Below are positions 1 to 64,000 of a DNA stretch of 64,000 nucleotides, piece after piece (the first letter of the stretch is position 1; each line of letters begins with the position of its first letter). This DNA is from a virus. The DNA lies in the IMG/VR virus record IMGVR_UViG_3300028821_000038, positions 62,001 through 126,000 of that record. One strand, written 5' to 3'. Position numbers and translations under genes: made by a program. Under the pieces are notes generated by a model. That model was not told where the DNA came from and did not search any database. It saw only the letters and a list, made by a program, of their open reading frames with translations.

Positions 1-247
1 ATTTTCTTGGAAAACCAATATATGTATGCTGTATAAAAGAGAGCTTCTTTAGAATAATCTTCTTTGAGTATTGGACTTCTCGCTCAGTCATACAGCATTT
101 CATAGCAAGCTCCCTGTTGGTGGTGATAAGTATCCCACCAGTGGAATCAAATACTATTCGACACAACAACACTATATGGTTGTATGAGCCTAATAGCTTG
201 CGCAGCCTAGGGTATACGAGAAAGGGGCTGGAGTGCTCAAGATCCAC
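1..247 (-). CDS. Partial unknown protein, possible winged-helix DNA-binding domain (C-terminus beyond window)
   Basis: The reading frame starts at a GTG (245-247) with an AGGAGG Shine-Dalgarno six bases upstream and stays open to the left edge, giving 82 codons. The segment around residues 35-75 has the pattern of a winged helix-turn-helix: a TTNREL stretch, then TEREVQYSKKIILKKLSF, similar to helices 2 and 3 of replication-initiator or regulator domains. The gene is the last one visible in the minus-strand RecE/RecT operon and follows its upstream neighbour with almost no gap. A DNA-binding role in replication or regulation is inferred from this pattern alone. An in-frame ATG at 103 is a less likely start because the GTG has the better ribosome site. 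Confidence 0.6.
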   Translation of the reverse strand, partial: MDLEHSSPFLVYPRLRKLLGSYNHIVLLCRIVFDSTGGILITTNRELAMKCCMTEREVQYSKKIILKKLSFIQHTYIGFPRK

Positions 248-256
248 AAATACCTC

Positions 257-574
257 CTATTCCTTTTTTAGTTTATGCACAGAGTACCTCCTTTTATACT
301 TTTCCGGAGAGACCAAAATATCAGTGAACTGTATCGGAGTTCTGCTGAAAAGTTCTTTAGCCTCCCTGTGGAGTTTGTATCCGCCCTTGTTCTCCTGCCT
401 CCATTTTCGCTCTATTTCGGCTAGCCGCTGAAGCCAAATATCAACTGGAGGCGGTCTTGGGCGGGCGCCCTCTGCGCTTTGGCTTCTCCTCCGCTTCTTC
501 TTTGGGCTGTGTGTTGCGCGAAACCCTCCTTTTCTTCTCTTCCTGGATTTCGACTTCTGTGATTGTACCACCAT
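257..574 (-). CDS. Unknown basic protein, possibly the frameshifted second half of the upstream gene
   Basis: This frame encodes up to 105 residues. The first 40 or so are an Arg/Lys/Ser-rich run that looks like an out-of-frame reading of the overlapping gene (441-635). From about residue 45 (VDIWLQRLAEIERKWRQE) it looks like a real helical protein, ending KLKKE just before the ribosome site of the next gene. The ATG at 574 has no Shine-Dalgarno and no other good start follows, while the overlapping frame ends within it. The two may be one gene of about 125 residues joined by a +1 shift, either programmed or a sequence error. I do not recognise a family. Confidence 0.45.
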   Translation of the reverse strand: MVVQSQKSKSRKRRKGGFRATHSPKKKRRRSQSAEGARPRPPPVDIWLQRLAEIERKWRQENKGGYKLHREAKELFSRTPIQFTDILVSPEKYKRRYSVHKLKKE

Positions 575-635
575 TGGGGAGCAGTGCTTTTGCGAGATCC
601 TTTTCAGAGATCTCGAAAGTTATCCTAAGCTTCAT
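441..635 (-). CDS. Small unknown protein with an AT-hook-like basic tail
   Basis: A 64-residue protein starting at ATG 635, six bases after GGAGG, overlapping the end of the RecT-like gene. The N-terminal 35 residues (MKLRITFEISEKDLAKAL) look like a small folded beta/alpha segment. The C-terminus is Lys/Arg-rich and contains PKRRGRPPK, which fits the AT-hook core (GRP flanked by basic residues) that binds the minor groove of AT-rich DNA. It sits in a recombination operon, so DNA binding is plausible. Its stop lies inside the next frame, so it may be the first part of a frameshifted product (see 257-574). Confidence 0.6.
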   Translation of the reverse strand: MKLRITFEISEKDLAKALLPNGGTITEVEIQEEKKRRVSRNTQPKEEAEEKPKRRGRPPKTASS

Positions 636-1548
636 GATCAACCTCCGTATCTATGACTATTTCCTCCAGGCACTTATGCAAGAGTGCAAGTTTGCACATA
701 GTTTTCCCCTTATGCTTTGTGCTCTGCTGTGCTTTCGAGCATTCTAATTCTTTTTCTGTCAGGATTCCATCATCAAATAGAACCCAACCATTGGCTACTT
801 GTACCGTTGTTGAGCCCCTATCTTTGAGCGTATTTATAACTTCATCTACAATATTTGCAGATGACATAATTGTCTCGATGCTGCTATTGTCCTCTTTTTC
901 TTCGATGCGAGAGAGGTCAGTATTTTCATTGTCTATACTAATTGCCTCATCTATTTCATGGGATATATCGAGAGATTTGAAGGTATTTTTGATAGCAACC
1001 TTTTTTGCCATCTCATAATACCAGGTCCTCCAAGGGCCATTATTTTTGCTCTTTGAGGCATTTTTTGCATTCTCGATATGTTGCTTTGTGATGAAATTCT
1101 GAACGATTTCATCGTTCGAGAGCTTCACCAAAACAAGAACCCCTTTAAACTCCCCACTTTGGTCGAAGGGGTTTATTTTATAGTGCAATCCATTTTCATC
1201 AACACTTACCTCGTCTCCTTCGAACACAAGATAGGCGTCAATTTTCTTGACCTTCCCGCTTTTGTACGCCAATTTACATAGAAAATTGTGGGAAAACTCC
1301 ACATTCAACTGCTTTCCATATGGGATGAAGTATACATCCTTATAGAAGTTTAGCGCCTTATCAGGAATCATGGCCTTGATGATTGCGTCAGAGATAACCT
1401 CTGGAGACATGGCCATGATTTTTTGATCGCCCGCAACTATATTCCTTATTTTTGCGGAAAGCTCTTTCATGACAGTGGGGGTATCTCCGGTTACCTTGGA
1501 GATATTTACCACAACCTCGTTGACCTTAGATTCAGCTATTTGATTCAT
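625..1548 (-). CDS. recT: RecT-family single-strand DNA annealing protein
   Basis: The 307-residue product has the usual RecT length and layout. There is a helical N-terminus, a central beta-rich segment (KDVYFIPYGKQLNVEFSHNF, then INPFDQSGEFKGVLVLVKL), and the typical region around residues 170-195 with GPWRTWYYEMAKKVAIKNT, matching the family's W..W..EM..K..ik... signature. RecT proteins coat single strands made by a partner exonuclease and anneal homologous DNA. The RecE-like exonuclease gene lies just upstream in the same operon, separated by a 46-codon ORF, so the two probably form a phage recombination pair. The acidic/polar C-terminal 70 residues are variable. ATG 1548 has a GGAG site. 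Confidence 0.85.
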   Translation of the reverse strand: MNQIAESKVNEVVVNISKVTGDTPTVMKELSAKIRNIVAGDQKIMAMSPEVISDAIIKAMIPDKALNFYKDVYFIPYGKQLNVEFSHNFLCKLAYKSGKVKKIDAYLVFEGDEVSVDENGLHYKINPFDQSGEFKGVLVLVKLSNDEIVQNFITKQHIENAKNASKSKNNGPWRTWYYEMAKKVAIKNTFKSLDISHEIDEAISIDNENTDLSRIEEKEDNSSIETIMSSANIVDEVINTLKDRGSTTVQVANGWVLFDDGILTEKELECSKAQQSTKHKGKTMCKLALLHKCLEEIVIDTEVDHEA

Positions 1549-1560
1549 CTCTGCTCCTTT

Positions 1561-1701
1561 TTAGTATTCAAAGTCGTAATAATCCAAAAATGACTTCTCC
1601 GCTTCTGTTAGGTCATCTTTGTGTTTATCGTAAAACTCTCGCACAAGCTCAGGATCCCAATACTCTATATTGTCATACCTATCACACCCCCTCAAATCCA
1701 T
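1561..1701 (-). CDS. Small unknown acidic protein (46 aa)
   Basis: The 46-codon frame begins at an ATG placed directly after an out-of-frame TGA inside the end of the RecE-like gene and ends 13 bases before the RecT-like start. The product (starts MDLRGCDRYDNIEYW, ends LDYYDFEY) is acidic and rich in aromatic residues. It fills an otherwise empty 130-base gap in a tightly packed operon, which supports it. The ribosome site is weak, so translation may be coupled to the upstream gene. No family is recognised. It could be a small modulator of the recombination pair, but nothing in the sequence shows this. Confidence 0.5.
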   Translation of the reverse strand: MDLRGCDRYDNIEYWDPELVREFYDKHKDDLTEAEKSFLDYYDFEY

Positions 1702-2632
1702 TCATTTCTTCAAGTTGATAACGGTACCATGAAGGCAATTCCCCTACAACAAACAGAGGCTCCTTGCCAGTCTCTTTGTCTATTCCATTTGGACCAGGCC
1801 ACACATCATTATAGAGATAGTAGGCATACTCATCGAGAAGTTTTTCCAATGCTTGCTTCTCCAGATTTATATCTTCTCCTTTCATGATTATGACTGAGTG
1901 GTCATATGGAGGCTCTTTTTCTACTGCAATAAACCCAAACTTTGTTGACGGCACACCCGCAAGCTCTGCTGTCTTGAGATACACCGCTGCCTGGATACCG
2001 TAACCCAGTTTTGCAGCTCTACTCATGAAGTCTCTAACATTGCAGTTTGTGGTAGATTTTAAATCAAACATAATCTCGTTTAGATTTACATCTACCTTTA
2101 TTTTGATGATGATTCCCCTTTCCTTATCTACAGTAAATAGAGCTTGCTCTCTTGATGCTATTGGATTCTGGATGATTCCATCATAAGTATTGATGTTTTG
2201 TCCAAATTTCTCCTTTTTTAGAGACTCCTCAATGCCATCAAGTATACCCTTTGCGCTTGAACGAAGTATTGTCTTCTCTCCATCTGGATCGTTCTCACTC
2301 ACAAATATTTTCCAATGCCGGTCTCCTTTGCGAGTCGATTTTTCTGTCATAAACAGATACTCATCATAAAATTTATCTTTCTCCAAGATATATTTATGAA
2401 TGGCACTGCCAAGAATCAATGCTTCGCTCTTATTCTTTGCTCCATTCATTTTTTCTTCAATATACTTGCTTGGGGTTGCAAGTCTGATTGTTTTCAGGCC
2501 GCTGGCGCTAATTCCTGGCGCTTCGTTGTGGTAGAAGTCGTCAGATACATCACACCACTGGTTCATTACAATACCATTGTCTTCCAGGAATTTTATATCC
2601 TCATGTAGTTTTTCTTTTGTATATTTTGCCAT
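1682..2632 (-). CDS. RecE-like PD-(D/E)XK exonuclease
   Basis: This 316-residue protein matches the exonuclease VIII/RecE-type nuclease domain. Visible motifs, in order: ISASGLKTI and TPSKY (residues 41-56), the GSAIHKY motif with H79, KVDV with D181, DLKST with D190 and K192 (the D...D-x-K core), and YGIQAAVYL with Q214 and Y218. These enzymes degrade one strand of duplex DNA from an end and leave single strands for annealing. The RecT-like gene follows in the same operon, as in RecE/RecT modules. ATG 2632 has AAGGAG upstream. It is a stand-alone domain, unlike the very long E. coli RecE. The fold is well supported; the exact polarity of digestion is not. Confidence 0.85.
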   Translation of the reverse strand: MAKYTKEKLHEDIKFLEDNGIVMNQWCDVSDDFYHNEAPGISASGLKTIRLATPSKYIEEKMNGAKNKSEALILGSAIHKYILEKDKFYDEYLFMTEKSTRKGDRHWKIFVSENDPDGEKTILRSSAKGILDGIEESLKKEKFGQNINTYDGIIQNPIASREQALFTVDKERGIIIKIKVDVNLNEIMFDLKSTTNCNVRDFMSRAAKLGYGIQAAVYLKTAELAGVPSTKFGFIAVEKEPPYDHSVIIMKGEDINLEKQALEKLLDEYAYYLYNDVWPGPNGIDKETGKEPLFVVGELPSWYRYQLEEMNGFEGV

Positions 2633-2641
2633 TGTATCTCC

Positions 2642-2920
2642 TTATTTGTCTATGTCTATCTTTGTCATGATATCTTCTAGGTGCTCAAAGCTTCTGATGC
2701 GGCATAGCTTCTTGCCCCTATAATTGTAGAGCCAGATCTCTTTTTTTTCCACAACAATATATGGCGACTTTATTCCTTGTCCTATTGTTGCAGTGTTTGG
2801 GGATTTCCAGCCACTGCTTGTGGCCTCCTCATCTATCCTGATGATGTCGTATGGCCCAACCTTTCGCTTTCTCCTAAGGAGCCTTTTCAGTAGCTCCCTA
2901 TCTTCTTTTTTGGTTGGCAT
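2642..2920 (-). CDS. Unknown protein (92 aa)
   Basis: A 92-residue protein with a very basic N-terminus (LLKRLLRRKRKVG) followed by a probable small beta domain (PYDIIRIDEEATSSGWKS, then SPYIVVEKKEIWLYNYRGKK). Its ATG overlaps the TAA of the upstream gene (TAATG), so translation is probably coupled. It lies between the NYN nuclease pair and the RecE-like gene in the minus-strand early operon. The basic helix suggests nucleic-acid contact. I recognise no family. Confidence 0.65.
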   Translation of the reverse strand: MPTKKEDRELLKRLLRRKRKVGPYDIIRIDEEATSSGWKSPNTATIGQGIKSPYIVVEKKEIWLYNYRGKKLCRIRSFEHLEDIMTKIDIDK

Positions 2921-3309
2921 TATTCATCTTTTTTGGGAATGTTCAGTTCATGCTTGATGATGTCCATCACCTCAAGAACTCTATCCCTGATTGCATCCAA
3001 CACATGCTCATACCCATCTACCTTTTTTCTAAAGGGTGCTCCATAAACACGCTTGTGCTGTATCAGGGCATGTCTTTCGTATATATCCGCTATGCCGTTT
3101 GCAAGCGTGACTACGATAACCATATACTCAATACCGTTTACAGTTATCATCTTTTCAAAAGACATATCTTTTTTGATAGAGAACCCAGCTCCAACTAGAT
3201 CGCTAGCTACTTTCTCGTATGAGTCAGGTTGGCTCTTCTTGGACACATACTCCTGTAGTAACACCTCCAGATAATGGAGATCTTTTAATAATATTTCTTT
3301 CGTTGTCAT
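2920..3309 (-). CDS. Unknown protein (129 aa)
   Basis: A 129-residue protein with a helical N-terminus (residues 1-40), a central beta hairpin (KMITVNGIEYMVIVVTLANG) and a helical C-terminus ending in a charged tail. It follows the NYN-domain gene by a few bases and overlaps the next start, so it is the second gene of the operon starting at 3825. The ribosome site (GGAG about ten bases upstream) is modest. No catalytic motif is visible and no family is recognised. An accessory role to the nuclease genes is possible but only from position. Confidence 0.65.
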   Translation of the reverse strand: MTTKEILLKDLHYLEVLLQEYVSKKSQPDSYEKVASDLVGAGFSIKKDMSFEKMITVNGIEYMVIVVTLANGIADIYERHALIQHKRVYGAPFRKKVDGYEHVLDAIRDRVLEVMDIIKHELNIPKKDE

Positions 3310-3312
3310 TTG

Positions 3313-3825
3313 TTATTTCTCCATTATTTCATGTATAAAAGTGTGGTCAAATATTTTTAGATAATTTGACATATTTTCCTCGTGGGACACCACACTCACC
3401 TCTACTCCCATGCGCGCTGCAAATTTTAGTGCGCTTACCATATCCCCATCTCCACTCAATAGGACAATATGATCAGAATTGCCAACTTCTCTAATAATCT
3501 CTTCGACAATCATTGCATCCATATCGCCCTGTTCGTACTTATGGGTATATTTAACGCCATTGTACTCGCCCTCTACCTCTTTCTTTTTGGCTTCCCTTTT
3601 TTTAACAAGAATATTATTCCTCTCCAGGAAGCCTATGAAGGATTGGAGGTTAATGTTGTTATTAACCTTCAATAGGGCTACTTCTTTGACATACAGGGAT
3701 GGGTATTTTTCTTTAATAAAGTTCGATATCTTGATAATATCTACATTTTTTACCCTATACCCATCCCCTCCTTTGGGGACTTTTATATTTTCTACATCAT
3801 ATATGATGACCATCCTACATGCCAT
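3313..3825 (-). CDS. NYN-domain (PIN-like) putative nuclease
   Basis: The 170-residue protein carries the acidic motifs of the NYN/LabA branch of PIN-like ribonucleases: YDVENI with D10 and N13, a central GDMDAMI with D101 and D103, and LSGDGDMVSALKFA with S124, D126 and D128, followed by a GVEVSVVS strand. These residues bind metal and cut RNA in the family. It is the first gene of the minus-strand operon, with an AGGAGG site before ATG 3825 and the promoter-like 15-mer 38 bases upstream. In phages such enzymes may act on host or phage RNA early in infection; that is inference. Family assignment is firm, substrate unknown. Confidence 0.82.
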   Translation of the reverse strand: MACRMVIIYDVENIKVPKGGDGYRVKNVDIIKISNFIKEKYPSLYVKEVALLKVNNNINLQSFIGFLERNNILVKKREAKKKEVEGEYNGVKYTHKYEQGDMDAMIVEEIIREVGNSDHIVLLSGDGDMVSALKFAARMGVEVSVVSHEENMSNYLKIFDHTFIHEIMEK

Positions 3826-3863
3826 TGCACCTCCTATGTGTTTTTATAGAGAGACATAATCTC

Positions 3864-3878
3864 CCATATATATATACC
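3864..3878 (-). promoter_or_regulatory. Putative early promoter motif, copy 1
   Basis: On the minus strand this reads GGTATATATATATGG. It lies 38 bases upstream of the first gene of the minus-strand early operon and points toward it. The identical 15-mer occurs at 17259-17273, 23082-23096 and 29858-29872 in the same relation to a downstream gene. Confidence 0.65.
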
Positions 3879-3908
3879 ATTTTAAGCTGTAGAATTGCTG
3901 TTTTATGC

Positions 3909-3914
3909 GATAAT
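3909..3914 (+). promoter_or_regulatory. Putative sigma-70-like -10 box (GATAAT, extended TGC)
   Basis: TGCGATAAT lies 25 bases before the ATG of the 890-residue gene, in the divergent intergenic region. The TG before the hexamer fits an extended -10 promoter. No -35 is obvious. Confidence 0.4.
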
Positions 3915-3938
3915 TCAATAAAAACGGACGGAGTACAC

Positions 3939-6611
3939 ATGGATACTTATCGAACCTTATGGAGGTTTTTTAGAGAGAATAGGGAGTATTTCTCCAAGAT
4001 GGGAGATGCATACAAGGTACGAATAGACTTTGAAAATGAGCTATTTTTCATAAAAAACAGGTGGTTTGCCGACCCGTTTTACCTACTTTTGAAGCTTTTT
4101 CGTGATAAATTTGCCGAATTGGGGCCTAGCGCAGACGGGGAATTTAATAGAATCAACAAAATCCTTCATTCTGCGGGCATCAAGATTCCTATTTCCAAGA
4201 AAGACTATGATTTTCTTATAGATTATGATGTGAAAAACCAAACTATTCTGGATATATTAGAAGGACAGCTGGGTGCTAAAAATGGAGCATTTGTGGTTCC
4301 GTCAAAAGAGTATGCGAACAATATGTTCAGGAACGCATCTGTTGATTTAGAGAGAATGACTGGTGGTCTTTTTGTATATGAAGGTCGAGAGGCGAGAGCA
4401 TATGTGGACATATATGACAGGCTGACTGGATTTGAGGTGATTCTGGACAATTCTACTATTTTTGTGCCTGTGAAAATATCAGAGATATCAAGATCTGCCT
4501 TCAATGAGCACAATCTCAGGAACATAAAACCCAACTCGGTTGTGAAAATCTTAGAGATAACTGATACATCCCCCATAGAGGATGGAGTTGTATTTGCGCC
4601 ATCTGACTCATTCGGGTGCCTCCCCAATGTTGCTAAATATTTCTCTGCCTTCGAAATATACAGTAACGACGATTTCTTTATAATGAATATTGTCAAAGAG
4701 CTTTATGGTTATAACAGCGATTTTTCAATTCTAGTGAATGATGAGAGTGCTATAAAATATATCTCAAATATGGCGGTTGGTTTGTATACCAAAGAAAAAT
4801 CATCGGCTATTCCACAGCTTGTGGATATAGCCAGAATGGTTGCCAAAATGAATCACATAAACAGGGCAATGTTTATCGACTATATCACTACAGATATACC
4901 CGAAGATGTGATGGAGCTGCTAAAACCACACATAAATGGTGGAAATGACAATGTATATGAGCGACTATATGAGTTTGTGGTAAATGGAAATATAGAGTTT
5001 TGCGCCAGATTAGTGAGTATCACAGGCGATTCCAGTCAGATTAGGTTCTACAATAAGAGAATGATGTATTTCAAGGATTTTACACTCGACAGAGGAAGTG
5101 TATCTAACGAACTAATCCCAGAACTGGGAGGTATTAGGAAAATTGCCGAGCAGTGTGATATTTCCCAAAGTGACATTCCAAGCGGCTTCTCTTCTGTTGA
5201 GTCTTTTATAATTCACACTACACTCAGGATTGTGCAGGGAGAGTTTGGCAGATTGCCAGTATTTGACAGGTTTTATGGAGACGGGATACATAAAATAGGA
5301 GAGAAGATAATCTTTAACTCCAAGCATGATGTATATGGTCTTGGCGGCAGAAGGTCTTATGGCGGAGGGCTGTTTAAAAATGCTGATATAGACACTTCTA
5401 TCCCAAAAAACAAGCCGACAAAGGCGCATGCTGAGGGCTATATCTTAAAATTGAAAGAGTATATATCCGGTTTTATACCGTCTTCTGGGGACAGAGATTT
5501 GTTGTTTTCTATATTATTAGCATCATCTATTGCAATGCCTGTATTCAAAAAAGCCAACAAGCCCACCCTGTGTGTATATGGTGGTGGCAGATATGCGGAG
5601 GAGGGGTTCAAAAAGCGCGTATTTGTGGATGCTTTTAGGGCCAGCAAGGTTGTTTCAACAGATAATGAGCTTGTTATTAGGAATTTGGTTGACGGAGGAA
5701 CAGTGCCTATTGTTGTGCCGCTTAGGAGGGAAATAGAATCTTCTGTTATATCTCTAGCAAAAGAGAGGTATGGAACAGAAACAATAGTAAGAGCACGAGG
5801 TTTCCTGATGTTTTCAAAATACTCCAACACATCCCCATTTGTTATGATTTCCGATGAGCCTGTCATAATCGAGGAATCTATTGTGTTTAATTTCCCATTT
5901 AAGACAACTGTTGAGGCAGGGGTGTATCTTAAAAATGTCGATGACCTATCAGGAGGTATCATTGGAGGCATCATTAGAAATACTTCTCATATTTCAAAGC
6001 TTGAACAGAACTTCATTAAAAAAGCCCTGAGCAAACTGGAAAACAAAAAGCAAACCCACAAAAGTCCATATGTCGATTTTTTTGAGAAGGTTTTGGCAGG
6101 AATGTGTATAGCTGAGGCATTTGGGGTAATGTCTGGATGGGAGTTTCATGATGCCATGCATGATGTTTACTTCAATGATAAATATATCAGGCTGAATATC
6201 GATATAAAGAAGATAATTCTGGATTTGTATGACAATGGTGTAAAAGTTGAGGATAAATTATATGAGGAGTCTATGCGGGGAGATATCGATGGGCATATTA
6301 CATTGGTGGATAAGTTCATAAATATTATAAATCTCAAAAAAAATGTTCCGCCGGAAAACTTCTTGGTGATATTTAGCAGGAGGGAGATGTATAAGGCCAT
6401 TAAAGATGATCTCAACCTTTCCTTCCTTGAGTTTAACAAGATGTTAGATAATAGCAAGTCATCGATAAATTGGGATAATGCAATCAAAAACTATAGAAAA
6501 ATAGATGACCCATCCATCACCCCATTGGCGGAATTTAAGAAGAAGTGGGATAAAACAAAAGAGGATTTTGGCGCAATAAGGCTTCCTATGGGAAAATATG
6601 GAAATATTTAA
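3939..6611 (+). CDS. Large protein of unknown function (890 aa), possible degenerate ATPase
   Basis: The start at ATG 3939 follows GGACGGAG; the frame is open further upstream but that part overlaps the divergent promoter region. No domain is firmly recognised. Residues about 510-670 recall the order of a phage SF3 or DUF927-type helicase: a hydrophobic strand, LCVYGGGRYAEEGFKKR where a P-loop would be expected, then VVSTDNELVIRNLVDGG and a basic segment with RARGFLMFSKYS. The P-loop Gly-Lys-Ser/Thr is missing, so any ATPase would be inactive or unusual. The rest looks alpha/beta without repeats or membrane segments. It opens the plus-strand block leading to the RNA polymerase gene, so a role in replication or transcription is possible but unproven. 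Confidence 0.6.
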   Translation: MDTYRTLWRFFRENREYFSKMGDAYKVRIDFENELFFIKNRWFADPFYLLLKLFRDKFAELGPSADGEFNRINKILHSAGIKIPISKKDYDFLIDYDVKNQTILDILEGQLGAKNGAFVVPSKEYANNMFRNASVDLERMTGGLFVYEGREARAYVDIYDRLTGFEVILDNSTIFVPVKISEISRSAFNEHNLRNIKPNSVVKILEITDTSPIEDGVVFAPSDSFGCLPNVAKYFSAFEIYSNDDFFIMNIVKELYGYNSDFSILVNDESAIKYISNMAVGLYTKEKSSAIPQLVDIARMVAKMNHINRAMFIDYITTDIPEDVMELLKPHINGGNDNVYERLYEFVVNGNIEFCARLVSITGDSSQIRFYNKRMMYFKDFTLDRGSVSNELIPELGGIRKIAEQCDISQSDIPSGFSSVESFIIHTTLRIVQGEFGRLPVFDRFYGDGIHKIGEKIIFNSKHDVYGLGGRRSYGGGLFKNADIDTSIPKNKPTKAHAEGYILKLKEYISGFIPSSGDRDLLFSILLASSIAMPVFKKANKPTLCVYGGGRYAEEGFKKRVFVDAFRASKVVSTDNELVIRNLVDGGTVPIVVPLRREIESSVISLAKERYGTETIVRARGFLMFSKYSNTSPFVMISDEPVIIEESIVFNFPFKTTVEAGVYLKNVDDLSGGIIGGIIRNTSHISKLEQNFIKKALSKLENKKQTHKSPYVDFFEKVLAGMCIAEAFGVMSGWEFHDAMHDVYFNDKYIRLNIDIKKIILDLYDNGVKVEDKLYEESMRGDIDGHITLVDKFINIINLKKNVPPENFLVIFSRREMYKAIKDDLNLSFLEFNKMLDNSKSSINWDNAIKNYRKIDDPSITPLAEFKKKWDKTKEDFGAIRLPMGKYGNI

Positions 6612-6659
6612 GGTTTCGTCTGGTAAGATGTCAGTTCAACCAAACAGAAAGGAGGTATC

Positions 6660-6968
6660 ATGCTAGATACCAACAAGTCTGATTTCAGCGATATGTCTCT
6701 TGGTGAGCTTATAGAGGAAATTCTAGACAGCTTCCATGAGGTTGAGCGGGAATGGGACATAACCAAACACAAGGTAAATAAATCTGCATGGCTTAGGATT
6801 AGAAAACATATGGCGGCCATATGTAAAGCTAATAAGGCCATGAAGAAGCAAATGCTGTTCTTGGAAAAGATACTTAAACAAAACAAAAAAAGAGAGGAAA
6901 AGGATGAAGCTTTCATTTTTGATGCCAGAATTGGCGATAGTGGCGGCAGTAGCGTCAAAAGTAAATAA
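6660..6968 (+). CDS. Unknown helical protein (102 aa)
   Basis: A 102-residue protein starting after AAGGAGG. It begins with an acidic helical part (SLGELIEEILDSFHEVEREWD), has a strongly basic middle (SAWLRIRKHMAAICKANKAM) likely to form a long helix, and ends with a charged tail. The pattern resembles the small histone-like or scaffold-like helical proteins common in large phages, but no family is recognised. Its last 65 bases overlap the next gene in another frame, so the two are probably translationally coupled. Confidence 0.65.
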   Translation: MLDTNKSDFSDMSLGELIEEILDSFHEVEREWDITKHKVNKSAWLRIRKHMAAICKANKAMKKQMLFLEKILKQNKKREEKDEAFIFDARIGDSGGSSVKSK

Positions 6969-7620
6969 CAGAGAGGAGTTTTCAAAGAAGATTGACGAAA
7001 CAATCAACCATCAAAACTTCCAGGAAATGGCTGACAGGATTGCATCAGACACTCTTTTTGGTAAATATAGGCTGGTTGTTTCTGATAAAACAGAGGAGGC
7101 TCACGAGTTTGCTACAACTCTGCTGATTTTGTCGGCTACCAGCTCTATACCGCTCATGGTTCCGGAGGTAGTGATTACAAGAGACGAAGTGGTTTTCACA
7201 GCTTCTATTGGTCATGCTTATGAGATAATCACCGAGGTTCCTGAAGACAAATATAGCTTTGATGGAAAAGGGCAGCTTGAGAGGGAAAAACTGAAAAGCA
7301 TGATGGATTCGTTTAGCTTTGATGAACCTCAAATTACTGCGATAGATGTTTCCAGCAACAATCCCGACATATTCCTTCTCACGGGAAGTTTTCTCCCTGA
7401 TACCTGGAGAATTTTTGAGAGACTGGGTATTTGCAGCACAGCGTCAAGGTTTGGATTTAGCGACCACGACACTTTGGTTCCCGGATTCTGTTATATATTT
7501 GATGGCGGCCTCAATATGTTGGCATCCATTGAAGATGAGGAGAGTGTCCTGACTCAAAAAATCATAGAAGATCTTGGCCGACTACCAAAGCGTCAGGAAT
7601 CTGATGATGCGTCGAGTTGA
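6904..7620 (+). CDS. Unknown protein (238 aa)
   Basis: The 238-residue product starts inside the previous gene, behind GAGG. The first 20 residues are mildly hydrophobic (MKLSFLMPELAIVAAVASKV) but lack a clear signal-peptide cleavage pattern. The remainder looks like a soluble alpha/beta protein with stretches such as MVPEVVITRDEVVFTASIGH and AIDVSSNNPDIFLLTGSF. No motif is recognised. It overlaps the next gene by 17 bases, so 6660-8035 looks like a single coupled transcription unit upstream of the RNA polymerase gene. Confidence 0.65.
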   Translation: MKLSFLMPELAIVAAVASKVNNREEFSKKIDETINHQNFQEMADRIASDTLFGKYRLVVSDKTEEAHEFATTLLILSATSSIPLMVPEVVITRDEVVFTASIGHAYEIITEVPEDKYSFDGKGQLEREKLKSMMDSFSFDEPQITAIDVSSNNPDIFLLTGSFLPDTWRIFERLGICSTASRFGFSDHDTLVPGFCYIFDGGLNMLASIEDEESVLTQKIIEDLGRLPKRQESDDASS

Positions 7621-8035
7621 TACTTTTTTTGTTGTAAAGACAGACTTAGGCTACGATGGTCAAATTAGACAGGGAAAGGAGGTGGGCCTCCTTTACCCTG
7701 CCCCTCATGTGCTTGTAACCAAAATAGATTTCTCAGACCCAGAAAGTATATATATTCCCAAAAGAATGAGGCCTATCGCGGCAAGATGCGGGCTGATTAG
7801 AGATTCCAGGATTAACAATAATGGGGTTGGTATAGCTATTCATGCACCAAATGGTGATATCGCAGAGCATGCTTTACTTGTGGCGGCTGCAGAGATAAAA
7901 AACATCATAGAGGATCTTGGCATAGTAAATTATGCTGTCCAGACAGATGAAAATAATGAAGACAGGCGTATTGACACCATGCAGCTCGAAGCAAAAATAG
8001 CCTCAATAAAAAGTATATTTATAAAGCTTAAATAG
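7604..8035 (+). CDS. Unknown protein (143 aa)
   Basis: I place the start at ATG 7604, which follows CAGGAA by a good distance; the frame is open back to a TTG at 7574 that has no ribosome site. The 143-residue product has alternating strands and helices (RVDTFFVVKTDLGY, then APHVLVTKIDF and ALLVAAAEIKNIIEDLGIV). No catalytic motif is visible. It overlaps the 238-residue gene and precedes the 74-residue gene and the RNA polymerase gene. Confidence 0.6.
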   Translation: MMRRVDTFFVVKTDLGYDGQIRQGKEVGLLYPAPHVLVTKIDFSDPESIYIPKRMRPIAARCGLIRDSRINNNGVGIAIHAPNGDIAEHALLVAAAEIKNIIEDLGIVNYAVQTDENNEDRRIDTMQLEAKIASIKSIFIKLK

Positions 8036-8070
8036 TTTCGCTAAAATATACAAAAATTACAAAAGGAATT

Positions 8071-8295
8071 ATGATGCTTGTACTGATAAAGGATTCTAGT
8101 GGGGTAGAGAGAGCAATAGACCTCGGAAAACAAGGCTGGACTGTCAATCAGCAAGGGGACGGTAGGTTTATGCGGATAGTGTTCGATGATGGTTTTTCCG
8201 CTTCCATACCAATGTCGCAGTATGATAAAATAAAAAAAGAATTAGTGGAAAAAGGGGAGCTTCTCGATCTTACTCAAGTGGCGACTCCTAGATAA
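8071..8295 (+). CDS. Small unknown protein (74 aa)
   Basis: A 74-residue protein, mostly beta (MLVLIKDSSGVERAIDLG, then FMRIVFDDGFSASIPMSQY) with a C-terminal helix. AAAGGAATT precedes the ATG. The AT-rich stretch just upstream (GCTAAAATATAC) may hold a promoter. It lies between the small-gene block and the RNA polymerase gene. No family is recognised. Confidence 0.6.
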   Translation: MMLVLIKDSSGVERAIDLGKQGWTVNQQGDGRFMRIVFDDGFSASIPMSQYDKIKKELVEKGELLDLTQVATPR

Positions 8296-8300
8296 AGGAT

Positions 8301-8318
8301 GGCACCAGTAGATGGTGC
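8301..8318 (+). promoter_or_regulatory. Hairpin in the leader of the RNA polymerase gene
   Basis: GGCACC and GGTGCC form a six-base stem 30 bases before the polymerase start. No U-run follows, so it is not a standard terminator. The sequence just after the stem (GCCGCCCC) resembles the leader of the 75-residue gene at 13660 (ACCGCCCC), hinting at a shared RNA element. Confidence 0.35.
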
Positions 8319-8348
8319 CGCCCCTAAAATTACCAACCAGGAAGTAAT

Positions 8349-11300
8349 ATGTCTTTCAAGAAATTAAGTAGGCCATATAAGGAAACAGATGAACATGTAA
8401 AGGCAAAGTTGCTAGAAACTCTTTCAAATATGTTTCCAATACAAGGAAATTTTTTCACACTAAAAGCAACAAATTTTGCCATAAAAAAATCCGACCCATC
8501 TATGACTGATATAAAAAATGCCCTCATCAAGGGTTCCTCTTTGATGTCATCAGTTGTCGCGGATGTATCTTTGATTAATAACAATACAAAGAAGGTGATC
8601 GATAAAAAGAGAATGACAATCATGAGGGTGCCTGATTTCACAAAGAAGGGCTCTTTTATTGTTGACGGTAACTCATATACGGTTCCGTATCAGCAAAGGC
8701 TTAAGCCTGGCGTCTATACTATGATAAAGAGAAATGGCCAAACAGAATCCATGTTTAACCTTGCAAAAGGACGAAATTTCTCTATAAAAATAGACGAAAG
8801 TGGTATTTTTAGGATAAAAATAGGAACATCTCATGTGTATTTATACTCTATATTGCATGACTTGGGCATTCCAGATAGCGAAATTGTAAACTACATTGGG
8901 AAAAACCTCCTGGAGGTGAACAAAAAACACTATCACTCTTCGGATTCTGCAAAGTTTATAAAGCAATTCACATATAATGCTTCTTCTCATGATATTGGAA
9001 GCATCCAGGACGCTCTCAAGCATACCTCTGTAGATAAAAGTGTGGTAAAAAATACTCTTGGGGTTGAGTCACCTCATGTGGACCCTATTATGATTCTTCG
9101 TGCAGCCCAAAAGCTAAAAAATGTTAAATTTGGGAAAGAAGAGGAGGATGACAGGGAGAATCTTGTCTATAAAAAGATAATGACCCCGGAAGACATCATA
9201 TCCGAGTCTTTCGACAAGCTTGCCAAAGATGCAGTAAATAAACTCAAATTCAAACTAAGCAACCCATCCACCGAGAACCTATCTGATGTTTTTAGGGGAG
9301 GAAGTGGCTTGCTCACTAAGCCAATAAAGACATTTTTGACTTCATCTAAAATATCCAGGCTTAGTGAGGAATATAATCCACTAATGATGCATTCAGTAAA
9401 GCATCTGCTTACCCCTATGGGAGAAGGAGGGGTTGGTGATACACGGGCATTGAACCTGGATACAAAAGCTGTTCACCAAAGTCACTTAGGCTTTATAGAC
9501 CCGATAGCATCTCCAGAAGGAGCTAGTGTCGGAATTACTCTTTCTGTGACAGATAATGCCTATGTTGATGAGCATGGAAACCCAGCTATTGGAGTCATCA
9601 ATGCAAAAACTGGCAAGCGTGAAATTAAGAAAGTGTCTGATTTGTGGGATAAAAAACTAGCCTACCCAATTTCACCAGAAAAGGCCAAAAAGGGCGGTAT
9701 TGTAGTAAGATACAAAGACAAGGATATTATTGCAAAAAGCAAGAAAGATGTTGATTATATAATACCAAAAGATACAGATATTCACTCCCCATCTCTCAAT
9801 ATGGTTCCACTTGTAAACTCTTCAGACGCAAACAGAACCAATATGGCGCAAAAACATTTACAGCAGGCTCTATCGCTAAAAGAAAGAGAGGCACCAATTG
9901 TATCTGTAAAGAGCGGTAGCGACGATATGGCTGCAAAGCTTGTAAAAGATATGGAACTTCTTCCTCGCGCCCCTATAGATGGCGTTGTCACCAAGATAGC
10001 CAACGAGTATATATATATCAAAAATGGAAAAAATCTTGTAAAAGTTGATTATGTTACAAACATGCCGCTTGCGAGAAAAACATATTTGACACACTATCTG
10101 AAAGTTAAAGTGGGGGATAGAGTAAGAAAGGGCCAGATTTTAGCAGAATCAAACTACTCTAAAGACGGAAAGCTTGCGCTTGGAAAAAACCTAAGAACAG
10201 CATGGCTCTCGATGCCAGGAAACAGAAACGATGGAATAATAATCTCTGAAACAGCAGCAAAGGAACTATCATCCCTTCATATGTACAAAGAGGTTGTGGA
10301 TATCCCTCATGATTCTGTATTGGACAGAGAGAGATTTAGGAAGCTGTTTCCAGATATCGCTGCAAAATGGGGTATAGAGAACTATGATGAGCATGGTGTT
10401 ATAAAGAAGGGGACTATTTTAAAGTTCAAGCAACCCCTTGTTCTGAAAATGGCTAGGACTGATGCAAAAGAGATAAAATCAAAACTCGGAAAGGTAGTTC
10501 ACAAGCCTTATAAGGCAGTATTAAATATATGGAAGCACGAAAAAGATGGCGAAGTTATAGATGTTGAGAATAATGGAGCAGAAATACGCATTTCTGTTAA
10601 AACAGAGAGTGAAATGAAAATAGGTGATAAGCTCTCTGGAAGGCAAGGTAATAAGGGTATAGTAACTAAAATACTACCAGATGACCAGATGCCTGTTAAT
10701 ACCAAAGGTGAGCCTGTTCATGTACTGATGACTTCAGCGGGAGTTATCAGTCGTACAAATAGTGGTTCCCTTATAGAGGCCGGTCTTGGTAAAGTTGGAG
10801 ACAAGGCAGGCAAGACATACACTATTGGTCACTATGAAAAAGATGACAACTTGAAGTTTTTGGAAAGCGAAGCCAAAAAGCACAAAGTGGACCTATATGA
10901 AACACTTATAAATCCTGAGACAGGAAAACCATTTCCGCAGAAGATATTTGTAGGGAAGCCCTACATACTAAAGCTATTTAAGGATTCAGAGTCTGGAATG
11001 AGTGCTGTTGGTGTGGGTGCTACCGACATTAATGAACAACCCCTCAAAGGCGGAAATACTTCAGCTGCATCCATATCTGGAATGGAGGTGAATGGTTTAC
11101 TTGCTCATGGTGCCAAAGACTTTTTAAGGGAAGCCAAGCATATCAAAGGGCAAAAAAACGATGACTTTTTCCATGCCTTTAGAACAGGAAGCCCATTGCC
11201 GCCGCCAAAGGAGCATTTTGCAACAGAAAAATTCAAAGCATATCTGAGGCAGATCAATATCAATCCTATTGCAGACAAGCATACAAAAGAGTTCTCTTTG

Positions 11301-12671
11301 ATGCCAATGACAGACAAAGAAGTGGTTAAGATGTCATCTGGGGCAATCAAAAATACCGAAACAGTTGCCGCAAAAAATATGAAAGTTGTAAAAGGCGGAC
11401 TCTTTGATGAGAGCATCTTTGGTGGCCCCCAGGGTACAAGATATGGCCACATAAATCTTCCTATGAAGATATTGAATCCTTTATATAAAGAGCAGGTAGC
11501 TGGTTTACTTGGCGTTTCCGCAGGAAAGCTAATAGATGAAGTCAATCATAATGGGTTTGACGATATCGAGAAACGGATATCAAGTATAGATGTAGACAAA
11601 AAACTAAAGCAATTGAAGTATGAGTCTAAAAATACATCTAATCAGCAGCTCATAAATAAAAACATAAAACAAATCAAGTTTCTTGAGAAGATCAAAAATT
11701 CTGGTCACAAGCTGAAAGATGCAGTATTTATCTCAAAAATCCCAGTGATTCCTCCCGTATATCGCCCTATTGCCAAGGGGATGGATGGCTCAGTTACCGT
11801 TAATGATTTAAATATGTTCTACCAAGATATCGGAATGCTCTCTGATGCTATTAAGCACTCTGGGAAAATAAGCGGAGGTACAAAAAAAGAACTATCGAAA
11901 GACCTATATCACACTGTTGGCGCCTTATATGGAGTAGAAGAGACTCCCAATAAGAAGTTGAAAAATAAACAAATTAAAGGGGTTTTGGATATTCTAGGAG
12001 GAGAGACTCCAAAAAAATCATATATCCATAAAACCATGCTCAGGTCTAAGCAGTTTATGAGTGGAAGGGGAGTTATAAAGCCTGCTCGAAACGATATCGC
12101 CCTTGATGAGATAGAAATTCCTGAAAAAATGGGACTCGAGATGTATAGCCCTCATATTCAAAGGAATTTGGCCAGAAGAGGATATTCCCCAATAGAGGCA
12201 AAAGAGTTGATTGAAAATAGAGATCCAAGAGCTATCGAAACTCTTCATGAGATAGGAAAGCATATTCCTGTTGTGTACAACCGTGCTCCTACGCTATGGA
12301 AACACAATATACTAGGGGGGTATCCAAAGTTCATCAAAGGTAGCACAATCGGCATCAATCCTCTAGTCGAAAGAGCCATGAATGCCGATTACGATGGTGA
12401 TACTGTTTCAGTACATGTCCCCTTGACTGATAAGGCGATCCATGATGTAAAAACTAAAATAATGCCAAGTAAAGCATTGTTTACCGAGGAGAAGGGGTAT
12501 CACGATCCAGATGTTTTGTACCTGCCTAACCAAGATGCAACCCTTGGAATATATAAGGCGTCTTTAAAATCCAGAAAACCCGTTAAGAGGGTAAAAAATA
12601 TAGATGAATTGAAACACAAGATTGCATCAGGAGAAATAAACTATAACGATAAGGTGATAGTGACAAGCTAA
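8349..12671 (+). CDS. Fused RNA polymerase beta and N-terminal beta-prime subunit
   Basis: The 1440-residue protein joins a beta-like part (about 1-970) to the N-terminal half of beta-prime (about 975-1440). Beta landmarks: SPEGASVG at 388, a LALGKNL segment, and GDKLSGRQGNKG at 759-770, matching the bacterial GDKMAGRHGNKG. Beta-prime landmarks: GGLFDESIFGGP, the SGRGVIKPAR loop, YNRAPTLWKHNI, and the catalytic NADYDGD at 1345-1351, whose three aspartates hold magnesium. The beta-prime zinc ribbon is absent: the chain goes from IFGGP directly to GHINLP. It ends soon after LPNQDATLGIYKAS, so the bridge helix and trigger loop are missing and must be encoded by another gene not in this window. 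The enzyme would transcribe phage genes independently of host polymerase. The ATG follows AGGAAG. Confidence 0.92.
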   Translation: MSFKKLSRPYKETDEHVKAKLLETLSNMFPIQGNFFTLKATNFAIKKSDPSMTDIKNALIKGSSLMSSVVADVSLINNNTKKVIDKKRMTIMRVPDFTKKGSFIVDGNSYTVPYQQRLKPGVYTMIKRNGQTESMFNLAKGRNFSIKIDESGIFRIKIGTSHVYLYSILHDLGIPDSEIVNYIGKNLLEVNKKHYHSSDSAKFIKQFTYNASSHDIGSIQDALKHTSVDKSVVKNTLGVESPHVDPIMILRAAQKLKNVKFGKEEEDDRENLVYKKIMTPEDIISESFDKLAKDAVNKLKFKLSNPSTENLSDVFRGGSGLLTKPIKTFLTSSKISRLSEEYNPLMMHSVKHLLTPMGEGGVGDTRALNLDTKAVHQSHLGFIDPIASPEGASVGITLSVTDNAYVDEHGNPAIGVINAKTGKREIKKVSDLWDKKLAYPISPEKAKKGGIVVRYKDKDIIAKSKKDVDYIIPKDTDIHSPSLNMVPLVNSSDANRTNMAQKHLQQALSLKEREAPIVSVKSGSDDMAAKLVKDMELLPRAPIDGVVTKIANEYIYIKNGKNLVKVDYVTNMPLARKTYLTHYLKVKVGDRVRKGQILAESNYSKDGKLALGKNLRTAWLSMPGNRNDGIIISETAAKELSSLHMYKEVVDIPHDSVLDRERFRKLFPDIAAKWGIENYDEHGVIKKGTILKFKQPLVLKMARTDAKEIKSKLGKVVHKPYKAVLNIWKHEKDGEVIDVENNGAEIRISVKTESEMKIGDKLSGRQGNKGIVTKILPDDQMPVNTKGEPVHVLMTSAGVISRTNSGSLIEAGLGKVGDKAGKTYTIGHYEKDDNLKFLESEAKKHKVDLYETLINPETGKPFPQKIFVGKPYILKLFKDSESGMSAVGVGATDINEQPLKGGNTSAASISGMEVNGLLAHGAKDFLREAKHIKGQKNDDFFHAFRTGSPLPPPKEHFATEKFKAYLRQININPIADKHTKEFSLMPMTDKEVVKMSSGAIKNTETVAAKNMKVVKGGLFDESIFGGPQGTRYGHINLPMKILNPLYKEQVAGLLGVSAGKLIDEVNHNGFDDIEKRISSIDVDKKLKQLKYESKNTSNQQLINKNIKQIKFLEKIKNSGHKLKDAVFISKIPVIPPVYRPIAKGMDGSVTVNDLNMFYQDIGMLSDAIKHSGKISGGTKKELSKDLYHTVGALYGVEETPNKKLKNKQIKGVLDILGGETPKKSYIHKTMLRSKQFMSGRGVIKPARNDIALDEIEIPEKMGLEMYSPHIQRNLARRGYSPIEAKELIENRDPRAIETLHEIGKHIPVVYNRAPTLWKHNILGGYPKFIKGSTIGINPLVERAMNADYDGDTVSVHVPLTDKAIHDVKTKIMPSKALFTEEKGYHDPDVLYLPNQDATLGIYKASLKSRKPVKRVKNIDELKHKIASGEINYNDKVIVTS

Positions 12672-12715
12672 TACTAAGTGTACTTGGTGTAGTATTTTTA
12701 CAAAAAGGAGGGTTT

Positions 12716-13111
12716 ATGAGTAAAGAAAACAGTTTGTCTGAACTTGAAGAGCTTAATAGAATGGGTATTCCTGTCTCACACGACTTGGAACGTGAAATAA
12801 AAGCATATTTTTCAAAGGCGATTCAGGCAAAAAAAAACTCGCTGGGGGAAAAAGAAAAAAACACAGATCCGTCTACTAAGCTTATAGAGGTAAAGGTTTT
12901 TGGCTTCAAAGATGGAAACCTACAACACAATATGCCATGTCCAGTTTGTATGTCTAAACCAGCTACCTACATAAACGACAATGATTATAGCTACTTTGGG
13001 CCATGCACCAAGTGTTACACTAAAGGCTTTAGGATGGCGACCCCGGCTGAAAACAGAAGAGAAAAGGAAGAGGAGGGGACCTTCAAAAAATGGTGGAGGG
13101 CGTGGGTATGA
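12716..13111 (+). CDS. Zinc-ribbon protein (131 aa)
   Basis: A 131-residue protein with an acidic helical N-terminus and a four-cysteine zinc ribbon: C75 and C78 (PCPVC), then C97 and C100 (PCTKC). The C-terminus is charged and ends in KWWRAWV. A strong GGAGG site precedes ATG 12716. It follows the polymerase gene by 44 bases and overlaps the nuclease gene by ATGA. The polymerase lacks the beta-prime zinc ribbon, so a separate zinc-ribbon protein beside it may be a transcription partner. That is inference; similar ribbons occur in many DNA- or RNA-binding proteins. Confidence 0.7.
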   Translation: MSKENSLSELEELNRMGIPVSHDLEREIKAYFSKAIQAKKNSLGEKEKNTDPSTKLIEVKVFGFKDGNLQHNMPCPVCMSKPATYINDNDYSYFGPCTKCYTKGFRMATPAENRREKEEEGTFKKWWRAWV

Positions 13112-13578
13112 GGGCAAGTATCGATAAAAAAACTGGTGACTTAATACTTCCCGAGGCTAAGGTTCAGTCTATTATAATATCTTTCCTAAAAAGATTTAGA
13201 GTGGATTTTAATAGAGTAAACGGAGCACAATTTACTATTGCTGGAAAAAACAAGAGGGGAAACAGCTCAAGTAGAGTTGTTAGATGCAATAGCATAAAAG
13301 GGAAGGCTGATATAGAAATATGGGGGCATGCACAAAAGGACAGCATACAGATACCTATAGTGCTATATATAGAGGTGAAAAAATCAAAAGGTGGTGTTCA
13401 GTCTGCACAGCAAAAAGACTTTGAAAAAATGATAGAGTCTCACGGTGGATACTATGCTGTTGTTCGCAACCTAGATGAGTTGTTAGATTTTTTAGGTGAG
13501 GTGGACAAGGATATCTCCTATAAACTAAGCGGATTCAAGCTTAAAATAGGCAAATACGATATATTTTCCACATCTTGA
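13108..13578 (+). CDS. VRR-NUC-type PD-(D/E)XK nuclease
   Basis: The start is ATG 13108, which overlaps the upstream TGA (ATGA) and has GGAGGG seven bases before it. The 156-residue product shows the small VRR-NUC layout: E16 and Q20 in the first helix, GKADIEIW with D68, LYIEVKK with E89 and K91, Q101 in the following helix, then GGYYAVVRNLDELLDFLG. VRR-NUC enzymes are single-domain nucleases, often phage-encoded, some acting on branched DNA or junctions. It is co-transcribed with the zinc-ribbon gene and probably with the polymerase. The catalytic set is complete; the DNA structure cut is not predictable. Confidence 0.85.
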   Translation: MRASIDKKTGDLILPEAKVQSIIISFLKRFRVDFNRVNGAQFTIAGKNKRGNSSSRVVRCNSIKGKADIEIWGHAQKDSIQIPIVLYIEVKKSKGGVQSAQQKDFEKMIESHGGYYAVVRNLDELLDFLGEVDKDISYKLSGFKLKIGKYDIFSTS

Positions 13579-13594
13579 ACTACCTTTTAGTAGA

Positions 13595-13633
13595 GAGGAG
13601 CTCCTCACAAGTGGTACCGCCCCGCCGCAGTGG
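13595..13633 (+). promoter_or_regulatory. Paired inverted repeats in an intergenic leader
   Basis: A perfect 12-base palindrome (GAGGAGCTCCTC, 13595-13606) is followed by CGCCC and GGGCG, which can pair. No U-run follows. This 81-base gap separates the nuclease gene from the 75-residue gene and may hold an RNA processing or regulatory structure. Confidence 0.35.
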
Positions 13634-13659
13634 GCGAATTCAAACAAGAAGGATGAAAA

Positions 13660-13887
13660 ATGGGAAGTGAGTTAAATAAAGATGGTGGTCCTGCTGTAAC
13701 TCTAGGATACTACCTCGAACTTATATATAAAAAAATAGATAGTGGAAGCGATGTTATCATCAGCTCTCTTTCATCAGAAAACCTTATTGCTGGGAGACCT
13801 ATCAGGGTTGACGGAAAAACCGTAACAATATCATCGGAGGGTAGAGAAAAAGTAGTAAAAATATCCGATATTTTAGATATCAATTAA
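13660..13887 (+). CDS. Small unknown protein (75 aa)
   Basis: A 75-residue protein with an AAGGATG site before the ATG. It has a helical first half (LGYYLELIYKKIDSG) and a beta second half (GRPIRVDGKTVTISSEGRE). It ends the plus-strand polymerase block and meets the minus-strand pair tail to tail with only three bases between stops. No family is recognised. Confidence 0.6.
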   Translation: MGSELNKDGGPAVTLGYYLELIYKKIDSGSDVIISSLSSENLIAGRPIRVDGKTVTISSEGREKVVKISDILDIN

Positions 13888-13890
13888 TAC

Positions 13891-14193
13891 CTACTTCCCA
13901 TCCCAGATGGGGAATACATAATCTATGACCCGTATCAACTCCCCGTCCTTTGTCCAGTTTTGCTCTTCTCTTACTATCTCCATATCGCCACCAGACTTCA
14001 GTACCTGATTTATAAATTCGGAATATTTCAGCGCCGTTGCATCGTTTATAATGATAAACACCTTGGTTGCAAATTCTTTTTTGGGTGTCTTTTTTTCAAT
14101 CTCTTTTTCAACAGTGGTAACATCCGCTGTGGGCATTCTAAGGGAGGCCGCAATACCCCTCGCCTGCTGTTCAATAATCTCATGCAATTCCAT
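13891..14193 (-). CDS. Unknown protein (100 aa)
   Basis: Second gene of a two-gene minus-strand unit. The 100-residue product has a helical N-terminus (MELHEIIEQQARGIAASL), a charged linker (EKEIEKKTPKKE) and a C-terminal alpha/beta segment (ATKVFIIINDATALKYSEF, then IRVIDYVFPIWDGK). It follows its partner by four bases. No motif is recognised. Confidence 0.6.
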   Translation of the reverse strand: MELHEIIEQQARGIAASLRMPTADVTTVEKEIEKKTPKKEFATKVFIIINDATALKYSEFINQVLKSGGDMEIVREEQNWTKDGELIRVIDYVFPIWDGK

Positions 14194-14197
14194 CTCA

Positions 14198-14467
14198 TTA
14201 ATCCTTATCTACAATGTCATATTTTGTAAGTGTAACATTTTGAAGCTTGTTTAATATTGATGCAGATATGGATACATGATCCTTTAGAGTGTGATTCTCT
14301 GCAATAGGACCAGCCTCTATTTGCCTCATAGCATATGCTTTTATCGCCTTTACCGGCGCAGATGTGTCTTTTGTGGAATTGATTAGGTCCGTAATAAAAT
14401 TGTACTCAATCCTAGAAAACACACTACTCATGATAGCTTTTTCTATCTTCTTATCGAGCAGAACCAT
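14198..14467 (-). CDS. Unknown helical protein (89 aa)
   Basis: First gene of the minus-strand pair, with AAAGGA before ATG 14467. The 89-residue product appears all-helical (KKIEKAIMSSVFSRIEYNF, then VKAIKAYAMRQIEAG and SASILNKLQNVTL). It is divergently transcribed from the HU gene; the shared 64-base region holds TATAAT and its mirror, so expression of the pair may be linked to HU. No family is recognised. Confidence 0.6.
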   Translation of the reverse strand: MVLLDKKIEKAIMSSVFSRIEYNFITDLINSTKDTSAPVKAIKAYAMRQIEAGPIAENHTLKDHVSISASILNKLQNVTLTKYDIVDKD

Positions 14468-14484
14468 GCAAGTCCTTTTTTTGA

Positions 14485-14490
14485 TATAAT
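14485..14490 (+). promoter_or_regulatory. Putative divergent promoter (TATAAT) for HU
   Basis: TTTTTTTGATATAAT precedes the HU gene by about 42 bases. The surrounding GATATAATAATATC is a near-perfect inverted repeat, so the same site also gives a TATTAT-type box for the minus-strand pair. Confidence 0.5.
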
Positions 14491-14531
14491 AATATCAGCT
14501 TAGGCTTTCGAAATCAAAGATAGGAAGAATA

Positions 14532-14807
14532 TTGAAACTGACTCATAGAGAACTCGTAAAAAAAGTAGCACAAAATGCAAGACTAGAGGTCGAAATAGTA
14601 AGCAAGGTACTTAAAGCTCTTCATTTTGCGATTACTGATGCTATAGAGAAGGAAGGGGATGTTGTATATATCCAAAATATCGGCTCCTTTACACTCAAGA
14701 AGCGTAAAGGTAAATACGATATTCTATCTGGAGAGCCAAGAATAACTGAGGATAAGATGTACATATCCTTTAAACCATCAAGAGGACTGAAGATATGGAA
14801 GGTTTAG
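14532..14807 (+). CDS. HU/IHF-family DNA-binding protein
   Basis: The 91-residue product is full length for an HU-family protein. The N-terminus MKLTHRELVKKVAQNARLE matches the usual helix pair, followed by a long helix (VSKVLKALHFAITDAIEKEG), the NIGSFTLKKRKGKYD segment that leads into the DNA-binding arm, and YISFKPSRGLK, which matches the family's C-terminal FKPSK-like motif. HU proteins bend and wrap DNA. The intercalating proline of the arm is not obvious; PRITED occupies the arm region. A TATAAT promoter precedes it. A role in phage DNA compaction or packaging is likely, since putative virion genes follow directly. Confidence 0.88.
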   Translation: MKLTHRELVKKVAQNARLEVEIVSKVLKALHFAITDAIEKEGDVVYIQNIGSFTLKKRKGKYDILSGEPRITEDKMYISFKPSRGLKIWKV

Positions 14808-14986
14808 CAGCATTAGAAAAAAGAGCATTTATCGGAAGGGCGCTGAAGATGTTTAATCCATTTTCACAAAGGGTTCCTATTGGCAAAATCCCATCCAAGA
14901 TGGGTACTGGAATTGCGTTTACTCTTCCTTTTGGGACGGGTTCTTCTAGTATAAAAAATTTCCAAAGGAATAAATATGTCTGGTAA
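14795..14986 (+). CDS. Small putative virion protein (63 aa)
   Basis: The ATG lies in the last codons of the HU gene, with GAGG upstream. The 63-residue product starts MEGLAALEKRAFIGRALK and continues with Pro/Gly-rich, weakly hydrophobic sequence (IPSKMGTGIAFTLPFGTG). The N-terminal LEK-R/A pattern recurs in other glycine-rich proteins here (39785, 40691, 40925, 50466). This suggests a family of small internal or structural virion proteins. That is inferred from similarity between neighbours and not from a known family. Confidence 0.5.
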   Translation: MEGLAALEKRAFIGRALKMFNPFSQRVPIGKIPSKMGTGIAFTLPFGTGSSSIKNFQRNKYVW

Positions 14987-15131
14987 AGCTTTTTCAATAT
15001 TTGGTAGAACTAAACCATGGGGCGCTTTGAAGATTCCGTCTATTAACGGTATTGCAAAAAAACCCCCTACGCAGTCACTTGCTACCAAATATCCAAATAC
15101 AGTAAAATCTACTACACAGATTATAAGATAA
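14976..15131 (+). CDS. Small basic unknown protein (51 aa)
   Basis: A 51-codon frame starting at ATG 14976 after AAAGGAATAA. The product (MSGKAFSIFGRTKPWGALK at the start) is basic, without acidic residues, and rich in Pro, Thr and Lys. It overlaps the previous small gene by 11 bases and is followed after ten bases by the 188-residue gene, fitting the tight packing of the putative virion-protein group. No family is recognised. Confidence 0.5.
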   Translation: MSGKAFSIFGRTKPWGALKIPSINGIAKKPPTQSLATKYPNTVKSTTQIIR

Positions 15132-15141
15132 AGGATTAGAT

Positions 15142-15708
15142 ATGATTAAGAAAGGTGGCTTATCCACAATTGAGAAGACGACGCCAAAACTAACTAGAAG
15201 CATTGCTAATGATATTATGCTGGGTGCGGCTGGTATAGCCGCTGGGGCGCTAGGTGTAAAAACCGTAGATGCTCTAACTGGAATGGCAAAAAATGTATAC
15301 GATTCTTCTCAATATAGTTCCACAATACGCTATGCTAAGAAAAAACATCCTGAATTAAAGCAGGTTCCAGAAGAACAGCTTACTGCATGGCTTGATGCAT
15401 ATCACACACTATCTCCCAGGCTTGCCAGCAATAAAGAGCTTGCTTCCAGCATGCTTGTAACCACCCATAATTATGGTGGAAATATTGATTTAGCAACAGC
15501 TAAACTGATTGCAGATGCTGGTGATAAGGCTAATAGACAGAGCAATAACAGTAATGAAATTGTGCAAATAATAGGAGCTGGAAGCAATTTTGCAAAAAAT
15601 ACAATAGATACAGCAAATGGTCTAGGTTCGCTAAGTCGTAGAGGTATTCCACGCAGCCATACAGGTGATATAGTAGGTGGTTCCAGCACCATAGAAAATA
15701 GCAATTAG
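15142..15708 (+). CDS. Glycine-rich putative virion protein (188 aa)
   Basis: The 188-residue product has a hydrophobic glycine/alanine stretch near the start (MLGAAGIAAGALGVKTVDAL, about residues 27-46). A soluble helical middle follows (KKKHPELKQVPEEQLTAWLD, then a YHTLSPRLASNKELASSML stretch), and the tail is low-complexity and Ser/Gly-rich. The glycine-zipper type segment could insert in a membrane, as in phage proteins carried in the head and released with DNA. It belongs to the group 14795-17021 behind the HU gene. The role is inference. Confidence 0.6.
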   Translation: MIKKGGLSTIEKTTPKLTRSIANDIMLGAAGIAAGALGVKTVDALTGMAKNVYDSSQYSSTIRYAKKKHPELKQVPEEQLTAWLDAYHTLSPRLASNKELASSMLVTTHNYGGNIDLATAKLIADAGDKANRQSNNSNEIVQIIGAGSNFAKNTIDTANGLGSLSRRGIPRSHTGDIVGGSSTIENSN

Positions 15709-15716
15709 GAATTGTA

Positions 15717-17021
15717 ATGGAAAATTCACAATCTATTGAATATGAGCTCGTAAAAGAGAAGGCAAAAAGAGATGCCTCATATGAATATGGCAAAGGGAGT
15801 GTTGAACCTATTGCCAAGGGCGCATTTAGTGGTGCATTATCTTCTGGGATAGCATCTAGGATTTTCAAACCTAAAAGTAGATGGGGAGAGCTGGCTCTTA
15901 TTGCAGGGGGAACCCTTGCGGGTGCATTTGGAGGAAATGCGTGGAATAATTATAAATTGAAAAAAGCTCAAGAAGGAAGAGAGTGGCTCAAGAAGCATCC
16001 AGCCCCTCCTGGTAATATGGGTTCTTCTGGCATGATGGTTAAAACTTCTAGTCGCAGCGAACAGTTTCGTGTGAACTCGGAAGAAACACCCAGCAGGAAA
16101 ATAGGACTCAAAGATGTTGGTTTTGATACTGCGGTTGGTGGTGGTATTGGTGCTACTCTTTATGGGCTTGGCAGTGCAATAAAATCAAGAGGGAAAGTAT
16201 TTTCTAAAGTAGGAAGAGGCTCTCTGGGGCGGGCTGCGCTCAAGGGGGGATTGATATTTGGTGCCACATCTCCAACAGCAGATATCGCCGCAAAGCTATA
16301 TGGTAAAGCTGGTGGAGATGACAAGGATCATGCAGCTTTATTTGCTGCATATGGTGCTGGTACTGGAGTTGCTGAACCAATAGCTACTAGACTGGCTGGG
16401 AGATATGCAACAAGCCAAGATACTGCAAAAAAATTAGAGGAAACAGTGTCTAAGGCTAGTCCATTTACTGATGCAAATGAAGCTAGAAATTTACTGTATG
16501 GATATAAATCAAAAACAAAAGGTAGTGAATTTTTTAAGCATATTAGAGCCGCAACGAAAAAATCAATTGTGCGGAATGCATTAGGAGGGCTTGCCCTAGG
16601 ATATATGGTAGATAAGCTTAGTAAGCGCCATAAAAAAAAACTAAAAAAAACAGCTAGTGTTATCATATCTGTCGATGAGGCAATTAAAGCCAAGGAATAT
16701 GAGGCAAGAAAAATCTTAGAGGATAGCTCACTTGGTAAGGATTTGGCAATTACCGGGGGAGCCTTGCTTGGTGGTTATGGGGCGGGGAAGCTCGCCGGAT
16801 ATAAACACGCCAGCAAACTTGGTGCTGCTATTGTTGGCGGTTATGGCGCCTTTAAGGCGTTAGAGCATGCCATAGCTAGAGAGAGAGCAAAAAGGTTTTT
16901 GAAGTTGCCATATCATGGTAAAGTTTATGAGGTAAAAAAAGAACACGATGAGCAACAATTTCCTGTTGATAAGATTTTAGCAACTTACACAGGAATGAAA
17001 CTTATAGACAAAGGGGCATAA
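15717..17021 (+). CDS. Glycine-zipper putative virion protein (434 aa)
   Basis: A 434-residue protein with several glycine-zipper or membrane-like stretches: FSGALSSGIASRIF and LALIAGGTLAGAFGGNAW near the N-terminus, TAVGGGIGATLYGLGSAI mid-chain, LGGLALGYMVDKL, and LAITGGALLGGYGAGKLAGY toward the end. Basic patches (KRHKKKLKKTASV) separate them. Such repeated GxxxG surfaces occur in channel-forming or ejection proteins of virions. The gene closes the HU-linked group. No enzymatic motif is seen, so a structural or DNA-delivery role is a guess. Confidence 0.6.
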   Translation: MENSQSIEYELVKEKAKRDASYEYGKGSVEPIAKGAFSGALSSGIASRIFKPKSRWGELALIAGGTLAGAFGGNAWNNYKLKKAQEGREWLKKHPAPPGNMGSSGMMVKTSSRSEQFRVNSEETPSRKIGLKDVGFDTAVGGGIGATLYGLGSAIKSRGKVFSKVGRGSLGRAALKGGLIFGATSPTADIAAKLYGKAGGDDKDHAALFAAYGAGTGVAEPIATRLAGRYATSQDTAKKLEETVSKASPFTDANEARNLLYGYKSKTKGSEFFKHIRAATKKSIVRNALGGLALGYMVDKLSKRHKKKLKKTASVIISVDEAIKAKEYEARKILEDSSLGKDLAITGGALLGGYGAGKLAGYKHASKLGAAIVGGYGAFKALEHAIARERAKRFLKLPYHGKVYEVKKEHDEQQFPVDKILATYTGMKLIDKGA

Positions 17022-17044
17022 CCCCTCTGTCAGCTTGGTGAGCG

Positions 17045-17206
17045 TTATTTGTTTTGACCTCTTCCGCAAATAGGGAGCGTTGTGATTATCCGTATCATTA
17101 CTCCAGCAATATAACTGGCCGCTAGAAACGGGATAGTGTTCTGAGCGTCACGACAGGAGTCATTTCTTCTTCCCCTCTTCGCAGGGTTGTGTAGATCTTT
17201 GCTCAT
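17045..17206 (-). CDS. Small membrane protein on the opposite strand (53 aa)
   Basis: A single minus-strand gene between plus-strand blocks. ATG 17206 has AAAGGA six bases upstream, and the promoter-like 15-mer lies 52 bases before it. The frame is open back to 17275, but that part lies across the leader. The 53-residue product has a basic N-terminus (LHNPAKRGRRNDSCRDAQN) and one likely membrane helix (IPFLAASYIAGVMIRIITTL), ending in a short polar tail. A small early membrane protein might alter the host envelope or exclude other phages. That role is speculation from its form and promoter. Confidence 0.55.
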   Translation of the reverse strand: MSKDLHNPAKRGRRNDSCRDAQNTIPFLAASYIAGVMIRIITTLPICGRGQNK

Positions 17207-17258
17207 ATGAGTCCTTTTTGGGAAATTTGGGGTTTTCAAGCCCCCTTCCTTTCGCTCA

Positions 17259-17273
17259 CCATATATATATACC
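17259..17273 (-). promoter_or_regulatory. Putative early promoter motif, copy 2
   Basis: The minus strand reads GGTATATATATATGG, identical to three other copies, 52 bases upstream of the minus-strand gene at 17206 and oriented toward it. Confidence 0.65.
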
Positions 17274-17302
17274 AATTTATTATATTAGTAGTGCACATCT
17301 GC

Positions 17303-17308
17303 TATAAT
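17303..17308 (+). promoter_or_regulatory. Putative sigma-70-like -10 box (TATAAT)
   Basis: CTGCTATAATACG lies 30 bases before the zinc-finger gene at 17338. The TGC preceding the box fits an extended -10 promoter. It probably drives the 17338-23081 block. Confidence 0.5.
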
Positions 17309-17337
17309 ACGAAAACATTGATATATAAAGGGATAGT

Positions 17338-17610
17338 ATGGCGAAGCGATCCGACAAAACAAACAAGTGTCAAATGTGCGGGGGGAAGGTAAAGAAAGAT
17401 GAGATTTTTTGCTGTGAAGAGTGTGAAAAAATGTTTGGGGCATATATGGATATCTCCATATCAAGCCTCTTTGTGGAGAAGGCCGTAAAAAGAACTAGTG
17501 CCGAAGAGTTGGTCCAGGTTTTTCGGGATTATGCTATCCAAAAAGGATACGACCTCTCCTTGTTTTCTAAGAAATTAATGAATCAATACAGGATTTTGGT
17601 GGTATTTTAA
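17338..17610 (+). CDS. Small zinc-finger protein (90 aa)
   Basis: The 90-residue protein has an N-terminal metal site with C11, C14 (CQMC) and C25, C26, C29 (FCCEEC), of the kind found in TRASH/DUF2116-like zinc ribbons. A helical part follows (SSLFVEKAVKRTSAEELVQV). Its stop TAA shares its last base with the ATG of the next, very large gene, so the two are coupled. The zinc site is clear; the binding partner is not. Confidence 0.65.
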   Translation: MAKRSDKTNKCQMCGGKVKKDEIFCCEECEKMFGAYMDISISSLFVEKAVKRTSAEELVQVFRDYAIQKGYDLSLFSKKLMNQYRILVVF

Positions 17611-20600
17611 TGCATTTTCTTATAGAGAGACCCGCTTACCCTAATGAAACACTAGACTACTATAACTACAATCTGCCCTTTTTTACTTTAGGTAAAAATC
17701 AAGATATATTAGATAAATATATTGATAAAATCGTTGATTTTTCCAATTCTCTTGAAATTTTCACAGAAAAAGATAAGATTTTCATATATTCTGATGGTGT
17801 TTCCAATAGGTTTTTTATTGACAAGATTGCCGATATTGTCAATATTACGGGGGAAATGACTCTTTATGCATCGTCTGTTTTTAAAAAATCAATAGTTTTC
17901 GACAATATAACCGACAACTCTATTCTGAATATGGAGGAGTTGGAGTATTACATGTCTCGAAATGGGTTTCTACCAAGATATTTTGATTTTGATAGTTTTA
18001 CCCAGAAAGCTAAATATCCATTCTCTAATCTATTGTCTGTCAGAAACATAGAACAGGTGCTTATCAGTAGAGACATACTGGAGCCGACATTAGTGTCACC
18101 AGTAACTGATACTCCAAATGATAGACCATATGATATAGTAAATATTGATTTTGCAAATACATTTCTTATACCCAAGCAATATCAAACAGATATAGTCAAA
18201 GTAGAACATGATAATATAAATAGGATAGAGATAGACACTGGCTTTATATATAGCGCGGTATTCGTAGAAGATTATGAGCCTACCGAAGGAAGGCAATTAA
18301 TTCCAAAGAGATACTGCACTACACATGGATATACTGTTTCTCCTGTTATTTCAGAAGAGACTTATATAAACGAGCCGCTACTATCGAGAACCCCGATAAA
18401 TAAAGAATCTCTTGTTGATATATCAAGTAGATACATTAGTACTACTGACAAGCATGCAAAATACTTCTCGGTAAACAGAACTAACAACATAGAGATACCC
18501 GAAGATTTTGTGATAAGCTACAATGAGGCAAAGAGCATCATAGATAAAAAGTTTAAAGATATTCTGAGCCCAAGAGTGGAAGATTTACAAACATTCAAGA
18601 AGTACCTTGCATCTATGTGTGATTTGGATAATATGTATCTGGATCATACATACTCTGTTCCTGGGGGAATGGTATATTTGGGATTTGACTGCACAAGGAT
18701 GGATTCCTTACTAAATTATGAATCGCTTATTGAGATATTGCATACTCCAGGCAAATTCTTGGATACTGATTGTCACACAAAGAGAGCCTCTTTATATTTT
18801 AGCTTCGAAGACAAGAAGGATATTGATAAGTTTGCATCTATTGCTCAAACACTAAGCGCACCAATAGATATTGGGGAGGACAGGATTGGACAGGTATACC
18901 AGCAACTAAAAAAGGTTGTGAAGAAGATTTGTATCATGTCGCCAGATATTATTTTTGGAGATGATATTCCAGAGCATCCATCTATTCGCCCGACATTGAT
19001 AAATATTCCCCCAATGGGGAATTATAACAACATCACACCATACATAAGAACATTCATAAATGTGCCGTACTATAAAAAGCCCCCTTTTGTTGCAATATTT
19101 TCCCCTCCAATCATTGGAAGCGTTATTGTGGGATATCCTATGTCCCAAATATCAGTTCCGAGATACCAAAAGGCTTATTTCCCTGTCTCCACAGGTAAAC
19201 CTATCATACCCACTACAATAGCCCCATTTTCTCCATTTTTGATGTTTATAGGTGGTATTCCATCGTTTGACGACTCAATAACCGTAAATTATTTCATTAG
19301 AAAGGACGGTGAAGTTATCAGTGGAAATGCGCTGAGTCAAACTATGGATGATAACTGTCTTAAGTTCGTAGTCAACATATACCGGACTGTAAATATGATG
19401 GATGTGGCAGCAATACACTCCAAGCTTGATATTCAGAAGTTCTTCTGGGATTCTCCCAAAAAGAATAGAGTCCTTACTCGCCCTCAAATGGCGGCACTTT
19501 TCCTTGGAGATGTTATGTGTGAACTGGGGAACAGAATCGATGTTCCAATGAATGTAGATTTTTCAGATGGGTTCTTTTTTGATGATGGAGGAGCATCCAC
19601 TTTAGAGGAAAGTCAACCCTCTAATAGTATTTCGTGCCTATCTGAAGAGGATACTGAGTCGGATGCAATCTATGCCCCCAGTGTAGTGGCCAAGAAAATA
19701 GGATGGAGGATAGGTAAATACAATGTGATGTGGGATGGTAATGACTACGGAGAGCAAGTGCTTACTGAGACTGAGGTGCTACAAGGAAACCCTGCGCCAA
19801 ATATATCCTTGGAAGCTTGGTCTGTTTTTAGGGACGACGATTACATTCAGAAAGTGTCTGAAGTTGTAGATGCTATAATAGACAACATTGAAGAATACTT
19901 TAGGGTTAGGAAGGTAGAGAATGTTACTGTCTCAGACCAGATAGTAGCAGACTTCAACAATATAGAGCCAAATCTGTCGTGTGTCATGCTGGAATATATA
20001 GACCTATCCCACACCAATCTAGAATATCAAAATAAAACAAGGGGAGATCCGCTTGGAATATTTGAGACAGATATGGAATTGCCGTGCACCAGTGTTTCTG
20101 AGATAGTAGATGGTTTCAGCCTTGTTGTTCTGAATCCCAGCCAAAGCGTAGGGGGCAATCCAGAAGAATACAAAAAGAACCCGCCCCTTATTAAGTCAGG
20201 TGGCAATAAGATTAGAATATGGAAACCATATATAGATGTTGGGACCAAATCTTATTCAGGGTTACCGGTTATTATGGTTGGTGACAATAATGAGGGGGCT
20301 ATCTCAACTTATAACGAGGTTGTCTTTATACATGAGCCGTCAGACATATCAACCGCTTTCAAATATACAGCATCAGGCGTAACAGTGAGCGTTGTTACAA
20401 AAGAGGTTGATGGTAGCACCTACCATGCCCTAAAAGCCTCCATTGGAGATAGTGATAGATATGTTTTATTCAAGAAGGTAGGAGAAGGGGAGGCACCCCA
20501 AGAGGCAGACGACAAGATACTTTGCGATGGCTTCAATGATTGGGCTGCTCCCGTAGGTATAAATGGTGGTAGTGGCACAATAAATGCTTCTATTTCCAAT

Positions 20601-21617
20601 GTATCTCTATTGGGACAAGAGGACGAAGAGCTGCCAGTAATGATGTGTAAAACTGATGTTGAGGTAGCAGACAACACTATTACAGATGGATGTTCTAGTG
20701 GGATAAGTGGGACTGACCGGAACAACATATCAGATTTATCGTCTATATTTGTAGAAACAGGGGAACAAGAGTATGGAGAAGTTCCTACATCTATCAGTAT
20801 AAGCCTATTTATGATGTTTCAAAAGGTAACAAAAGACAAAAACAATTCAAAGACAATAAATAACACTTCGCAATCAATAGGACTCACACTCGGATGTGTA
20901 GATGGAATGCAGAATATAAATGGGGATGCCCTGGCGCAAGGACTGACGCAGGAGGAGATAGATGATATTGCTGATGATTTGGAGCATGTTACATATGTGT
21001 GTCCCGACTTCAAATCGAAAGAAGTTCTAGATTTTTCTAGGATTAAGAATGATGAAAACAAAGAGCTGGGCAGCCTGTTTGTTATGGATATCAAGGAATT
21101 TGTAAACACCAATCTTGTGATATCCAATGACGAATGTGTAGATCAGCGAATAAAAGATGAGATTAACCCCTCGGGGGATGACTCCATAAAGATTCCATTT
21201 GGAAAATATATAGATGAAGAGGGTGAAGTTAAAGATTCTGAGGTTGTAATAAATACTATGTCAATGTCCATAGAAGACATGATAGAAGGCACTGTGTTAT
21301 TATCCAGCATAAGTACATCAGGCTACACATCAGCATACAAACATGCCGGGCAGAATCCAAAATGGCCTGTAGTGATTGGTTATAACGGTTCCTCAGAATT
21401 GTCCCTATTCGATAAAAACAGGATAGTTGGTACGACACCCAGTAATTTTGTAAATGTAGTGAGTCTTAGTGGGGATAGTTTCGATGAGCATATACTTGCA
21501 AACAATGATACATTAAGTCATGTCACGATATATATATTGGATGACAAGATAGGCATCTATGTCAAGGATATCTATGCGCCACTATCTCAAAATAGAGTCA
21601 TGAAAACAACACAGTAA
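17610..21617 (+). CDS. Very large protein of unknown function, probably structural (1335 aa)
   Basis: The 1335-residue product starts at the ATG overlapping the upstream stop. It is acidic, rich in Ile, Asp, Ser and Tyr, with many predicted beta stretches. It has no membrane segment and no enzymatic motif that I recognise. Segments such as VGYPMSQISVPRYQKAYFPV and the aspartate/serine-rich second half resemble baseplate or fibre proteins more than enzymes. It is followed at ten bases by the 484-residue gene. The size and composition support a virion component, but the assignment rests on these general features only. Confidence 0.65.
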   Translation: MHFLIERPAYPNETLDYYNYNLPFFTLGKNQDILDKYIDKIVDFSNSLEIFTEKDKIFIYSDGVSNRFFIDKIADIVNITGEMTLYASSVFKKSIVFDNITDNSILNMEELEYYMSRNGFLPRYFDFDSFTQKAKYPFSNLLSVRNIEQVLISRDILEPTLVSPVTDTPNDRPYDIVNIDFANTFLIPKQYQTDIVKVEHDNINRIEIDTGFIYSAVFVEDYEPTEGRQLIPKRYCTTHGYTVSPVISEETYINEPLLSRTPINKESLVDISSRYISTTDKHAKYFSVNRTNNIEIPEDFVISYNEAKSIIDKKFKDILSPRVEDLQTFKKYLASMCDLDNMYLDHTYSVPGGMVYLGFDCTRMDSLLNYESLIEILHTPGKFLDTDCHTKRASLYFSFEDKKDIDKFASIAQTLSAPIDIGEDRIGQVYQQLKKVVKKICIMSPDIIFGDDIPEHPSIRPTLINIPPMGNYNNITPYIRTFINVPYYKKPPFVAIFSPPIIGSVIVGYPMSQISVPRYQKAYFPVSTGKPIIPTTIAPFSPFLMFIGGIPSFDDSITVNYFIRKDGEVISGNALSQTMDDNCLKFVVNIYRTVNMMDVAAIHSKLDIQKFFWDSPKKNRVLTRPQMAALFLGDVMCELGNRIDVPMNVDFSDGFFFDDGGASTLEESQPSNSISCLSEEDTESDAIYAPSVVAKKIGWRIGKYNVMWDGNDYGEQVLTETEVLQGNPAPNISLEAWSVFRDDDYIQKVSEVVDAIIDNIEEYFRVRKVENVTVSDQIVADFNNIEPNLSCVMLEYIDLSHTNLEYQNKTRGDPLGIFETDMELPCTSVSEIVDGFSLVVLNPSQSVGGNPEEYKKNPPLIKSGGNKIRIWKPYIDVGTKSYSGLPVIMVGDNNEGAISTYNEVVFIHEPSDISTAFKYTASGVTVSVVTKEVDGSTYHALKASIGDSDRYVLFKKVGEGEAPQEADDKILCDGFNDWAAPVGINGGSGTINASISNVSLLGQEDEELPVMMCKTDVEVADNTITDGCSSGISGTDRNNISDLSSIFVETGEQEYGEVPTSISISLFMMFQKVTKDKNNSKTINNTSQSIGLTLGCVDGMQNINGDALAQGLTQEEIDDIADDLEHVTYVCPDFKSKEVLDFSRIKNDENKELGSLFVMDIKEFVNTNLVISNDECVDQRIKDEINPSGDDSIKIPFGKYIDEEGEVKDSEVVINTMSMSIEDMIEGTVLLSSISTSGYTSAYKHAGQNPKWPVVIGYNGSSELSLFDKNRIVGTTPSNFVNVVSLSGDSFDEHILANNDTLSHVTIYILDDKIGIYVKDIYAPLSQNRVMKTTQ

Positions 21618-21626
21618 AGGAATGAT

Positions 21627-23081
21627 ATGATAAACAATTTCGTCGATTTTATAACGGATACGATATCGCCAGATATAATCAATGATTATCTGGAAAATGG
21701 AGGAGGTAGCCCAAGTGATTTTGTAGGCAGTGATGAAAGCACTATGGATTATACAAAAGCGGGGTGGATGCTTAAATGCTATATGGATATGCTAAATAAA
21801 GGGCAGGTTACAAGTGATGTTACCGATGTCACCAGAATGATTATGAATTTTGACTGTCCTGATGGCAAAAAGAATTATGAGTGTATATCACCTGCAGGAT
21901 ATAATTTGCTTCAGATGATGGCGTATGAAGCAAGACAATATCCCGACTTTGTAATAGATGATGTTTCTGATATTTTAGATATAGAGCATCTTTTGGCAAA
22001 CTATCATCAAACCGCACGGAGCGTTGGCCAGCAAACTTTCGTTCATATGATTGCGGAGTTTATGGAAGATAATTTGATATCATCCATAGTTGAGGGTGAT
22101 ATATCTGTTGGCAAGCAGGTAGATGATGGGGTTCAGAATAGACTTATCGCCCCATATTATTTAGCTTTAAAGAATGCAGGGGATGCTATTTCCGCAGGCA
22201 AAGTTCCAGAAATAGAAAGAAGCACACTGGACGCCCTCAGGGGACATATTACATCGGGCGTTAGCTATAGAGAATTTATTGGTGAGGACGGCTACTATAC
22301 TGGCGCAGATCAGTATCCCACAAATGAATTATCGAAATTTATTGCGGCATCCTCCCATGAAGCTATCAAATCTGTAGTGAAAAAGATTCCCGAATACCTA
22401 CTTCCAATTGTGGATACGTCCAGCGAACAGCAAGAAGTTAGGCGCATATCAGATGCGCTGAAAGATGCGGCTGTAGAATACGGAGGATTGTCGATATCGA
22501 AATCAAGATTTGATATAGGGCGATATATTGCGGGCACCCAGGAGAATAAATACAACAATGGGTATACCCCCATGATGTACTATGTAGGAAAATACAGAGG
22601 CGAATGTGACATAAATGTGCTAAACAGGCTTGCTAATGTTTACAATCCATTAGCCCTATCGGTAGACAGTAGCTCATTCTCGGAAGGATTCACTCCCCTG
22701 TCTGTTTTGGCCGACAATATGACTATAGTGGGCGATGATTATTCATCATGGAGTAGGCCAGAATTGGCTTCTTTTATCAAGAGGTTTGTGTCCACGGTAT
22801 CGGACGGTTCCAACCCGTATAAGACATATGTTGCGGCTGGGGTAGTGTTTTTGGTGACAAATGGAAGCAGTAATAACTCATTTGGGGTGGTAAACAATAT
22901 CATGCTAAAGATAAACGAAGCTCACAAGTCTTGGTATGAAGAGCAGAGTGACGACACTATATCCCCGAGCGATTTTGAAGATACATACAATACCCTTGTA
23001 GGCGCCATTCTCCCGAGCGAGTTTGATTATTCATTTTATGCGTCATGGATGAATGAATTTGAAAAAAACATACAGAAGTAG
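21627..23081 (+). CDS. Unknown, probably structural protein (484 aa)
   Basis: The 484-residue protein starts after AAAGGAATGAT and appears mostly helical and acidic. Examples are FVDFITDTISPDIINDYLEN at the start, SVGQQTFVHMIAEFMEDNL, SSHEAIKSVVKKIPEYLLPI, and an alpha-helical end. No motif is recognised. It forms a pair with the 1335-residue gene, probably on one transcript from the TATAAT box at 17303, and likely works in the same particle or complex. The promoter-like 15-mer begins at once after its stop, marking the end of this unit. Confidence 0.62.
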   Translation: MINNFVDFITDTISPDIINDYLENGGGSPSDFVGSDESTMDYTKAGWMLKCYMDMLNKGQVTSDVTDVTRMIMNFDCPDGKKNYECISPAGYNLLQMMAYEARQYPDFVIDDVSDILDIEHLLANYHQTARSVGQQTFVHMIAEFMEDNLISSIVEGDISVGKQVDDGVQNRLIAPYYLALKNAGDAISAGKVPEIERSTLDALRGHITSGVSYREFIGEDGYYTGADQYPTNELSKFIAASSHEAIKSVVKKIPEYLLPIVDTSSEQQEVRRISDALKDAAVEYGGLSISKSRFDIGRYIAGTQENKYNNGYTPMMYYVGKYRGECDINVLNRLANVYNPLALSVDSSSFSEGFTPLSVLADNMTIVGDDYSSWSRPELASFIKRFVSTVSDGSNPYKTYVAAGVVFLVTNGSSNNSFGVVNNIMLKINEAHKSWYEEQSDDTISPSDFEDTYNTLVGAILPSEFDYSFYASWMNEFEKNIQK

Positions 23082-23096
23082 GGTATATATATATGG
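23082..23096 (+). promoter_or_regulatory. Putative early promoter motif, copy 3
   Basis: GGTATATATATATGG starts one base after the stop codon of the 484-residue gene and lies 41 bases upstream of ATG 23138. It probably drives the run of small genes, SSB and rIIA/rIIB up to 29675. Confidence 0.65.
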
Positions 23097-23137
23097 AATG
23101 AAGTTTCCAACATAAAAATCACAGAAAGGAGATGGTT

Positions 23138-23365
23138 ATGGCAGAGTATGAGATAGATAATATTCTCGTATCGTTTGCTGGCTCATATATCAACATTGGC
23201 CCGGCTGTCGTAATGATAGATGGCAGTGAGGTGGCTCATGTTGAAATAGATGAGCTCCCTGATGAATGTGCCGACATCGAGGAGGAAATCATAGAAGAGA
23301 TAAAAAATCTCGGCACAGGCCCTATCAAGACAGAGAACGAACTGGTTCTCTCGATAGGAACATGA
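23138..23365 (+). CDS. Small unknown acidic protein (75 aa)
   Basis: I place the start at ATG 23138, six bases after GGAG; an ATG at 23132 is too close to the ribosome site. The 75-residue product is acidic with a beta first half (YEIDNILVSFAGSYINIG) and an acidic helix (CADIEEEIIEEIKNLG). It is the first gene behind promoter motif copy 3. No family is recognised. Small acidic early proteins often bind host enzymes, but nothing specific is visible. Confidence 0.6.
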   Translation: MAEYEIDNILVSFAGSYINIGPAVVMIDGSEVAHVEIDELPDECADIEEEIIEEIKNLGTGPIKTENELVLSIGT

Positions 23366-23366
23366 T

Positions 23367-23609
23367 ATGGATACGACACTGGTGGCTTTGGTAGTCTTGT
23401 TTTTTGCTTATAAAGTGACACAAACATATAACGAAAAACAAGAGCATATCGAGGCGATAAAAGCTGGGTTGGAGGAGTGTGTTATTCCTGAACGGCCCAA
23501 CCAGGAAATATGGGTCAAGGATTGCGAGAAGTACATAAAGATATATACTTCTAAGAAACAGAAGGAAGAACAAGATGGTCTTCGGGGCGATAAAAATGGA
23601 GTGGAATAA
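23367..23609 (+). CDS. Small membrane-anchored protein (80 aa)
   Basis: An 80-residue protein whose N-terminal residues 3-16 (TTLVALVVLFFAYKV) form a probable membrane anchor, followed by a charged helical part (NEKQEHIEAIKAGLEEC) and a Lys/Glu-rich tail. It starts one base after the previous stop and overlaps the next gene. Position in the early-type run suggests an envelope-located function. No family is recognised. Confidence 0.6.
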   Translation: MDTTLVALVVLFFAYKVTQTYNEKQEHIEAIKAGLEECVIPERPNQEIWVKDCEKYIKIYTSKKQKEEQDGLRGDKNGVE

Positions 23610-23907
23610 TATAGTGTATTCCGATAATGGTAAGCTTTTTCCGGAGAGGATTGATGTGGTTGGGTATGGCAACACCAAGGAGGAAGCAAGCCAGAATGTA
23701 TATGATAGATATACAGATATTTCTATTATGTTCTTGGGGGACAAGAATAGTGAATCCGCCAAAGAACTAATAGATATCTACCTTGCTACCCATGACAAAC
23801 TTGCTGAAGAGGTTGGAATAAAGTATGAGGTTGGGCGTGGATATGAACCAAAAATGGAGGAATCACATGAGAAAGAACAACAAGAAGACAACACTATGCA
23901 TACCTGA
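23575..23907 (+). CDS. Unknown protein (110 aa)
   Basis: The 110-residue frame starts at ATG 23575 with GAAGGAAGAA upstream. The protein has a beta start (MEWNNIVYSDNGKLF), a FPERIDVVGYGNTKEEA segment and a helical end with a Glu/Gln-rich tail. An alternative start at 23596 would remove seven residues. It overlaps both neighbours by about 35-40 bases, so the region 23367-24280 is strongly coupled. No family is recognised. Confidence 0.58.
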   Translation: MVFGAIKMEWNNIVYSDNGKLFPERIDVVGYGNTKEEASQNVYDRYTDISIMFLGDKNSESAKELIDIYLATHDKLAEEVGIKYEVGRGYEPKMEESHEKEQQEDNTMHT

Positions 23908-24280
23908 ATATATAGAGCATCTCCATTTAGAGCATCCTTACAAGGAGGTACACCACTGGATGCCAAAATCAAAAATACAATGCAATGATTTTTTTGTTTG
24001 CTGTATACCACATGAGCTCCATCATGAGATACACAGTAAACGCTCAGTCCAGTGGTATATCGAGAGAGAGGGCATGGAGAACCTGCTACTTGATTCGGCA
24101 ATTATGTTTGCGAGATGGATACTCACCACAAGTGCCCGGGAGCATCCAAATTATAAAAGGTTTATAGAAATGATATTAGAAATAAACAAACAACCTGATG
24201 TCTATGAGCATGTACTGGAGGCGACCAGGAAATGTGCTTTTGACATCTCAACAAACAAGGAGGGACAAGATGAACTATGA
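23867..24280 (+). CDS. HNH-like nuclease-fold protein (137 aa)
   Basis: The start is ATG 23867, six bases after GGAGG; the frame is open further upstream without a better site. The 137-residue product has the order HH (29-30), ND (40-41), IPHELHHEIH with H49, H52, H53 and H56. This resembles the DUF968/HNH-type recombination nucleases of phages, where two histidines, N/D and a second HxxxH site bind metal and cut DNA. The usual structural CxxC pairs are absent, so it may be a minimal or inactive version. It is in the early-type run before SSB. Confidence 0.6.
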   Translation: MRKNNKKTTLCIPEYIEHLHLEHPYKEVHHWMPKSKIQCNDFFVCCIPHELHHEIHSKRSVQWYIEREGMENLLLDSAIMFARWILTTSAREHPNYKRFIEMILEINKQPDVYEHVLEATRKCAFDISTNKEGQDEL

Positions 24281-24794
24281 ATACTTACTTGCAACGGGAT
24301 GGGGCGCACTCGGAAGCGAACTGCAGAATGCAAATCTTGTGGATGATATGTGGTATAAGAGACCAAATAAATATATCAAAAATGCAAGCGAGATAGATAG
24401 GGGGGTTTTAGAACTGTTTCTACTGCTTGAAGATAGAGTTCTAAAAGATGGGTATCAAGAGGCCGAAATGCGCTCCAAGAAAATAAGAGAAAAAAGCAAT
24501 ATACTTGATGAAGAGCAGGCTGGTCAAGTAAACACTATATTGCTGGGATTGCATCTGATACACTTTTGGGCTGAAAAAACAAAAGGTCCACTTGCAAAAC
24601 TGGCAGAAAGTAAGTCATTGAGACTGATTGATATGGTTAAACCTCTAGTGATAGAGAAGTCAGGCCTTGAAACTTCCAAAAATAGCTATCGGTGTGCCGA
24701 TGACCTGCTCAGGATTGTGGAAGGAAGGGCTGTGCTGCCAAAAGAAGTCAGAGATAAAAATGCAGCCAGATACCTTAAGAAAACTACCGTATAA
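24270..24794 (+). CDS. Unknown helical protein (174 aa)
   Basis: The start is ATG 24270, behind AGGAGG. The 174-residue product looks mostly helical (GVLELFLLLEDRVLKDGYQE, then GQVNTILLGLHLIHFWAEKT) with no catalytic motif. It sits directly before the SSB gene and overlaps the HNH-like gene by 11 bases. Its product may work in DNA metabolism with SSB, judged from position only. Confidence 0.6.
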   Translation: MNYEYLLATGWGALGSELQNANLVDDMWYKRPNKYIKNASEIDRGVLELFLLLEDRVLKDGYQEAEMRSKKIREKSNILDEEQAGQVNTILLGLHLIHFWAEKTKGPLAKLAESKSLRLIDMVKPLVIEKSGLETSKNSYRCADDLLRIVEGRAVLPKEVRDKNAARYLKKTTV

Positions 24795-24817
24795 TCAAAA
24801 TAAAAAAAGGAACCAAT

Positions 24818-25282
24818 ATGGCAAACAAAGTTATATTGATGGGCAATATGACAAATGATGTAGAGCTTACATACACATCATCTGGAATGGCGATAGGAAG
24901 CTTCTCTATTGCTATAAACAGAAGACAGAAGGATTCAGCAACTGGAGACTATGTGGAAAAGACCACTTTTGTCCCCATAAAAGCTTTTGGGAAGACAGCT
25001 GAGATAATCAGCCAATACCTAGGGAAGGGCTCCAAGATATATATCGAGGGGCGACTAGAAATGGATCACTGGACAACTCCAGATGGGATGAATAGGAGCA
25101 AGATGTATGTAATACTCGATAATTTCGAGTTTGCATCCCCTAAGAAGAGCGGCGATAGCAACAGCTACTCATCCTATAAGCCTGCGGTAGAGAAGCCCAT
25201 GCATAAGAATGATATGTCTGGGGTTAAAATAATAGAAGAAAAAATCCCTGAGGTAAATCTGGATGAAGAAATACCATTCTAG
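24818..25282 (+). CDS. ssb: Single-stranded DNA-binding protein
   Basis: The 154-residue product is a standard bacterial-type SSB. It has the OB-fold start (NKVILMGNMTNDVELTYTSS), a central SFSIAINRR, FVPIKAFGKTAEIISQYLGK and IYIEGRLEMDHW, then a Ser/Lys-rich linker and the acidic tip DEEIPF at 149-154. The tip is the site by which SSB recruits repair and replication proteins, so this phage protein could work with host or phage partners. It would protect single strands made during replication and by the RecE-like exonuclease. AAAAAGG precedes the ATG. Confidence 0.95.
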   Translation: MANKVILMGNMTNDVELTYTSSGMAIGSFSIAINRRQKDSATGDYVEKTTFVPIKAFGKTAEIISQYLGKGSKIYIEGRLEMDHWTTPDGMNRSKMYVILDNFEFASPKKSGDSNSYSSYKPAVEKPMHKNDMSGVKIIEEKIPEVNLDEEIPF

Positions 25283-25290
25283 GAGAATAT

Positions 25291-25736
25291 ATGATTAGAG
25301 CACTAGTGGGCATCAGTGATGCCCACAAGGAAAAAGAGCTCAAAACAGAGCAATGGGATATGCGCGGTATGCACCACAGCAAGGGTGGCATAAACCTAAT
25401 TCCCGAATAGGAGGCGCACCAAAGATAGTAAATGTGATAGATATATAACATTCTTTTCTGCACACAATAGCACATCTCCTGTACCATTCTTATCCCAATT
25501 AAAATGGAGGGTCAAACATGATATAACAATAAAGAGATGGATAGAAAAATATACGGATATATATAAGTATGATATAGAGAATATGCCAGATAAGGTTACA
25601 TACAAACCATACAAGAAAGGAGAATATGCAAATGCTTTATCCAATCATAAAAACCAAAAAAGAAATCTCCCCAAACATGATAGGCCAAGAGCTTGTCCTG
25701 GAGGAGAAAGTTGTGTTGCTCGGAGTTATAGATGAT
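25291..25736 (+). pseudogene. Probable frameshifted small gene
   Basis: A 39-codon frame starts at ATG 25291 behind AGGAG and ends at TAG 25408-25410 after GGINLIPE. The +1 frame is open across this point and for about 110 codons to 25736. It has protein-like content (DRYITFFSAHNS, LKWRVKHDITIKRWIEKY, MPDKVTYKPYKKGEY) but no usable start until late. Joining the frames with +1 at the ATT CCC GAA TAG site would give about 145 residues. This may be a decayed gene, a programmed +1 shift at the CCC codon, or an indel in the assembly. The last 110 bases overlap the next gene. Confidence 0.5.
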
Positions 25737-25877
25737 TCTATCAAGCTTCCCAATTCATGTGCTGGATGTGCGTTCCAGCCGAAAGATGGCGAAGCGTATC
25801 CTATGTACTGTGTAGATTGCGCTAGATTCTACACAGACAAATGGGTAGGAGTCTGGGAAGATAAGGAGGAAGAATGA
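25626..25877 (+). CDS. Small four-cysteine protein (83 aa)
   Basis: The 83-residue product has C45 and C48 (SCAGC) and C62 and C65 (YCVDC), which form a probable zinc site, after a beta-rich start (GQELVLEEKVVLLGVID). AGGAG precedes the first ATG closely; ATG 25632 is an alternative. It overlaps the start of the rIIA-like gene by four bases (ATGA). Zinc binding is inferred from the CxxC pairs; the partner is unknown. Confidence 0.6.
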   Translation: MQMLYPIIKTKKEISPNMIGQELVLEEKVVLLGVIDDSIKLPNSCAGCAFQPKDGEAYPMYCVDCARFYTDKWVGVWEDKEEE

Positions 25878-27997
25878 GAATAGATGGCAAAAGTAAAGTA
25901 TCAACAAACATATCAGGGGCAAAAGATTTTGATATAAACCCAACCCCTGAGATGTTTATGCTGCTCTCATCCGGCCTGTATCAAGACAAGATAAAAGCCG
26001 TGATTAGAGAGCTTTCTGCAAATGCTTTTGACGCGATGGTTAGCAATGGAACTATCAAAGAGAAGGCATTCGATGTTATTGGCCCTACCGAAAAAGATCC
26101 CGTATTTAGAATCAGGGACTATGGGCCAGGCTTGTCGGAGGATGAAATATATGCCCTGTATACGAAATATGGGGCTAGTAGCAAAAATGACACCAATAGC
26201 ATGATAGGTGCATTTGGTGTTGGCTCGAAATCACCTTTTGCATACACTATGCAGTTTACCGTCACAAGTTTTAACGGAGGAATAAAGAGTGTCTACTTGG
26301 CATATGTAGACGACGGCATTCCCCGTGTAAAAAAAATATCATCTGAACCCAGCAACGAGCCATCTGGGTTGATGGTAGAGGTTGGTGTATTTAGCAAAGA
26401 TATATCTACCTTCAATTCCAAAATATCAGATGTGATATCGTGGATGGACTTCCCCGGTCCAATACCAGAAGGTATTTGGAAAGATAGGAGGAAGGTGATA
26501 TCCATCCTAAAAGAAAAGGGATACTACACATTTCTATATAAACTCGATGGTCTGTATGTCTACTGTGGAGGAATAGTATACTCAGTTGACAAAGATGGCC
26601 TTGACGAGGATATCCTAGAGATGATAGACACCAATAGTGTGGTTTTGTATGCCCCAATTGGTAGTGTATCCATTGCTGCATCCAGAGAGTCAGTAGCGAT
26701 GGATAGCAGAACTTCACACTATATCCATAACACGCTGCGAAAAATAAAGAACGGTATCGTGTCTCACATAAAAGATGTGATATCTGATTCCGACAGCGTA
26801 GTCACGGCAGCCAAAAAAATATACGGAATGGTGGTGAAATATTCATCTGTAGACTTAAGCAAAAGAGATGCTATATTTCTCCATGTTTTAAAGACAGAAG
26901 TGCTCAATATGCTAAAAAATAGATTTAAATATGTTGAGCAACATTATAGACATCATAACAACGTCAATGCCTTGGTGTTTTTGTCACTTAGCGCAAGTGA
27001 CCCAAAAATATTATTTGCTGATTGGATGACTGTCTATCGTGAGTATAATGGTATGCCAAGTAACGCTATGTTGGTTATTGCCAACTCCAGGCATAGAATC
27101 AGACAAATAAGCACATTTTATGCCAATGAGCATGACTACGATTGTGTTATCGTGGTAGACCATGAAAAATATGAGGAGGAAAAAGAAAAAATATGTACGC
27201 TATTTGGCCACGACAATATATTTAATCAAAAATTCCTTCTGGAGTATTATAGAAACAATTCTCCAGATCTGAAAAACACTGCATCATCAGAGTTCGAGAC
27301 ACCAACAAGCAACCAGAAGTTTTATAGGTTTAAGGGGGAAAGTATGTCGTCGTTCTCGATGACTAAACTTCCAAAGGATAAAAAAATAATAGCCTTCAAA
27401 ACCAATCATACTGTAAACCATCAAGTATGGAGGATTATTGTGAGGTGGTTTAAAAGGTTTTTTGATGATAATGTAGATACTGTAGTACTTCCTAAGAGCA
27501 AATATCACATAGTTGACGACAATGAAAATGTGATATGGGCACACGATTACTTTAAAGAGAAGATTGGAACAAAAAAGTCGATTACTTTAGAGATAACACC
27601 CAGTGAGTATTTGATACACAATATATACTTCTTCTTATCACTCATTAGAGGTTTGACATATCGGGAGTACATTGAAAACAAAAGAATATCTATTATTCTT
27701 AATGCTGCCTCTAAAATGTATACAGAATCAAAATATCTGAGGAGTGACACAGAAAAAATCGAGGAGGTGTATAGTGCGATTTTTAATACTAAAATAAACA
27801 TAAAGCTCAAGCTGGACAGGAAGTATGTTTTTGTAAAAAACATGGTGGCCGAAATAAACTTTAAAGAGGTGATAACACACCAAAATGCTCTGGAGATTCT
27901 GGAGTACATATACAGCGGCACTTATCCTGTTTACAGTGCTGAAAAATTTGAAAAAATACTGAAAGGAAGAGAGGATGTTTCCTTTTATATTAAATAG
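25874..27997 (+). CDS. rIIA: rIIA-like GHKL-fold ATPase
   Basis: The 707-residue protein carries a GHKL ATP-binding site as in T4 rIIA. The N box is ELSANAFDA (E46, N50, D53), the G1 box RDYGPGLS (D82, G84, G86), and the G2 box GAFGVGSKS (G112, G115, G117). The length is close to T4 rIIA (about 725). rIIA and rIIB are membrane-associated early proteins that, in T4, protect the infected cell against the lambda Rex exclusion system and influence lysis timing. The rIIB-like gene follows and overlaps by 23 bases, as expected for a pair acting together. The C-terminal 400 residues are less conserved. Confidence 0.88.
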   Translation: MRIDGKSKVSTNISGAKDFDINPTPEMFMLLSSGLYQDKIKAVIRELSANAFDAMVSNGTIKEKAFDVIGPTEKDPVFRIRDYGPGLSEDEIYALYTKYGASSKNDTNSMIGAFGVGSKSPFAYTMQFTVTSFNGGIKSVYLAYVDDGIPRVKKISSEPSNEPSGLMVEVGVFSKDISTFNSKISDVISWMDFPGPIPEGIWKDRRKVISILKEKGYYTFLYKLDGLYVYCGGIVYSVDKDGLDEDILEMIDTNSVVLYAPIGSVSIAASRESVAMDSRTSHYIHNTLRKIKNGIVSHIKDVISDSDSVVTAAKKIYGMVVKYSSVDLSKRDAIFLHVLKTEVLNMLKNRFKYVEQHYRHHNNVNALVFLSLSASDPKILFADWMTVYREYNGMPSNAMLVIANSRHRIRQISTFYANEHDYDCVIVVDHEKYEEEKEKICTLFGHDNIFNQKFLLEYYRNNSPDLKNTASSEFETPTSNQKFYRFKGESMSSFSMTKLPKDKKIIAFKTNHTVNHQVWRIIVRWFKRFFDDNVDTVVLPKSKYHIVDDNENVIWAHDYFKEKIGTKKSITLEITPSEYLIHNIYFFLSLIRGLTYREYIENKRISIILNAASKMYTESKYLRSDTEKIEEVYSAIFNTKINIKLKLDRKYVFVKNMVAEINFKEVITHQNALEILEYIYSGTYPVYSAEKFEKILKGREDVSFYIK

Positions 27998-29063
27998 TGA
28001 TTCGTTAACAATTGTGGAGGGCGGAAGAGTCCACACTATCATGTCGGATAATCCAAAATTCGACGAGGTGATCTCTTCGCTCACCACTGGAAATGAAGAA
28101 GAGGTTCTGGAGGCTATAAACGACGCATATAAGATAGACAAGTTTCTTGGCAAAAAATGTGTCGTCAAGGATGACTCTTTGTATTATGATGGGTTGGAGC
28201 TGCATGGCGCCATCATAGAAAGAGCAAAAAGCTTCATAAAGAAGGATATCCCTGTAGATCCGCTTCTCAGATTTATAGAGAAGCTCATGATGAATGAGGA
28301 TTTGGAGTCAGTAAAGGATCTGTATAGGTTCTTGGAGCACAACAAGCTTCCTATCACAAGTTCCGGGAACTTTCTTGCCTATAAAAAGGTAAAGAATAAT
28401 TACCGAGACTTTCATTCAGGGATGAATGATAACAGTGTGGGGAGTATCGTGAAGATGAACCGCCATAATGTTACGAAAGATAGAAATATCACTTGTTCAA
28501 CCGGACTTCACTTCGCGTCATATCAGTATGTAAAAAACTTTATGCGTGACGGCCGCATGGTTGTACTGGAGATAAATCCTGCGGATGTGGTAAGCATACC
28601 CGTCGATTATAACAACGCAAAAGGGCGATGTTGCAAATATAAAGTCGTAGGAGAGCTCCAAAAATTAGATAGAGATGTCCTTGGTGGGAAAGATTATATA
28701 TCGGAAATCAAAAGGGACGGCTCGGTAGTGTTCGACTTTGATTTTGAAGCGAAAAATCCCATAGAGGAGGCTATCAATATATCGCAAAGTGAGGTCTTGG
28801 CGTATATGCTAAAAGACCCGACTAAGCCAGAATTTACATTTGATGGCGAACTTGGCATGATTGTCCCTAATATCAAATATTGTTATATAGATAAAGGGAA
28901 GTATCGGGTCAATAAGAAGTTTAAAGGCAAAAACTATGAACTTGGTCGGTTTGACAATTTTAAGGCGGCTCGTTCGGTTGTATATGAGTTGTGCCGCGCT
29001 ATAGTAGATGGCAAAAAAGAAGAGTTTATTGAAGAATATATGAAGAGCAAGGATAAAAAATGA
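27975..29063 (+). CDS. rIIB: rIIB-like protein with AP2-like C-terminal domain
   Basis: The 362-residue product matches rIIB in its middle: FLEHNKLPITSSGNFLAYKK, DFHSGMNDNSVGSIVKM, and CSTGLHFASYQYVKNF followed by VVLEINPADVVSIP. It is longer than T4 rIIB (312). About residues 300-342 add GKYRVNKKFKGKNYELGRFD with the AP2-like pattern of three short strands and a helix (NFKAARSVVYE). AP2 domains bind DNA in phage integrases and homing endonucleases. This fused DNA-binding-like tail is unusual. The ATG overlaps the rIIA end behind AGAGG. Function with rIIA in exclusion resistance is taken from T4. Confidence 0.85.
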   Translation: MFPFILNSDSLTIVEGGRVHTIMSDNPKFDEVISSLTTGNEEEVLEAINDAYKIDKFLGKKCVVKDDSLYYDGLELHGAIIERAKSFIKKDIPVDPLLRFIEKLMMNEDLESVKDLYRFLEHNKLPITSSGNFLAYKKVKNNYRDFHSGMNDNSVGSIVKMNRHNVTKDRNITCSTGLHFASYQYVKNFMRDGRMVVLEINPADVVSIPVDYNNAKGRCCKYKVVGELQKLDRDVLGGKDYISEIKRDGSVVFDFDFEAKNPIEEAINISQSEVLAYMLKDPTKPEFTFDGELGMIVPNIKYCYIDKGKYRVNKKFKGKNYELGRFDNFKAARSVVYELCRAIVDGKKEEFIEEYMKSKDKK

Positions 29064-29362
29064 CTCCTAATGAAGTGTTTAGGAAGGTATACAATCACAA
29101 AACAAACTTCTTAACCCCTTGGGTTATATATAGGGGTAAGGAGGGGGTTTACTATTATGAGCTCAGCACGTCTAATGATGGATACAACCCAGACAACAAC
29201 TTGTATGGGGTAACCATCATAGATGCAAGGAATATGGAGCCAAGAAAAGATTTATCTACTGCATTCTTCAGTAGGAAAGATGCTGAGGAATACATCGAAA
29301 AGATAAAAGAAGAAGGACGAAAATTATACAAGGAGGAGAAGGATGAGCGAAATCAGACATGA
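29060..29362 (+). CDS. Unknown protein (100 aa)
   Basis: The ATG overlaps the stop of the rIIB-like gene (ATGA). The 100-residue product has beta segments (PWVIYRGKEGVYYYELST) and a charged C-terminal helix (FSRKDAEEYIEKIKEEGRKL), a pattern common in small phage proteins that carry a strand-turn-helix ending. It overlaps the next gene by 20 bases. No family is recognised. Confidence 0.6.
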   Translation: MTPNEVFRKVYNHKTNFLTPWVIYRGKEGVYYYELSTSNDGYNPDNNLYGVTIIDARNMEPRKDLSTAFFSRKDAEEYIEKIKEEGRKLYKEEKDERNQT

Positions 29363-29675
29363 GCTAAAGCCCTTTTTGGGCAAGGAAATAACAATTTCTG
29401 GAACAGTTCTTCAGTATATACCGCATAGCGAAAAAAGTAGCCTCCCTAAGATTCTTGTTGGGAGTGCATATGTATGTGGTACAGAGGTGAGGCTCCATCA
29501 TCTCTGGTTCACCCCTAAAAAGACAAAACCAAGAAGGGGTGATGTCATTGAGATAACTGGCGTGGTGGGCCAGTACCCATCGATAGACTGCAATGGAAAC
29601 CGCATATGTAAATACGGGTTCTCGAAAATAAAAAACAGCAAGGTGGTGCTAAGAAAGGAGGAGATTCATACTTGA
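29343..29675 (+). CDS. Putative OB-fold protein (110 aa)
   Basis: The 110-residue protein starts after AAGGAGGAG and looks all-beta: GKEITISGTVLQYIPH, LPKILVGSAYV, VRLHHLWF, then RGDVIEITGVVGQYPS, and a Lys-rich end. The order and the GDVIEITGVV strand suggest an OB-like barrel such as those binding nucleic acid or oligosaccharide. This is a fold guess from pattern only. It ends the block driven by motif copy 3; a broken small gene follows. Confidence 0.55.
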   Translation: MSEIRHELKPFLGKEITISGTVLQYIPHSEKSSLPKILVGSAYVCGTEVRLHHLWFTPKKTKPRRGDVIEITGVVGQYPSIDCNGNRICKYGFSKIKNSKVVLRKEEIHT

Positions 29676-29847
29676 CAAGGTATATGTGGTAGTTGCCTAC
29701 TACCTTGGCAGCAGATAGAGAAGATTATATATTATTGGTGTGTTCTCCAGTTTTAAAAAGGCAGAAAGGGAGGCTAAAAAAGAAGAGAAGCACCAAGAAG
29801 AGAGGTATGCCTGTGAAATACTAACGAGGTTAAAGATGAAGCATTAA
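29668..29847 (+). pseudogene. Broken small gene with in-frame TAG and no ATG
   Basis: A strong AGGAGG is followed six bases later by ATA where a start codon is expected. The frame LDKVYVVVAYYLGSR is then cut by TAG at 29716-29718. The same frame continues for 42 codons as good protein sequence (LYIIGVFSSFKKAEREAKKE, then ERYACEILTRLKMKH) to TAA 29845-29847. Both lesions are single transitions from a working gene (ATG to ATA, CAG to TAG). It looks like a recently inactivated 59-residue gene; readthrough or consensus errors are alternatives. Confidence 0.5.
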
Positions 29848-29857
29848 AGTAAAAAAA

Positions 29858-29872
29858 GGTATATATATATGG
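29858..29872 (+). promoter_or_regulatory. Putative early promoter motif, copy 4
   Basis: GGTATATATATATGG lies 70 bases upstream of ATG 29943, in front of the JAMM/E1-like operon, oriented toward it. A nested hairpin (GGTCGGGG with CCCCGGCC, 29871-29921) follows in the leader. Confidence 0.65.
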
Positions 29873-29942
29873 TCGGGGAAAATAATGCCTAAGGTATTTC
29901 TTCGTAAAACCCCGGCCAATAAAAACAAAAAAAGGAGACCAC

Positions 29943-30101
29943 ATGGCAGTAGACGCTAAAGAGGCAACCACGGTTGCCACGGCAATACTGGAAACGGTAT
30001 TGTCAAAGCTCGGTGACGAGCAGAAACAAAAAGAGTTCGCGGAGAAGGCAGAAGCCGTATCCGCTCAAAATGTAGAGGTTGCAGGAAAGTCTGGAATGTA
30101 A
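29943..30101 (+). CDS. Small helical protein heading the JAMM/E1-like operon (52 aa)
   Basis: ATG 29943 has GGAG six bases upstream. The 52-residue product (MAVDAKEATTVATAILETVL at the start, ending VEVAGKSGM) looks like a single long helix with a short tail. It is the first gene after promoter motif copy 4 and is followed by a hairpin with a U-run (30113-30148). The small protein should therefore be made in excess over the enzymes downstream. This is the arrangement expected for a modifier, substrate or adaptor, but it has no beta-grasp pattern and no C-terminal Gly-Gly, so it is not an evident ubiquitin-like protein. Confidence 0.6.
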   Translation: MAVDAKEATTVATAILETVLSKLGDEQKQKEFAEKAEAVSAQNVEVAGKSGM

Positions 30102-30112
30102 CCTCTCATTAC

Positions 30113-30148
30113 AGGAGGGGGATGACATCCTTCTCCTACTATTTTTTT
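30113..30148 (+). terminator. Hairpin with U-run inside the JAMM/E1-like operon (attenuator)
   Basis: AGGAGGGGGA pairs with TCCTTCTCCT (two G-U pairs) around a short loop, followed by ACTA and seven T. It lies between the 52-residue gene and the JAMM gene and probably reduces transcription into the enzyme genes. Confidence 0.6.
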
Positions 30149-30163
30149 AGATAAGGAGAAAGC

Positions 30164-31261
30164 GTGAAGCAGAAAATGAAAAAGACAACAAAGAAAACCA
30201 GAAAGAATATTGAGAGGCCCATAGAAAAAGTCAATATCAAAAATCTTGGCGTTCTGATAATAACAAGGAGTAAGTTATCAGAAATTTGGGATATTGTCAA
30301 AGATAAAGTAGGGAGCAATGAGTTCCAAATACATTATCATTCCGTTACATTCAAATGTTCCAAAGATGGAAGTGATATGTATTTGGTTATCCCTACGGCT
30401 TTTTATACATTCCCGCAGAACATATCCTCTATACTTATAGAATATAAAATGAGTGATATCGAACCTGCGAGCAAAAAGGTTTTAGATATTCACAACAAGG
30501 TAATGCAAAAGATGCATATAGTTGAAGAGTATCTGAATCTTTTGAAGATTTTTGATTCTGTAACACCCATGAGTGTGTTCGACAATAGTCTCCATCGACA
30601 TCCTCATGAGTTTGGGTTCTCAAATATCGATCTGGATAACGATCCAGAAAACCCCGGAATCATATTCAGGAAGAAAAAAGCCCAAAATTATCCACAAATG
30701 GATAGTGTGATGTATTTTGGGAGAAATAACTCATCTATCGTTACCTCCGAATTAAGGTTGGTTACAGTGAAGCCAACAAAAGATGGAGGGATTGAAGGGG
30801 AGTATGTCGAGTGCCCCACTGTCACCATAATAGATCCAAAAAAACAATATGGAATGGAGAGTGTTTTTGGGATCAGGGATGAGAAGTATCCTCATTCTAA
30901 TTTGTGTCAGGTAAAGTATGATATGTCAATAATATCACCCATTATGGCAAGCATACTGCCGAATATAGAATGGGGAGTAACTACCGGCATCAAGCCTCAA
31001 TTCATAGAGACAATAAAAGAAAGAGCCATACCGGCAAATAATTTTTCTAGTATCTTATGGGACGAGGATGAGTTGTGGACGGGAGATAGTCTGGTTCCAG
31101 ATACCAATCTCGAGCTTGAGGCAAAAGAGAGGATTGCTCTAATGTCGGAAGAGGAGATAGCCATGATGAAAAGCATGGGTTTTGACGCCAAAATACCTAC
31201 AGATGTCATAGAGTTCTATGACTACGAGTTGCAAATTCTTACAAGGGGGGCTAAAGAATGA
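30164..31261 (+). CDS. JAMM/JAB-domain putative isopeptidase-like protein (365 aa)
   Basis: The start is GTG 30164 after AAGGAG. The 365-residue product contains SLHRHPHEFGFSNID, which fits the JAMM metal site H-x-H-P...S-x-x-D: H144, H146, P147, S153, D156. An upstream helix-strand region could supply the glutamate. JAMM enzymes cut isopeptide or peptide bonds after ubiquitin-like proteins or trim their precursors. The N-terminus is a Lys/Arg-rich tail. The next gene, overlapping by ATGA, encodes an E1-like protein, and this pairing is the hallmark of bacterial ubiquitin-like and PRTRC cassettes. Function is inferred from the motif and pairing; activity is not proven. Confidence 0.72.
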   Translation: MKQKMKKTTKKTRKNIERPIEKVNIKNLGVLIITRSKLSEIWDIVKDKVGSNEFQIHYHSVTFKCSKDGSDMYLVIPTAFYTFPQNISSILIEYKMSDIEPASKKVLDIHNKVMQKMHIVEEYLNLLKIFDSVTPMSVFDNSLHRHPHEFGFSNIDLDNDPENPGIIFRKKKAQNYPQMDSVMYFGRNNSSIVTSELRLVTVKPTKDGGIEGEYVECPTVTIIDPKKQYGMESVFGIRDEKYPHSNLCQVKYDMSIISPIMASILPNIEWGVTTGIKPQFIETIKERAIPANNFSSILWDEDELWTGDSLVPDTNLELEAKERIALMSEEEIAMMKSMGFDAKIPTDVIEFYDYELQILTRGAKE

Positions 31262-32196
31262 TATCTGCACTCTATGAAGAGCGATTAGAAAGAAAATACA
31301 TTAAGAAAGCGCCTTTTGAGGATGGGGCGCTGCCATTTCTCTATTTCGCCGATACCAACATCCTTCAGGATGTCCCACTATTAAATCTAAATGCCCCTAT
31401 TTTAATGCCAAACAAGTATCAAGTAGACAGGAATAAAACATATCTGGAGTTACTGAAAGGGATACATAAAAATGCCCAGATTTATTTCCCGCATGAGGAA
31501 ATTCCAGATATGACAGATGACCTAGTTGTAGGCTTGGGAAGTAGGCTAATAGAGGTACTAAACTCATACAACTATATATATGTAATTGGGATTGGTGGCT
31601 ACATGGCAAATATGTTATTTATGATGGATTTATTGTATAGAGTAGGAACAAAAGTCAAGTATAGACCCATTACACAAATAAGATGTTATGATGGGGACAC
31701 GATTACTGCAGATAACATATGTAGAATACTGATTCCTGTTTATAAATATACTTCCAAGGGTATGTCTATGGCATCATATTTTTTGTCAGATATGTCGTCT
31801 TGTTCGACGGAGATGATGTATTTGCCTAAGATATTACAGGCTAATGCACTGGAGATGCCAATCACTACCCGTGGGCATTATTGTGCTCCGACCAGTTTGC
31901 CAGTTGGAACAAACAATACAAACCTCTTTATTGGTTCCCCTGACCTCAAAACAAGGCGGGAACTTTTCGATATAGGCTTTAATTTCATATTCTTTGGGCA
32001 TCATGGGTACCAAACCCAGATGGTGTACCGTCCACTCCCGGATAGCGATATGGCCGTAGAGACTTATGGTCGTATGGATATAAATGCATTTTATGCAGGC
32101 ATCTATATGACATTGCTCAAATTTTTAGAGATTGAGCATCCGATTTTATATCACGATGGCAAGATAATTGCTACATTTAATGCAACAAGGCTTTAG
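31258..32196 (+). CDS. ThiF/E1-like adenylyltransferase (312 aa)
   Basis: The 312-residue product has the E1-superfamily nucleotide site: YVIGIGGYMANMLFMMDLL with G111, G113, G114, then CYDGDTITADNICR with D145, D147, N153 and R156, and SPDLKTRREL with D229 and R233. These match the GxGGxG, D-x-D...N..R and D...R motifs by which E1/ThiF proteins bind ATP and adenylate the C-terminus of a ubiquitin-like or sulfur-carrier protein. PRTRC ThiF proteins carry a very similar DGDTV motif. A catalytic cysteine is not certain; C186/C202-region cysteines are candidates. The gene overlaps the JAMM gene (ATGA) and precedes the 373-residue gene. Confidence 0.78.
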   Translation: MISALYEERLERKYIKKAPFEDGALPFLYFADTNILQDVPLLNLNAPILMPNKYQVDRNKTYLELLKGIHKNAQIYFPHEEIPDMTDDLVVGLGSRLIEVLNSYNYIYVIGIGGYMANMLFMMDLLYRVGTKVKYRPITQIRCYDGDTITADNICRILIPVYKYTSKGMSMASYFLSDMSSCSTEMMYLPKILQANALEMPITTRGHYCAPTSLPVGTNNTNLFIGSPDLKTRRELFDIGFNFIFFGHHGYQTQMVYRPLPDSDMAVETYGRMDINAFYAGIYMTLLKFLEIEHPILYHDGKIIATFNATRL

Positions 32197-32204
32197 GAAC
32201 ACAC

Positions 32205-33326
32205 ATGGGACAAATAAATTTCAATGTATTCAATAAGACAGGAGTCGATGATGACTTTTGCAAGAAAATCATCAAAAATGGGCTGGATTTTCCCATCTTG
32301 GACGATATATCCACATCGGATATTTTGGCGGGATACACCGCTGTTTGGCAGAACACTATAAATGATATATTCAACGATGTTTCTAAAAATATTGGCTTCA
32401 GTAAGTATAACATATGTTACGAAGCTAGTGATGAAGCAATCGACGAATACGATTTAATTGGTGAAGTCAACATAGAAAACATTGAAGGCTATTTCTACAT
32501 AACGAAATATGATAAGCTAGATGTCATCGGGCATATCGAACTTTCGTCATGCATAAAAATAAACGACCAAAGTGATCTCAATACAACGATGGTGTTTATT
32601 GAGGCAATGGTTGAAAAAAATGAATTATACGGAATTTTGCTGACTGATGGTGTAGGAAATTTCTTGAATCCAGCACATCCGATTGTGGCTAAAAGGGTGA
32701 GAGAGGTTGGGATAGAGTATTTCTTCAACAAGCCATTTAAGATTATTGTATATGCCTGGCGCAAAACAGCAACAAGCGCTGGGCGTTTTACCAATATGTA
32801 TACATTAACACCGCTCTCTAGACCGATAACGGAGCCGGTGATGAAAATAAAAAGTGCAAGTAATGCGGTAAGCATATTTAAGCCATATTCCAAGCACCCT
32901 TTAAAAAATGTCCATGTAGACATCAACATAAATGACAGGAAGCTGTGTGACAATTATGTGGTGGTGCCAGTGCAAGTTGCACAGTATAAGGGAATCGTAT
33001 ATCCCTGGTATGGTGCCGTAGCCAGGGAAATTGGGGCAAAAACGGGGTTTAATATTGGCCCGATGTTATCCCCAAATATATCTAGTGAGTTTTCCGAATG
33101 TGAGTGTGATATGGAAAGGATATCATATACTCTGGATAATTCCGGTTTTAGCTCACTGCCGTTTGATGTCTGTACTGGCTCATATCCTGTAGCATCTATA
33201 GAGGGGTTTGCTACCTTAAATGTTGCAAATTTTGATTCTCCATACCACAGTAACGCCTGCAATATGGATCCTGTATTCATAAAGACTGCAATGGCTAAAC
33301 AGTCACTGGAGATTTTGAGGTCATGA
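32205..33326 (+). CDS. Partner protein of the JAMM/E1-like pair, unknown (373 aa)
   Basis: The 373-residue product starts after TAGGAA. It is alpha/beta with long beta stretches (LIGEVNIENIEGYFYITKYD, NYVVVPVQVAQYKGIVYPWY). Two segments loosely recall an E2 active-site region, SKHPLKNVHVDININDRKLC and SPYHSNACNMD, since E2 proteins have HPN followed by the catalytic Cys. The spacing does not fit the standard HPN-x-G-x-x-C form, so this is only a hint. Its place, between the E1-like gene and RNase HI in a coupled operon, suggests it works with the pair, for example as a conjugation factor or target. Confidence 0.55.
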   Translation: MGQINFNVFNKTGVDDDFCKKIIKNGLDFPILDDISTSDILAGYTAVWQNTINDIFNDVSKNIGFSKYNICYEASDEAIDEYDLIGEVNIENIEGYFYITKYDKLDVIGHIELSSCIKINDQSDLNTTMVFIEAMVEKNELYGILLTDGVGNFLNPAHPIVAKRVREVGIEYFFNKPFKIIVYAWRKTATSAGRFTNMYTLTPLSRPITEPVMKIKSASNAVSIFKPYSKHPLKNVHVDININDRKLCDNYVVVPVQVAQYKGIVYPWYGAVAREIGAKTGFNIGPMLSPNISSEFSECECDMERISYTLDNSGFSSLPFDVCTGSYPVASIEGFATLNVANFDSPYHSNACNMDPVFIKTAMAKQSLEILRS

Positions 33327-33784
33327 AAGAGGTAGAGATATACACAGACGGAGCATGCGATGTGCACCAGACCAAGACAGGTGGATGGTGCGCGATAGTT
33401 ATATATGGCGACCTAAAGAAGATCATAAGTGGAGGTGCTAAAAACACTACCAATAACCAAATGGAACTCACGGCGGTAATAGAGGGACTAGAGATTCTCA
33501 AAGAGCCATGCCGTATAAAGATATACAGTGACTCCAGATATGTAATAGACGCCATAAATTCACGCCTAAAGAATTGGGTACTGAGAGGCCTGGATGAGAA
33601 TTACCTAAACCCAGACCTATGGCGCAGATACATATTCACTGCATATCCCCATGAGGTTGAAGGAATATGGATTAGGGGCCACAATGGAAACAAACTAAAT
33701 GAGGAGTGCGATGCGATAGCAAAGAAAGAGATAAAGAAACTAAAAGGACGAAACACCCAAAGCTCTGCTCCATTCGACATATAA
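33323..33784 (+). CDS. rnhA: Ribonuclease HI
   Basis: The 153-residue protein is a complete RNase HI. It starts EIYTDGACD (D9), has NNQMELTAVIEGL (E48), IKIYSDSRYVIDAI (D70), IRGHNGN with H120, and a NEECDAIAK segment with D130, so all catalytic residues are present. The enzyme cuts RNA in RNA-DNA hybrids, removing primers and R-loops, and phages use it in replication. The ATG overlaps the stop of the 373-residue gene (ATGA), placing it on the same transcript as the JAMM/E1-like genes. A hairpin at 33801 follows. Confidence 0.93.
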   Translation: MKEVEIYTDGACDVHQTKTGGWCAIVIYGDLKKIISGGAKNTTNNQMELTAVIEGLEILKEPCRIKIYSDSRYVIDAINSRLKNWVLRGLDENYLNPDLWRRYIFTAYPHEVEGIWIRGHNGNKLNEECDAIAKKEIKKLKGRNTQSSAPFDI

Positions 33785-33800
33785 GTCTGCATTGGCGAAG

Positions 33801-33837
33801 CCCCCTCCGACAGATAGTCTACCAACGGAGGGAGGGG
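33801..33837 (+). terminator. Hairpin after RNase HI
   Basis: CCCCTCCG and CGGAGGGAGGGG can form a GC-rich stem; AAAACTTTTT follows. It probably ends or weakens the JAMM/E1-like transcript. A second stem (GTGGG/CCCAC, 33864-33883) lies beyond it. Confidence 0.45.
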
Positions 33838-33888
33838 AAAACTTTTTGAGTTTGGGTCGTTTTGTGGGCGGAGGTGTACCCACGGCGA

Positions 33889-33894
33889 TATTAT
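33889..33894 (+). promoter_or_regulatory. Putative -10 box (TATTAT)
   Basis: GGCGATATTATACTAAAA lies about 40 bases before ATG 33933 and directly after the hairpins that end the previous unit. It is a reasonable start for the 33933-36481 group. Confidence 0.4.
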
Positions 33895-33932
33895 ACTAAA
33901 AACAGTACCAAAAAGCAAAAAAAGGAAAAAAA

Positions 33933-34277
33933 ATGAAATCTCTGCGCGAAAAATACGGCCTTACAACACCAGAGGCCGTAATAGATGTAATGAAAAAAGA
34001 GGCGGAGCCATTAATAGATGAATTTATGGCTACCAAAAAGATAACGACAGAACTGTCCACAGAAGAGAAGGTAAAAATATTGTTAGCCACATTAACGGTA
34101 TCCTTCTCAACAGAAACAATGCAGGGGTTTGCAGCAGGAAGTGCCTTTGCGCTGTCAACATGCCCAAACACAGATGATGTGAAAACATTCGAAGATGGGC
34201 TGAAGAACATAGTGGGGAGGATGTCTACCGAAAAGTTTATACTGAAAATAATGGGCATTCTTATAACAAGAGACTAA
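33933..34277 (+). CDS. Unknown helical protein (114 aa), paralogue of next gene
   Basis: A 114-residue all-helical protein (TPEAVIDVMKKEAEPLIDEF, then a TEEKVKILLATLTVSFSTE core and GFAAGSAFALST). The segment EEK......T...S......F..G..FA..T.P is shared with the following 119-residue protein, so the two look like diverged duplicates. It begins the group after the TATTAT box. No outside family is recognised. Confidence 0.6.
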   Translation: MKSLREKYGLTTPEAVIDVMKKEAEPLIDEFMATKKITTELSTEEKVKILLATLTVSFSTETMQGFAAGSAFALSTCPNTDDVKTFEDGLKNIVGRMSTEKFILKIMGILITRD

Positions 34278-34291
34278 AAAAAGGAGACAAA

Positions 34292-34651
34292 ATGATAGAT
34301 TTCGAAATTTTTAACAAGTACGATATATCTTCTTTAGAAGATATGCTCAAATTTACAAACAAAATGGAGAAAAAAGACAAGGAGAAGTGGACCAATGAGG
34401 AGAAACAAGTATACATCATGGTGACAGTGGTACTCAGTATTCCAGTAGCGGAGATAGATGCCTTCCTGCTGGGGTGCGGTTTTATCGCCACTACGATCCC
34501 AGCTCTAAAGGCTTCAAACTTCATAGAGCAAACCGAGTACATGGGCGCAGTGATGGAGGTTGATCAAATTTTGAGGCTTTGCGCAACTCTTCAACATAAA
34601 GCTTGGAATAGACATAAAGAGAAAGAGAAGAAAAACAAAGGGAAAAGATGA
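34292..34651 (+). CDS. Unknown helical protein (119 aa), paralogue of previous gene
   Basis: The 119-residue product starts behind AAAGGAGA. It has a charged helical N-terminus, the shared core (NEEKQVYIMVTVVLSIPVAE, then AFLLGCGFIATTIP) and a Lys-rich tail. The core resembles the previous protein in spacing, supporting an old duplication. The hydrophobic core could pack as a helical bundle. The function is unknown. Confidence 0.6.
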   Translation: MIDFEIFNKYDISSLEDMLKFTNKMEKKDKEKWTNEEKQVYIMVTVVLSIPVAEIDAFLLGCGFIATTIPALKASNFIEQTEYMGAVMEVDQILRLCATLQHKAWNRHKEKEKKNKGKR

Positions 34652-34703
34652 TAGCTGACGACCTCAATCTCACACAGCTATCAGACGGCGATAGGAGGCA
34701 ACA

Positions 34704-35192
34704 ATGATAGACAGAGTGAAGATTAGATTTCCCATTATCCCCGGTAGAATATATTATACCGGGGACGGCAGGGAGATTCGTATCTACACCACGGATGGTG
34801 GCGGACATTATCCCGTCCATGGCGGAATATGGACAACCAAGTATGGGCCCGGATATTGGGAGCCACAGAGTTGGACGCTCGAAGGACGAAAGGTTATCGG
34901 AGACATAACCGATGACGACATTAAGTACGAAAAGACCGGGGAGGCCAAAGAGGGAATGAAGCTGTACAGAGAGGATATTGTCGTCAAAAAAACAGGCGAC
35001 GAAATAGTAGTCACGGAAAAAGAGGATGCTACGCCTATACTCTCCTTGCCAAGCTGCGTAGAGAAGCACACTGAGCAAATCATCAAGCAAGTCATAGATT
35101 TGGTCAACAGCGCCTATGAGTCTGGCGTGAAAATAGGAGAGTGGCATAAGCAAAAGGAGGTTAAAGCTGTTCTAGGTATAAGGGAGGCGTGA
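34704..35192 (+). CDS. Unknown protein (162 aa)
   Basis: The 162-residue protein starts after GGAGG. It is beta-rich at the start (RVKIRFPIIPGRIYYTGDG, HYPVHGGIWTTKYGPGYW) and helical at the end. The N-terminal Gly/Tyr/Trp-rich part looks like a small beta domain. It is in a group of small genes of higher GC than the surroundings. No family is recognised. Confidence 0.6.
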   Translation: MIDRVKIRFPIIPGRIYYTGDGREIRIYTTDGGGHYPVHGGIWTTKYGPGYWEPQSWTLEGRKVIGDITDDDIKYEKTGEAKEGMKLYREDIVVKKTGDEIVVTEKEDATPILSLPSCVEKHTEQIIKQVIDLVNSAYESGVKIGEWHKQKEVKAVLGIREA

Positions 35193-35193
35193 A

Positions 35194-35442
35194 ATGTGGA
35201 AGTTTGAGAAGAGTGTAGGTGGAACTGCAATAAACGGTTACTCAGTTGAAAAATACACCCAGAAAGATGGGAAAATAAAGCTGCAGATAGAGAAATACAC
35301 AAGGAGCACGGGGCAAAAAATAATCTTCAAGAACGAGAAGCAGTATAAAAAGTTTCTCGACGATAACACCGATGAAGATGACTGGATTACCAACAGAGGC
35401 CGTGTGGTCTGGAATCTACTAGAAGCAATAAGAAACCAATAA
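35194..35442 (+). CDS. Small unknown protein (82 aa)
   Basis: An 82-residue protein starting two bases after the previous stop. It has a beta first half (INGYSVEKYTQKDGKIKLQI) and a helical second half, ending DWITNRGRVVWNLLEAIRNQ. The layout of two-strand hairpin plus helix is compatible with a small nucleic-acid-binding or inhibitor protein, but no motif supports a specific role. Confidence 0.58.
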   Translation: MWKFEKSVGGTAINGYSVEKYTQKDGKIKLQIEKYTRSTGQKIIFKNEKQYKKFLDDNTDEDDWITNRGRVVWNLLEAIRNQ

Positions 35443-35455
35443 AAAAGGAAATAAA

Positions 35456-36019
35456 ATGAAAGCATATAATCTTAAAGCTACTGAAGTGGAGCTTGCTAGC
35501 GGGGTAAAATTCCCCGCTGTAGTGTTGGGCGAGAGGGGCAGAGGCAGGAGGCAGGTTTTCGTCCCATGCCCCGAGGGGCTCAAGGATGGAGACTCTGTAG
35601 TACTAAAGGAAACCCGCACGGGTCGCCCCAAAGTCGTGAGAGGCGGGAGTGAGGACGGTTTCTGGCTGGCACATATCAGCACCGAGGCCGCATATATCCG
35701 CGGTGCTCGTGGCAGAGTATATGTGCATAAAGACGATAAAGACAAACTTCAGGTGATAGAGCAGGGCTGGGGCGCCTTTGGCGCTGCCGGCCGGGTGGGG
35801 AACTGGGACGATTTGCTGCTGCGTATAGATGCGTCCACCCCAGTCGTACTAGGGGTGAAGCCGAGCAGGGGTCCGTTGTATTATCTTCTTTTTTTGAGTG
35901 ACGAGATAAAACGATTTAGCTCAATAGAAGATCTAAAGATAGAAATCGATGTACTGGAGATAGACTGTAACACCCTTAATGGGGAAGACACAGTAGTATT
36001 AAGCAAGGAGCATATATAA
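35456..36019 (+). CDS. Unknown protein (187 aa)
   Basis: The 187-residue protein starts after AAAAAGGAAATAAA. The first half is basic and Gly/Arg-rich (GERGRGRRQVFVPCPEG, KETRTGRPKVVRGGSEDG) with a GC content above its neighbours; the second half is acidic and helical. The base composition change may mean recent acquisition. No family is recognised. Confidence 0.58.
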   Translation: MKAYNLKATEVELASGVKFPAVVLGERGRGRRQVFVPCPEGLKDGDSVVLKETRTGRPKVVRGGSEDGFWLAHISTEAAYIRGARGRVYVHKDDKDKLQVIEQGWGAFGAAGRVGNWDDLLLRIDASTPVVLGVKPSRGPLYYLLFLSDEIKRFSSIEDLKIEIDVLEIDCNTLNGEDTVVLSKEHI

Positions 36020-36031
36020 AGGGGGTATTTT

Positions 36032-36481
36032 TTGGAAAAAGAGGATGAGAAATTAATCCGGATAGTCAGCGAACATATAGGTCACACTGTTAAGCGAGTT
36101 ACTTTCGCTGTAGATGCATCAACTTTGCTATGGTGCGATCCTAAAGACATCTATTGGACTCTATATGAAGGATGGAGGCCTAGATACGATATAACTATCG
36201 AGAATCTCATTTCTGAGGAATATATAGCCAAATATCTTGACGCAGATATTGGTCTATTAGTGTTCGATAGTGTCAAAGAGTTTAATAAATTTAAGGAGTA
36301 TATGGATGCGGTAAAGCTTGCAATAGAAGAAGAATGCGAGGAAATTGTATTTGAGTTGGAGGAAGGTGATTTATCCCTTAATAAAGCAGGGACAGATAGG
36401 TTTGAGTATAGAATCTACGAAAGGTTTAAAAAAAGAGTAGATGAGTACACAAAAAAACTTCAAGAAAAGGAAATAAAATGA
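36032..36481 (+). CDS. Unknown acidic protein (149 aa)
   Basis: The best start is TTG 36032, preceded by AAGGGGG; no in-frame ATG is near. The 149-residue product is acidic, with an alpha/beta first half (HTVKRVTFAVDASTLLWC) and a helical C-terminus rich in Glu and Lys. It overlaps the ATG of the broken small gene that follows. The function is unknown. Confidence 0.55.
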   Translation: MEKEDEKLIRIVSEHIGHTVKRVTFAVDASTLLWCDPKDIYWTLYEGWRPRYDITIENLISEEYIAKYLDADIGLLVFDSVKEFNKFKEYMDAVKLAIEEECEEIVFELEEGDLSLNKAGTDRFEYRIYERFKKRVDEYTKKLQEKEIK

Positions 36482-36609
36482 AAGAGTAAATTAGAAAAAT
36501 AGTAGAAGAAATCCCCGAAGATGCTGCATTCTTTATAGTCTACAAACACGAAGACGGTCACAATGGGATGAGCAGCACAGGGGATATGAATCCTATAGTA
36601 TATCGTTGA
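36478..36609 (+). pseudogene. Small gene interrupted by TAA at codon 4
   Basis: ATG 36478 has AAGGA seven bases upstream, but codon 4 is TAA (36487-36489). The frame continues as convincing protein (IRKIVEEIPEDAAFFIVYKH, then MSSTGDMNPIVYR) to TGA 36607-36609. One C-to-T change from CAA would explain the stop. It is the second broken small gene in the window with an otherwise good ribosome site. Decay, a sequence error or a regulated stop are possible. Confidence 0.5.
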
Positions 36610-36657
36610 GGTATCTTCTGGGGTAGTTGTCCGTGGCAGTTGTCTTCAAAAAAAAGA

Positions 36658-36707
36658 CTAAGAAGCCGGTAGGCAAGCTACCTGCTGCTTCTTAGCCAGT
36701 TTTTTTT
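36658..36707 (+). terminator. Strong two-way Rho-independent terminator
   Basis: CTAAGAAGC pairs with GCTTCTTAG, with an inner GGTAG/CTACC stem, followed by eight T (36700-36707). A run of eight A precedes the stem, so it should also stop transcription from the other side. It closes the plus-strand gene run before the gene-free region. Confidence 0.8.
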
Positions 36708-36727
36708 GAAACCAGTCTTCCAAGACC

Positions 36728-36780
36728 GAGGTTTCTTTTTTTTATTTATTTTTTTTTATTTTTTTTTGCCAAGAATTTTT
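36728..36780. other. T-rich tract
   Basis: Almost pure T with a few A and G on the plus strand. It could serve as an easily melted DNA segment or simply extend the terminator region. No gene is present. Confidence 0.5.
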
Positions 36781-37235
36781 TATGCGAGGATAAAAAGAAA
36801 GGCAGATAAGATTAAGAGAAAATAAAGCTTTGCTAAGAGAACCTTTTGATTGGAGATTTAGGAAATTAAGCATAGTGAGCCCCTGTCGAGTGTCTTTTTA
36901 CAGACCAGAGAACACTATACTCAAAAGAACCTCCGTCATGTCGAAATGAGGTTTCTTCGCAGCTGCCGTCGCAGCGATAGCATTTCCGTGGGGTTGCCCG
37001 GTCACGGTGACTTCCATATGCAGTGCACTTAGGAAGACGCTACCAAGTGAGTGGCCCGTATACCCCACTAAAACCAACCAAAATAGGCCAGGACAACGGC
37101 TTTGCTATCCCCCGTCGGGGAAAATCGCATATCCTTTTCAGCTTTAGGCTTTCGCCCCGTGCTGCCCCCCGCAGGGTTGTGGACTTCTACTATTTAGGAG
37201 GGATTTGCAAGATTTGATTTTTTTTGTTATAATTC
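36781..37235. other. Gene-free, hairpin-dense GC-rich stretch; candidate structured RNA or origin
   Basis: No supported gene. The GC content is clearly above the surroundings from about 36930. Successive stems can be drawn: GCTGC/GCAGC (36962-36975), CCGTG with inner GGG/CCC and CACGG (36986-37007), AGTGG/CCACT near 37050, TCCCC/GGGGA near 37110, and GCTGC/GCAG near 37160-37173. This density suggests a large structured RNA or a replication or packaging site. No tRNA, tmRNA or intron core was recognised. A 64-codon frame at 37023 has no ribosome site. Confidence 0.45.
37228..37233 (+). promoter_or_regulatory. Putative promoter (TATAAT) for the hairpin RNA
   Basis: TTTTTTTTGTTATAATTC is among the best promoter-like sequences in the window, yet no gene start follows for 650 bases. 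The first features downstream are direct repeats and a long hairpin. Confidence 0.55.
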
Positions 37236-37239
37236 AAAC

Positions 37240-37330
37240 CTCACAAAACGCTTGGCCCAGCTTCAGTTGGTTGGCTCTCTTGAGCCGTGGGGAAGCTGGG
37301 TCAAAACTCCCTAGGACGCTCACAAAACGC
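37240..37330 (+). ncRNA. Candidate small RNA: two-tier hairpin between direct repeats
   Basis: CTCACAAAACGC occurs at 37240-37251 and again at 37319-37330. Between them, CCCAGCTTC (37256-37264) pairs with GAAGCTGGG (37292-37300), enclosing a second stem GGCTC/GAGCC. A TATAAT box ends seven bases before the first repeat. The unit therefore looks like a transcribed structured RNA or a regulatory element. No known RNA family is recognised; it is not a tRNA cloverleaf. Confidence 0.45.
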
Positions 37331-37359
37331 CCCGAAACTTCGAAAGTATAACCAATCAT

Positions 37360-37412
37360 CCTTAATCAATCTTTAGCGGATATCTTTGTGCCATATTCAA
37401 TATGGTTTAAGG
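37360..37412. repeat. Nested inverted repeats
   Basis: CCTTAA (37360-37365) pairs with TTAAGG (37407-37412), and CCATAT (37391-37396) with ATATGG (37400-37405). A T-run follows, so this may end transcription from the promoter at 37228. Confidence 0.4.
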
Positions 37413-37502
37413 TTAAAGAGGTGTTTTTTTAATATTTTTACATATTGAAAAGTGTATATTTCAAAATATTAATCAATAAAATCCGACACAAATTTTCTCC
37501 AT

Positions 37503-37782
37503 AAGTACGTCTAGGCGTAGTAATGTAAAGCTCCCTATTATCGGGCTTTGAAGGCCACAAGTACCTCTAGGTGTAGTAATACAACTACCTCTAGGCGTAG
37601 TAATGAAGAAAGCCCTATATTTGGGGATTTGGCGAAATCTTAAACGAAAATACACTAAAAAATACACCAAAAATACTCCATAAGTACGTCTAGGCGTAGC
37701 AATGAAGAGGCCCCGTAAAAAGGGAGTTTGCAGTCCACAACTACCTCTAGGCGTAGTAATACAAGTACGCCTAGGCGAAGTA
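37503..37782. repeat. Six-copy palindromic repeat array in two 180-bp modules
   Basis: Six copies of a 14-base near-palindrome (consensus TACSTCTAGGCGTA) start at 37506, 37562, 37586, 37685, 37742 and 37766, most followed by GTAATG or GTAATA. Spacings are 56 and 24 in each set of three, and the second set repeats the first at 179-180 bases. The flanking text also repeats (CCATAAGTACG and CCACAA). This resembles iterons of a replication origin or multiple operators for a dimeric protein. No gene lies here; the promoter for 37887 follows. Confidence 0.75.
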
Positions 37783-37861
37783 ATGGAAAATTGCTAAATT
37801 TCTTTATATTTTTAGATTATTTTCGATGCTTAAGCGAAATGTTGTATATCGCAGTTTTTGA

Positions 37862-37867
37862 TATAAT
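37862..37867 (+). promoter_or_regulatory. Putative -10 box (TATAAT)
   Basis: TTTTTGATATAATAAAC lies 19 bases before the ATG at 37887, matching the HU promoter (TTTTTTTGATATAATAA) over 13 bases. Confidence 0.55.
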
Positions 37868-37886
37868 AAACAAAAAAGGATTCCAT

Positions 37887-38357
37887 ATGAAGAAAAAAGA
37901 AAGCGTTTCGAAACAACTAAGAGAGAAAATAAAAAGGCTCAAAAAAGAAGAGCTTGCTTATGCCGCCCTCCCTGGTGCTCTTCCTCTTGGGGCTGCTCCT
38001 GTAGCTGGAATGGCAATGGGTAACAGAAGTGGGCATAAAACAGCAGGATTCTTCCTGGGGCCATCTGGTGTTCTTGGTGCTGAGGATAAGAATACAGGCA
38101 AAAATCACGCTGCTGAGGCTATTATTGGTCCCGCGCTTGGAGCAGGGATTGTGGGCGGACTTGCTGGTGTTAAAAATTCTGCAGGTTCACCTCTTAGTAG
38201 AGCACGCCTAGCATCTATTATGGCGACTGGTGGTCTTCTTGGTGGGGCTGCTGGAGGTACATTTTCTTATTATATGGGAAAAGGTCTAGGTAAAAAATAT
38301 AGCAAAAATGAGGCGGCTTTGGAGGATATCAATCCAAAATATATTTCTAAAAAATAA
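37887..38357 (+). CDS. Glycine-zipper putative virion protein (156 aa)
   Basis: The start is ATG 37887 behind AAAGGA; the upstream open part covers the repeat array and is not coding. The 156-residue protein has a very basic helical start (KKKESVSKQLREKIKRLKKE). Three Gly/Ala-rich hydrophobic segments follow: ALPGALPLGAAPVAGMAMG, AAEAIIGPALGAGIVGGLAG, MATGGLLGGAAGGTFSYYMG. This composition matches the proteins at 15142-17021 and 39785-41581. A membrane-active virion or ejection protein is a reasonable guess, without a family match. Confidence 0.58.
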   Translation: MKKKESVSKQLREKIKRLKKEELAYAALPGALPLGAAPVAGMAMGNRSGHKTAGFFLGPSGVLGAEDKNTGKNHAAEAIIGPALGAGIVGGLAGVKNSAGSPLSRARLASIMATGGLLGGAAGGTFSYYMGKGLGKKYSKNEAALEDINPKYISKK

Positions 38358-38364
38358 ATACAAT

Positions 38365-38398
38365 GGGGCCGCATTGCGCCCCTTCTTCTCTTCTCGTT
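38365..38398 (+). terminator. Weak terminator-like hairpin
   Basis: GGGGC and GCCCC form a short stem after the glycine-zipper gene, followed by a pyrimidine-rich run ending in TTTTT. Confidence 0.4.
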
Positions 38399-38451
38399 TT
38401 TAATCTTCTTTTTACTACTTATTAGTCGTTTGGTTTTGTGATGATTTAGAT

Positions 38452-38466
38452 GGTATATATCATTGG
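38452..38466 (+). promoter_or_regulatory. Degenerate copy of the early promoter motif
   Basis: GGTATATATCATTGG differs from the 15-mer at three positions and lies 49 bases before ATG 38516, in the same orientation as its gene. Confidence 0.35.
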
Positions 38467-38515
38467 ATAGGAATGTTTGCTAGAAATAGCCAATATTATT
38501 TATAAAGGAGAAGAA

Positions 38516-38779
38516 ATGAATTATAAAGATGTGTATGAGACGCAAGGGAAAATAGGGCAGTTCTGCAATGCCCTTAAAGAATATGCGGATCCGGTCGATC
38601 TTATGACCGGTATCGTAACATCAATGACTTATGAGGTTGCTGTAGAGGTTTACTGCCCCAAGAAAAACAGCAACCTCGTAGTTATTGCCCTTGGGGGCAA
38701 GAAGCAGGTTATAGAGGCGCGCCTGTTTCTAGAAGGTGTTAGAGATATAGATATCGTCTACACGCTTGAGTTAAAGTAG
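38516..38779 (+). CDS. Small unknown protein (87 aa)
   Basis: The start is ATG 38516, after AAAGGAGAAGAA. The 87-residue product has a helical start (KDVYETQGKIGQFCNALKEY) and a beta-rich second half (EVAVEVYCPKKNSNLVVIAL, then RDIDIVYTLELK). It is preceded by a degenerate copy of the early promoter motif. No family is recognised. Confidence 0.58.
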   Translation: MNYKDVYETQGKIGQFCNALKEYADPVDLMTGIVTSMTYEVAVEVYCPKKNSNLVVIALGGKKQVIEARLFLEGVRDIDIVYTLELK

Positions 38780-38859
38780 GCTATCTATATCTTGCCTGAG
38801 ATGGCTAGGGTGTTTCGAAATGAAGAGCACGCCAAAAATTCAAATAAAAGGAGAATACC

Positions 38860-39033
38860 ATGTATGACGAGTTAAACCAAAGGGCCGCAGAAGCGACAGA
38901 TAAATTCGATGATGTGGAAAGCATCATCAAAAACTTCCTCGACGAAATAGAGGATGAAGAAGAGGACATTGAGATGGAATTTATTCCCGAAGGAATAGAG
39001 TGGTTTGATCTCATGGGATACTGGGAAATATAA
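38860..39033 (+). CDS. Small acidic protein (57 aa)
   Basis: A 57-codon frame from ATG 38860 with AAAGGAGA upstream. The product is strongly acidic (NFLDEIEDEEEDIEMEFIPE) and ends WFDLMGYWEI. Such small acidic phage proteins can mimic DNA or bind host enzymes; this is only a possibility. A good terminator follows directly. Confidence 0.55.
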   Translation: MYDELNQRAAEATDKFDDVESIIKNFLDEIEDEEEDIEMEFIPEGIEWFDLMGYWEI

Positions 39034-39072
39034 CCACTCTATGGGGGTTTCCCCCTCCCAGTTCTTTTTTAG
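39019..39072 (+). terminator. Rho-independent terminator
   Basis: An outer ACTGGGA/TCCCAGT stem encloses GGGGG-TTT-CCCCC, followed by TCTTTTTT. It starts in the last codons of the 57-residue gene. Confidence 0.65.
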
Positions 39073-39083
39073 CATACATTAGG

Positions 39084-39089
39084 TATTAT
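39084..39089 (+). promoter_or_regulatory. Putative -10 box (TATTAT), shared block with 41687
   Basis: TTTTTTAGCATACATT is followed by GGTATTATC, 26 bases before ATG 39115. A very similar arrangement (TTTTAGCCTACATT, GGTATTATC) stands before the virion gene at 41726. Confidence 0.4.
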
Positions 39090-39114
39090 CGCTCAAAAAA
39101 TATAAAGGACGAAT

Positions 39115-39717
39115 ATGAGTAAAAGCACAGAATATCTATATGGGTGTATACCCTCCGATTTTATATATATGAATTACTTGGAAGCTTTACGGTATAAGAG
39201 AGACAAAGCGAAGGCGTTGTACTTCAAGCTAAAGAAGAGCATAGAGGAAGGCGGTGGGACATTCGAGAAGAGAAAAAGAGAGTTTCATGTTTACAATGCA
39301 TGGAAATTTAATGAGAAATTAATTGATGAAGTGGAGCAGGATATGGACAATAATGATTATGATACGGAATTGGATATGGAAATATATAAAAAGACGAAGA
39401 GTTGTCTATTGAATAAGATAAATGATATTCTTGATAGTTCATGGAATCTTGATAGGCTCCTGAAAAACAAGTATTGGAATATTGGATGTCCGGTTGTGAA
39501 GATATTGACCGAAATACCTGTAGGCAAGAATCAAACCAGAAGAGATATATACCTTAGACTCATCAATATAATATGGAAAGATAAAGATAGTGTTTTGATG
39601 GGAGGAGAGTATGGTTCGTTTCTTAGTTTCACAGATAAGAAGCTAAAAGAAATGATTAAAAATGTGAAAAATGGGCAAGATATAAACTTTTGGCCACATA
39701 TTAATTCCGAAAAATGA
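39115..39717 (+). CDS. Unknown protein (200 aa)
   Basis: A 200-residue protein behind AAAGGACGAAT, mostly helical and charged (EALRYKRDKAKALYFKLKKS, KLIDEVEQDMDNNDYDTELD) with a C-terminal alpha part ending FWPHINSEK. It stands alone between a terminator and the TATAAT promoter of the next gene, so it is transcribed independently. No family is recognised. Confidence 0.6.
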   Translation: MSKSTEYLYGCIPSDFIYMNYLEALRYKRDKAKALYFKLKKSIEEGGGTFEKRKREFHVYNAWKFNEKLIDEVEQDMDNNDYDTELDMEIYKKTKSCLLNKINDILDSSWNLDRLLKNKYWNIGCPVVKILTEIPVGKNQTRRDIYLRLINIIWKDKDSVLMGGEYGSFLSFTDKKLKEMIKNVKNGQDINFWPHINSEK

Positions 39718-39728
39718 TTTTTTTGTAG

Positions 39729-39734
39729 TATAAT
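39729..39734 (+). promoter_or_regulatory. Putative -10 box (TATAAT)
   Basis: ATTTTTTTGTAGTATAATTTTC lies about 50 bases before ATG 39785 and fits the T-rich, -35-less promoter type seen elsewhere here. Confidence 0.5.
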
Positions 39735-39784
39735 TTTCTCAAGGGATTTGTCCCTATTCACAAAAAAGACGAAAAGGACTTAAT

Positions 39785-40687
39785 ATGGATCTTATAAAAA
39801 TTGCTCATTCTCCCGAGTTTTCCTACCTTGAAAAGGTGGCTACTATAGTTGATGAGTTTGCAGCTGGAAATATCGATGGTTCTACTGCGGATGCGATAGC
39901 TATGGATGTGGGAATAGACCCAGAGGATCTTCTATCTGTATATAATCTGGCCTATGGTGAGGATGGATACGAAGACTACGATATGGAGAAGACTGCCGCT
40001 GATGAATCTCTCAAAATTCTTGAAAAAGTAGCAGCAGATCCTGAAGCGACATATCTCGACAAGGTTGCTTCTGTCGCCTATTCTTATGCAGCAGGAGCCC
40101 TTACAGGTAATGAGGCTGATGCGATAGCTATGAATATCGGTGTAGACCCCGAAGATGTTGGTGATTATTTCATCTCTACTTATATGGACGGCGATATGGA
40201 GAAGACTGCCGCTGATGAATCTCTCGAGTTTCTGGAGAAAATAGCTTACAGTCCCGATTCTACATATCTTGAAAAGGCTGCCGCTGTTGTAGATGCTTTT
40301 GCAGCAGGAGCCCTTACAGGTAATGAGGCTGATGATATAGCCATGAATATGGGTGTGGATCCTAGTGACCTTGTAGATGTGTTTAGAATTGCATATGGTG
40401 ATGAACTTGACAAAGAAGCCGGTGTTATAGATGCCGTGAAGAATTTTGGTGGTCATTTGTCCGGTAGAAATGTAAAAAACGCTGAAGAAGCACTCGCGAA
40501 TGCAGGCCCAAAAAATAAATTTTACACGCCTAGTGGTTACAAAAAGGCTCTTCAAGAGATAGATGATGCTAAGCAGGCACTTGAACACGCAAAGAAAATG
40601 CAACGCATAAGTAGGATAGGTGCTGGTGTAGGTGCTGGTGCCCTTGCTGGAGCCGGTATTTACGCTGCTACAAGAAAAAGGCGATAA
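39785..40687 (+). CDS. Triple-repeat putative virion protein with glycine-rich tail (300 aa)
   Basis: The 300-residue protein has three repeats of about 70 residues (roughly 8-75, 79-146, 150-215). Each has the pattern SP...YLEKVA...FAAG...ADAIAM..GVDPEDL followed by DMEKTAADES between units. The C-terminal part is helical and ends with GAGVGAGALAGAGIYAATRK, a glycine-zipper like its neighbours. Two repeats are nearly identical in DNA over long blocks 213 bases apart, so the expansion is recent. Repeated EKTA-type linkers could be cut by a head protease. It probably belongs with the small virion-type genes that follow. Confidence 0.6.
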   Translation: MDLIKIAHSPEFSYLEKVATIVDEFAAGNIDGSTADAIAMDVGIDPEDLLSVYNLAYGEDGYEDYDMEKTAADESLKILEKVAADPEATYLDKVASVAYSYAAGALTGNEADAIAMNIGVDPEDVGDYFISTYMDGDMEKTAADESLEFLEKIAYSPDSTYLEKAAAVVDAFAAGALTGNEADDIAMNMGVDPSDLVDVFRIAYGDELDKEAGVIDAVKNFGGHLSGRNVKNAEEALANAGPKNKFYTPSGYKKALQEIDDAKQALEHAKKMQRISRIGAGVGAGALAGAGIYAATRKRR

Positions 40688-40690
40688 TTA

Positions 40691-40876
40691 ATGTCTCTTG
40701 GAGATTTGCAAAAAAGAGCGGGTATTGCCCGCCAGCTTGGAAACAATATGCTGGCGGGAGCGAAAAGAGGAATTGGAAATTTTAGAAAAAATATAAAATC
40801 TCCTATCGAAACCCTTAAGAGGGGTTTTGGGTCTCCAAGAAAAAGCGCCCATGGCGAATCGCAGAGAGTAGTATGA
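40691..40876 (+). CDS. Small basic putative virion protein (61 aa)
   Basis: A 61-residue, very basic protein beginning MSLGDLQKRAGIARQLGNNM and ending in an Arg/Ser-rich tail. The first residues resemble those of the next protein (MTLGQLEKNSG), suggesting a shared N-terminal signal, perhaps for incorporation in the particle. It follows the repeat protein by three bases. Role inferred from its neighbours. Confidence 0.52.
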   Translation: MSLGDLQKRAGIARQLGNNMLAGAKRGIGNFRKNIKSPIETLKRGFGSPRKSAHGESQRVV

Positions 40877-40924
40877 GATAGCCAGAAGATTAGGATCAAG
40901 ATTTAAACAGAGGAGATATGGAAA

Positions 40925-41581
40925 ATGACACTAGGACAATTAGAGAAAAATTCAGGATTCATTAAAGATGCTTGGAATGCTAGACCCAAGAAGACTATAC
41001 TTGAGACAATAGTGCCGGAAATACATGGTGACATGAAGAAGTACCGAAAAGCTGCCAAACAATATAACAAGGCACAAACAGGTTATATGAAGGCTGAAGT
41101 AAAATATGCACAAGGTAAAGCCAACAAGAAAATCGTAGGTAAACATGAGTTAGCACGCCGAAAAGCAATATTAAAACAACGCAAAAAAGAACTCAAACAG
41201 CTTAAAAAAATGAAAGGTGAAAGAGCAAAAGCTATCTTCTCGGGCGACTGGAAGCGAACAAAAGAGGATATTGGAAAGGTGACCAGTGCTGGTTCCAAGG
41301 TGCTAAGAAGAGCAGGAGAAGGTATAGGAAAAGGCGTTAAGGATTTCGGAGAAAGCATAGGAAGGGGTTATGCAGGTGCTAAAGGTATGCTTAAGAGACA
41401 AGAAGTTGCCCCACCGCCACCGCCAACTCTCGGCCAGAAGGTGAAGGATTTCTATACAAGAGACTTCAGGGAAGGCGGAGCTAAAGGTTACGCCAAAGGT
41501 GCAGCCAAGGTTCTTGGAACTGGTGCTGGAATGGGCGGTGCAGGATATGGAGCTTACCAGGCAACCCAGCGTCACAGATAA
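40925..41581 (+). CDS. Basic coiled-coil protein with glycine-rich tail, putative virion protein (218 aa)
   Basis: The 218-residue product starts MTLGQLEKNSG and continues with a long, highly basic helical part (ARRKAILKQRKKELKQLKKM). It then has Gly/Lys-rich stretches (GEGIGKGVKDFGESIGRGYA), a proline run (five P near residue 165), and a glycine-zipper end (VLGTGAGMGGAGYGAYQATQ). It likely binds DNA or RNA in the particle. The common N-terminus and tail tie it to 39785 and 40691. A terminator follows. Confidence 0.58.
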   Translation: MTLGQLEKNSGFIKDAWNARPKKTILETIVPEIHGDMKKYRKAAKQYNKAQTGYMKAEVKYAQGKANKKIVGKHELARRKAILKQRKKELKQLKKMKGERAKAIFSGDWKRTKEDIGKVTSAGSKVLRRAGEGIGKGVKDFGESIGRGYAGAKGMLKRQEVAPPPPPTLGQKVKDFYTRDFREGGAKGYAKGAAKVLGTGAGMGGAGYGAYQATQRHR

Positions 41582-41593
41582 GCAAAACAACTC

Positions 41594-41620
41594 AGCGGGG
41601 GCCTCCCGCTAAACTTTTAT
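41594..41620 (+). terminator. Rho-independent terminator
   Basis: AGCGGG pairs with CCCGCT around GGCCT; AAAC and TTTTATT follow. It closes the 39785-41581 unit. Confidence 0.65.
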
Positions 41621-41686
41621 TCCCCTAATATGGTATCTATTTATGGTGTCCAGCCGGCGCACCAAGTTTTAGCCTACATTTTTTGG

Positions 41687-41692
41687 TATTAT
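41687..41692 (+). promoter_or_regulatory. Putative -10 box (TATTAT), shared block with 39084
   Basis: TTTTAGCCTACATT precedes TTTTGGTATTATC, 33 bases before the GTG start at 41726. It is probably the promoter of the fibre gene cluster. Confidence 0.4.
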
Positions 41693-41725
41693 CTGTATAG
41701 TATTTTTTTAGCTTAGGATTTTAAT

Positions 41726-43660
41726 GTGGCTGATGTAAAAAGAAAAAGAGCATTCCCTATAGATGTAGATATGGCGTATTCCAAGTACAGAGAGTTTTGG
41801 GATAAGGACTATAGTGAGATATTTCTGACGATGGCTGGTATTGGTGATGTGTGGGAGTCGCCAAGTGGTAATTTCGAGAATAGTTTCGTGGGTATTTCTA
41901 CAATAGGCGGCATTGAAATTTACAAAGACAAAATCTATATAGTGCAAGGCTATGGTATGCAAACCATAGTGAAGGTCATAAGCCCACAGGGTATTGAAAT
42001 ATACGGTATTGGACCTACAGGAATATTGATGAAGTCCTGTAATAGAGGGCTGCAGGGCAACCTGACTGTGCTAAACGATGATGAATTAATCGTTGGCTAT
42101 ATGTATGTAAATCTAAAGAGGTTGTTTTCAGCGCCATATGGAATAGACCTGGGCAGCCTATATGGCAATAAGTATTGGAAGATAAGCAATTCAAGAGTAA
42201 GCTCTGTCGCCTGGGTTAGTGGTGTTCAGGATTTGGGAGGTTGGTCTATCGCTCTATTCAAGAGGGCTGCTATGGAGGACTGTTTTGATTGCGATATAAA
42301 GAAGAAATTGGCGGCAGAAAACAAAGCTTTTGAATGTGAGCAGATAGACAACTCATTCAATCTTCATGGATTCTCTTTTGCGAAGAAGGCAACTCGTTCC
42401 ATGATAGCCACAGGCGTAAGTATGTCTATATCAAGAATGGGGGGCTTGGAGTTAATGGATGATATCAAGCCACCCAGTGGAGATGGCGTAACCTGTCTGC
42501 AGGCCATAGCTAAGTATCAGAAGGTGTTCAAAAAACAGAAGCCATCTGCCTCCGAAATAGGAAATGTTGGAAACTTGATATCAGAGAAGTGCAGCTCATA
42601 TATGATGCGGTATGTCGTGGAGATATCCAGCTATAGAGAAAGCGTTGACCAGATGTATGAGAATTATGTGGAAAAAAGCATCAGGGGTGATGCTGACGCC
42701 AATGAATGGCTTATACAAAACAGCAGGGATGTAGTGTCGTTGATTGCTCCTGCTCTTAGTGACATAACCGCCACCGCGATAGACAATAACACAATAGACC
42801 TTCTTTTTGAGGATATTGTGTGGTGGGCGCCAATATGGTTTATTGCAAACCCAGACAAGGTGCTGGAAGGCCAGATTGGGGCGGCATACAACACAGCTAG
42901 GCTTATAGATAGAGACAACTTTATAAAGGCACTGAAAAATGCCGCGATGAGTGCTCCTCCGCTCCCTAGTGATTCACCATTCAAGGTGAAGTGGGTACTT
43001 GCGTCTCCTGCTGGTACCAAGCCTGCCAAATTTGTAAAAAACACGGCGACTTTCTATAGTTTTCCAATGGGTATATGCTATTCAGCAGATATTATTGCCC
43101 GAGCAGATAGAGATGCGTTCGATTGGATATGTGAAGTGGAGACCAGGGCTGACGGAATGCTTATATGGGCGTGGAAGAATGTATCGCCACTCAATGAGAA
43201 ATTCGATATGGTTCTAAAGTGTTTCAAGGTTACAAATGATGGCCAATTTACAGAAATTGCCTCTACTCATGTAGGGAGATGGGGAACTCCGCTGTCTGGT
43301 TCCGCAAAGGCTGTAGCTGTATCTCCGGATAACACTTTTTTTGTGGTTAGGGATTACTACCTGAAGAATAGCAAAACCGGGCCGATAGCATTTACCGAGG
43401 TGAAGGTCAATATAAATGCGGATATGACCGAAATACTAAATCTCCCCATAGTGAACCACTACGCCAATATAGATGAGGTCACATTGGACTACATGCAAAC
43501 CAACATACATCACTGGAATGATGGCTTGTTCGAGTCTGACTGGTCTGATTTTGATCTTGACGACAATACGGTTAGAATGATGACTGGGCAGAGTATAGAT
43601 TACCTATCGTTCGTGAAGGGGTACTCTGCTTATAAAGTTGGGGAATTAGGAAGTTGGTGA
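41726..43660 (+). CDS. Unknown virion-type protein (644 aa)
   Basis: The start is GTG 41726 (product begins MADVKRKRAFPID). The 644-residue protein mixes beta-rich ends with a helical middle. The first 130 residues (GGIEIYKDKIYIVQGYGMQT) and last 200 (VAVSPDNTFFVVRDYYLK) look like beta-propeller or fibre-like repeats, while 230-370 is helical. No enzyme motif or membrane segment is seen. It overlaps the fibrinogen-domain gene by one base and opens the fibre cluster, so a baseplate or fibre-connector role is the best guess. Confidence 0.6.
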   Translation: MADVKRKRAFPIDVDMAYSKYREFWDKDYSEIFLTMAGIGDVWESPSGNFENSFVGISTIGGIEIYKDKIYIVQGYGMQTIVKVISPQGIEIYGIGPTGILMKSCNRGLQGNLTVLNDDELIVGYMYVNLKRLFSAPYGIDLGSLYGNKYWKISNSRVSSVAWVSGVQDLGGWSIALFKRAAMEDCFDCDIKKKLAAENKAFECEQIDNSFNLHGFSFAKKATRSMIATGVSMSISRMGGLELMDDIKPPSGDGVTCLQAIAKYQKVFKKQKPSASEIGNVGNLISEKCSSYMMRYVVEISSYRESVDQMYENYVEKSIRGDADANEWLIQNSRDVVSLIAPALSDITATAIDNNTIDLLFEDIVWWAPIWFIANPDKVLEGQIGAAYNTARLIDRDNFIKALKNAAMSAPPLPSDSPFKVKWVLASPAGTKPAKFVKNTATFYSFPMGICYSADIIARADRDAFDWICEVETRADGMLIWAWKNVSPLNEKFDMVLKCFKVTNDGQFTEIASTHVGRWGTPLSGSAKAVAVSPDNTFFVVRDYYLKNSKTGPIAFTEVKVNINADMTEILNLPIVNHYANIDEVTLDYMQTNIHHWNDGLFESDWSDFDLDDNTVRMMTGQSIDYLSFVKGYSAYKVGELGSW

Positions 43661-45582
43661 TGACTAGAAAAGATGCTTTCGCTGTAGGACATTTCGGTTT
43701 CTTTAGGGATGCTGATTTGACAATGAAATTGTCCGATGAAAACCTGTATGACCAGATAGGTGCAAATGGGTGGATAGAGTTATGGTTTGGCGGCAGTGAT
43801 TTATGGCTCCCGGATTCTGGAACATATGCGGTGCATGTAACCACTCCAACTACATTTTTTTGGGATATAGTGGACGAGAATGGCAAAAGGACCAAGACTG
43901 GCTTTAGTGCCATACAGGTGCCATACAATATCAATATGGAGTCTCACTATGGCGATATCATTCCAGAGAATCCCGATGAAGTGTTCGACTATACCATAAG
44001 TAATCCTGCTCAAGATGTCGTTCCTCTTATATGCTCTAACTTATGGTTCTACACGAACTATTTTTCAGACCAATACTATAGATATAACCTGCTTGTGCTT
44101 AATGTGAATCAGCCGCCGTGGCCGAATGAGATAGATGTAGATATTCGTCCTATGAATGACAACCTAAAGCTCTATCCTGGAGAGTATATTGTTGGATATA
44201 GGCCTAAGATAGAGTATATGAACCAGTTAGCGGTGGTAAAGACAATAAAATCTGGGGATGATGGGAAAATATTGTTCCGACTGAAGGTTGATTTGAATTT
44301 TTTATCAGAAAACCCGACTGCAAAGAGATATTTGCGTGTTTTTACCCCTTCATGGGATAAAGTTGAGGTACTTTTGTTCCCTAGAAGCCCCAATGATATC
44401 CTGTGGCACAAAAACAGGAGGTTTGTGAATGAGTATTTCAGGTATATTTTATATAACGGAATCATGCAGTATTTGCCGCCAAATAACCTCCTAGATAGGG
44501 CAGAAGAGGTATATCGAGAGTTTATGGAGGCCAGTAATTATATTTTGAAGCTGGATTCATCGAATATGAGGCTCGTTGCCAGAGATATAGACCGGATTTT
44601 AGTAGGAGAGAAGATAAAATTGGTCGGATATAGTGCCCTAATAGCTCCATACTTCTTAAAATGGGTGAATCAGCACTTGGTTGACAAAGTATATTACGAC
44701 CAGTGGGATATTTTATACCACATTGTGCTCACTACGCAATACTACAAGGGTTTTGATAGGTTAGATGACTATATGGGCAATATGGTGGGCAATATAGATA
44801 AAAATACCGGTCTTCCTGCTGTGTGGGATGGCGACATAGAGATTGTTGATGGCCAATATGTAATCGCCAATGGCGGGGAGATACAGAAGATTCCAGAATG
44901 GGCTATAGAAGAGCCCATCAAGATAGTCACTAAAGATGGGGTGAAGCAGTATGAGGATGGATATGTTCCGACTAGCGCCAAAGAATATCTCAATCCGAAG
45001 CCTGGATACCTATATGAAGGTGATACTGGCAGTGGCATATACAAGATAATGGTCGCTGAAAGACCTGTAGATGTTTTTTGCGATATGGAGAGTGATGGCG
45101 GGGGCTGGATGTATCTTATTGTCAGCCATGCGACAGAAATCGACTATATCAAGCAGCTTGGTGATACATATTCGATAGAGCAAACTCTGTATAGAAGCGA
45201 GGATTATGGTGTAGGGTGGGGCGATAATACCGGTAATTGGTATGGGATTCAGTTCTACAATATGCCTTTTACCGAGATATCGGTCTATCTTAGCGGTGAA
45301 TATGACAATCCCGAGGAGGGCACAGGGTATCTGGAGATGATTACCGGTGCATCCGGTGTGGTTGTATCTTTCAAGGATGAAAATACCGATGCCGAGTCGG
45401 GACAGACCCTTATAGTGGATGGTACTGAGATTTTTCGCAACCAAAAAGAAAATCTAGTAAAATACAAGGTAGTTTCACACCAGAACAATACTGGGGGAGT
45501 GAACAATCTGGTGGTTAGGATGAGGGGCGATGAGGATGTCCCATATACAAAAAGATATATCTATATGTTGGCAGTGAGATAA
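43660..45582 (+). CDS. Tail fibre or adhesin with fibrinogen-like C-terminal domain (640 aa)
   Basis: ATG 43660 shares a base with the upstream TGA. The N-terminus (HFGFFRDADLTMKL, then WIELWFGG) is the module shared with 53132, 55088, 56088, 56782 and 58592. The C-terminal part from about residue 445 has EGDTGSGIYKIMV, VDVFCDMESDGGGWMYL and later WGDNTGNWYG, matching the start of fibrinogen-related domains (CDM..DGGGW). These domains bind acetylated sugars and other surface ligands in lectins. A receptor-binding role is therefore likely. The middle (residues 200-440) is helical and unassigned. Confidence 0.7.
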   Translation: MTRKDAFAVGHFGFFRDADLTMKLSDENLYDQIGANGWIELWFGGSDLWLPDSGTYAVHVTTPTTFFWDIVDENGKRTKTGFSAIQVPYNINMESHYGDIIPENPDEVFDYTISNPAQDVVPLICSNLWFYTNYFSDQYYRYNLLVLNVNQPPWPNEIDVDIRPMNDNLKLYPGEYIVGYRPKIEYMNQLAVVKTIKSGDDGKILFRLKVDLNFLSENPTAKRYLRVFTPSWDKVEVLLFPRSPNDILWHKNRRFVNEYFRYILYNGIMQYLPPNNLLDRAEEVYREFMEASNYILKLDSSNMRLVARDIDRILVGEKIKLVGYSALIAPYFLKWVNQHLVDKVYYDQWDILYHIVLTTQYYKGFDRLDDYMGNMVGNIDKNTGLPAVWDGDIEIVDGQYVIANGGEIQKIPEWAIEEPIKIVTKDGVKQYEDGYVPTSAKEYLNPKPGYLYEGDTGSGIYKIMVAERPVDVFCDMESDGGGWMYLIVSHATEIDYIKQLGDTYSIEQTLYRSEDYGVGWGDNTGNWYGIQFYNMPFTEISVYLSGEYDNPEEGTGYLEMITGASGVVVSFKDENTDAESGQTLIVDGTEIFRNQKENLVKYKVVSHQNNTGGVNNLVVRMRGDEDVPYTKRYIYMLAVR

Positions 45583-45592
45583 AGGAGAAACA

Positions 45593-46189
45593 ATGGCAAG
45601 CAAACCTGGAATCTACTTGAGAGGCGGCGCAAAAGATGATTTTAACGATCCGGGGCATGAAATTGGGGATAGAGAACTGGTGATTGCGACGGATACTATG
45701 GAGCTTGGCACCAGTAATGGCTTTTTTATTCCTGGTGGCAAAGTGAGGAATGTCTATTTCGCACAAACTCCCGCAGAGAGACAAGAGATCACATCGTCTG
45801 AGCCGGTGGTAATAGACGGTCTTAGTCTAAATATAACTCCAGAGTTTCAGAATAGCAGCTTTATTGTGACCGCGACAGTGCTGGGAACTTTTACATATAC
45901 GTCATCTTTGCTTGTGTATCTAAATGGCGCCAATATAGCATCCCACGATTCAAACAATGTGTATCAGGGGAGTCTTGTAACCACATATCACGGCAACAAC
46001 ACCACCAACAATATGTATTCATACAATTTGCAAGCTATGATATCCCCTCAAACTACACAACCAATCACAATCGATATAAGAGCACTAAGTCATTGGGGTA
46101 CTTCAACATATACGACATATATAAACGATAGGGCCGGAAACGATATGAGGTGTGTGTCTTCTATGGTTGTTTACGAGGTGCTGTCATGA
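45593..46189 (+). CDS. Putative tail fibre tip protein (198 aa)
   Basis: The 198-residue product starts after AAAGGAGA. Its first 45 residues (GIYLRGGAKDDFNDPGHEIG, then ELVIATDTMELG) match the repeated N-terminal motif of many phage fibre proteins (R-G....GE..v.TDT..l). The rest is a Ser/Thr/Asn-rich beta domain (SSFIVTATVLGTFTYTSSLL) of the type that forms trimeric knobs. It overlaps the LamG protein gene by ATGA, so the two are made together and may associate. Confidence 0.62.
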   Translation: MASKPGIYLRGGAKDDFNDPGHEIGDRELVIATDTMELGTSNGFFIPGGKVRNVYFAQTPAERQEITSSEPVVIDGLSLNITPEFQNSSFIVTATVLGTFTYTSSLLVYLNGANIASHDSNNVYQGSLVTTYHGNNTTNNMYSYNLQAMISPQTTQPITIDIRALSHWGTSTYTTYINDRAGNDMRCVSSMVVYEVLS

Positions 46190-49122
46190 AGCTGACCGAA
46201 ATACTGAAGGATATGTTTAAATCAGATGGAGGAGAAGTCTGGGTTGGTGGTGTGCGAATAGATGGTTTAGTGCTGGACAATACAAAAGACCCTGTTGTTA
46301 TTGCGCCTGTTTCTTCTTATGTTAATCAGATGGGACTTACAATAAAACCGTCCATTAGCTCTGGATATCCAGGTGATATAATCAAGCTATATGCCTCCAG
46401 TGATGTTGATTTCGATACTTATGAGTGGTCTATAGAGTCCGGGGATGCAAGATTTGTAGATGACATCAATATTGGCGAGGTTGTTGGGATAATTTCAGAT
46501 GTTGTAAACAGTGTATCTGTGTCTCTGCGCGCTCAAAAAGATGATGTGGTAGACGAGGTTAATTGTATTGTGGATTATGTTACCGGTTTTTTTAGCGAAA
46601 ACACAGCAATTGTCGGGCCGTCCTTGATAGACTATACAGATCCGGTAAGGTATGAAATATCAAGCACAGTGGAGCCAGACAGTGTGTCTTGGGAAATTAT
46701 AGGAGGTGGTACAATAGATGTCGATACCGATCCAAAGATTGCTTTTGTGACCGCAGATGACTCTGGAGATGATATTCTCCTAAAAGCCACTCTATCTAAA
46801 GCATATTACAACGATATTGCCGTAAGTAAGGGTGTGAGTGTGGATAAATGTGGGCTTGCATCTGGGACTGTAGAGCGTCCTGCTATCTTGTATCCAGAAG
46901 ACTGGTCGTATGAAAAACAGTCTAAAATACGGATAAGTCCGTTTCATGGAGTCAGTGCACCGGGCGGCACCAACTTTCAAATTACCCCAGTAGAAGTAAA
47001 TGACTGGCTTAATCCAATATATGATGAAACGCTAGATTTTACTAAAGAAATACCAATCTCTATGGAATGGTTCGTTGAGGATTACTCGAATTACTATGTA
47101 AGAGTTCAATATATTGATGACCAGGGGAAAAGATCTGAATGGAGTGATCCTGTAGTTATTTTTGTAAATACTTGGAGTTGTACTGCTACGGTTCATATAC
47201 CAGATATATTCAACGATGGAAGTTGTATCTTATCATACACCTTAATGCATGATGCACATGACACCGGAAATAAATATCATGGATATTGGTATGGTGGTGA
47301 GAAGTATGAAAACTCTCCTCTTATTTATGGCGCCAGATTCGATACCGGAAACTATATTTTATCAGACTATGATTTTTCGGGGAACTATACTGTGTCTTTT
47401 TATGTGAAGTTATACAGTTTCAACGATCAATGGGTGACATTATTTAGAAACGATAATCATCAAGCTGCACTAAAGAATGGTAATTGGGCGCTATGGTGTC
47501 ATGATGGAAGCCCTTCTGATACTGTTGATTCCGGAGTGTCTGCCGAATTAAATAGGTGGTATCATGTTGTCTATTCTGTTTGGGGTAATGTAGTCAAAAT
47601 ATATATTGACGGAGAGTTGGTTTTGGATGAGACAACTAATAATTTCTCCGATAAAGCCACTGGAGATCTAATTTTAGGATATTGGGATAATGGCTCTCCA
47701 ACTCAAAATCTTAATGGTGTAATGAATAATTTCAGGGTATTCAGGAAGCAATTATCCGATGATGAGATAGTTAAATTGTCAAATGAAACATTTCCCCTAG
47801 TTGCGGACAGGGCGGATTTGTTTTTGGATGATTCCGCCGTAGTATTGCTGGGATTTGATGGGAACTTGAATGATGCAACCGGTATCTATAATGGGGTGTG
47901 GAATGGAACCGGAAGTTATGATTATGGGAAGATTGTATCTGGCGCTAATTTCGACGGAAGTAATTCTATAGATATAAGTGTAAATATGGATATTACTGCT
48001 AAGACGATTACTTTTTTTATGAAAAAGACCTCATCTGGAGATGCCATAATATTATGTTCCGATTCCAGTGAGGAGTATATTATAGTTACTGGTGATAGCA
48101 ATAATTACGGCAGTGTTCCCAAGTCATCTATTGCATATGTTACAGAAAACTCATCCTCAAAAGCCTTCTACTGTTCATACACAAGGGATTCTGGCAAATT
48201 TATATTTGTAGCATTTGTGATATCTGATAACACAGATGAATGCGAATTGTATTTTGATGGGATTAAGCAGAGCGCCACAAATAATATAGCCAATCTGCAA
48301 CAGGTAGAGTTTGTAAAAATAGGGGCCAACCAAGACAATTCATATAAATTTCAAGGTGTTTTAGATCAGCTAAGAATTTTTAACAGGGCACTTACAAATG
48401 AGGAAATTCAGTGTTTGTATTACGAGAAACCAGGACTTGAATTTGCACAAAACCCTGATCCGTTCTATGATAATTCAGGGGTTGTGCTATATATGTTTGA
48501 GGATAATGCCAATGATGAGTTTGGGCTACATGATGGGGTGTGGTCAGGAACTGAGCAGTATGAAGATGGGGTGGTAGCAGATGGGAGAGCGGCGTATTTT
48601 GATGGTGGTAGTGCTATCGGTATAGGAAATTCAGAGGAGCTGATACCTGGAGGCACATCATTTACTATATCTTTTTGGGTAAAAATAAATAGTCTCAATG
48701 GTAACGATGATAGGATAATTGGTACAGAGTATTATAACGGCGGTTTTACGGTTAGTAGTGGATACGATGGTGATAATTTTACATTTTCCATTGATTCGGA
48801 TGGGACCTGGGTGCACACTACATTCGGAACAGATTTTATCTCTAGCAATTTTGTAAATGCCGTTGCAATATATGATTCAACTACTGAAACTCTAAAAACA
48901 TATGTAAATGGGGTAGAGATAGCATCAAATTCTGTTTCTAATGCATGGCACTATTCCAGAAGCGATGGTTGTTTTTATATTGGGGGAGATGCAAAAAATA
49001 ACTCTTCATGTACAGATCCTGAGAATACTATTAGCGGCTATGTGGATAATTTCAGGATACTGAATAGAGCCTTGAGCGATGAAGAAGTTCTTGAGATATA
49101 CAACAATGAAAAACCTCAGTAA
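46186..49122 (+). CDS. Large adhesin with three LamG-like domains (978 aa)
   Basis: The start is ATG 46186, overlapping the upstream TGA. The 978-residue protein has an N-terminal part with Ig-like strands (to about 330). Three concanavalin/LamG-like domains follow at about 338-535, 548-748 and 761-975. Each has a LxFDGNxND...GxWNGTxxYxxG start, a NRWYHVVYSVWGNVVKIYID-type middle and a FRVFRKQLSDDEIVKL-type end. LamG domains bind carbohydrates and other surface molecules. Triple repetition is typical of phage or bacterial surface adhesins. It ends the first fibre cluster. Signal peptide absent, so it is probably particle-borne. Confidence 0.75.
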   Translation: MKLTEILKDMFKSDGGEVWVGGVRIDGLVLDNTKDPVVIAPVSSYVNQMGLTIKPSISSGYPGDIIKLYASSDVDFDTYEWSIESGDARFVDDINIGEVVGIISDVVNSVSVSLRAQKDDVVDEVNCIVDYVTGFFSENTAIVGPSLIDYTDPVRYEISSTVEPDSVSWEIIGGGTIDVDTDPKIAFVTADDSGDDILLKATLSKAYYNDIAVSKGVSVDKCGLASGTVERPAILYPEDWSYEKQSKIRISPFHGVSAPGGTNFQITPVEVNDWLNPIYDETLDFTKEIPISMEWFVEDYSNYYVRVQYIDDQGKRSEWSDPVVIFVNTWSCTATVHIPDIFNDGSCILSYTLMHDAHDTGNKYHGYWYGGEKYENSPLIYGARFDTGNYILSDYDFSGNYTVSFYVKLYSFNDQWVTLFRNDNHQAALKNGNWALWCHDGSPSDTVDSGVSAELNRWYHVVYSVWGNVVKIYIDGELVLDETTNNFSDKATGDLILGYWDNGSPTQNLNGVMNNFRVFRKQLSDDEIVKLSNETFPLVADRADLFLDDSAVVLLGFDGNLNDATGIYNGVWNGTGSYDYGKIVSGANFDGSNSIDISVNMDITAKTITFFMKKTSSGDAIILCSDSSEEYIIVTGDSNNYGSVPKSSIAYVTENSSSKAFYCSYTRDSGKFIFVAFVISDNTDECELYFDGIKQSATNNIANLQQVEFVKIGANQDNSYKFQGVLDQLRIFNRALTNEEIQCLYYEKPGLEFAQNPDPFYDNSGVVLYMFEDNANDEFGLHDGVWSGTEQYEDGVVADGRAAYFDGGSAIGIGNSEELIPGGTSFTISFWVKINSLNGNDDRIIGTEYYNGGFTVSSGYDGDNFTFSIDSDGTWVHTTFGTDFISSNFVNAVAIYDSTTETLKTYVNGVEIASNSVSNAWHYSRSDGCFYIGGDAKNNSSCTDPENTISGYVDNFRILNRALSDEEVLEIYNNEKPQ

Positions 49123-49171
49123 GGTTCAGTATTTCGATACAATATGGTATTAATTTTCTGAAAGGCTGCTT

Positions 49172-49447
49172 ATGGATTATGAGAAGTTGTATATGGCGAT
49201 ATTGGCGCTTGTAATCATTATTGCCACTTTTTATCTTGGAGATAGGCTTTTGACTAGTACTATCCCCCTGGAAAACAGAGATATTCTAAATGTTGCTCTG
49301 GGTATGATTCTTGGTTTAAGTGGAACTGTTGTTGGATACTACTTTGGAAGTTCTAAAAGCAGTAGCGACAAACAGAAGATAATCAAATATAAAGAAGAGA
49401 TAAAAAAACCTAAAAAGATGGAAAAAACAGATGCCAGCGAAACTTGA
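49172..49447 (+). CDS. Two-helix membrane protein, holin candidate (91 aa)
   Basis: The 91-residue protein has two membrane segments (LYMAILALVIIIATFYLG and LNVALGMILGLSGTVVGYYFG) and a Lys-rich cytoplasmic tail. Small size, two helices and a basic tail suit a holin, which makes the membrane lesion that starts lysis. The spanin-like genes 1.5-2 kb downstream support a lysis region. GYYFGSS after the second helix occurs in other small phage membrane proteins. The assignment is tentative; it could also be a membrane anchor of another kind. Confidence 0.5.
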   Translation: MDYEKLYMAILALVIIIATFYLGDRLLTSTIPLENRDILNVALGMILGLSGTVVGYYFGSSKSSSDKQKIIKYKEEIKKPKKMEKTDASET

Positions 49448-49790
49448 AAGGAAGAGTGAATCTTCAGCATGGGCTATATGTAGGTCTTCACTGGGGCTTA
49501 CAAAGACAGCTTTGGCGCCCGGTGGTCCTATATACAACAACCTTCAAAGGAAGGCTGCAGCAATAGAATGGCAGCACTGGCCATCCCCAAGGGATACTTT
49601 TATTAATGATGATAATGTGCATAGCATGTTTCAGGCCGAGAAGGTGTTTAGTGCAAGGGAAGCAAAGCTAAAAAGAATAAGGGCTGATTTGGCCAGACTG
49701 AATCTTAGAACCCATCCTGGTGCAAAAAAGAAGGTTGCATCAGGGTTGGGCAGTATGTTCACAAAAGCAATGAAGATGTTTACAAGGTAG
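49431..49790 (+). CDS. Basic unknown protein (119 aa)
   Basis: The 119-residue product overlaps the end of the membrane-protein gene. It has a SESSAWAICRSSLGLTK segment near the start, a Trp/Pro-rich middle and a very basic helical end (AKLKRIRADLARLNLRTHPG). The composition suggests nucleic-acid binding or a particle protein. No family is recognised with confidence. Confidence 0.55.
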   Translation: MPAKLERKSESSAWAICRSSLGLTKTALAPGGPIYNNLQRKAAAIEWQHWPSPRDTFINDDNVHSMFQAEKVFSAREAKLKRIRADLARLNLRTHPGAKKKVASGLGSMFTKAMKMFTR

Positions 49791-49794
49791 GGTT

Positions 49795-50361
49795 ATGTGG
49801 AAAGAAGTTAGTGGTTTCCAGGAATATGAAGTCCACCCAAAACATGGAGTTAGGCGAAAGGGTAAAGATAAAACACTGAAGCCTAGAACATGGCTTGGAT
49901 ACCCAAAAGTCACTCTTATGAGAGATGGCAGAAAGCATGAAGTTAGGGTTCATAGGCTAATTGCAGAACATTTTATTGAGAACCCCAACAATCTTCCTAT
50001 AGTTAACCATAAAGACTCCAATAGGTCAAATTACAATGTGGATAACCTTGAATGGGTTGACAATAGCGGAAATCAATTACATAGATGGCATACTAAAAAG
50101 CAAGGATTAAAGAAGATAAAATACAGACCAGAGTATGGACTTGCTAAGGTTGCTTATCGAGCTCAAGATGCAGGATACGGACCAAATAAAGAGTCTGAAA
50201 AAAAGTGTAAAGGATTATCCAGAGTAGAGAAAATTGGTCTTGGTGCGGCCATTGGAGGTGGATTGTCATACTTGGCATCAAAAAAATTCAAACTTGTGTC
50301 ATCTCCTATGGAGCATGTGGCTGCTGGCGGTATTGGTGCATTACTTGGCGCTCAGGCTTAG
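49795..50361 (+). CDS. HNH endonuclease fused to a glycine-rich virion-type domain (188 aa)
   Basis: Residues 1-105 are a NUMOD4 plus HNH homing endonuclease: MWKEVSGFQEYEVHPKHGV, then EVRVHRLIAEHFIENP (H53), IVNHKDSNRSNYNVDNLEW with N71 and H72, and the closing N93/H96. Residues 110-188 (YRPEYGLAKVAYRAQDAGYG, then KIGLGAAIGGGLSYLAS and GGIGALLGAQA) instead resemble the next gene's product (MRYGLGKLAEE, HSAGAAIGGISSYGL). The endonuclease gene therefore appears to have inserted in and fused with a copy of a small virion-type gene. Whether it still cuts DNA or is a particle protein is unknown. Confidence 0.75.
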   Translation: MWKEVSGFQEYEVHPKHGVRRKGKDKTLKPRTWLGYPKVTLMRDGRKHEVRVHRLIAEHFIENPNNLPIVNHKDSNRSNYNVDNLEWVDNSGNQLHRWHTKKQGLKKIKYRPEYGLAKVAYRAQDAGYGPNKESEKKCKGLSRVEKIGLGAAIGGGLSYLASKKFKLVSSPMEHVAAGGIGALLGAQA

Positions 50362-50465
50362 GTATAGTTGATACCTTGGCTTGTAATATTATGTATTTTT
50401 TTATATTCCTAAAAAAAGGATAAAATATATTTAGAATATGACTATCAAAAATGCAAGGAGCAAAA

Positions 50466-50723
50466 ATGAGATATGGATTAGGCAAATTAGCTGAGGAAAT
50501 GGAAAATGAGGGGCTTGGACTTGGACAACCCGGGCGAGCCGATATAAAACATTCTGCAGGTGCGGCTATTGGCGGTATTTCCAGTTATGGGCTAATGAGG
50601 AAACTTAACTTTGGAAGGCTCCCCAGTGCATTGGCCGGTATTGCTGGTGGTGTAGGTGGCGCCATAGGTGTTGACAAACTTCAACAGTACAAAAACAGAA
50701 AATTATCAAATAGATTTCAATAG
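50466..50723 (+). CDS. Glycine-zipper putative virion protein (85 aa)
   Basis: The start is ATG 50466, behind AGGAG. The 85-residue product begins MRYGLGKLAEEMENEGLGLG and has two glycine-rich hydrophobic segments (SAGAAIGGISSYGLMRKL and ALAGIAGGVGGAIGVDKL), ending basic. It resembles the second half of the HNH fusion and, more loosely, the proteins at 15142-17021 and 37887. It is a likely membrane-active or internal particle protein. Confidence 0.58.
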   Translation: MRYGLGKLAEEMENEGLGLGQPGRADIKHSAGAAIGGISSYGLMRKLNFGRLPSALAGIAGGVGGAIGVDKLQQYKNRKLSNRFQ

Positions 50724-50735
50724 GAAGGATTTGTA

Positions 50736-51029
50736 ATGGTATCCAGCCGTAAACTTACAAAAAAAGAGCTGATGATAAAAAATAGAGTTAGAGATATAGC
50801 AAGCAGAAAGGGGCTCCTGTACAAGGAAACCCTGATGAAAAAAGCTGCTCCTTTTACATATCTCGGAGGTGCTGCGAAGGGTGCAGTCAGAAACACCACT
50901 AAAAAAGGTGGCGTGCATCTTGGTAATGCATATGCAAAGTCTTCAAAACCTGATAGAATATCATGGGGAAGAGTCGCGACAGGTGTTGGTCTCGGTGGAC
51001 TTGGAGTCGGTATGTATACACTTAGATAA
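50736..51029 (+). CDS. Basic putative virion protein with glycine-rich end (97 aa)
   Basis: A 97-residue protein with a basic helical first half (KLTKKELMIKNRVRDIASRK), a central APFTYLGGAAKGAVRNTTKK and a glycine-rich end (GRVATGVGLGGLGVGMYTLR). It follows the 85-residue gene by 12 bases and shares the composition of the glycine-zipper group. A particle-borne role is inferred from that. Confidence 0.55.
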   Translation: MVSSRKLTKKELMIKNRVRDIASRKGLLYKETLMKKAAPFTYLGGAAKGAVRNTTKKGGVHLGNAYAKSSKPDRISWGRVATGVGLGGLGVGMYTLR

Positions 51030-51036
51030 GGATGAG

Positions 51037-51282
51037 ATGATGAATAAAATGAAAAAATATATGCTGGAAAAGATTGTTGCATGGTTGGTGGGAGGATCGT
51101 TGTTTGAAGATATAAAACAAGTTGTTGTCACCTTAATGAATAGCGAGATGCCTGGAGAGAGAAAGAGAGAGATTGCTCTTAGAAGAATCAAGGCTATGGC
51201 GGCGGATTCTGCTACTTTTATGCTTAATTTGGCTATAGAGGCAGCGGTTGTGGTACTGAAGCAGGAGAGCAATAAGTCATGA
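51037..51282 (+). CDS. Small helical protein near the lysis genes (81 aa)
   Basis: The start is ATG 51037 (ATG 51040 possible), after AAGGATGAG. The 81-residue product is helical and amphipathic (MLEKIVAWLVGGSLFEDIKQ, then EMPGERKREIALRRIKAMA and TFMLNLAIEAAVVVLKQE). Similar small proteins with a GE-x-KR turn are often found beside holins and spanins in phages. It overlaps the coiled-coil gene by ATGA. It could be a holin-related or regulatory lysis protein. Confidence 0.5.
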   Translation: MMNKMKKYMLEKIVAWLVGGSLFEDIKQVVVTLMNSEMPGERKREIALRRIKAMAADSATFMLNLAIEAAVVVLKQESNKS

Positions 51283-51548
51283 ATATAGCTTCATTGATAT
51301 ACGCGGCAATAAACTTTGCATCTAAATTGTTCACATCGAACAAGGCAGCCAGAATAATCAAGCAGCAACAAGAGATAGCTGAGCTCACTGCAATGCTTGC
51401 GGATTGCAAAAGTGCCCTCCGTAAACAAAAAGAAGAGATGGAGAGGGATATGAAGCTTGCCGAGATTCGGTGTAAAAGCAAAATATCAGAGCTGAAAGAC
51501 AATGCCGATAATGAAGTTGTAGTTGGTGGAAGGAGTATAAGCGGATGA
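51279..51548 (+). CDS. Coiled-coil protein in the lysis region (89 aa)
   Basis: The 89-residue protein begins with a weak hydrophobic/amphipathic helix (MNIASLIYAAINFASKLF) and continues as a long coiled coil (ARIIKQQQEIAELTAMLADC to ISELKDNAD). It directly precedes and overlaps the lipoprotein gene, the usual place of an inner-membrane spanin. The N-terminal helix is poor for a membrane anchor, so the assignment as i-spanin is uncertain; 51817 is an alternative. Confidence 0.5.
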   Translation: MNIASLIYAAINFASKLFTSNKAARIIKQQQEIAELTAMLADCKSALRKQKEEMERDMKLAEIRCKSKISELKDNADNEVVVGGRSISG

Positions 51549-51808
51549 AGAGCATTCTTATTACAGGTGTGGTTCTTCTTTTTCTGGGTGGCTGCGCTAG
51601 CACTCAGCCTCGGAATATAGTTGTAGATTGCCCTAAGAAAGTATGCAATTGCAAGTGCCCTACATTTGACAGAAAGCTTCATATTCAAATAGCTGATTAT
51701 GACGAGAAATATGGGCTTATATCATGGGAGGATGTAGGCAAGATTGAAAAATTCCTTAAAGCCAAGCACGAATTTAATGTGGGAGTGATGAGGCTTAACG
51801 GAAAATAA
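51545..51808 (+). CDS. Outer-membrane lipoprotein, spanin-like (87 aa)
   Basis: The 87-residue product has a lipoprotein signal peptide: KSILITGVVLLFLGGC with lipobox LGGC and C17 as the lipidated residue. A Cys-rich stretch (CPKKVCNCKCPTF) and a helical end follow. A short outer-membrane lipoprotein beside coiled-coil membrane proteins fits an o-spanin, which joins an i-spanin to fuse the two membranes at the last step of lysis. This implies a Gram-negative host. It overlaps the coiled-coil gene by four bases. Confidence 0.65.
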   Translation: MKSILITGVVLLFLGGCASTQPRNIVVDCPKKVCNCKCPTFDRKLHIQIADYDEKYGLISWEDVGKIEKFLKAKHEFNVGVMRLNGK

Positions 51809-51816
51809 GGACTAAT

Positions 51817-52230
51817 ATGGTTGACCTAAACGATATTCATATTGTTGAAAGGATTCTCGATGCTACAGGCATTACCCAGAGAGAGCTTATAGTAATTATT
51901 CTACTGCTTATACTGGGCGCTATCGGATATGTCTCTATGCTTATGTATAGGTTCAAGCATGATTGCAAAAGTGTGTCGTGTGGAGACATTAAAAAAATAC
52001 GAGAATTGTCCACAGAGATGCAGAATGTAATAGATGAGATTTCCGAAGATGTTAGAATTGGCAGAGTTGAGAATAGAGAGTATATGGGAAATTTATCTAA
52101 AAACATAGAGAAGCTCGAGGATGATATAGAGGATTTGAAAAAGAAGTCGTATGAATTGAGCGGCGTAATCTTTACTACAACAGCATATGCTGGTGTTGAT
52201 AGAAAAAGGATACAGCATCATGAAACTTGA
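51817..52230 (+). CDS. Membrane-anchored coiled-coil protein, i-spanin candidate (137 aa)
   Basis: The 137-residue protein has one membrane helix at about 22-43 (ELIVIILLLILGAIGYVSML), two cysteines (CKSVSC) and a long coiled coil (IRELSTEMQNVIDEI, NLSKNIEKLEDDIEDLKKKS). A single N-terminal helix with a periplasmic coiled coil is the design of an inner-membrane spanin, and the lipoprotein gene is directly upstream. The order (o-spanin before i-spanin) is unusual, so the pairing is tentative. Confidence 0.55.
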   Translation: MVDLNDIHIVERILDATGITQRELIVIILLLILGAIGYVSMLMYRFKHDCKSVSCGDIKKIRELSTEMQNVIDEISEDVRIGRVENREYMGNLSKNIEKLEDDIEDLKKKSYELSGVIFTTTAYAGVDRKRIQHHET

Positions 52231-52942
52231 ATACAGACCATACTCTGAGAATAATATATTATTTAGGATTAGTTCTACTAAGGCGCTGGAAAGGTTTAAG
52301 GCACAACAGTTTTTTGTTTTATCCGAAATAAACAGTGGTTCATATAAATTTTCAAAAACCTCAAGAGAACTTGCGATACTTTTTACGGATGTTATGTTTG
52401 GGTGGCTATTATCAGTTGAGCACTACTTAATAAGAAGTGATTCGAGTGTGTTTATTGAAGAACATAAGAATACTATACTAGATAAGCTTAAGGAGTCTAT
52501 CTTGTATATAAATAATATAGTATCAGAGAATAAGGATATATTTGATAATCGTGAATCGCGCATTGTTATAGATAATGTTTCTTTGAGGCATGAGTATGTG
52601 GAGAGATTCTTTAAAGAATTGGTTGGTGAATATATTGCAGATGCTTTTTCTGCAATAGCTGCAATACTTACCGAGAGTATAGATAGCTTCCGATTTGAGC
52701 TTTATGAGGTTGACTATTTGATAAATTGTAAAAAAAATCCATTTATCTGCATTACTGATTTTATGCTGAATATATATACTCAATATAGGTACTGCATAGC
52801 AGTAGATAGAGCATCCCTATATAAAAAAGTATTCAAAGTTGATTCTTTTAAGGTAAAAAATTACTCATCGGCATCTGTGATATCATCTCAGGTTAATTGC
52901 TTGAGAGATAACGGAATCAAGGTGACAAATGTTATGGCATAA
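52220..52942 (+). CDS. Unknown helical protein (240 aa)
   Basis: The start is ATG 52220 with AAAAAGGA upstream, overlapping the previous gene by 11 bases. The 240-residue product is helical (FKAQQFFVLSEINSGSYKFS, LAILFTDVMFGWLLSVEHYL, EYIADAFSAIAAILTESI) without clear membrane segments. No motif is recognised. It lies between the lysis-type genes and the second fibre cluster. Confidence 0.58.
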   Translation: MKLEYRPYSENNILFRISSTKALERFKAQQFFVLSEINSGSYKFSKTSRELAILFTDVMFGWLLSVEHYLIRSDSSVFIEEHKNTILDKLKESILYINNIVSENKDIFDNRESRIVIDNVSLRHEYVERFFKELVGEYIADAFSAIAAILTESIDSFRFELYEVDYLINCKKNPFICITDFMLNIYTQYRYCIAVDRASLYKKVFKVDSFKVKNYSSASVISSQVNCLRDNGIKVTNVMA

Positions 52943-53135
52943 AGCAGGATTGGCGCTTATAAAACTATCCAATGCAAAACATAGGGGCCCATTTTATTAT
53001 ATAAATAGAAACAAAAGGCTTGGCCGTAGGCCAAAAATGATGAGTGCCAAAGATTATGCAAAATTTAAGGTTACGCTCAGGATAGCTAGACAGCGTGCAA
53101 AAACAAGGTCAAGAGGAAGAAGGCAAATGAGATGA
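52929..53135 (+). CDS. Small arginine-rich protein (68 aa)
   Basis: A 68-residue, very basic protein starting after AAGGTGACAA. It ends in an Arg-rich run (ARQRAKTRSRGRRQMR) that would bind nucleic acid tightly. It overlaps both neighbours by a few bases. It may be a DNA-condensing particle protein or a small regulator. No family is recognised. Confidence 0.55.
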   Translation: MLWHKAGLALIKLSNAKHRGPFYYINRNKRLGRRPKMMSAKDYAKFKVTLRIARQRAKTRSRGRRQMR

Positions 53136-54784
53136 ACCTTGACTGGGGTTTTTACTATGATTCATGGCTAATAGATAAAATACCGGATGTTGTAAATATT
53201 AAAGTAGAAGAGCATCCAGAGGGAATAGTGTTCAATCCTCCAGAGTTGGAGTTCTACTTTGGGGCAAATCCCATATACCTATACGGTGAAGGTAAATTAT
53301 TTCACGAGGTATTATTTTGCCCTGATGGGATAGTGTTCTACCCCAGTTTTCTGGGGAGACCCGGATTTGAGTTCGTTGATGAGATCTCATTTAGCATCGA
53401 TTTCAAAGAAGATGAGCATTTTGATGGTACCCCGACTGTTTCTCACCATATAGGCTATATAGATGCTACGAGATATATTCAATTAATAATGAATAAGCTA
53501 TATGGGGTTGGTAACAATGAATATGTCAAGGTTAAAACTCCCTCTACCAGATTGAGATATGTCACCAACACTGATATTACTCTACAAGATGCCAGTTGGC
53601 GAAGCGAAGCCGTGTTTTACGATGCATCTGATATGGCTCAGAATGGTTGTAAGTTTTATACCACGATGTCTGTTGACGAGGGCGATATTGGGATACGAAA
53701 CGAGATAAATGGAGCTATGCACGAGGTGGTTTCGCCTGGGGCTATAGTCTTAAAAAAAGGCTTGTTCTACTCAGATGTGCTTTTGAAATACTCGTATATC
53801 GAGGCGCCCAGTGAAATAGTAGGGCTGGTTGGGTCAGATAGATTCTATATGATGTTTACTACTCTTCCTGAGTTTAGATTTGGAACTCTCTTTGATTTTG
53901 GCTCTACAAACAATGCTACTGGGCCAAATTATGGATTTAGACTTGATATCAATGGTAGCTATGCAACGCTGTATCTAAATGATGGGAATTTACATATATT
54001 TGATATTCCGTACGATGATGTGGATTTTAATTTCTCCCACAGGTGGCTTATTGGGCGAGGAGACGGAGGGCTCGTTGTGTCTATAGATGGAAGGACATAT
54101 CTGAGTGCTGACATCTCGGATGTGGGTAATGTTTTATATAACCCATCTTTTAAGAATTATATTTCACTAATACATTCCGCGCCTGATGCGTCTGTACAGA
54201 CTGGGGATATTGAAGAGCTTGCTATATTTAACAATATGCCTGATGAAGAACAATATGATCTATCATCGTTCTATAACGGAACTTTGCCGATGTTGAAGAA
54301 GGGTGGAGTTGATGAGGCTATTTTAGATAATACACCGGTAATGCTCTCGTACAGTCTTACATATGACAAGCCTACCTATTTCTTCATCCCCAACTTCTTT
54401 GGAGGGGAGTTTGATAAGTTTTTCATAGTGAACGAGGCCGGAGAAGTGAAGGTTATCACCGATGGCAAGGCGCTTGGTGACTACTATATAACGGATATGA
54501 TTCCAATAAAAGATAAAAGCCTGAAGGTGCCGATTGGATACCAGGTGTATCAGGTTACAACTAAAAATCAGGAGCCGTTGTTTTTTGAGGATATACCCAC
54601 CAAAATACCAGCAATAACCAAGCTGACTTCCGATACACATATTCCTATTAGAGGAAAAATAAAATTCAAGTTACCGTTCTTCTATAATATTCCCACCACA
54701 TATAATATGTCGCTAAATATGAAGGCGTTGTCCAAATTTATTGTGTATTCGTTTAAAAAATATAAAACGGAAGAGCACATTTGA
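53132..54784 (+). CDS. Fibre-type protein with LamG-like domain (550 aa)
   Basis: The ATG overlaps the previous TGA. The N-terminal region (LDWGFYYDSWLIDKI, then ELEFYFGANPIYLYG) is a member of the shared fibre module. Residues about 245-385 form a LamG/concanavalin-like domain (RFGTLFDFGSTNNATGPNYG, SHRWLIGRGDGGLVVSIDG, IEELAIFNNMPDEEQ). The C-terminus is beta-rich. The gene opens the second fibre cluster. It is likely a particle surface protein that binds host surface sugars. Confidence 0.68.
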   Translation: MNLDWGFYYDSWLIDKIPDVVNIKVEEHPEGIVFNPPELEFYFGANPIYLYGEGKLFHEVLFCPDGIVFYPSFLGRPGFEFVDEISFSIDFKEDEHFDGTPTVSHHIGYIDATRYIQLIMNKLYGVGNNEYVKVKTPSTRLRYVTNTDITLQDASWRSEAVFYDASDMAQNGCKFYTTMSVDEGDIGIRNEINGAMHEVVSPGAIVLKKGLFYSDVLLKYSYIEAPSEIVGLVGSDRFYMMFTTLPEFRFGTLFDFGSTNNATGPNYGFRLDINGSYATLYLNDGNLHIFDIPYDDVDFNFSHRWLIGRGDGGLVVSIDGRTYLSADISDVGNVLYNPSFKNYISLIHSAPDASVQTGDIEELAIFNNMPDEEQYDLSSFYNGTLPMLKKGGVDEAILDNTPVMLSYSLTYDKPTYFFIPNFFGGEFDKFFIVNEAGEVKVITDGKALGDYYITDMIPIKDKSLKVPIGYQVYQVTTKNQEPLFFEDIPTKIPAITKLTSDTHIPIRGKIKFKLPFFYNIPTTYNMSLNMKALSKFIVYSFKKYKTEEHI

Positions 54785-54795
54785 TATACTTCTAG

Positions 54796-54801
54796 TATAA
54801 C
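54796..54801 (+). promoter_or_regulatory. Putative -10 box (TATAAC)
   Basis: ACTTCTAGTATAACTTTACC lies 20 bases before the secreted-protein gene at 54822, in a rare gap inside the fibre cluster. Confidence 0.4.
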
Positions 54802-54821
54802 TTTACCGAAAAAGGATTATC

Positions 54822-55070
54822 ATGAAGAATCTTGTACTTTTAGGACTTATAGCCTTTAGTGCCCTATATGCAAGGCAATATGCGGTTGGAAAAGCAAATA
54901 TATGCAAGCCCGCAAGGGGATATTTTGATTTCAATCTATCAGATAACACAATACCGAAGAATTTTTTATGTGTAAATAATCAATGGTTCTTGTATCGTCC
55001 TAATGGAGGATTTGTACCAACTGGAGCGGGGTGTGCGTGTGTAGACAAGAGGCCAAATAACAGAAAATAA
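54822..55070 (+). CDS. Small secreted four-cysteine protein (82 aa)
   Basis: The 82-residue product has a Sec signal peptide (MKNLVLLGLIAFSALYA) with a likely cut after residue 17, leaving about 65 residues with C28, C50, C71 and C73, enough for two disulfides. The mature part contains FLCVNNQWFLYRPNGGFVPT. It has its own -10 box inside the fibre cluster and follows the fibre-type gene by 37 bases. A periplasmic protein made by a phage could block superinfection or bind cell-wall material. That is inference; no family is recognised. Confidence 0.62.
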   Translation: MKNLVLLGLIAFSALYARQYAVGKANICKPARGYFDFNLSDNTIPKNFLCVNNQWFLYRPNGGFVPTGAGCACVDKRPNNRK

Positions 55071-55087
55071 CAATTAAAAGGAATAAG

Positions 55088-55930
55088 ATGGAATCATTAG
55101 GTTTTAAGTTGTTTAAAGACCCTGATCTAATATTCCCGTTGGTTGCGGGTGATTTAAAGATTGCACTAAATGCCATCTCCCAGAGAGAGCAGATGGTTAC
55201 GGTATATTTTGGAGCATGGGATTCATATGACGCAAGTACTAAATCATACAAAAGAACCAAAGTGACTCTTGGGGAGAATGACACCCTACTTTGGACACTT
55301 GTGCGACTTGTGGACGATGGTACTGGAAACACAGTAGAAGAGCAGGCTGTGGAATTTGTAGGAAGTGTTGCCGTTACCGCACCTGATGAGGATAATATAA
55401 TAGAACTAAACCCCAATAATCCAGTGGCTAACTTTTATTACAAAGACAGCTCTGATTACAAGGTTACAACTGTAGATGAGCATACCTTGTGGTGCAACTT
55501 CAATATTGGTGAATATAAATTTGGATGGTCAACATCCACCAATGAAGCGGCTGGTGGTTTTAGATTGGCAAAAAGAGATCCAAACGACCCAGCCAATGAA
55601 ATCATTATGACTAGAGAAATGAGATATGGAAATGGCATTGACCATCCTGATAGGTATACTACTTTCAGCCATGGTGATGACTTGCCTACAGACGGATGGT
55701 ATGTTAAAGATTTCTGGGCATATACATATCCCAATGGAGATAATGATGATGTGCAGGAAAACGATATTATTCCTCGCCTCAGAACCCTGCAATCCGGCGT
55801 GGCAAATGCGATAAGAATAGATATCCTGTTTAGGATTCCAGATGGATATACTGGTACCGGCCAAGATTTCAGTTTTAGACTGAAAGTATTTGGCTTGAAA
55901 AATGTACTTGTAGAGACAGTGGAGCTGTAA
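55088..55930 (+). CDS. Fibre-type beta protein with shared N-terminal module (280 aa)
   Basis: The 280-residue product starts MESLGFKLFKDPDLIFPL and MVTVYFGAWDSYDAST, a clear copy of the shared module. The remainder is beta-rich (TLWCNFNIGEYKFGWSTSTN, IRIDILFRIPDGYTGTGQDF). It is similar in layout to the 227-residue product at 56088, so the two are probably duplicates. A role as a structural or decorating fibre protein is inferred. Confidence 0.65.
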   Translation: MESLGFKLFKDPDLIFPLVAGDLKIALNAISQREQMVTVYFGAWDSYDASTKSYKRTKVTLGENDTLLWTLVRLVDDGTGNTVEEQAVEFVGSVAVTAPDEDNIIELNPNNPVANFYYKDSSDYKVTTVDEHTLWCNFNIGEYKFGWSTSTNEAAGGFRLAKRDPNDPANEIIMTREMRYGNGIDHPDRYTTFSHGDDLPTDGWYVKDFWAYTYPNGDNDDVQENDIIPRLRTLQSGVANAIRIDILFRIPDGYTGTGQDFSFRLKVFGLKNVLVETVEL

Positions 55931-55931
55931 G

Positions 55932-56072
55932 ATGGGTATCTATCAAGAGTTCGGAAGAAGATGGAATAAGGCGCAGATGCTTAAGCGCAGAATGATGCAA
56001 GCCGAGCGGCTCGGCAACACCAAGAGAGTCAGAGGGTTGGCCTCTCAAGGATTGCCCTCAATAAAAGATTAA
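55932..56072 (+). CDS. Small basic protein inside the fibre cluster (46 aa)
   Basis: A 46-codon frame from ATG 55932, one base after the previous stop. The product (MGIYQEFGRRWNKAQMLKRR at the start) is basic and helical and ends ASQGLPSIKD. The ribosome site (GGAG within the end of the previous gene) is acceptable. It fills the only gap between two fibre genes. No family is recognised. Confidence 0.5.
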   Translation: MGIYQEFGRRWNKAQMLKRRMMQAERLGNTKRVRGLASQGLPSIKD

Positions 56073-56087
56073 CCAAGGAGTTAGGAC

Positions 56088-56771
56088 GTGCAGACCGTTA
56101 GTTTATATGATGAGGGAGTTCGGTTTTTTCATGACCCGGACCTACACTATGAGATAACCGCCGATAATTCGGTCAGAGTTGACCCCGCGACTGGGGAATG
56201 CGTTATGTATCTTGGTATCAGAGATTATATCGTTGATGGCGAAAGGATGCGTAAAAGAATAGAAATGATGGCGGGTGCCCCAATGCTATTCCTGGAGCCT
56301 ATAGACATAAATGGAAATAGAAAGTGGGATGGTGTTGTAAATATCACATGGGAGCCCAATGGGGAGTATAAAAATTACCAAGAGCATTGTGTTAGCGATC
56401 CGGAAAAGATTTCAGAGCATTATGATCCTGATACCGCCATGACAAATGACAACACGGTGGTTAGGGCAGCTTTTGTATTTGCATATGATGATTATGTGAA
56501 GTATGTAATTAAAAAAGAGGGCGCTGCCGATAGATATGTTTCTGCCTACAATGTAACATCTGTAGTCCTGAATCAGAATGAGTATATATGCTCTGTGATA
56601 TCTACAAATGGAGATAGATTCTTGTCGGTTCTGGAGTCGGGACGCGAAAATGCTATTAAGGTAACGATTACTTTCGATTTGGCTTATGACTTTACCGATG
56701 ACCAGCGCGGTGTGAATCTGTTTACCATGAGTGATACTATTGCGCAGATAACAGAGACCAAGCTGACATAG
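56088..56771 (+). CDS. Fibre-type beta protein with shared N-terminal module (227 aa)
   Basis: The start is GTG 56088, after AAGGAG. Residues 9-45 (EGVRFFHDPDLHYEITADNS, then CVMYLGIRDYIVDG) match the shared module. The C-terminal half is beta-rich with a VVRAAFVFAYDDYVKYVI strand pair and a IKVTITFDLAYDFTDDQRG end that parallels the 280-residue protein. It is probably a paralogue and a structural component of the same fibre system. Confidence 0.65.
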   Translation: MQTVSLYDEGVRFFHDPDLHYEITADNSVRVDPATGECVMYLGIRDYIVDGERMRKRIEMMAGAPMLFLEPIDINGNRKWDGVVNITWEPNGEYKNYQEHCVSDPEKISEHYDPDTAMTNDNTVVRAAFVFAYDDYVKYVIKKEGAADRYVSAYNVTSVVLNQNEYICSVISTNGDRFLSVLESGRENAIKVTITFDLAYDFTDDQRGVNLFTMSDTIAQITETKLT

Positions 56772-56781
56772 GAGGTGTTTC

Positions 56782-58578
56782 GTGATTGTTGGTAAAACCC
56801 TTAAAGACCTTGGCTTCGACCTGTATTATGACAAGTATGGCACCTGTAAGGTGCTTGATACTGACAAAATTAGCATCCAACCAGGGGAGACTTTGGATTT
56901 GTGGCTTATTGGAAGACCTACACAGAAAGAGGATGGAAGGTGGTACCATAAAACCTGCCGGTTTGTAGGTGATGCTCCATTCTTTATCGCAGGGATGTAT
57001 CAGGTAGAAGACAGGTTCAATGATATATATATAGGGGCAGATACCAGCGCCACCTCAAAGACTATGAGTGGTAAAATAGAAGAGGTCGCGGTATGGCATC
57101 GAGCGCTAAGTGGCGCCGAAATTACCAACTATCACACCAATTTAGTCGGGATGATAGGGAGTGGTACCGGTTATAAATATCAAGATGCCGAGGAGGCATT
57201 TGCAGATGGCCTAAATGACTACTATATTCCCGCAGATTTTCAGCTGTTTGGGCTCCCCTATAGGGATATGAGGTACGATACCAACTTTATAAAGAGTCGA
57301 TTATTCGATATTGGGAGTGGAAAACACGGTAATGCTGTGATAATGGATAGATACAATGATGAAATGCACATTCAATCAACAAAGCTTTCCTATGACATCA
57401 CTTTGAATGTTAGGTTTTTATTAAACGAGAGGAAGGATTTTACGGTTTTTTCCTCCGATGGAATAGGTAAGCTTTATTACGATGAAGAATCAGGAGTGTT
57501 TACCCTTGAGATTAACCCACTGTATGCCCCAAAAGAAACATATAGTTTTTCATATTTCGGTATTGCTGTTCACACTTGGTATGATTTGGCGATGACCATA
57601 GAAAATGGCGCAATCAATATATACATAAATGGCGAAAATGTATTCAGTAGGTCATACTCTTCCCCAATAAGGGGTGCAAAAAAACTAAAGTGCAATATGT
57701 CGAACATTGAAAGCATAAGCGTGTATGGCCTGACAAGTGTCGTATCAAAGGAGGTCAGGGATAGCAGATTTGTAGAGAGTGAAACTATGAATAGCTATCT
57801 TGGAGATGGAATAGAGGTTGAGCTGGCTGAAATCGAAGATGCTATGGAGTTACTGTTTGACAAGGATAACGATAATAGTGCTTGGGTTGGATTGGGAAAT
57901 ACAGATTTGCAAAAATCATACAAATATGAGTTTAGTATGGATGATAGCGATGAAGCTGCCGAGCATTTCGTATTCAAGAGCAATAGAGGGATTATAACAG
58001 TAGATATTCCATCAAATAAAATCAAGTATCAACATCAAAATATTGATAGTATACCTGGAGATTATAATTATGATATTCCGTTCCATGGATTTGCAAATAT
58101 AATCACTACCGCATGCCCGGTCAAAATATCAGTCAAATATAAAGATCAATTTGACATTTTCGAGGAATTATCCCCATATATATTTGTTATGAGTGGCTCC
58201 AGAATTATAGAGCACGAGTATGCCGTAGAGCCATCTGAATACCCTGGAGATTTAAAGGACGCAGGAAAAAAATTCGATAGAGATTTAAGGTTGGGATGGT
58301 TTAATTATCGGAGATATGTGAGAGTACTATTCTCTAATAGTGGTGGCATATTTGATTTTCAGTCGGTAGAATTAAATGATGGTATATTTGTGCCGATATC
58401 GTATGAGGTAGCAGCCCAAGCATATTATATTAACGATTACAGCACTCTATATTTTGCTAAATATTCTGTTTTTAGAACTGACTATGTGAATTTTGATTCA
58501 GAGTGGCCAAAGGGAGAAGCTAAGCAATACATAGACTCATTTGTAGAAAGATACAATTCCAGAAAAAAAGTATTGTAA
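56782..58578 (+). CDS. Fibre-type protein with LamG-like domains (598 aa)
   Basis: The start is GTG 56782, behind AGGAGG. The first 65 residues carry the shared module (LGFDLYYDKYGTCKVLD, LDLWLIGRPTQKEDG). A short LamG-like end segment follows (NDIYIGADTSATSKTMSG, IEEVAVWHRALSGAEI), looking like a truncated domain. A full LamG-like domain lies at about 170-315 (HTWYDLAMTIENGAINIYIN). The C-terminal 250 residues are beta-rich and unassigned. The module and LamG content suggest a host-surface binding fibre. Confidence 0.68.
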   Translation: MIVGKTLKDLGFDLYYDKYGTCKVLDTDKISIQPGETLDLWLIGRPTQKEDGRWYHKTCRFVGDAPFFIAGMYQVEDRFNDIYIGADTSATSKTMSGKIEEVAVWHRALSGAEITNYHTNLVGMIGSGTGYKYQDAEEAFADGLNDYYIPADFQLFGLPYRDMRYDTNFIKSRLFDIGSGKHGNAVIMDRYNDEMHIQSTKLSYDITLNVRFLLNERKDFTVFSSDGIGKLYYDEESGVFTLEINPLYAPKETYSFSYFGIAVHTWYDLAMTIENGAINIYINGENVFSRSYSSPIRGAKKLKCNMSNIESISVYGLTSVVSKEVRDSRFVESETMNSYLGDGIEVELAEIEDAMELLFDKDNDNSAWVGLGNTDLQKSYKYEFSMDDSDEAAEHFVFKSNRGIITVDIPSNKIKYQHQNIDSIPGDYNYDIPFHGFANIITTACPVKISVKYKDQFDIFEELSPYIFVMSGSRIIEHEYAVEPSEYPGDLKDAGKKFDRDLRLGWFNYRRYVRVLFSNSGGIFDFQSVELNDGIFVPISYEVAAQAYYINDYSTLYFAKYSVFRTDYVNFDSEWPKGEAKQYIDSFVERYNSRKKVL

Positions 58579-58591
58579 CCTTAGGAGAAAT

Positions 58592-60328
58592 ATGGCAGAG
58601 CTTATCGGAGATCTTCAGGATAAAGGGTTTGGTTTCTTCTTGGATGAGAACCTTACAGTTGAACTGATAGACCAAAGCATTATAGATATTGGAAATGATG
58701 GAGAGCTAAGTGTCTATTTTGGAGCGAAATCATATATATCGTCCAACCTTAGAAAAGGTAAGGTTTTCAGCTTTGTAGAGGGGTACCGATATTTAATGTT
58801 GGACCTAGTGGAGGATAATTCCGGCGAATACTTCAGAAACTTCGATAACATAGAAAGTATGTCTCTGGAGGTTATTCTCGATTCGAGACGACTCTTGATG
58901 AATATACTCCACAAGTACATAGACAGCGAAACCTGGATTACCTTGGAACTGTTAAACAAATACGGCATGGTGGGCAATAGTAAAGATAATGCAAAAGCCA
59001 TGAGGACATGTCTATGTGAACCTGATAGAATACAGGAAGTATCGTGTGATGGTGCCGCGATATGTCAAACCTGGGAATGGAAACCTACAGGATACTGGGG
59101 TACTGGGTGGCCCGAACAATACAGTTTTTACCTTGACTTCTTTCAAGATGAGAATAGTGTTTATAAATCGATATGGGAACAATATATCGAGAATGACTAT
59201 ATCAAAGGAGCTAAGACTAGATCATACTTGACATATGGAAGTCGAACTCCATACGGAAGTGGGGTTTGGAACTATAACTATCAGCATGATGTATACCCGC
59301 AGCACGATGCAGTATTGGCATATCGATGGCATTATGGTGGTTTTGATATTACGCCATACGAGATGAGGGTTTTGAAACCTGAAATATACAATAGGTTCTC
59401 CCAATGGTACAGTCAATATAGGCCCGGTAGCAGTACTTTTAGGTTTGTGGCCGATGAATATACTGTTATGGGATATACCGATATTGCCAAGACAGACACT
59501 AACACGATATACGATAGGCAAAAGCATATAATAGAAGACTTGTTGGGGCCGCTTAGATACACCGAGGACCAGTATGGGAATAGGACATACTACTATGGAG
59601 ATTTGAGCGGAATACAATTTTCGATATTGTATAACGATGATTTTATGAACTACAGCGAGGCATATATCAATAGCCCAGACTTTAGGGAGATATGCGAAGA
59701 CAATAAGCTATATGTAGAAGATGCATTCTTTTCTATAGAGAAATCATATGGGAAATTGGGCGGAAGAACAATATTCAATGGTGGCGTAGGCAACGAGTCT
59801 GACTACTTTATGCCACTTAGAGATTTTCTGCGGTCTCGCGGTTGGACATTCGAGTATTTCGTGGAAGAGCTTCATAATATCGAATTTGATAGGTGGAGTA
59901 GCGCTTTGAAGGATGCGCTGGTAATAGGCCTAGAAGATGTATTGGTTAGAGATTTTACTGAGTTCTACGATAAAGACCACCGCGCTCCATTTGATGGGAT
60001 AGAGTTTTATTGTCCTATCGTCATCACAGATAGACCGGTTGAGATATATAAAAAGAAGGCAATAATCGATTCCGATGGAAACGAGAGCATCGTCGATTCT
60101 GGTATCGTGCTGCTGAATCCTGGTGAATTTAAGTGTCCGATAGACAAAGATGAATTTATATGGAGTATTAAGGCATACACCTACAACACCTTCATCACTG
60201 AATATATGAAGGTGAAGATATCTATGTCTATAAAAAGCTCGTTTCCTACTGAGGACTTTTTGAATTTTAGGGCCATAAATAGCGATTACACCTTTATCGA
60301 GGAGTACCATTTTGAGTACTCAATCTGA
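58592..60328 (+). CDS. Fibre-type protein with shared N-terminal module (578 aa)
   Basis: The 578-residue product starts after TTAGGAGA. The module is clear: KGFGFFLDENLTVELIDQSI, then ELSVYFGAKSYISSN. The middle (residues 150-420) is unusually rich in Tyr, Trp and Asp (EWKPTGYWGTGWPEQYSFYL, GSGVWNYNYQHDVYPQHD), a composition common in carbohydrate-binding surfaces. The end is beta-rich. It overlaps the next gene by 17 bases. No enzyme motif is seen. Confidence 0.65.
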   Translation: MAELIGDLQDKGFGFFLDENLTVELIDQSIIDIGNDGELSVYFGAKSYISSNLRKGKVFSFVEGYRYLMLDLVEDNSGEYFRNFDNIESMSLEVILDSRRLLMNILHKYIDSETWITLELLNKYGMVGNSKDNAKAMRTCLCEPDRIQEVSCDGAAICQTWEWKPTGYWGTGWPEQYSFYLDFFQDENSVYKSIWEQYIENDYIKGAKTRSYLTYGSRTPYGSGVWNYNYQHDVYPQHDAVLAYRWHYGGFDITPYEMRVLKPEIYNRFSQWYSQYRPGSSTFRFVADEYTVMGYTDIAKTDTNTIYDRQKHIIEDLLGPLRYTEDQYGNRTYYYGDLSGIQFSILYNDDFMNYSEAYINSPDFREICEDNKLYVEDAFFSIEKSYGKLGGRTIFNGGVGNESDYFMPLRDFLRSRGWTFEYFVEELHNIEFDRWSSALKDALVIGLEDVLVRDFTEFYDKDHRAPFDGIEFYCPIVITDRPVEIYKKKAIIDSDGNESIVDSGIVLLNPGEFKCPIDKDEFIWSIKAYTYNTFITEYMKVKISMSIKSSFPTEDFLNFRAINSDYTFIEEYHFEYSI

Positions 60329-61631
60329 TAGCTGTATCCAGCTCGAGTTGCCACAGCCCCAACCATTTATCGCGCAAAAGAAAGACCCTGAACCGCCAAC
60401 AGTATTTGTAGACACCAGTATGGGGTATATCGCTAAAACAGGAAGCATTACTCCAGGGTATATGAACACAACAAATAGGTTCTTCTCTATCGCGGAGAAT
60501 GGCGGATTCAATGCATTTGTTACAGATGAGACGGTTGGTATAGGGTTCTTTGTGGAAAAGGTGCTGTATGCCGTCCTGAATGTTGATACTGAGGATTTCT
60601 TCGGTATTGAGTTGGAGGAGCATGTAGAGCGCTCTATAGTTACCTTCGCAAGGGTATCCAGAGATACTTTTCTTCTTGTTGTATGCGCCAATATAGACCC
60701 TGCTACAGGCAAAATACTATATATCTCCAAGACAATTACAATAGACTCTTTGTATTGCTCTATGCAGACCAGGGTTATTCCAAATATGGCGCCACAAAAC
60801 ATCAAGGATGAGTATTCCAATATAATCGATGATGATTTGAATGTTGTGAAGCATACCAGTGAGCTTGGGAGAGTGGTGGATCCAGCTGAATACAATGGTA
60901 GTTATGGCTTTGCAGATTTGAGAGAGGTTGAGATCACCACCGATAGCGATACTAGACCGATATATGAAGCTGTTTTGGAGGATTTGAAATCGACAATTCC
61001 GGGCTTATCTGATTCTGTGCAGAGCGATATAGCCTTGTATTCTATATGGAGTGACTATATCAGGGGTGGCTTGTTTTTGGTGTTGTTATGTCAGGATAAA
61101 TTGATCACAATCAAGGATACCGATACGGGGATAGAGAAAGAAACCTTCATGTTCGATAGCGCTCTATCTATGTATGAGTTTGACAATATATATTTTCCAT
61201 ATGTAATGCCCGCGACAAGAGATACTCTAAAGACTGATTATGTGTTTTGTCCATATGGTGTATTGAAGGAGAACTACTACTATAAGCACCTGTTTGTAAA
61301 CAGGATAGAAGATAGCGATGGGGGGCAATTTATAAAACTGTATGTATTGGAATTGCCCAGCGGAGGGGATAAATATGTCCCTATTGTGTCAAACGGCAAG
61401 ATGGTATCATTATACTCTCTGGATGTCAGTGAGGTGTCGGATTCTGGCGCAGAGAGAAGTATATTTTTTGGAAATGCTATCGGCATAAATACTGACATTG
61501 TGGTGGATACTACCGTGTGCGCATACAACTACGCAACCTATATAGATAAATCAGTGACCGAAAGAAACCAGACAACTGATATAATAAGCGTTAGAACTAT
61601 GTGTGAGTTTGTAGATTATTTATATTTTTAG
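60312..61631 (+). CDS. Unknown virion-type protein (439 aa)
   Basis: The start is TTG 60312, with GGAG upstream, inside the end of the previous gene. The N-terminus is Pro/Gln-rich (LELPQPQPFIAQKKDPEPP). The rest is beta-rich and acidic (GGFNAFVTDETVGIGFFVEK, FARVSRDTFLLVVCANIDP) with a short helical segment near the middle. It lacks the shared module at its very start. It lies in the fibre cluster and precedes another unknown by nine bases. A structural role is likely from context. Confidence 0.58.
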   Translation: MSTQSDSCIQLELPQPQPFIAQKKDPEPPTVFVDTSMGYIAKTGSITPGYMNTTNRFFSIAENGGFNAFVTDETVGIGFFVEKVLYAVLNVDTEDFFGIELEEHVERSIVTFARVSRDTFLLVVCANIDPATGKILYISKTITIDSLYCSMQTRVIPNMAPQNIKDEYSNIIDDDLNVVKHTSELGRVVDPAEYNGSYGFADLREVEITTDSDTRPIYEAVLEDLKSTIPGLSDSVQSDIALYSIWSDYIRGGLFLVLLCQDKLITIKDTDTGIEKETFMFDSALSMYEFDNIYFPYVMPATRDTLKTDYVFCPYGVLKENYYYKHLFVNRIEDSDGGQFIKLYVLELPSGGDKYVPIVSNGKMVSLYSLDVSEVSDSGAERSIFFGNAIGINTDIVVDTTVCAYNYATYIDKSVTERNQTTDIISVRTMCEFVDYLYF

Positions 61632-61639
61632 GATGTAAT

Positions 61640-63265
61640 ATGAGCGGAGTTCCAATAAATGCCTATCTTGATGCCAATCTTACCAAGAAGCTGGAGAGTT
61701 TTGTTATAAATGCTATACCGCAGCAGACTTACCGGTCTGACTTCAATTTGATTTATATCGCAAATATCGATACAAGCGTAGATGAGAATGGAAATCTTAT
61801 CCAGACCTATATCACATCCGATGACTCTATATTTTTGGCCATAACCAATGACTTTGGGCATATAGACTATACAAACATCAAGACAATTCATGTTGCCGGT
61901 GCGTATGAGACCGATTTTGAGACGACATCTTTCTATCCAGATCCAGTAGATTTACCAAGATTTGCCAATTATTACGAGGGCAATGAGGTTCCCGTAGGAG
62001 GGGGCATACTAAATGTCGCCTTCTGTCCTTTTGGGGTTAATAAAGTAGAGCTTTTGAACGGCGATATTGTGCATGTGTATGGCAATGGAAAGATAAAAAT
62101 TACCACTGAGCAGCGCGGTTTCAAAGGGTATCAGCAGATTCCAAAGGTAGACAGGATCTTGTCGAATGGATACTATAAAATAATCAAGCTTGCGATATAC
62201 AGTAGATACTCTGAGTTTCAGAGACGAAAATACAGCTTGAACCTCTTTAGCCCCACCATGAAGTTTCATTCCGAGAGTATAGAGGGGCAGCTCCCAATAA
62301 CAGAAGAGAGATTGCTTGGGTATTTTACCAACGATGTGACTCATGATGATAATACCGGATACAAATTCATAAAAAACCATAAAGATAGCTCTCTGTTTTT
62401 GTGTGATGTGACATCAGGCAGGCAAAGCTTGCTTACAGGAATAGGCGATATGGTCAAGGTGACAAAGACCGGCTTTATAGATTTATCGAATCTGGGCGCC
62501 AACATTGGAGATGAATTTAGTATCCATATGAATGTGCTGTTGGAGTCATATGCACCGAGGGGTACGATTCTATTTGAAGCAGGATATGGTGTAACCGATA
62601 GTGGATATCAGACTCATAAAATAACACTCTGGGTGAACAACGCAGGAGAGCTGTGTTTCAACACTCAATACAACGATGAGTTTCAAAACACGAAGCATAA
62701 AATAGACCTTCAAAAAGAGCACATCATAACTTTTACAATAGAAAACCAGAAGTTCGACGAAGAAGATGATGATGAATATGTTGTGTTTATCCACCTGAAT
62801 GGCTCTCAGATATGGCCATCATCGGAGATGCTTACCAAGACCCAAAAAACATATTTGTGGCGCGCCAAGGAGGCGTGGAGGGTGTACAACGATGTATGTA
62901 TGAAGTTGCCGGCCCCGCATCCAGTGCAAGGGGGCGTGGATGCTAAACAGGTTTGCGTTAAAAAGCTTCTTGCGGAGACCGGATTTGTAACATATGAGAA
63001 TGTAATGAAGGTTTACGAGCTATACCTTAAAAGGCCAGTTGCCAGCAATGTCGATTTGGATGAGATAAAAATAGGCTCTTCCGATGAGACAACAATAGAG
63101 AAGATGTTCTTTGGGCAGGATTCTGAGAAAGATTTGCTTGATGATGAGTATTATATGGAGGGGCAGTTTTCAGAAATAGCGGTATTCTCTCCTGGATTAT
63201 CCAAGGATGAAATAGAGCAGATACATCTTCTGAATATAATCAGAATACCAACGATTATGCTATAG
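61640..63265 (+). CDS. Fibre-type protein with an interrupted LamG-like domain (541 aa)
   Basis: The 541-residue product starts GVPINAYLDANLTKKLESF, a distant form of the shared module. A LamG-like domain starts near residue 290 (IGDEFSIHMNVLLESYAPRG, HKITLWVNNAGELCFNTQYN) and ends near residue 530 (QFSEIAVFSPGLSKDEIEQ). Between them lies an insertion of about 100 helical residues (KTYLWRAKEAWRVYNDVCM, NVMKVYELYLKRPVAS), unusual for LamG. It is probably a surface-binding protein of the particle. Confidence 0.62.
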   Translation: MSGVPINAYLDANLTKKLESFVINAIPQQTYRSDFNLIYIANIDTSVDENGNLIQTYITSDDSIFLAITNDFGHIDYTNIKTIHVAGAYETDFETTSFYPDPVDLPRFANYYEGNEVPVGGGILNVAFCPFGVNKVELLNGDIVHVYGNGKIKITTEQRGFKGYQQIPKVDRILSNGYYKIIKLAIYSRYSEFQRRKYSLNLFSPTMKFHSESIEGQLPITEERLLGYFTNDVTHDDNTGYKFIKNHKDSSLFLCDVTSGRQSLLTGIGDMVKVTKTGFIDLSNLGANIGDEFSIHMNVLLESYAPRGTILFEAGYGVTDSGYQTHKITLWVNNAGELCFNTQYNDEFQNTKHKIDLQKEHIITFTIENQKFDEEDDDEYVVFIHLNGSQIWPSSEMLTKTQKTYLWRAKEAWRVYNDVCMKLPAPHPVQGGVDAKQVCVKKLLAETGFVTYENVMKVYELYLKRPVASNVDLDEIKIGSSDETTIEKMFFGQDSEKDLLDDEYYMEGQFSEIAVFSPGLSKDEIEQIHLLNIIRIPTIML

Positions 63266-63272
63266 GATTGAT

Positions 63273-64000
63273 ATGCAGGCAACCATCTTTAGATTCACCA
63301 TACACCTGAAGGATAGTTCAAAATATATCTACCCTGGTGATTACAAGATGATAGGGATTGATATACCTTGGCGTGTCGAGAGGCTTCGCCCTATCCTGCA
63401 TGATTATTCGCTGACATCCAGCGTTAGGTTTAACGACAATGAGCCGGGCTATATCTATGATAGCATAGATGATTTTTGCGATGCCAATGACCTGTCTAGA
63501 TTTAGAGCGTATATTAATGGGGTCTATGGTTTCATGTCTTTGTTTGGTGTAGATAGTGAGGAGTATTCCGGTGCGATTACTCCAAACTACCTGATACGGG
63601 ATTCGAATTATATAGACCTTATCGCGGTGGCGTGGTTTGATGGTGGGGTTCCTGGGAATATACACAATCTGTATCTGTGTAGAGGTTTTAGATATAAGAA
63701 CCTAATAGGATTCAATACTGAAAAAACGTCAAGCGCGATGGGTTATTCGTTTTATACCTTTGAGCCATATGAGTATGACAAATCCCTGATAGGAGAGCCC
63801 TACTCAAGAGTAAGTGTGGTTAGCGGTAGAGTTGTAGATTTTAGAGTCTCTGCATTTAAGAAGATTATCGAGAGTGGGCATATTTCCCAGTATGAGGATT
63901 TCGGTGTAGAAAAGTGTAATCTTATGGATTCTTACGGCGATATGGTGCTATCGTATATAGAATTAGCCAGGTTTGATGATTTTAGTTTGAGGTTTGGAAT
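63273..64000 (+). CDS. Partial virion-type protein (C-terminus beyond window)
   Basis: The frame from ATG 63273 (AGGATTGAT upstream) is open to the right edge, 242 codons. The product starts MQATIFRFTIHLKDSSKYIY and is beta-rich with many Tyr, Asp and Phe residues (EPGYIYDSIDDFCDANDLSR, YSFYTFEPYEYDKSLIGEPY). It continues the second fibre cluster and follows the interrupted LamG gene by seven bases. No family is recognised in the visible part. Confidence 0.6.
   Translation, partial: MQATIFRFTIHLKDSSKYIYPGDYKMIGIDIPWRVERLRPILHDYSLTSSVRFNDNEPGYIYDSIDDFCDANDLSRFRAYINGVYGFMSLFGVDSEEYSGAITPNYLIRDSNYIDLIAVAWFDGGVPGNIHNLYLCRGFRYKNLIGFNTEKTSSAMGYSFYTFEPYEYDKSLIGEPYSRVSVVSGRVVDFRVSAFKKIIESGHISQYEDFGVEKCNLMDSYGDMVLSYIELARFDDFSLRFG

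What the first reader, a model, noticed from the sequence alone, without database searches (positions are those of the whole stretch)
29943..33326. JAMM protease plus ThiF/E1-like gene operon: possible phage ubiquitin-like or PRTRC-type system
Seen: H-x-H-P...S-x-x-D JAMM site (H144, H146, S153, D156) in 30164-31261; GxGGx, DGD...N..R and D...R motifs of E1/ThiF in 31258-32196; all genes overlapping or nearly so, with a 52-residue protein first and a 373-residue protein last. Known: JAMM plus E1 pairing marks bacterial ubiquitin-like, CBASS Cap2/Cap3, Bil and PRTRC cassettes. Inference: the phage carries a protein-conjugation or processing system under an early-type promoter. The modifier is not evident: the 52-residue protein lacks a Gly-Gly end, and the third protein has only a loose E2 resemblance.
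Basis: partly seen in the sequence, partly recalled or inferred. Interest (0 to 1): 0.88.

Follow-up and report, generated by a model that had tools for sequence, protein, structure and literature searches.

The report
Phage's diverged ubiquitin-style protein-tagging operon
A large bacterial virus carries a small gene set that looks like a heavily drifted bacterial version of the ubiquitin system (an activating enzyme, a probable tag-removing protease, perhaps a tag-transferring enzyme); distant cousins of the virus carry the standard form of the same set, so viruses may run their own protein tagging, but the tag has not been found.

Summary
31258-32196 is an E1/ThiF-type protein: PRTRC-ThiF profiles rank it first among the phage's ORFs, no shuffle reaches its score, and eight of the ten residues invariant in 27 PRTRC E1s are kept. 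30164-31261 is probably a JAMM protease: E53, P77, H144, H146, S153 and D156 match invariant PRTRC-A residues and it sits directly upstream of the E1 gene, as in 68 of 75 PRTRC-type loci. But sequence profiles barely see it, its metal loop is one residue short, and the only supportive structure model used relatives as input. The third gene (373 aa) carries a PRTRC-B-like signature CxG...FDSxYH (Cys323, His348), as a motif only. The modifier is unproven; the 52-aa gene is a separate unit followed by a terminator-like hairpin. The proteins have no sequence relative in the collections searched and the nearest related phage lacks the operon. However, five distant members of the same phage clade carry PRTRC cassettes (Ubl, E2, JAMM, E1) beside terminase. 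Best reading: a strongly diverged PRTRC-like (Iyer type 6d) conjugation/deconjugation operon whose E1 has lost the family's conserved Cys. New variant of a known kind; function untested.

The parts
29943..30101 (+). 52-aa small protein, ends ...VAGKSGM; candidate (unproven) modifier or unrelated small protein
   Evidence: own Shine-Dalgarno AAAGGAG; not found by the PRTRC-C (Ubl) profile; ends AGKSG+M, compare AGTKG ends of phage PRTRC-C
30113..30137 (+). intrinsic-terminator-like hairpin (11 pairs, loop 3) followed by a T run, between the 52-aa gene and the JAMM gene
   Evidence: -15.2 kcal/mol, z -2.5
30164..31261 (+). probable JAMM/JAB (PRTRC-A-like) metalloprotease, 365 aa, extra helical insertion before the HxH strand
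   Evidence: E53, P77, H144, H146, S153, D156 match invariant columns of 20 PRTRC-A; top of 111 own proteins with the clade-A profile, E=0.018; motif statistics; MSA-based AF2 model, pLDDT 61, matches JAMM/MPN structures
30320..30322 (+). E53, candidate JAMM glutamate
30593..30631 (+). HRHPHEFGFSNID, metal-binding motif (H144, H146, S153, D156); spacing HxH-x6-S instead of x7
31258..32196 (+). E1/ThiF-like adenylating enzyme, 312 aa, about 105-aa N-terminal extension
   Evidence: PRTRC-ThiF HMMs: top of 1,430 own ORFs, E 0.015-0.035; 0/1000 shuffles; hhalign E 0.0008-0.0025; PADLOC E1-E2 E=0.041
31588..31956 (+). E1 residues kept: G111, G113, G114, D145, N153, R156, K167, D229, R233; third loop Gly is Met116 and the conserved PSC cysteine is absent
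32205..33326 (+). 373-aa protein, candidate E2-like (PRTRC-B-like) domain at its C-terminus: C323-T-G ... F-D-S-P-Y-H348
   Evidence: motif in 9 of 3,479 background ORFs and 8 of 41 PRTRC-B; hhalign in register but not significant, E=0.12, rank 8 of 111
33323..33784 (+). RNase HI, last gene of the same coupled run (4-base overlap)
   Evidence: PF00075 4.7e-33, phrog_531 1.6e-46

Best explanation
A strongly diverged, phage-encoded relative of the PRTRC cassette (Iyer et al. 2006 operon type 6d): JAMM protease, E1-like enzyme and probably an E2-like protein made from one coupled operon with RNase HI. Proposed working: the E1-like protein binds ATP and adenylates the C-terminus of a small modifier (residues shown, reaction inferred). 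Because the conserved cysteine of the family is missing, the activated modifier would pass straight to Cys323 of the 373-aa E2-like protein, or to the substrate, without an E1 thioester (inferred). The JAMM protein would trim the modifier precursor and/or cut it off targets (inferred from its metal site). The operon lies in a variable region next to rIIA/rIIB and RNase H, so targets are perhaps proteins of DNA metabolism or host takeover (weak inference). Per claim: E1-fold adenylating enzyme about 0.85; JAMM about 0.65; E2-like third gene about 0.4; the 52-aa protein as modifier about 0.2; whole reading about 0.6.
For: E1: top own-genome hit for three profile sizes; 0/1000 and 0/100 shuffles; eight of the ten 100%-invariant columns of 27 PRTRC E1s kept; hhalign E=0.00076 against next best 0.025. 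JAMM: (rank 1 of 111 with the clade-A profile), 119+124 (MSA-based model; the top 23 PDB hits are JAMM/MPN or complexes of them: Npl4 MPN, AMSH/sst2, RPN11/RPN8, CSN5, STAMBP, BRCC36). Gene order: JAMM directly upstream of E1 in 68 of 75 comparison loci, several with the same 4-base overlap as here; E2-like gene downstream of the E1 in 24 of 53. Clade context: five phages of the same RNA-polymerase clade carry B-A-ThiF with a Ubl (PRTRC-C) gene nearby, beside terminase. E2: plus the Cys and downstream-His description of type 6d E2s in PMC1779556.
Against: No curated family matches above threshold. No homologue of the three proteins in INPHARED phages, IMG/VR pattern scans, or 30 related records; one genome-contig scan with E1-steered patterns also found none. 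The closest phage (52% RNAP identity, 161 kb) lacks the operon and its neighbours. Generic PRTRC-A and B profiles do not detect the JAMM or 373-aa proteins above shuffles. JAMM loop one residue short; E53 falls in the Glu column only with suitably trimmed inputs (10% of 160 alignment trials). Unaided AF2 of the JAMM protein failed (pLDDT 30.7); the better model used PRTRC-A rows and is partly circular. The E1 lacks the third Gly and the conserved Cys, so the module could be degenerate. No modifier identified.
Confidence: 0.6

Rival explanations
1. Counter-defence: the phage JAMM and a catalytically altered E1 act on host conjugation systems (CBASS Cap2/Cap3, Bil), the JAMM stripping modifiers and the E1-like protein acting as a decoy; there is no phage modifier at all.
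For: No modifier gene found; E1 lacks the conserved Cys; the Cap2-type E1-E2 profile of PADLOC is the nearest curated model (E=0.041); variable location, absent in the nearest phage.
Against: All ATP-site residues of the E1 other than the third Gly are kept, unexpected for a pure decoy; an E2-like motif accompanies it; five clade members encode cassettes with their own Ubl.
Confidence: 0.18
2. Only the E1-like protein is real; the JAMM motif is coincidence and the gene is an unrelated phage protein. The ThiF-like enzyme would act alone, e.g. in adenylation or sulfur-transfer chemistry.
For: Generic PRTRC-A profiles do not find the JAMM protein; loop one residue short; unaided AF2 failed.
Against: Six matching catalytic/structural residues in register, first rank with the clade-A profile, motif rarity, and the position directly upstream of an E1 gene that is nearly universal in this system (68 of 75).
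Confidence: 0.15
3. A decaying remnant of a PRTRC cassette: folds persist but the system no longer conjugates anything.
For: Missing third Gly and Cys in the E1, short JAMM loop, no recognisable Ubl, no homologues.
Against: Three intact, translationally coupled ORFs of 312-373 aa with ribosome-binding sites; catalytic residues otherwise kept. Decay would normally leave frameshifts.
Confidence: 0.07

Closest known systems
PRTRC cassette / operon type 6d of Iyer et al. 2006 (PMC1779556): Ub-like, JAB, E1-like, E2-like, alpha-helical protein
   Same: JAMM gene directly upstream of the E1 gene; E1 adenylation residues; JAMM residue set in register; candidate E2 with Cys and a downstream His; DNA-metabolism neighbours
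   Different: No detectable similarity by standard profiles except the E1 (marginal); no ParB, PRTRC-E or recognisable Ubl beside it; E1 lacks the third Gly of GxGGxG and the PSC Cys; about 105-aa N-terminal extension on the E1; JAMM loop one residue shorter; third gene longer and downstream
Phage PRTRC-type cassettes: Bacillus phage vB_BauM_KLEB27-3 (L114), IMG/VR phages L120-L137, L139, L143, L153, and five phages of this clade (L225-L229)
   Same: phage-encoded, JAMM-E1 adjacency, some with N-extended E1 (L143) or an RNase H-like gene right after (L116, L120, L121)
   Different: those are recognised by PRTRC profiles, mostly keep canonical motifs, and many have an identifiable (often tandem) Ubl gene
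CBASS Cap2 (E1-E2 fusion) and Cap3 (JAMM)
   Same: E1 plus JAMM pairing; PADLOC E1-E2 profile is the nearest curated model (E=0.041)
   Different: no CD-NTase gene seen in the operon, no E1-E2 fusion, separate JAMM gene upstream

Membership tests
E1/ThiF superfamily | GxGGxG nucleotide-binding loop | tested here: inconclusive
   GIGGYM: first three Gly kept, the next replaced by Met116
E1/ThiF superfamily | Asp of D.D, Asn, Arg, Lys and the second Asp of the ATP/Mg site | tested here: met
   D145, N153, R156, K167, D229, R233 all aligned
E1/ThiF superfamily | profile similarity beyond chance | tested here: met
   top own-genome hit E 0.015-0.035; 0/1000 shuffles; hhalign 0.00076, next best own protein 0.025
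PRTRC ThiF (TIGR03736) | curated NCBIfam model above cut-off | tested here: not met
   no NCBIfam hit
PRTRC ThiF | invariant P-S-C cysteine | tested here: not met
   no Cys at the aligned position; 100% conserved in the 27 comparators
JAMM/JAB metalloproteases | E ... HxH-x7-S-x2-D | tested here: inconclusive
   all residues present (E53, H144, H146, S153, D156) but x6 instead of x7
JAMM/JAB metalloproteases | JAB fold | tested here: inconclusive
   AF2 with PRTRC-A rows: pLDDT 61, pTM 0.54, PDB hits JAMM/MPN at E 1e-3 to 0.1; partly circular; unaided AF2 failed
PRTRC / type 6d system | JAMM gene adjacent to E1 gene | tested here: met
   30164-31261 / 31258-32196, 4-base overlap; same order in 68 of 75 comparison loci
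PRTRC / type 6d system | E2-like protein (PRTRC-B) with Cys and downstream His | tested here: inconclusive
   C323 and H348 in p373; motif background 9/3,479; profile not significant
PRTRC / type 6d system | small Ub-like protein (PRTRC-C) | tested here: not met
   no ORF of the phage matches the PRTRC-C profile
PRTRC / type 6d system | ParB-family and PRTRC-E genes alongside | tested here: not met
   the neighbours of the operon are rIIA, rIIB and RNase H; the rest of the phage was not searched for ParB or PRTRC-E
any of these | ATP-dependent activation and conjugation, JAMM deconjugation | not testable with these tools
   needs biochemistry

The most novel reading that the evidence does not exclude
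A phage-borne conjugation pathway with a chemistry of its own: an E1 that adenylates without a thioester cysteine and hands the modifier directly to an E2-like Cys, with a helical, non-beta-grasp 52-aa modifier (ending AGKSG, trimmed of its last Met by the JAMM) made in excess from a separate terminated unit.
Probability: 0.1. Interest if true: 0.85.

Novelty: new variant of a known kind. Interest (0 to 1): 0.55.

Why it matters
No paper on PRTRC-type ubiquitin-like conjugation systems carried by phages turned up in the literature searched; conjugation in bacteria is mainly known as anti-phage defence (CBASS, Bil). Here one phage clade contains both standard PRTRC cassettes, with tandem ubiquitin-like arrays beside the terminase gene, and, in this phage, a diverged E1+JAMM operon that standard annotation leaves without a name. 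If it works, phages tag proteins during infection and the targets can be found by proteomics. If it acts on host systems, it is a new kind of anti-CBASS or anti-Bil factor. Either way the clade gives a clear comparison set.

Tried and rejected
Close relatives of the three proteins: tblastn in INPHARED, IMG/VR pattern scans with the real proteins (8, 12, 13) and with motif-steered query alignments whose extra rows are scrambled variants of the window E1 made only to steer pattern choice (48-49, 87-91), GTDB genomes with the same steered query (92): none. 30 records of RNAP relatives (36-38): none. Pfam/PHROGs/NCBIfam/PADLOC (4-6, 45) and PDB sequences for the E1 and JAMM proteins (43-44): nothing significant. 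A first JAMM alignment (A10) misplaced the N-terminal half and was dropped; trimmed set A11 was used instead. No Rfam hit, no tRNA. 'Early promoter' claim: not supported. Considered and set aside: a generic NAD-binding Rossmann protein for the E1 (the D-G-D..N..R and D...R pattern and the extended profile match argue against it); Pup-type tagging (no PafA-like gene seen, but not searched for specifically).
Full report
The window is part of a 162,314-base IMG/VR virus record. It is a large phage with a 1,440-aa multi-subunit-type RNA polymerase (8349-12671), RecT and exonuclease VIII, rIIA and rIIB homologues and an RNase HI. The operon in question is 30164-33784: 365 aa, 312 aa, 373 aa and RNase HI, with a 4-base overlap, an 8-base gap and a 4-base overlap. 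The 52-aa gene lies upstream with its own Shine-Dalgarno and is followed by a stable hairpin plus T run (30113-30137; -15.2 kcal/mol, z -2.5), so it is a separate unit or a more strongly expressed first gene.

Standard annotation sees nothing: no Pfam, PHROGs, NCBIfam or PADLOC model passes its threshold for the three proteins, the nearest being PADLOC E1-E2 (Cap2) on residues 112-184 of the 312-aa protein, E=0.041. tblastn in 50,697 phage records and pattern scans of IMG/VR and GTDB found no relative.

To test the fold claims I collected PRTRC operons from plasmids, phage-type PRTRC cassettes from Bacillus phage KLEB27-3 and IMG/VR and Firmicutes loci. HMMs of 12, 27 and 72 PRTRC-ThiF sequences rank the 312-aa protein first among 1,430 ORFs of this phage (E 0.015, 0.023, 0.035; next hits 0.4-1.7). 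None of 1,000 shuffles reaches its score. hhalign gives E=0.0015, and 0.00076 with the clade sequences added, against 0.025 for the next own protein. In alignment with 27 PRTRC E1s, ten columns are 100% invariant; the protein keeps eight of them (G111, G113, G114, D145, N153, K167, D229, R233) and loses two (the next loop Gly, here Met116, and the PSC cysteine); R156, 88% conserved, is kept too.

The 365-aa protein is harder. Generic PRTRC-A profiles do not detect it above shuffles. But HxHP..SxxD is expected 0.007 times per shuffled proteome and occurs once in 3,479 other phage ORFs. With domain-trimmed inputs MAFFT places E53, P77, H144, H146, S153 and D156 on columns invariant across 20 PRTRC-A proteins; the Glu column depends on how the inputs are trimmed. 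With a profile of the five clade JAMMs it ranks first of 111 own proteins (E=0.018), aligned in register over the PQxxS...Y segment, though only fifth with the mixed profile. The HxH-to-Ser loop is six residues instead of seven. AF2 alone failed; AF2 with 20 PRTRC-A rows gave pLDDT 61 and Foldseek hits whose leading entries are all JAMM/MPN proteins or complexes of them, which is supportive but partly circular.

The 373-aa protein ends with VCTGSYP...NFDSPYHSN, resembling the PRTRC-B signature CTGx...FDSxFTHxN; type 6d E2s are described as having a conserved Cys and a downstream His (PMC1779556). The motif occurs in 9 of 3,479 background ORFs, and profile support is in register but not significant (E=0.12, rank 8 of 111). 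I treat E2 identity as possible, not shown.

Gene order supports the reading: in 68 of 75 loci with both genes the JAMM gene is directly upstream of the E1 gene, several of them with the same 4-base overlap; the E2-like gene lies upstream in 29 and downstream in 24 (some of these loci are near-identical). Most telling, a ThiF search of 24 records of RNAP relatives found E1 genes in five phages of the same clade, about 30% RNAP identity. They have PRTRC B-A-ThiF and, nearby, a ubiquitin-like PRTRC-C, often in tandem copies ending GTKG, beside the terminase gene. The nearest relative (52% RNAP identity) shows neither these nor the window's operon. So the clade has an association with this system, while this phage carries a diverged version elsewhere in its genome.

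The modifier remains open. No ORF matches PRTRC-C. Most of the PRTRC modifiers seen here end in GxKG or a close variant rather than GG, so lack of Gly-Gly does not exclude the 52-aa protein, which ends AGKSGM; but it looks helical and lacks the first beta-hairpin.

Verdict: E1 real, JAMM probable, E2 possible, modifier unknown; a new, diverged variant of the PRTRC / type 6d kind. Function in the phage is inference.

Noticed in passing
L225-L229 (records of five phages of the same RNAP clade), e.g. L227 6640-7746, L228 12298-12738, L229 7794-8174: Phage PRTRC cassettes beside the terminase gene with tandem ubiquitin-like (PRTRC-C) arrays: five units in L227, two in L228 and L229, each unit ending GTKG.
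   Followed up: partly
L120 and L121, 35-721; also L128 and L131 (cut by the locus end): Four tandem 57-60 aa ubiquitin-like units, each ending AGTKG, upstream of E2-like, JAMM and E1 genes in Bacillus-type phages or plasmids: a natural poly-ubiquitin-like precursor in PRTRC.
   Followed up: partly
L143 1959-5624: Divergent phage cassette: beta-grasp-like 141 aa, E2-like 380 aa, JAMM 359 aa and an E1 with about 145-aa N-terminal extension, the closest match in layout to the window's N-extended E1.
   Followed up: no
L138-L174: A second, separate phage E1+JAMM pairing: short ThiF proteins of about 183-209 aa followed by JAMM proteins of 150-209 aa with HTHPFGxAYFSGTD.
   Followed up: no
window 30113-30137: Strong intrinsic-terminator-like hairpin between the 52-aa gene and the JAMM gene.
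   Followed up: yes
window 25874-29063: rIIA-like (GHKL ATPase) and rIIB-like genes directly upstream, not found in the fetched stretches of the nearest relative.
   Followed up: no
window 29343-29675: 110-aa protein with an OB-fold-like sequence pattern next to the operon; Bacillus PRTRC loci L116/L120 also carry a small OB-like protein next to an RNase H-like gene after the E1.
   Followed up: no
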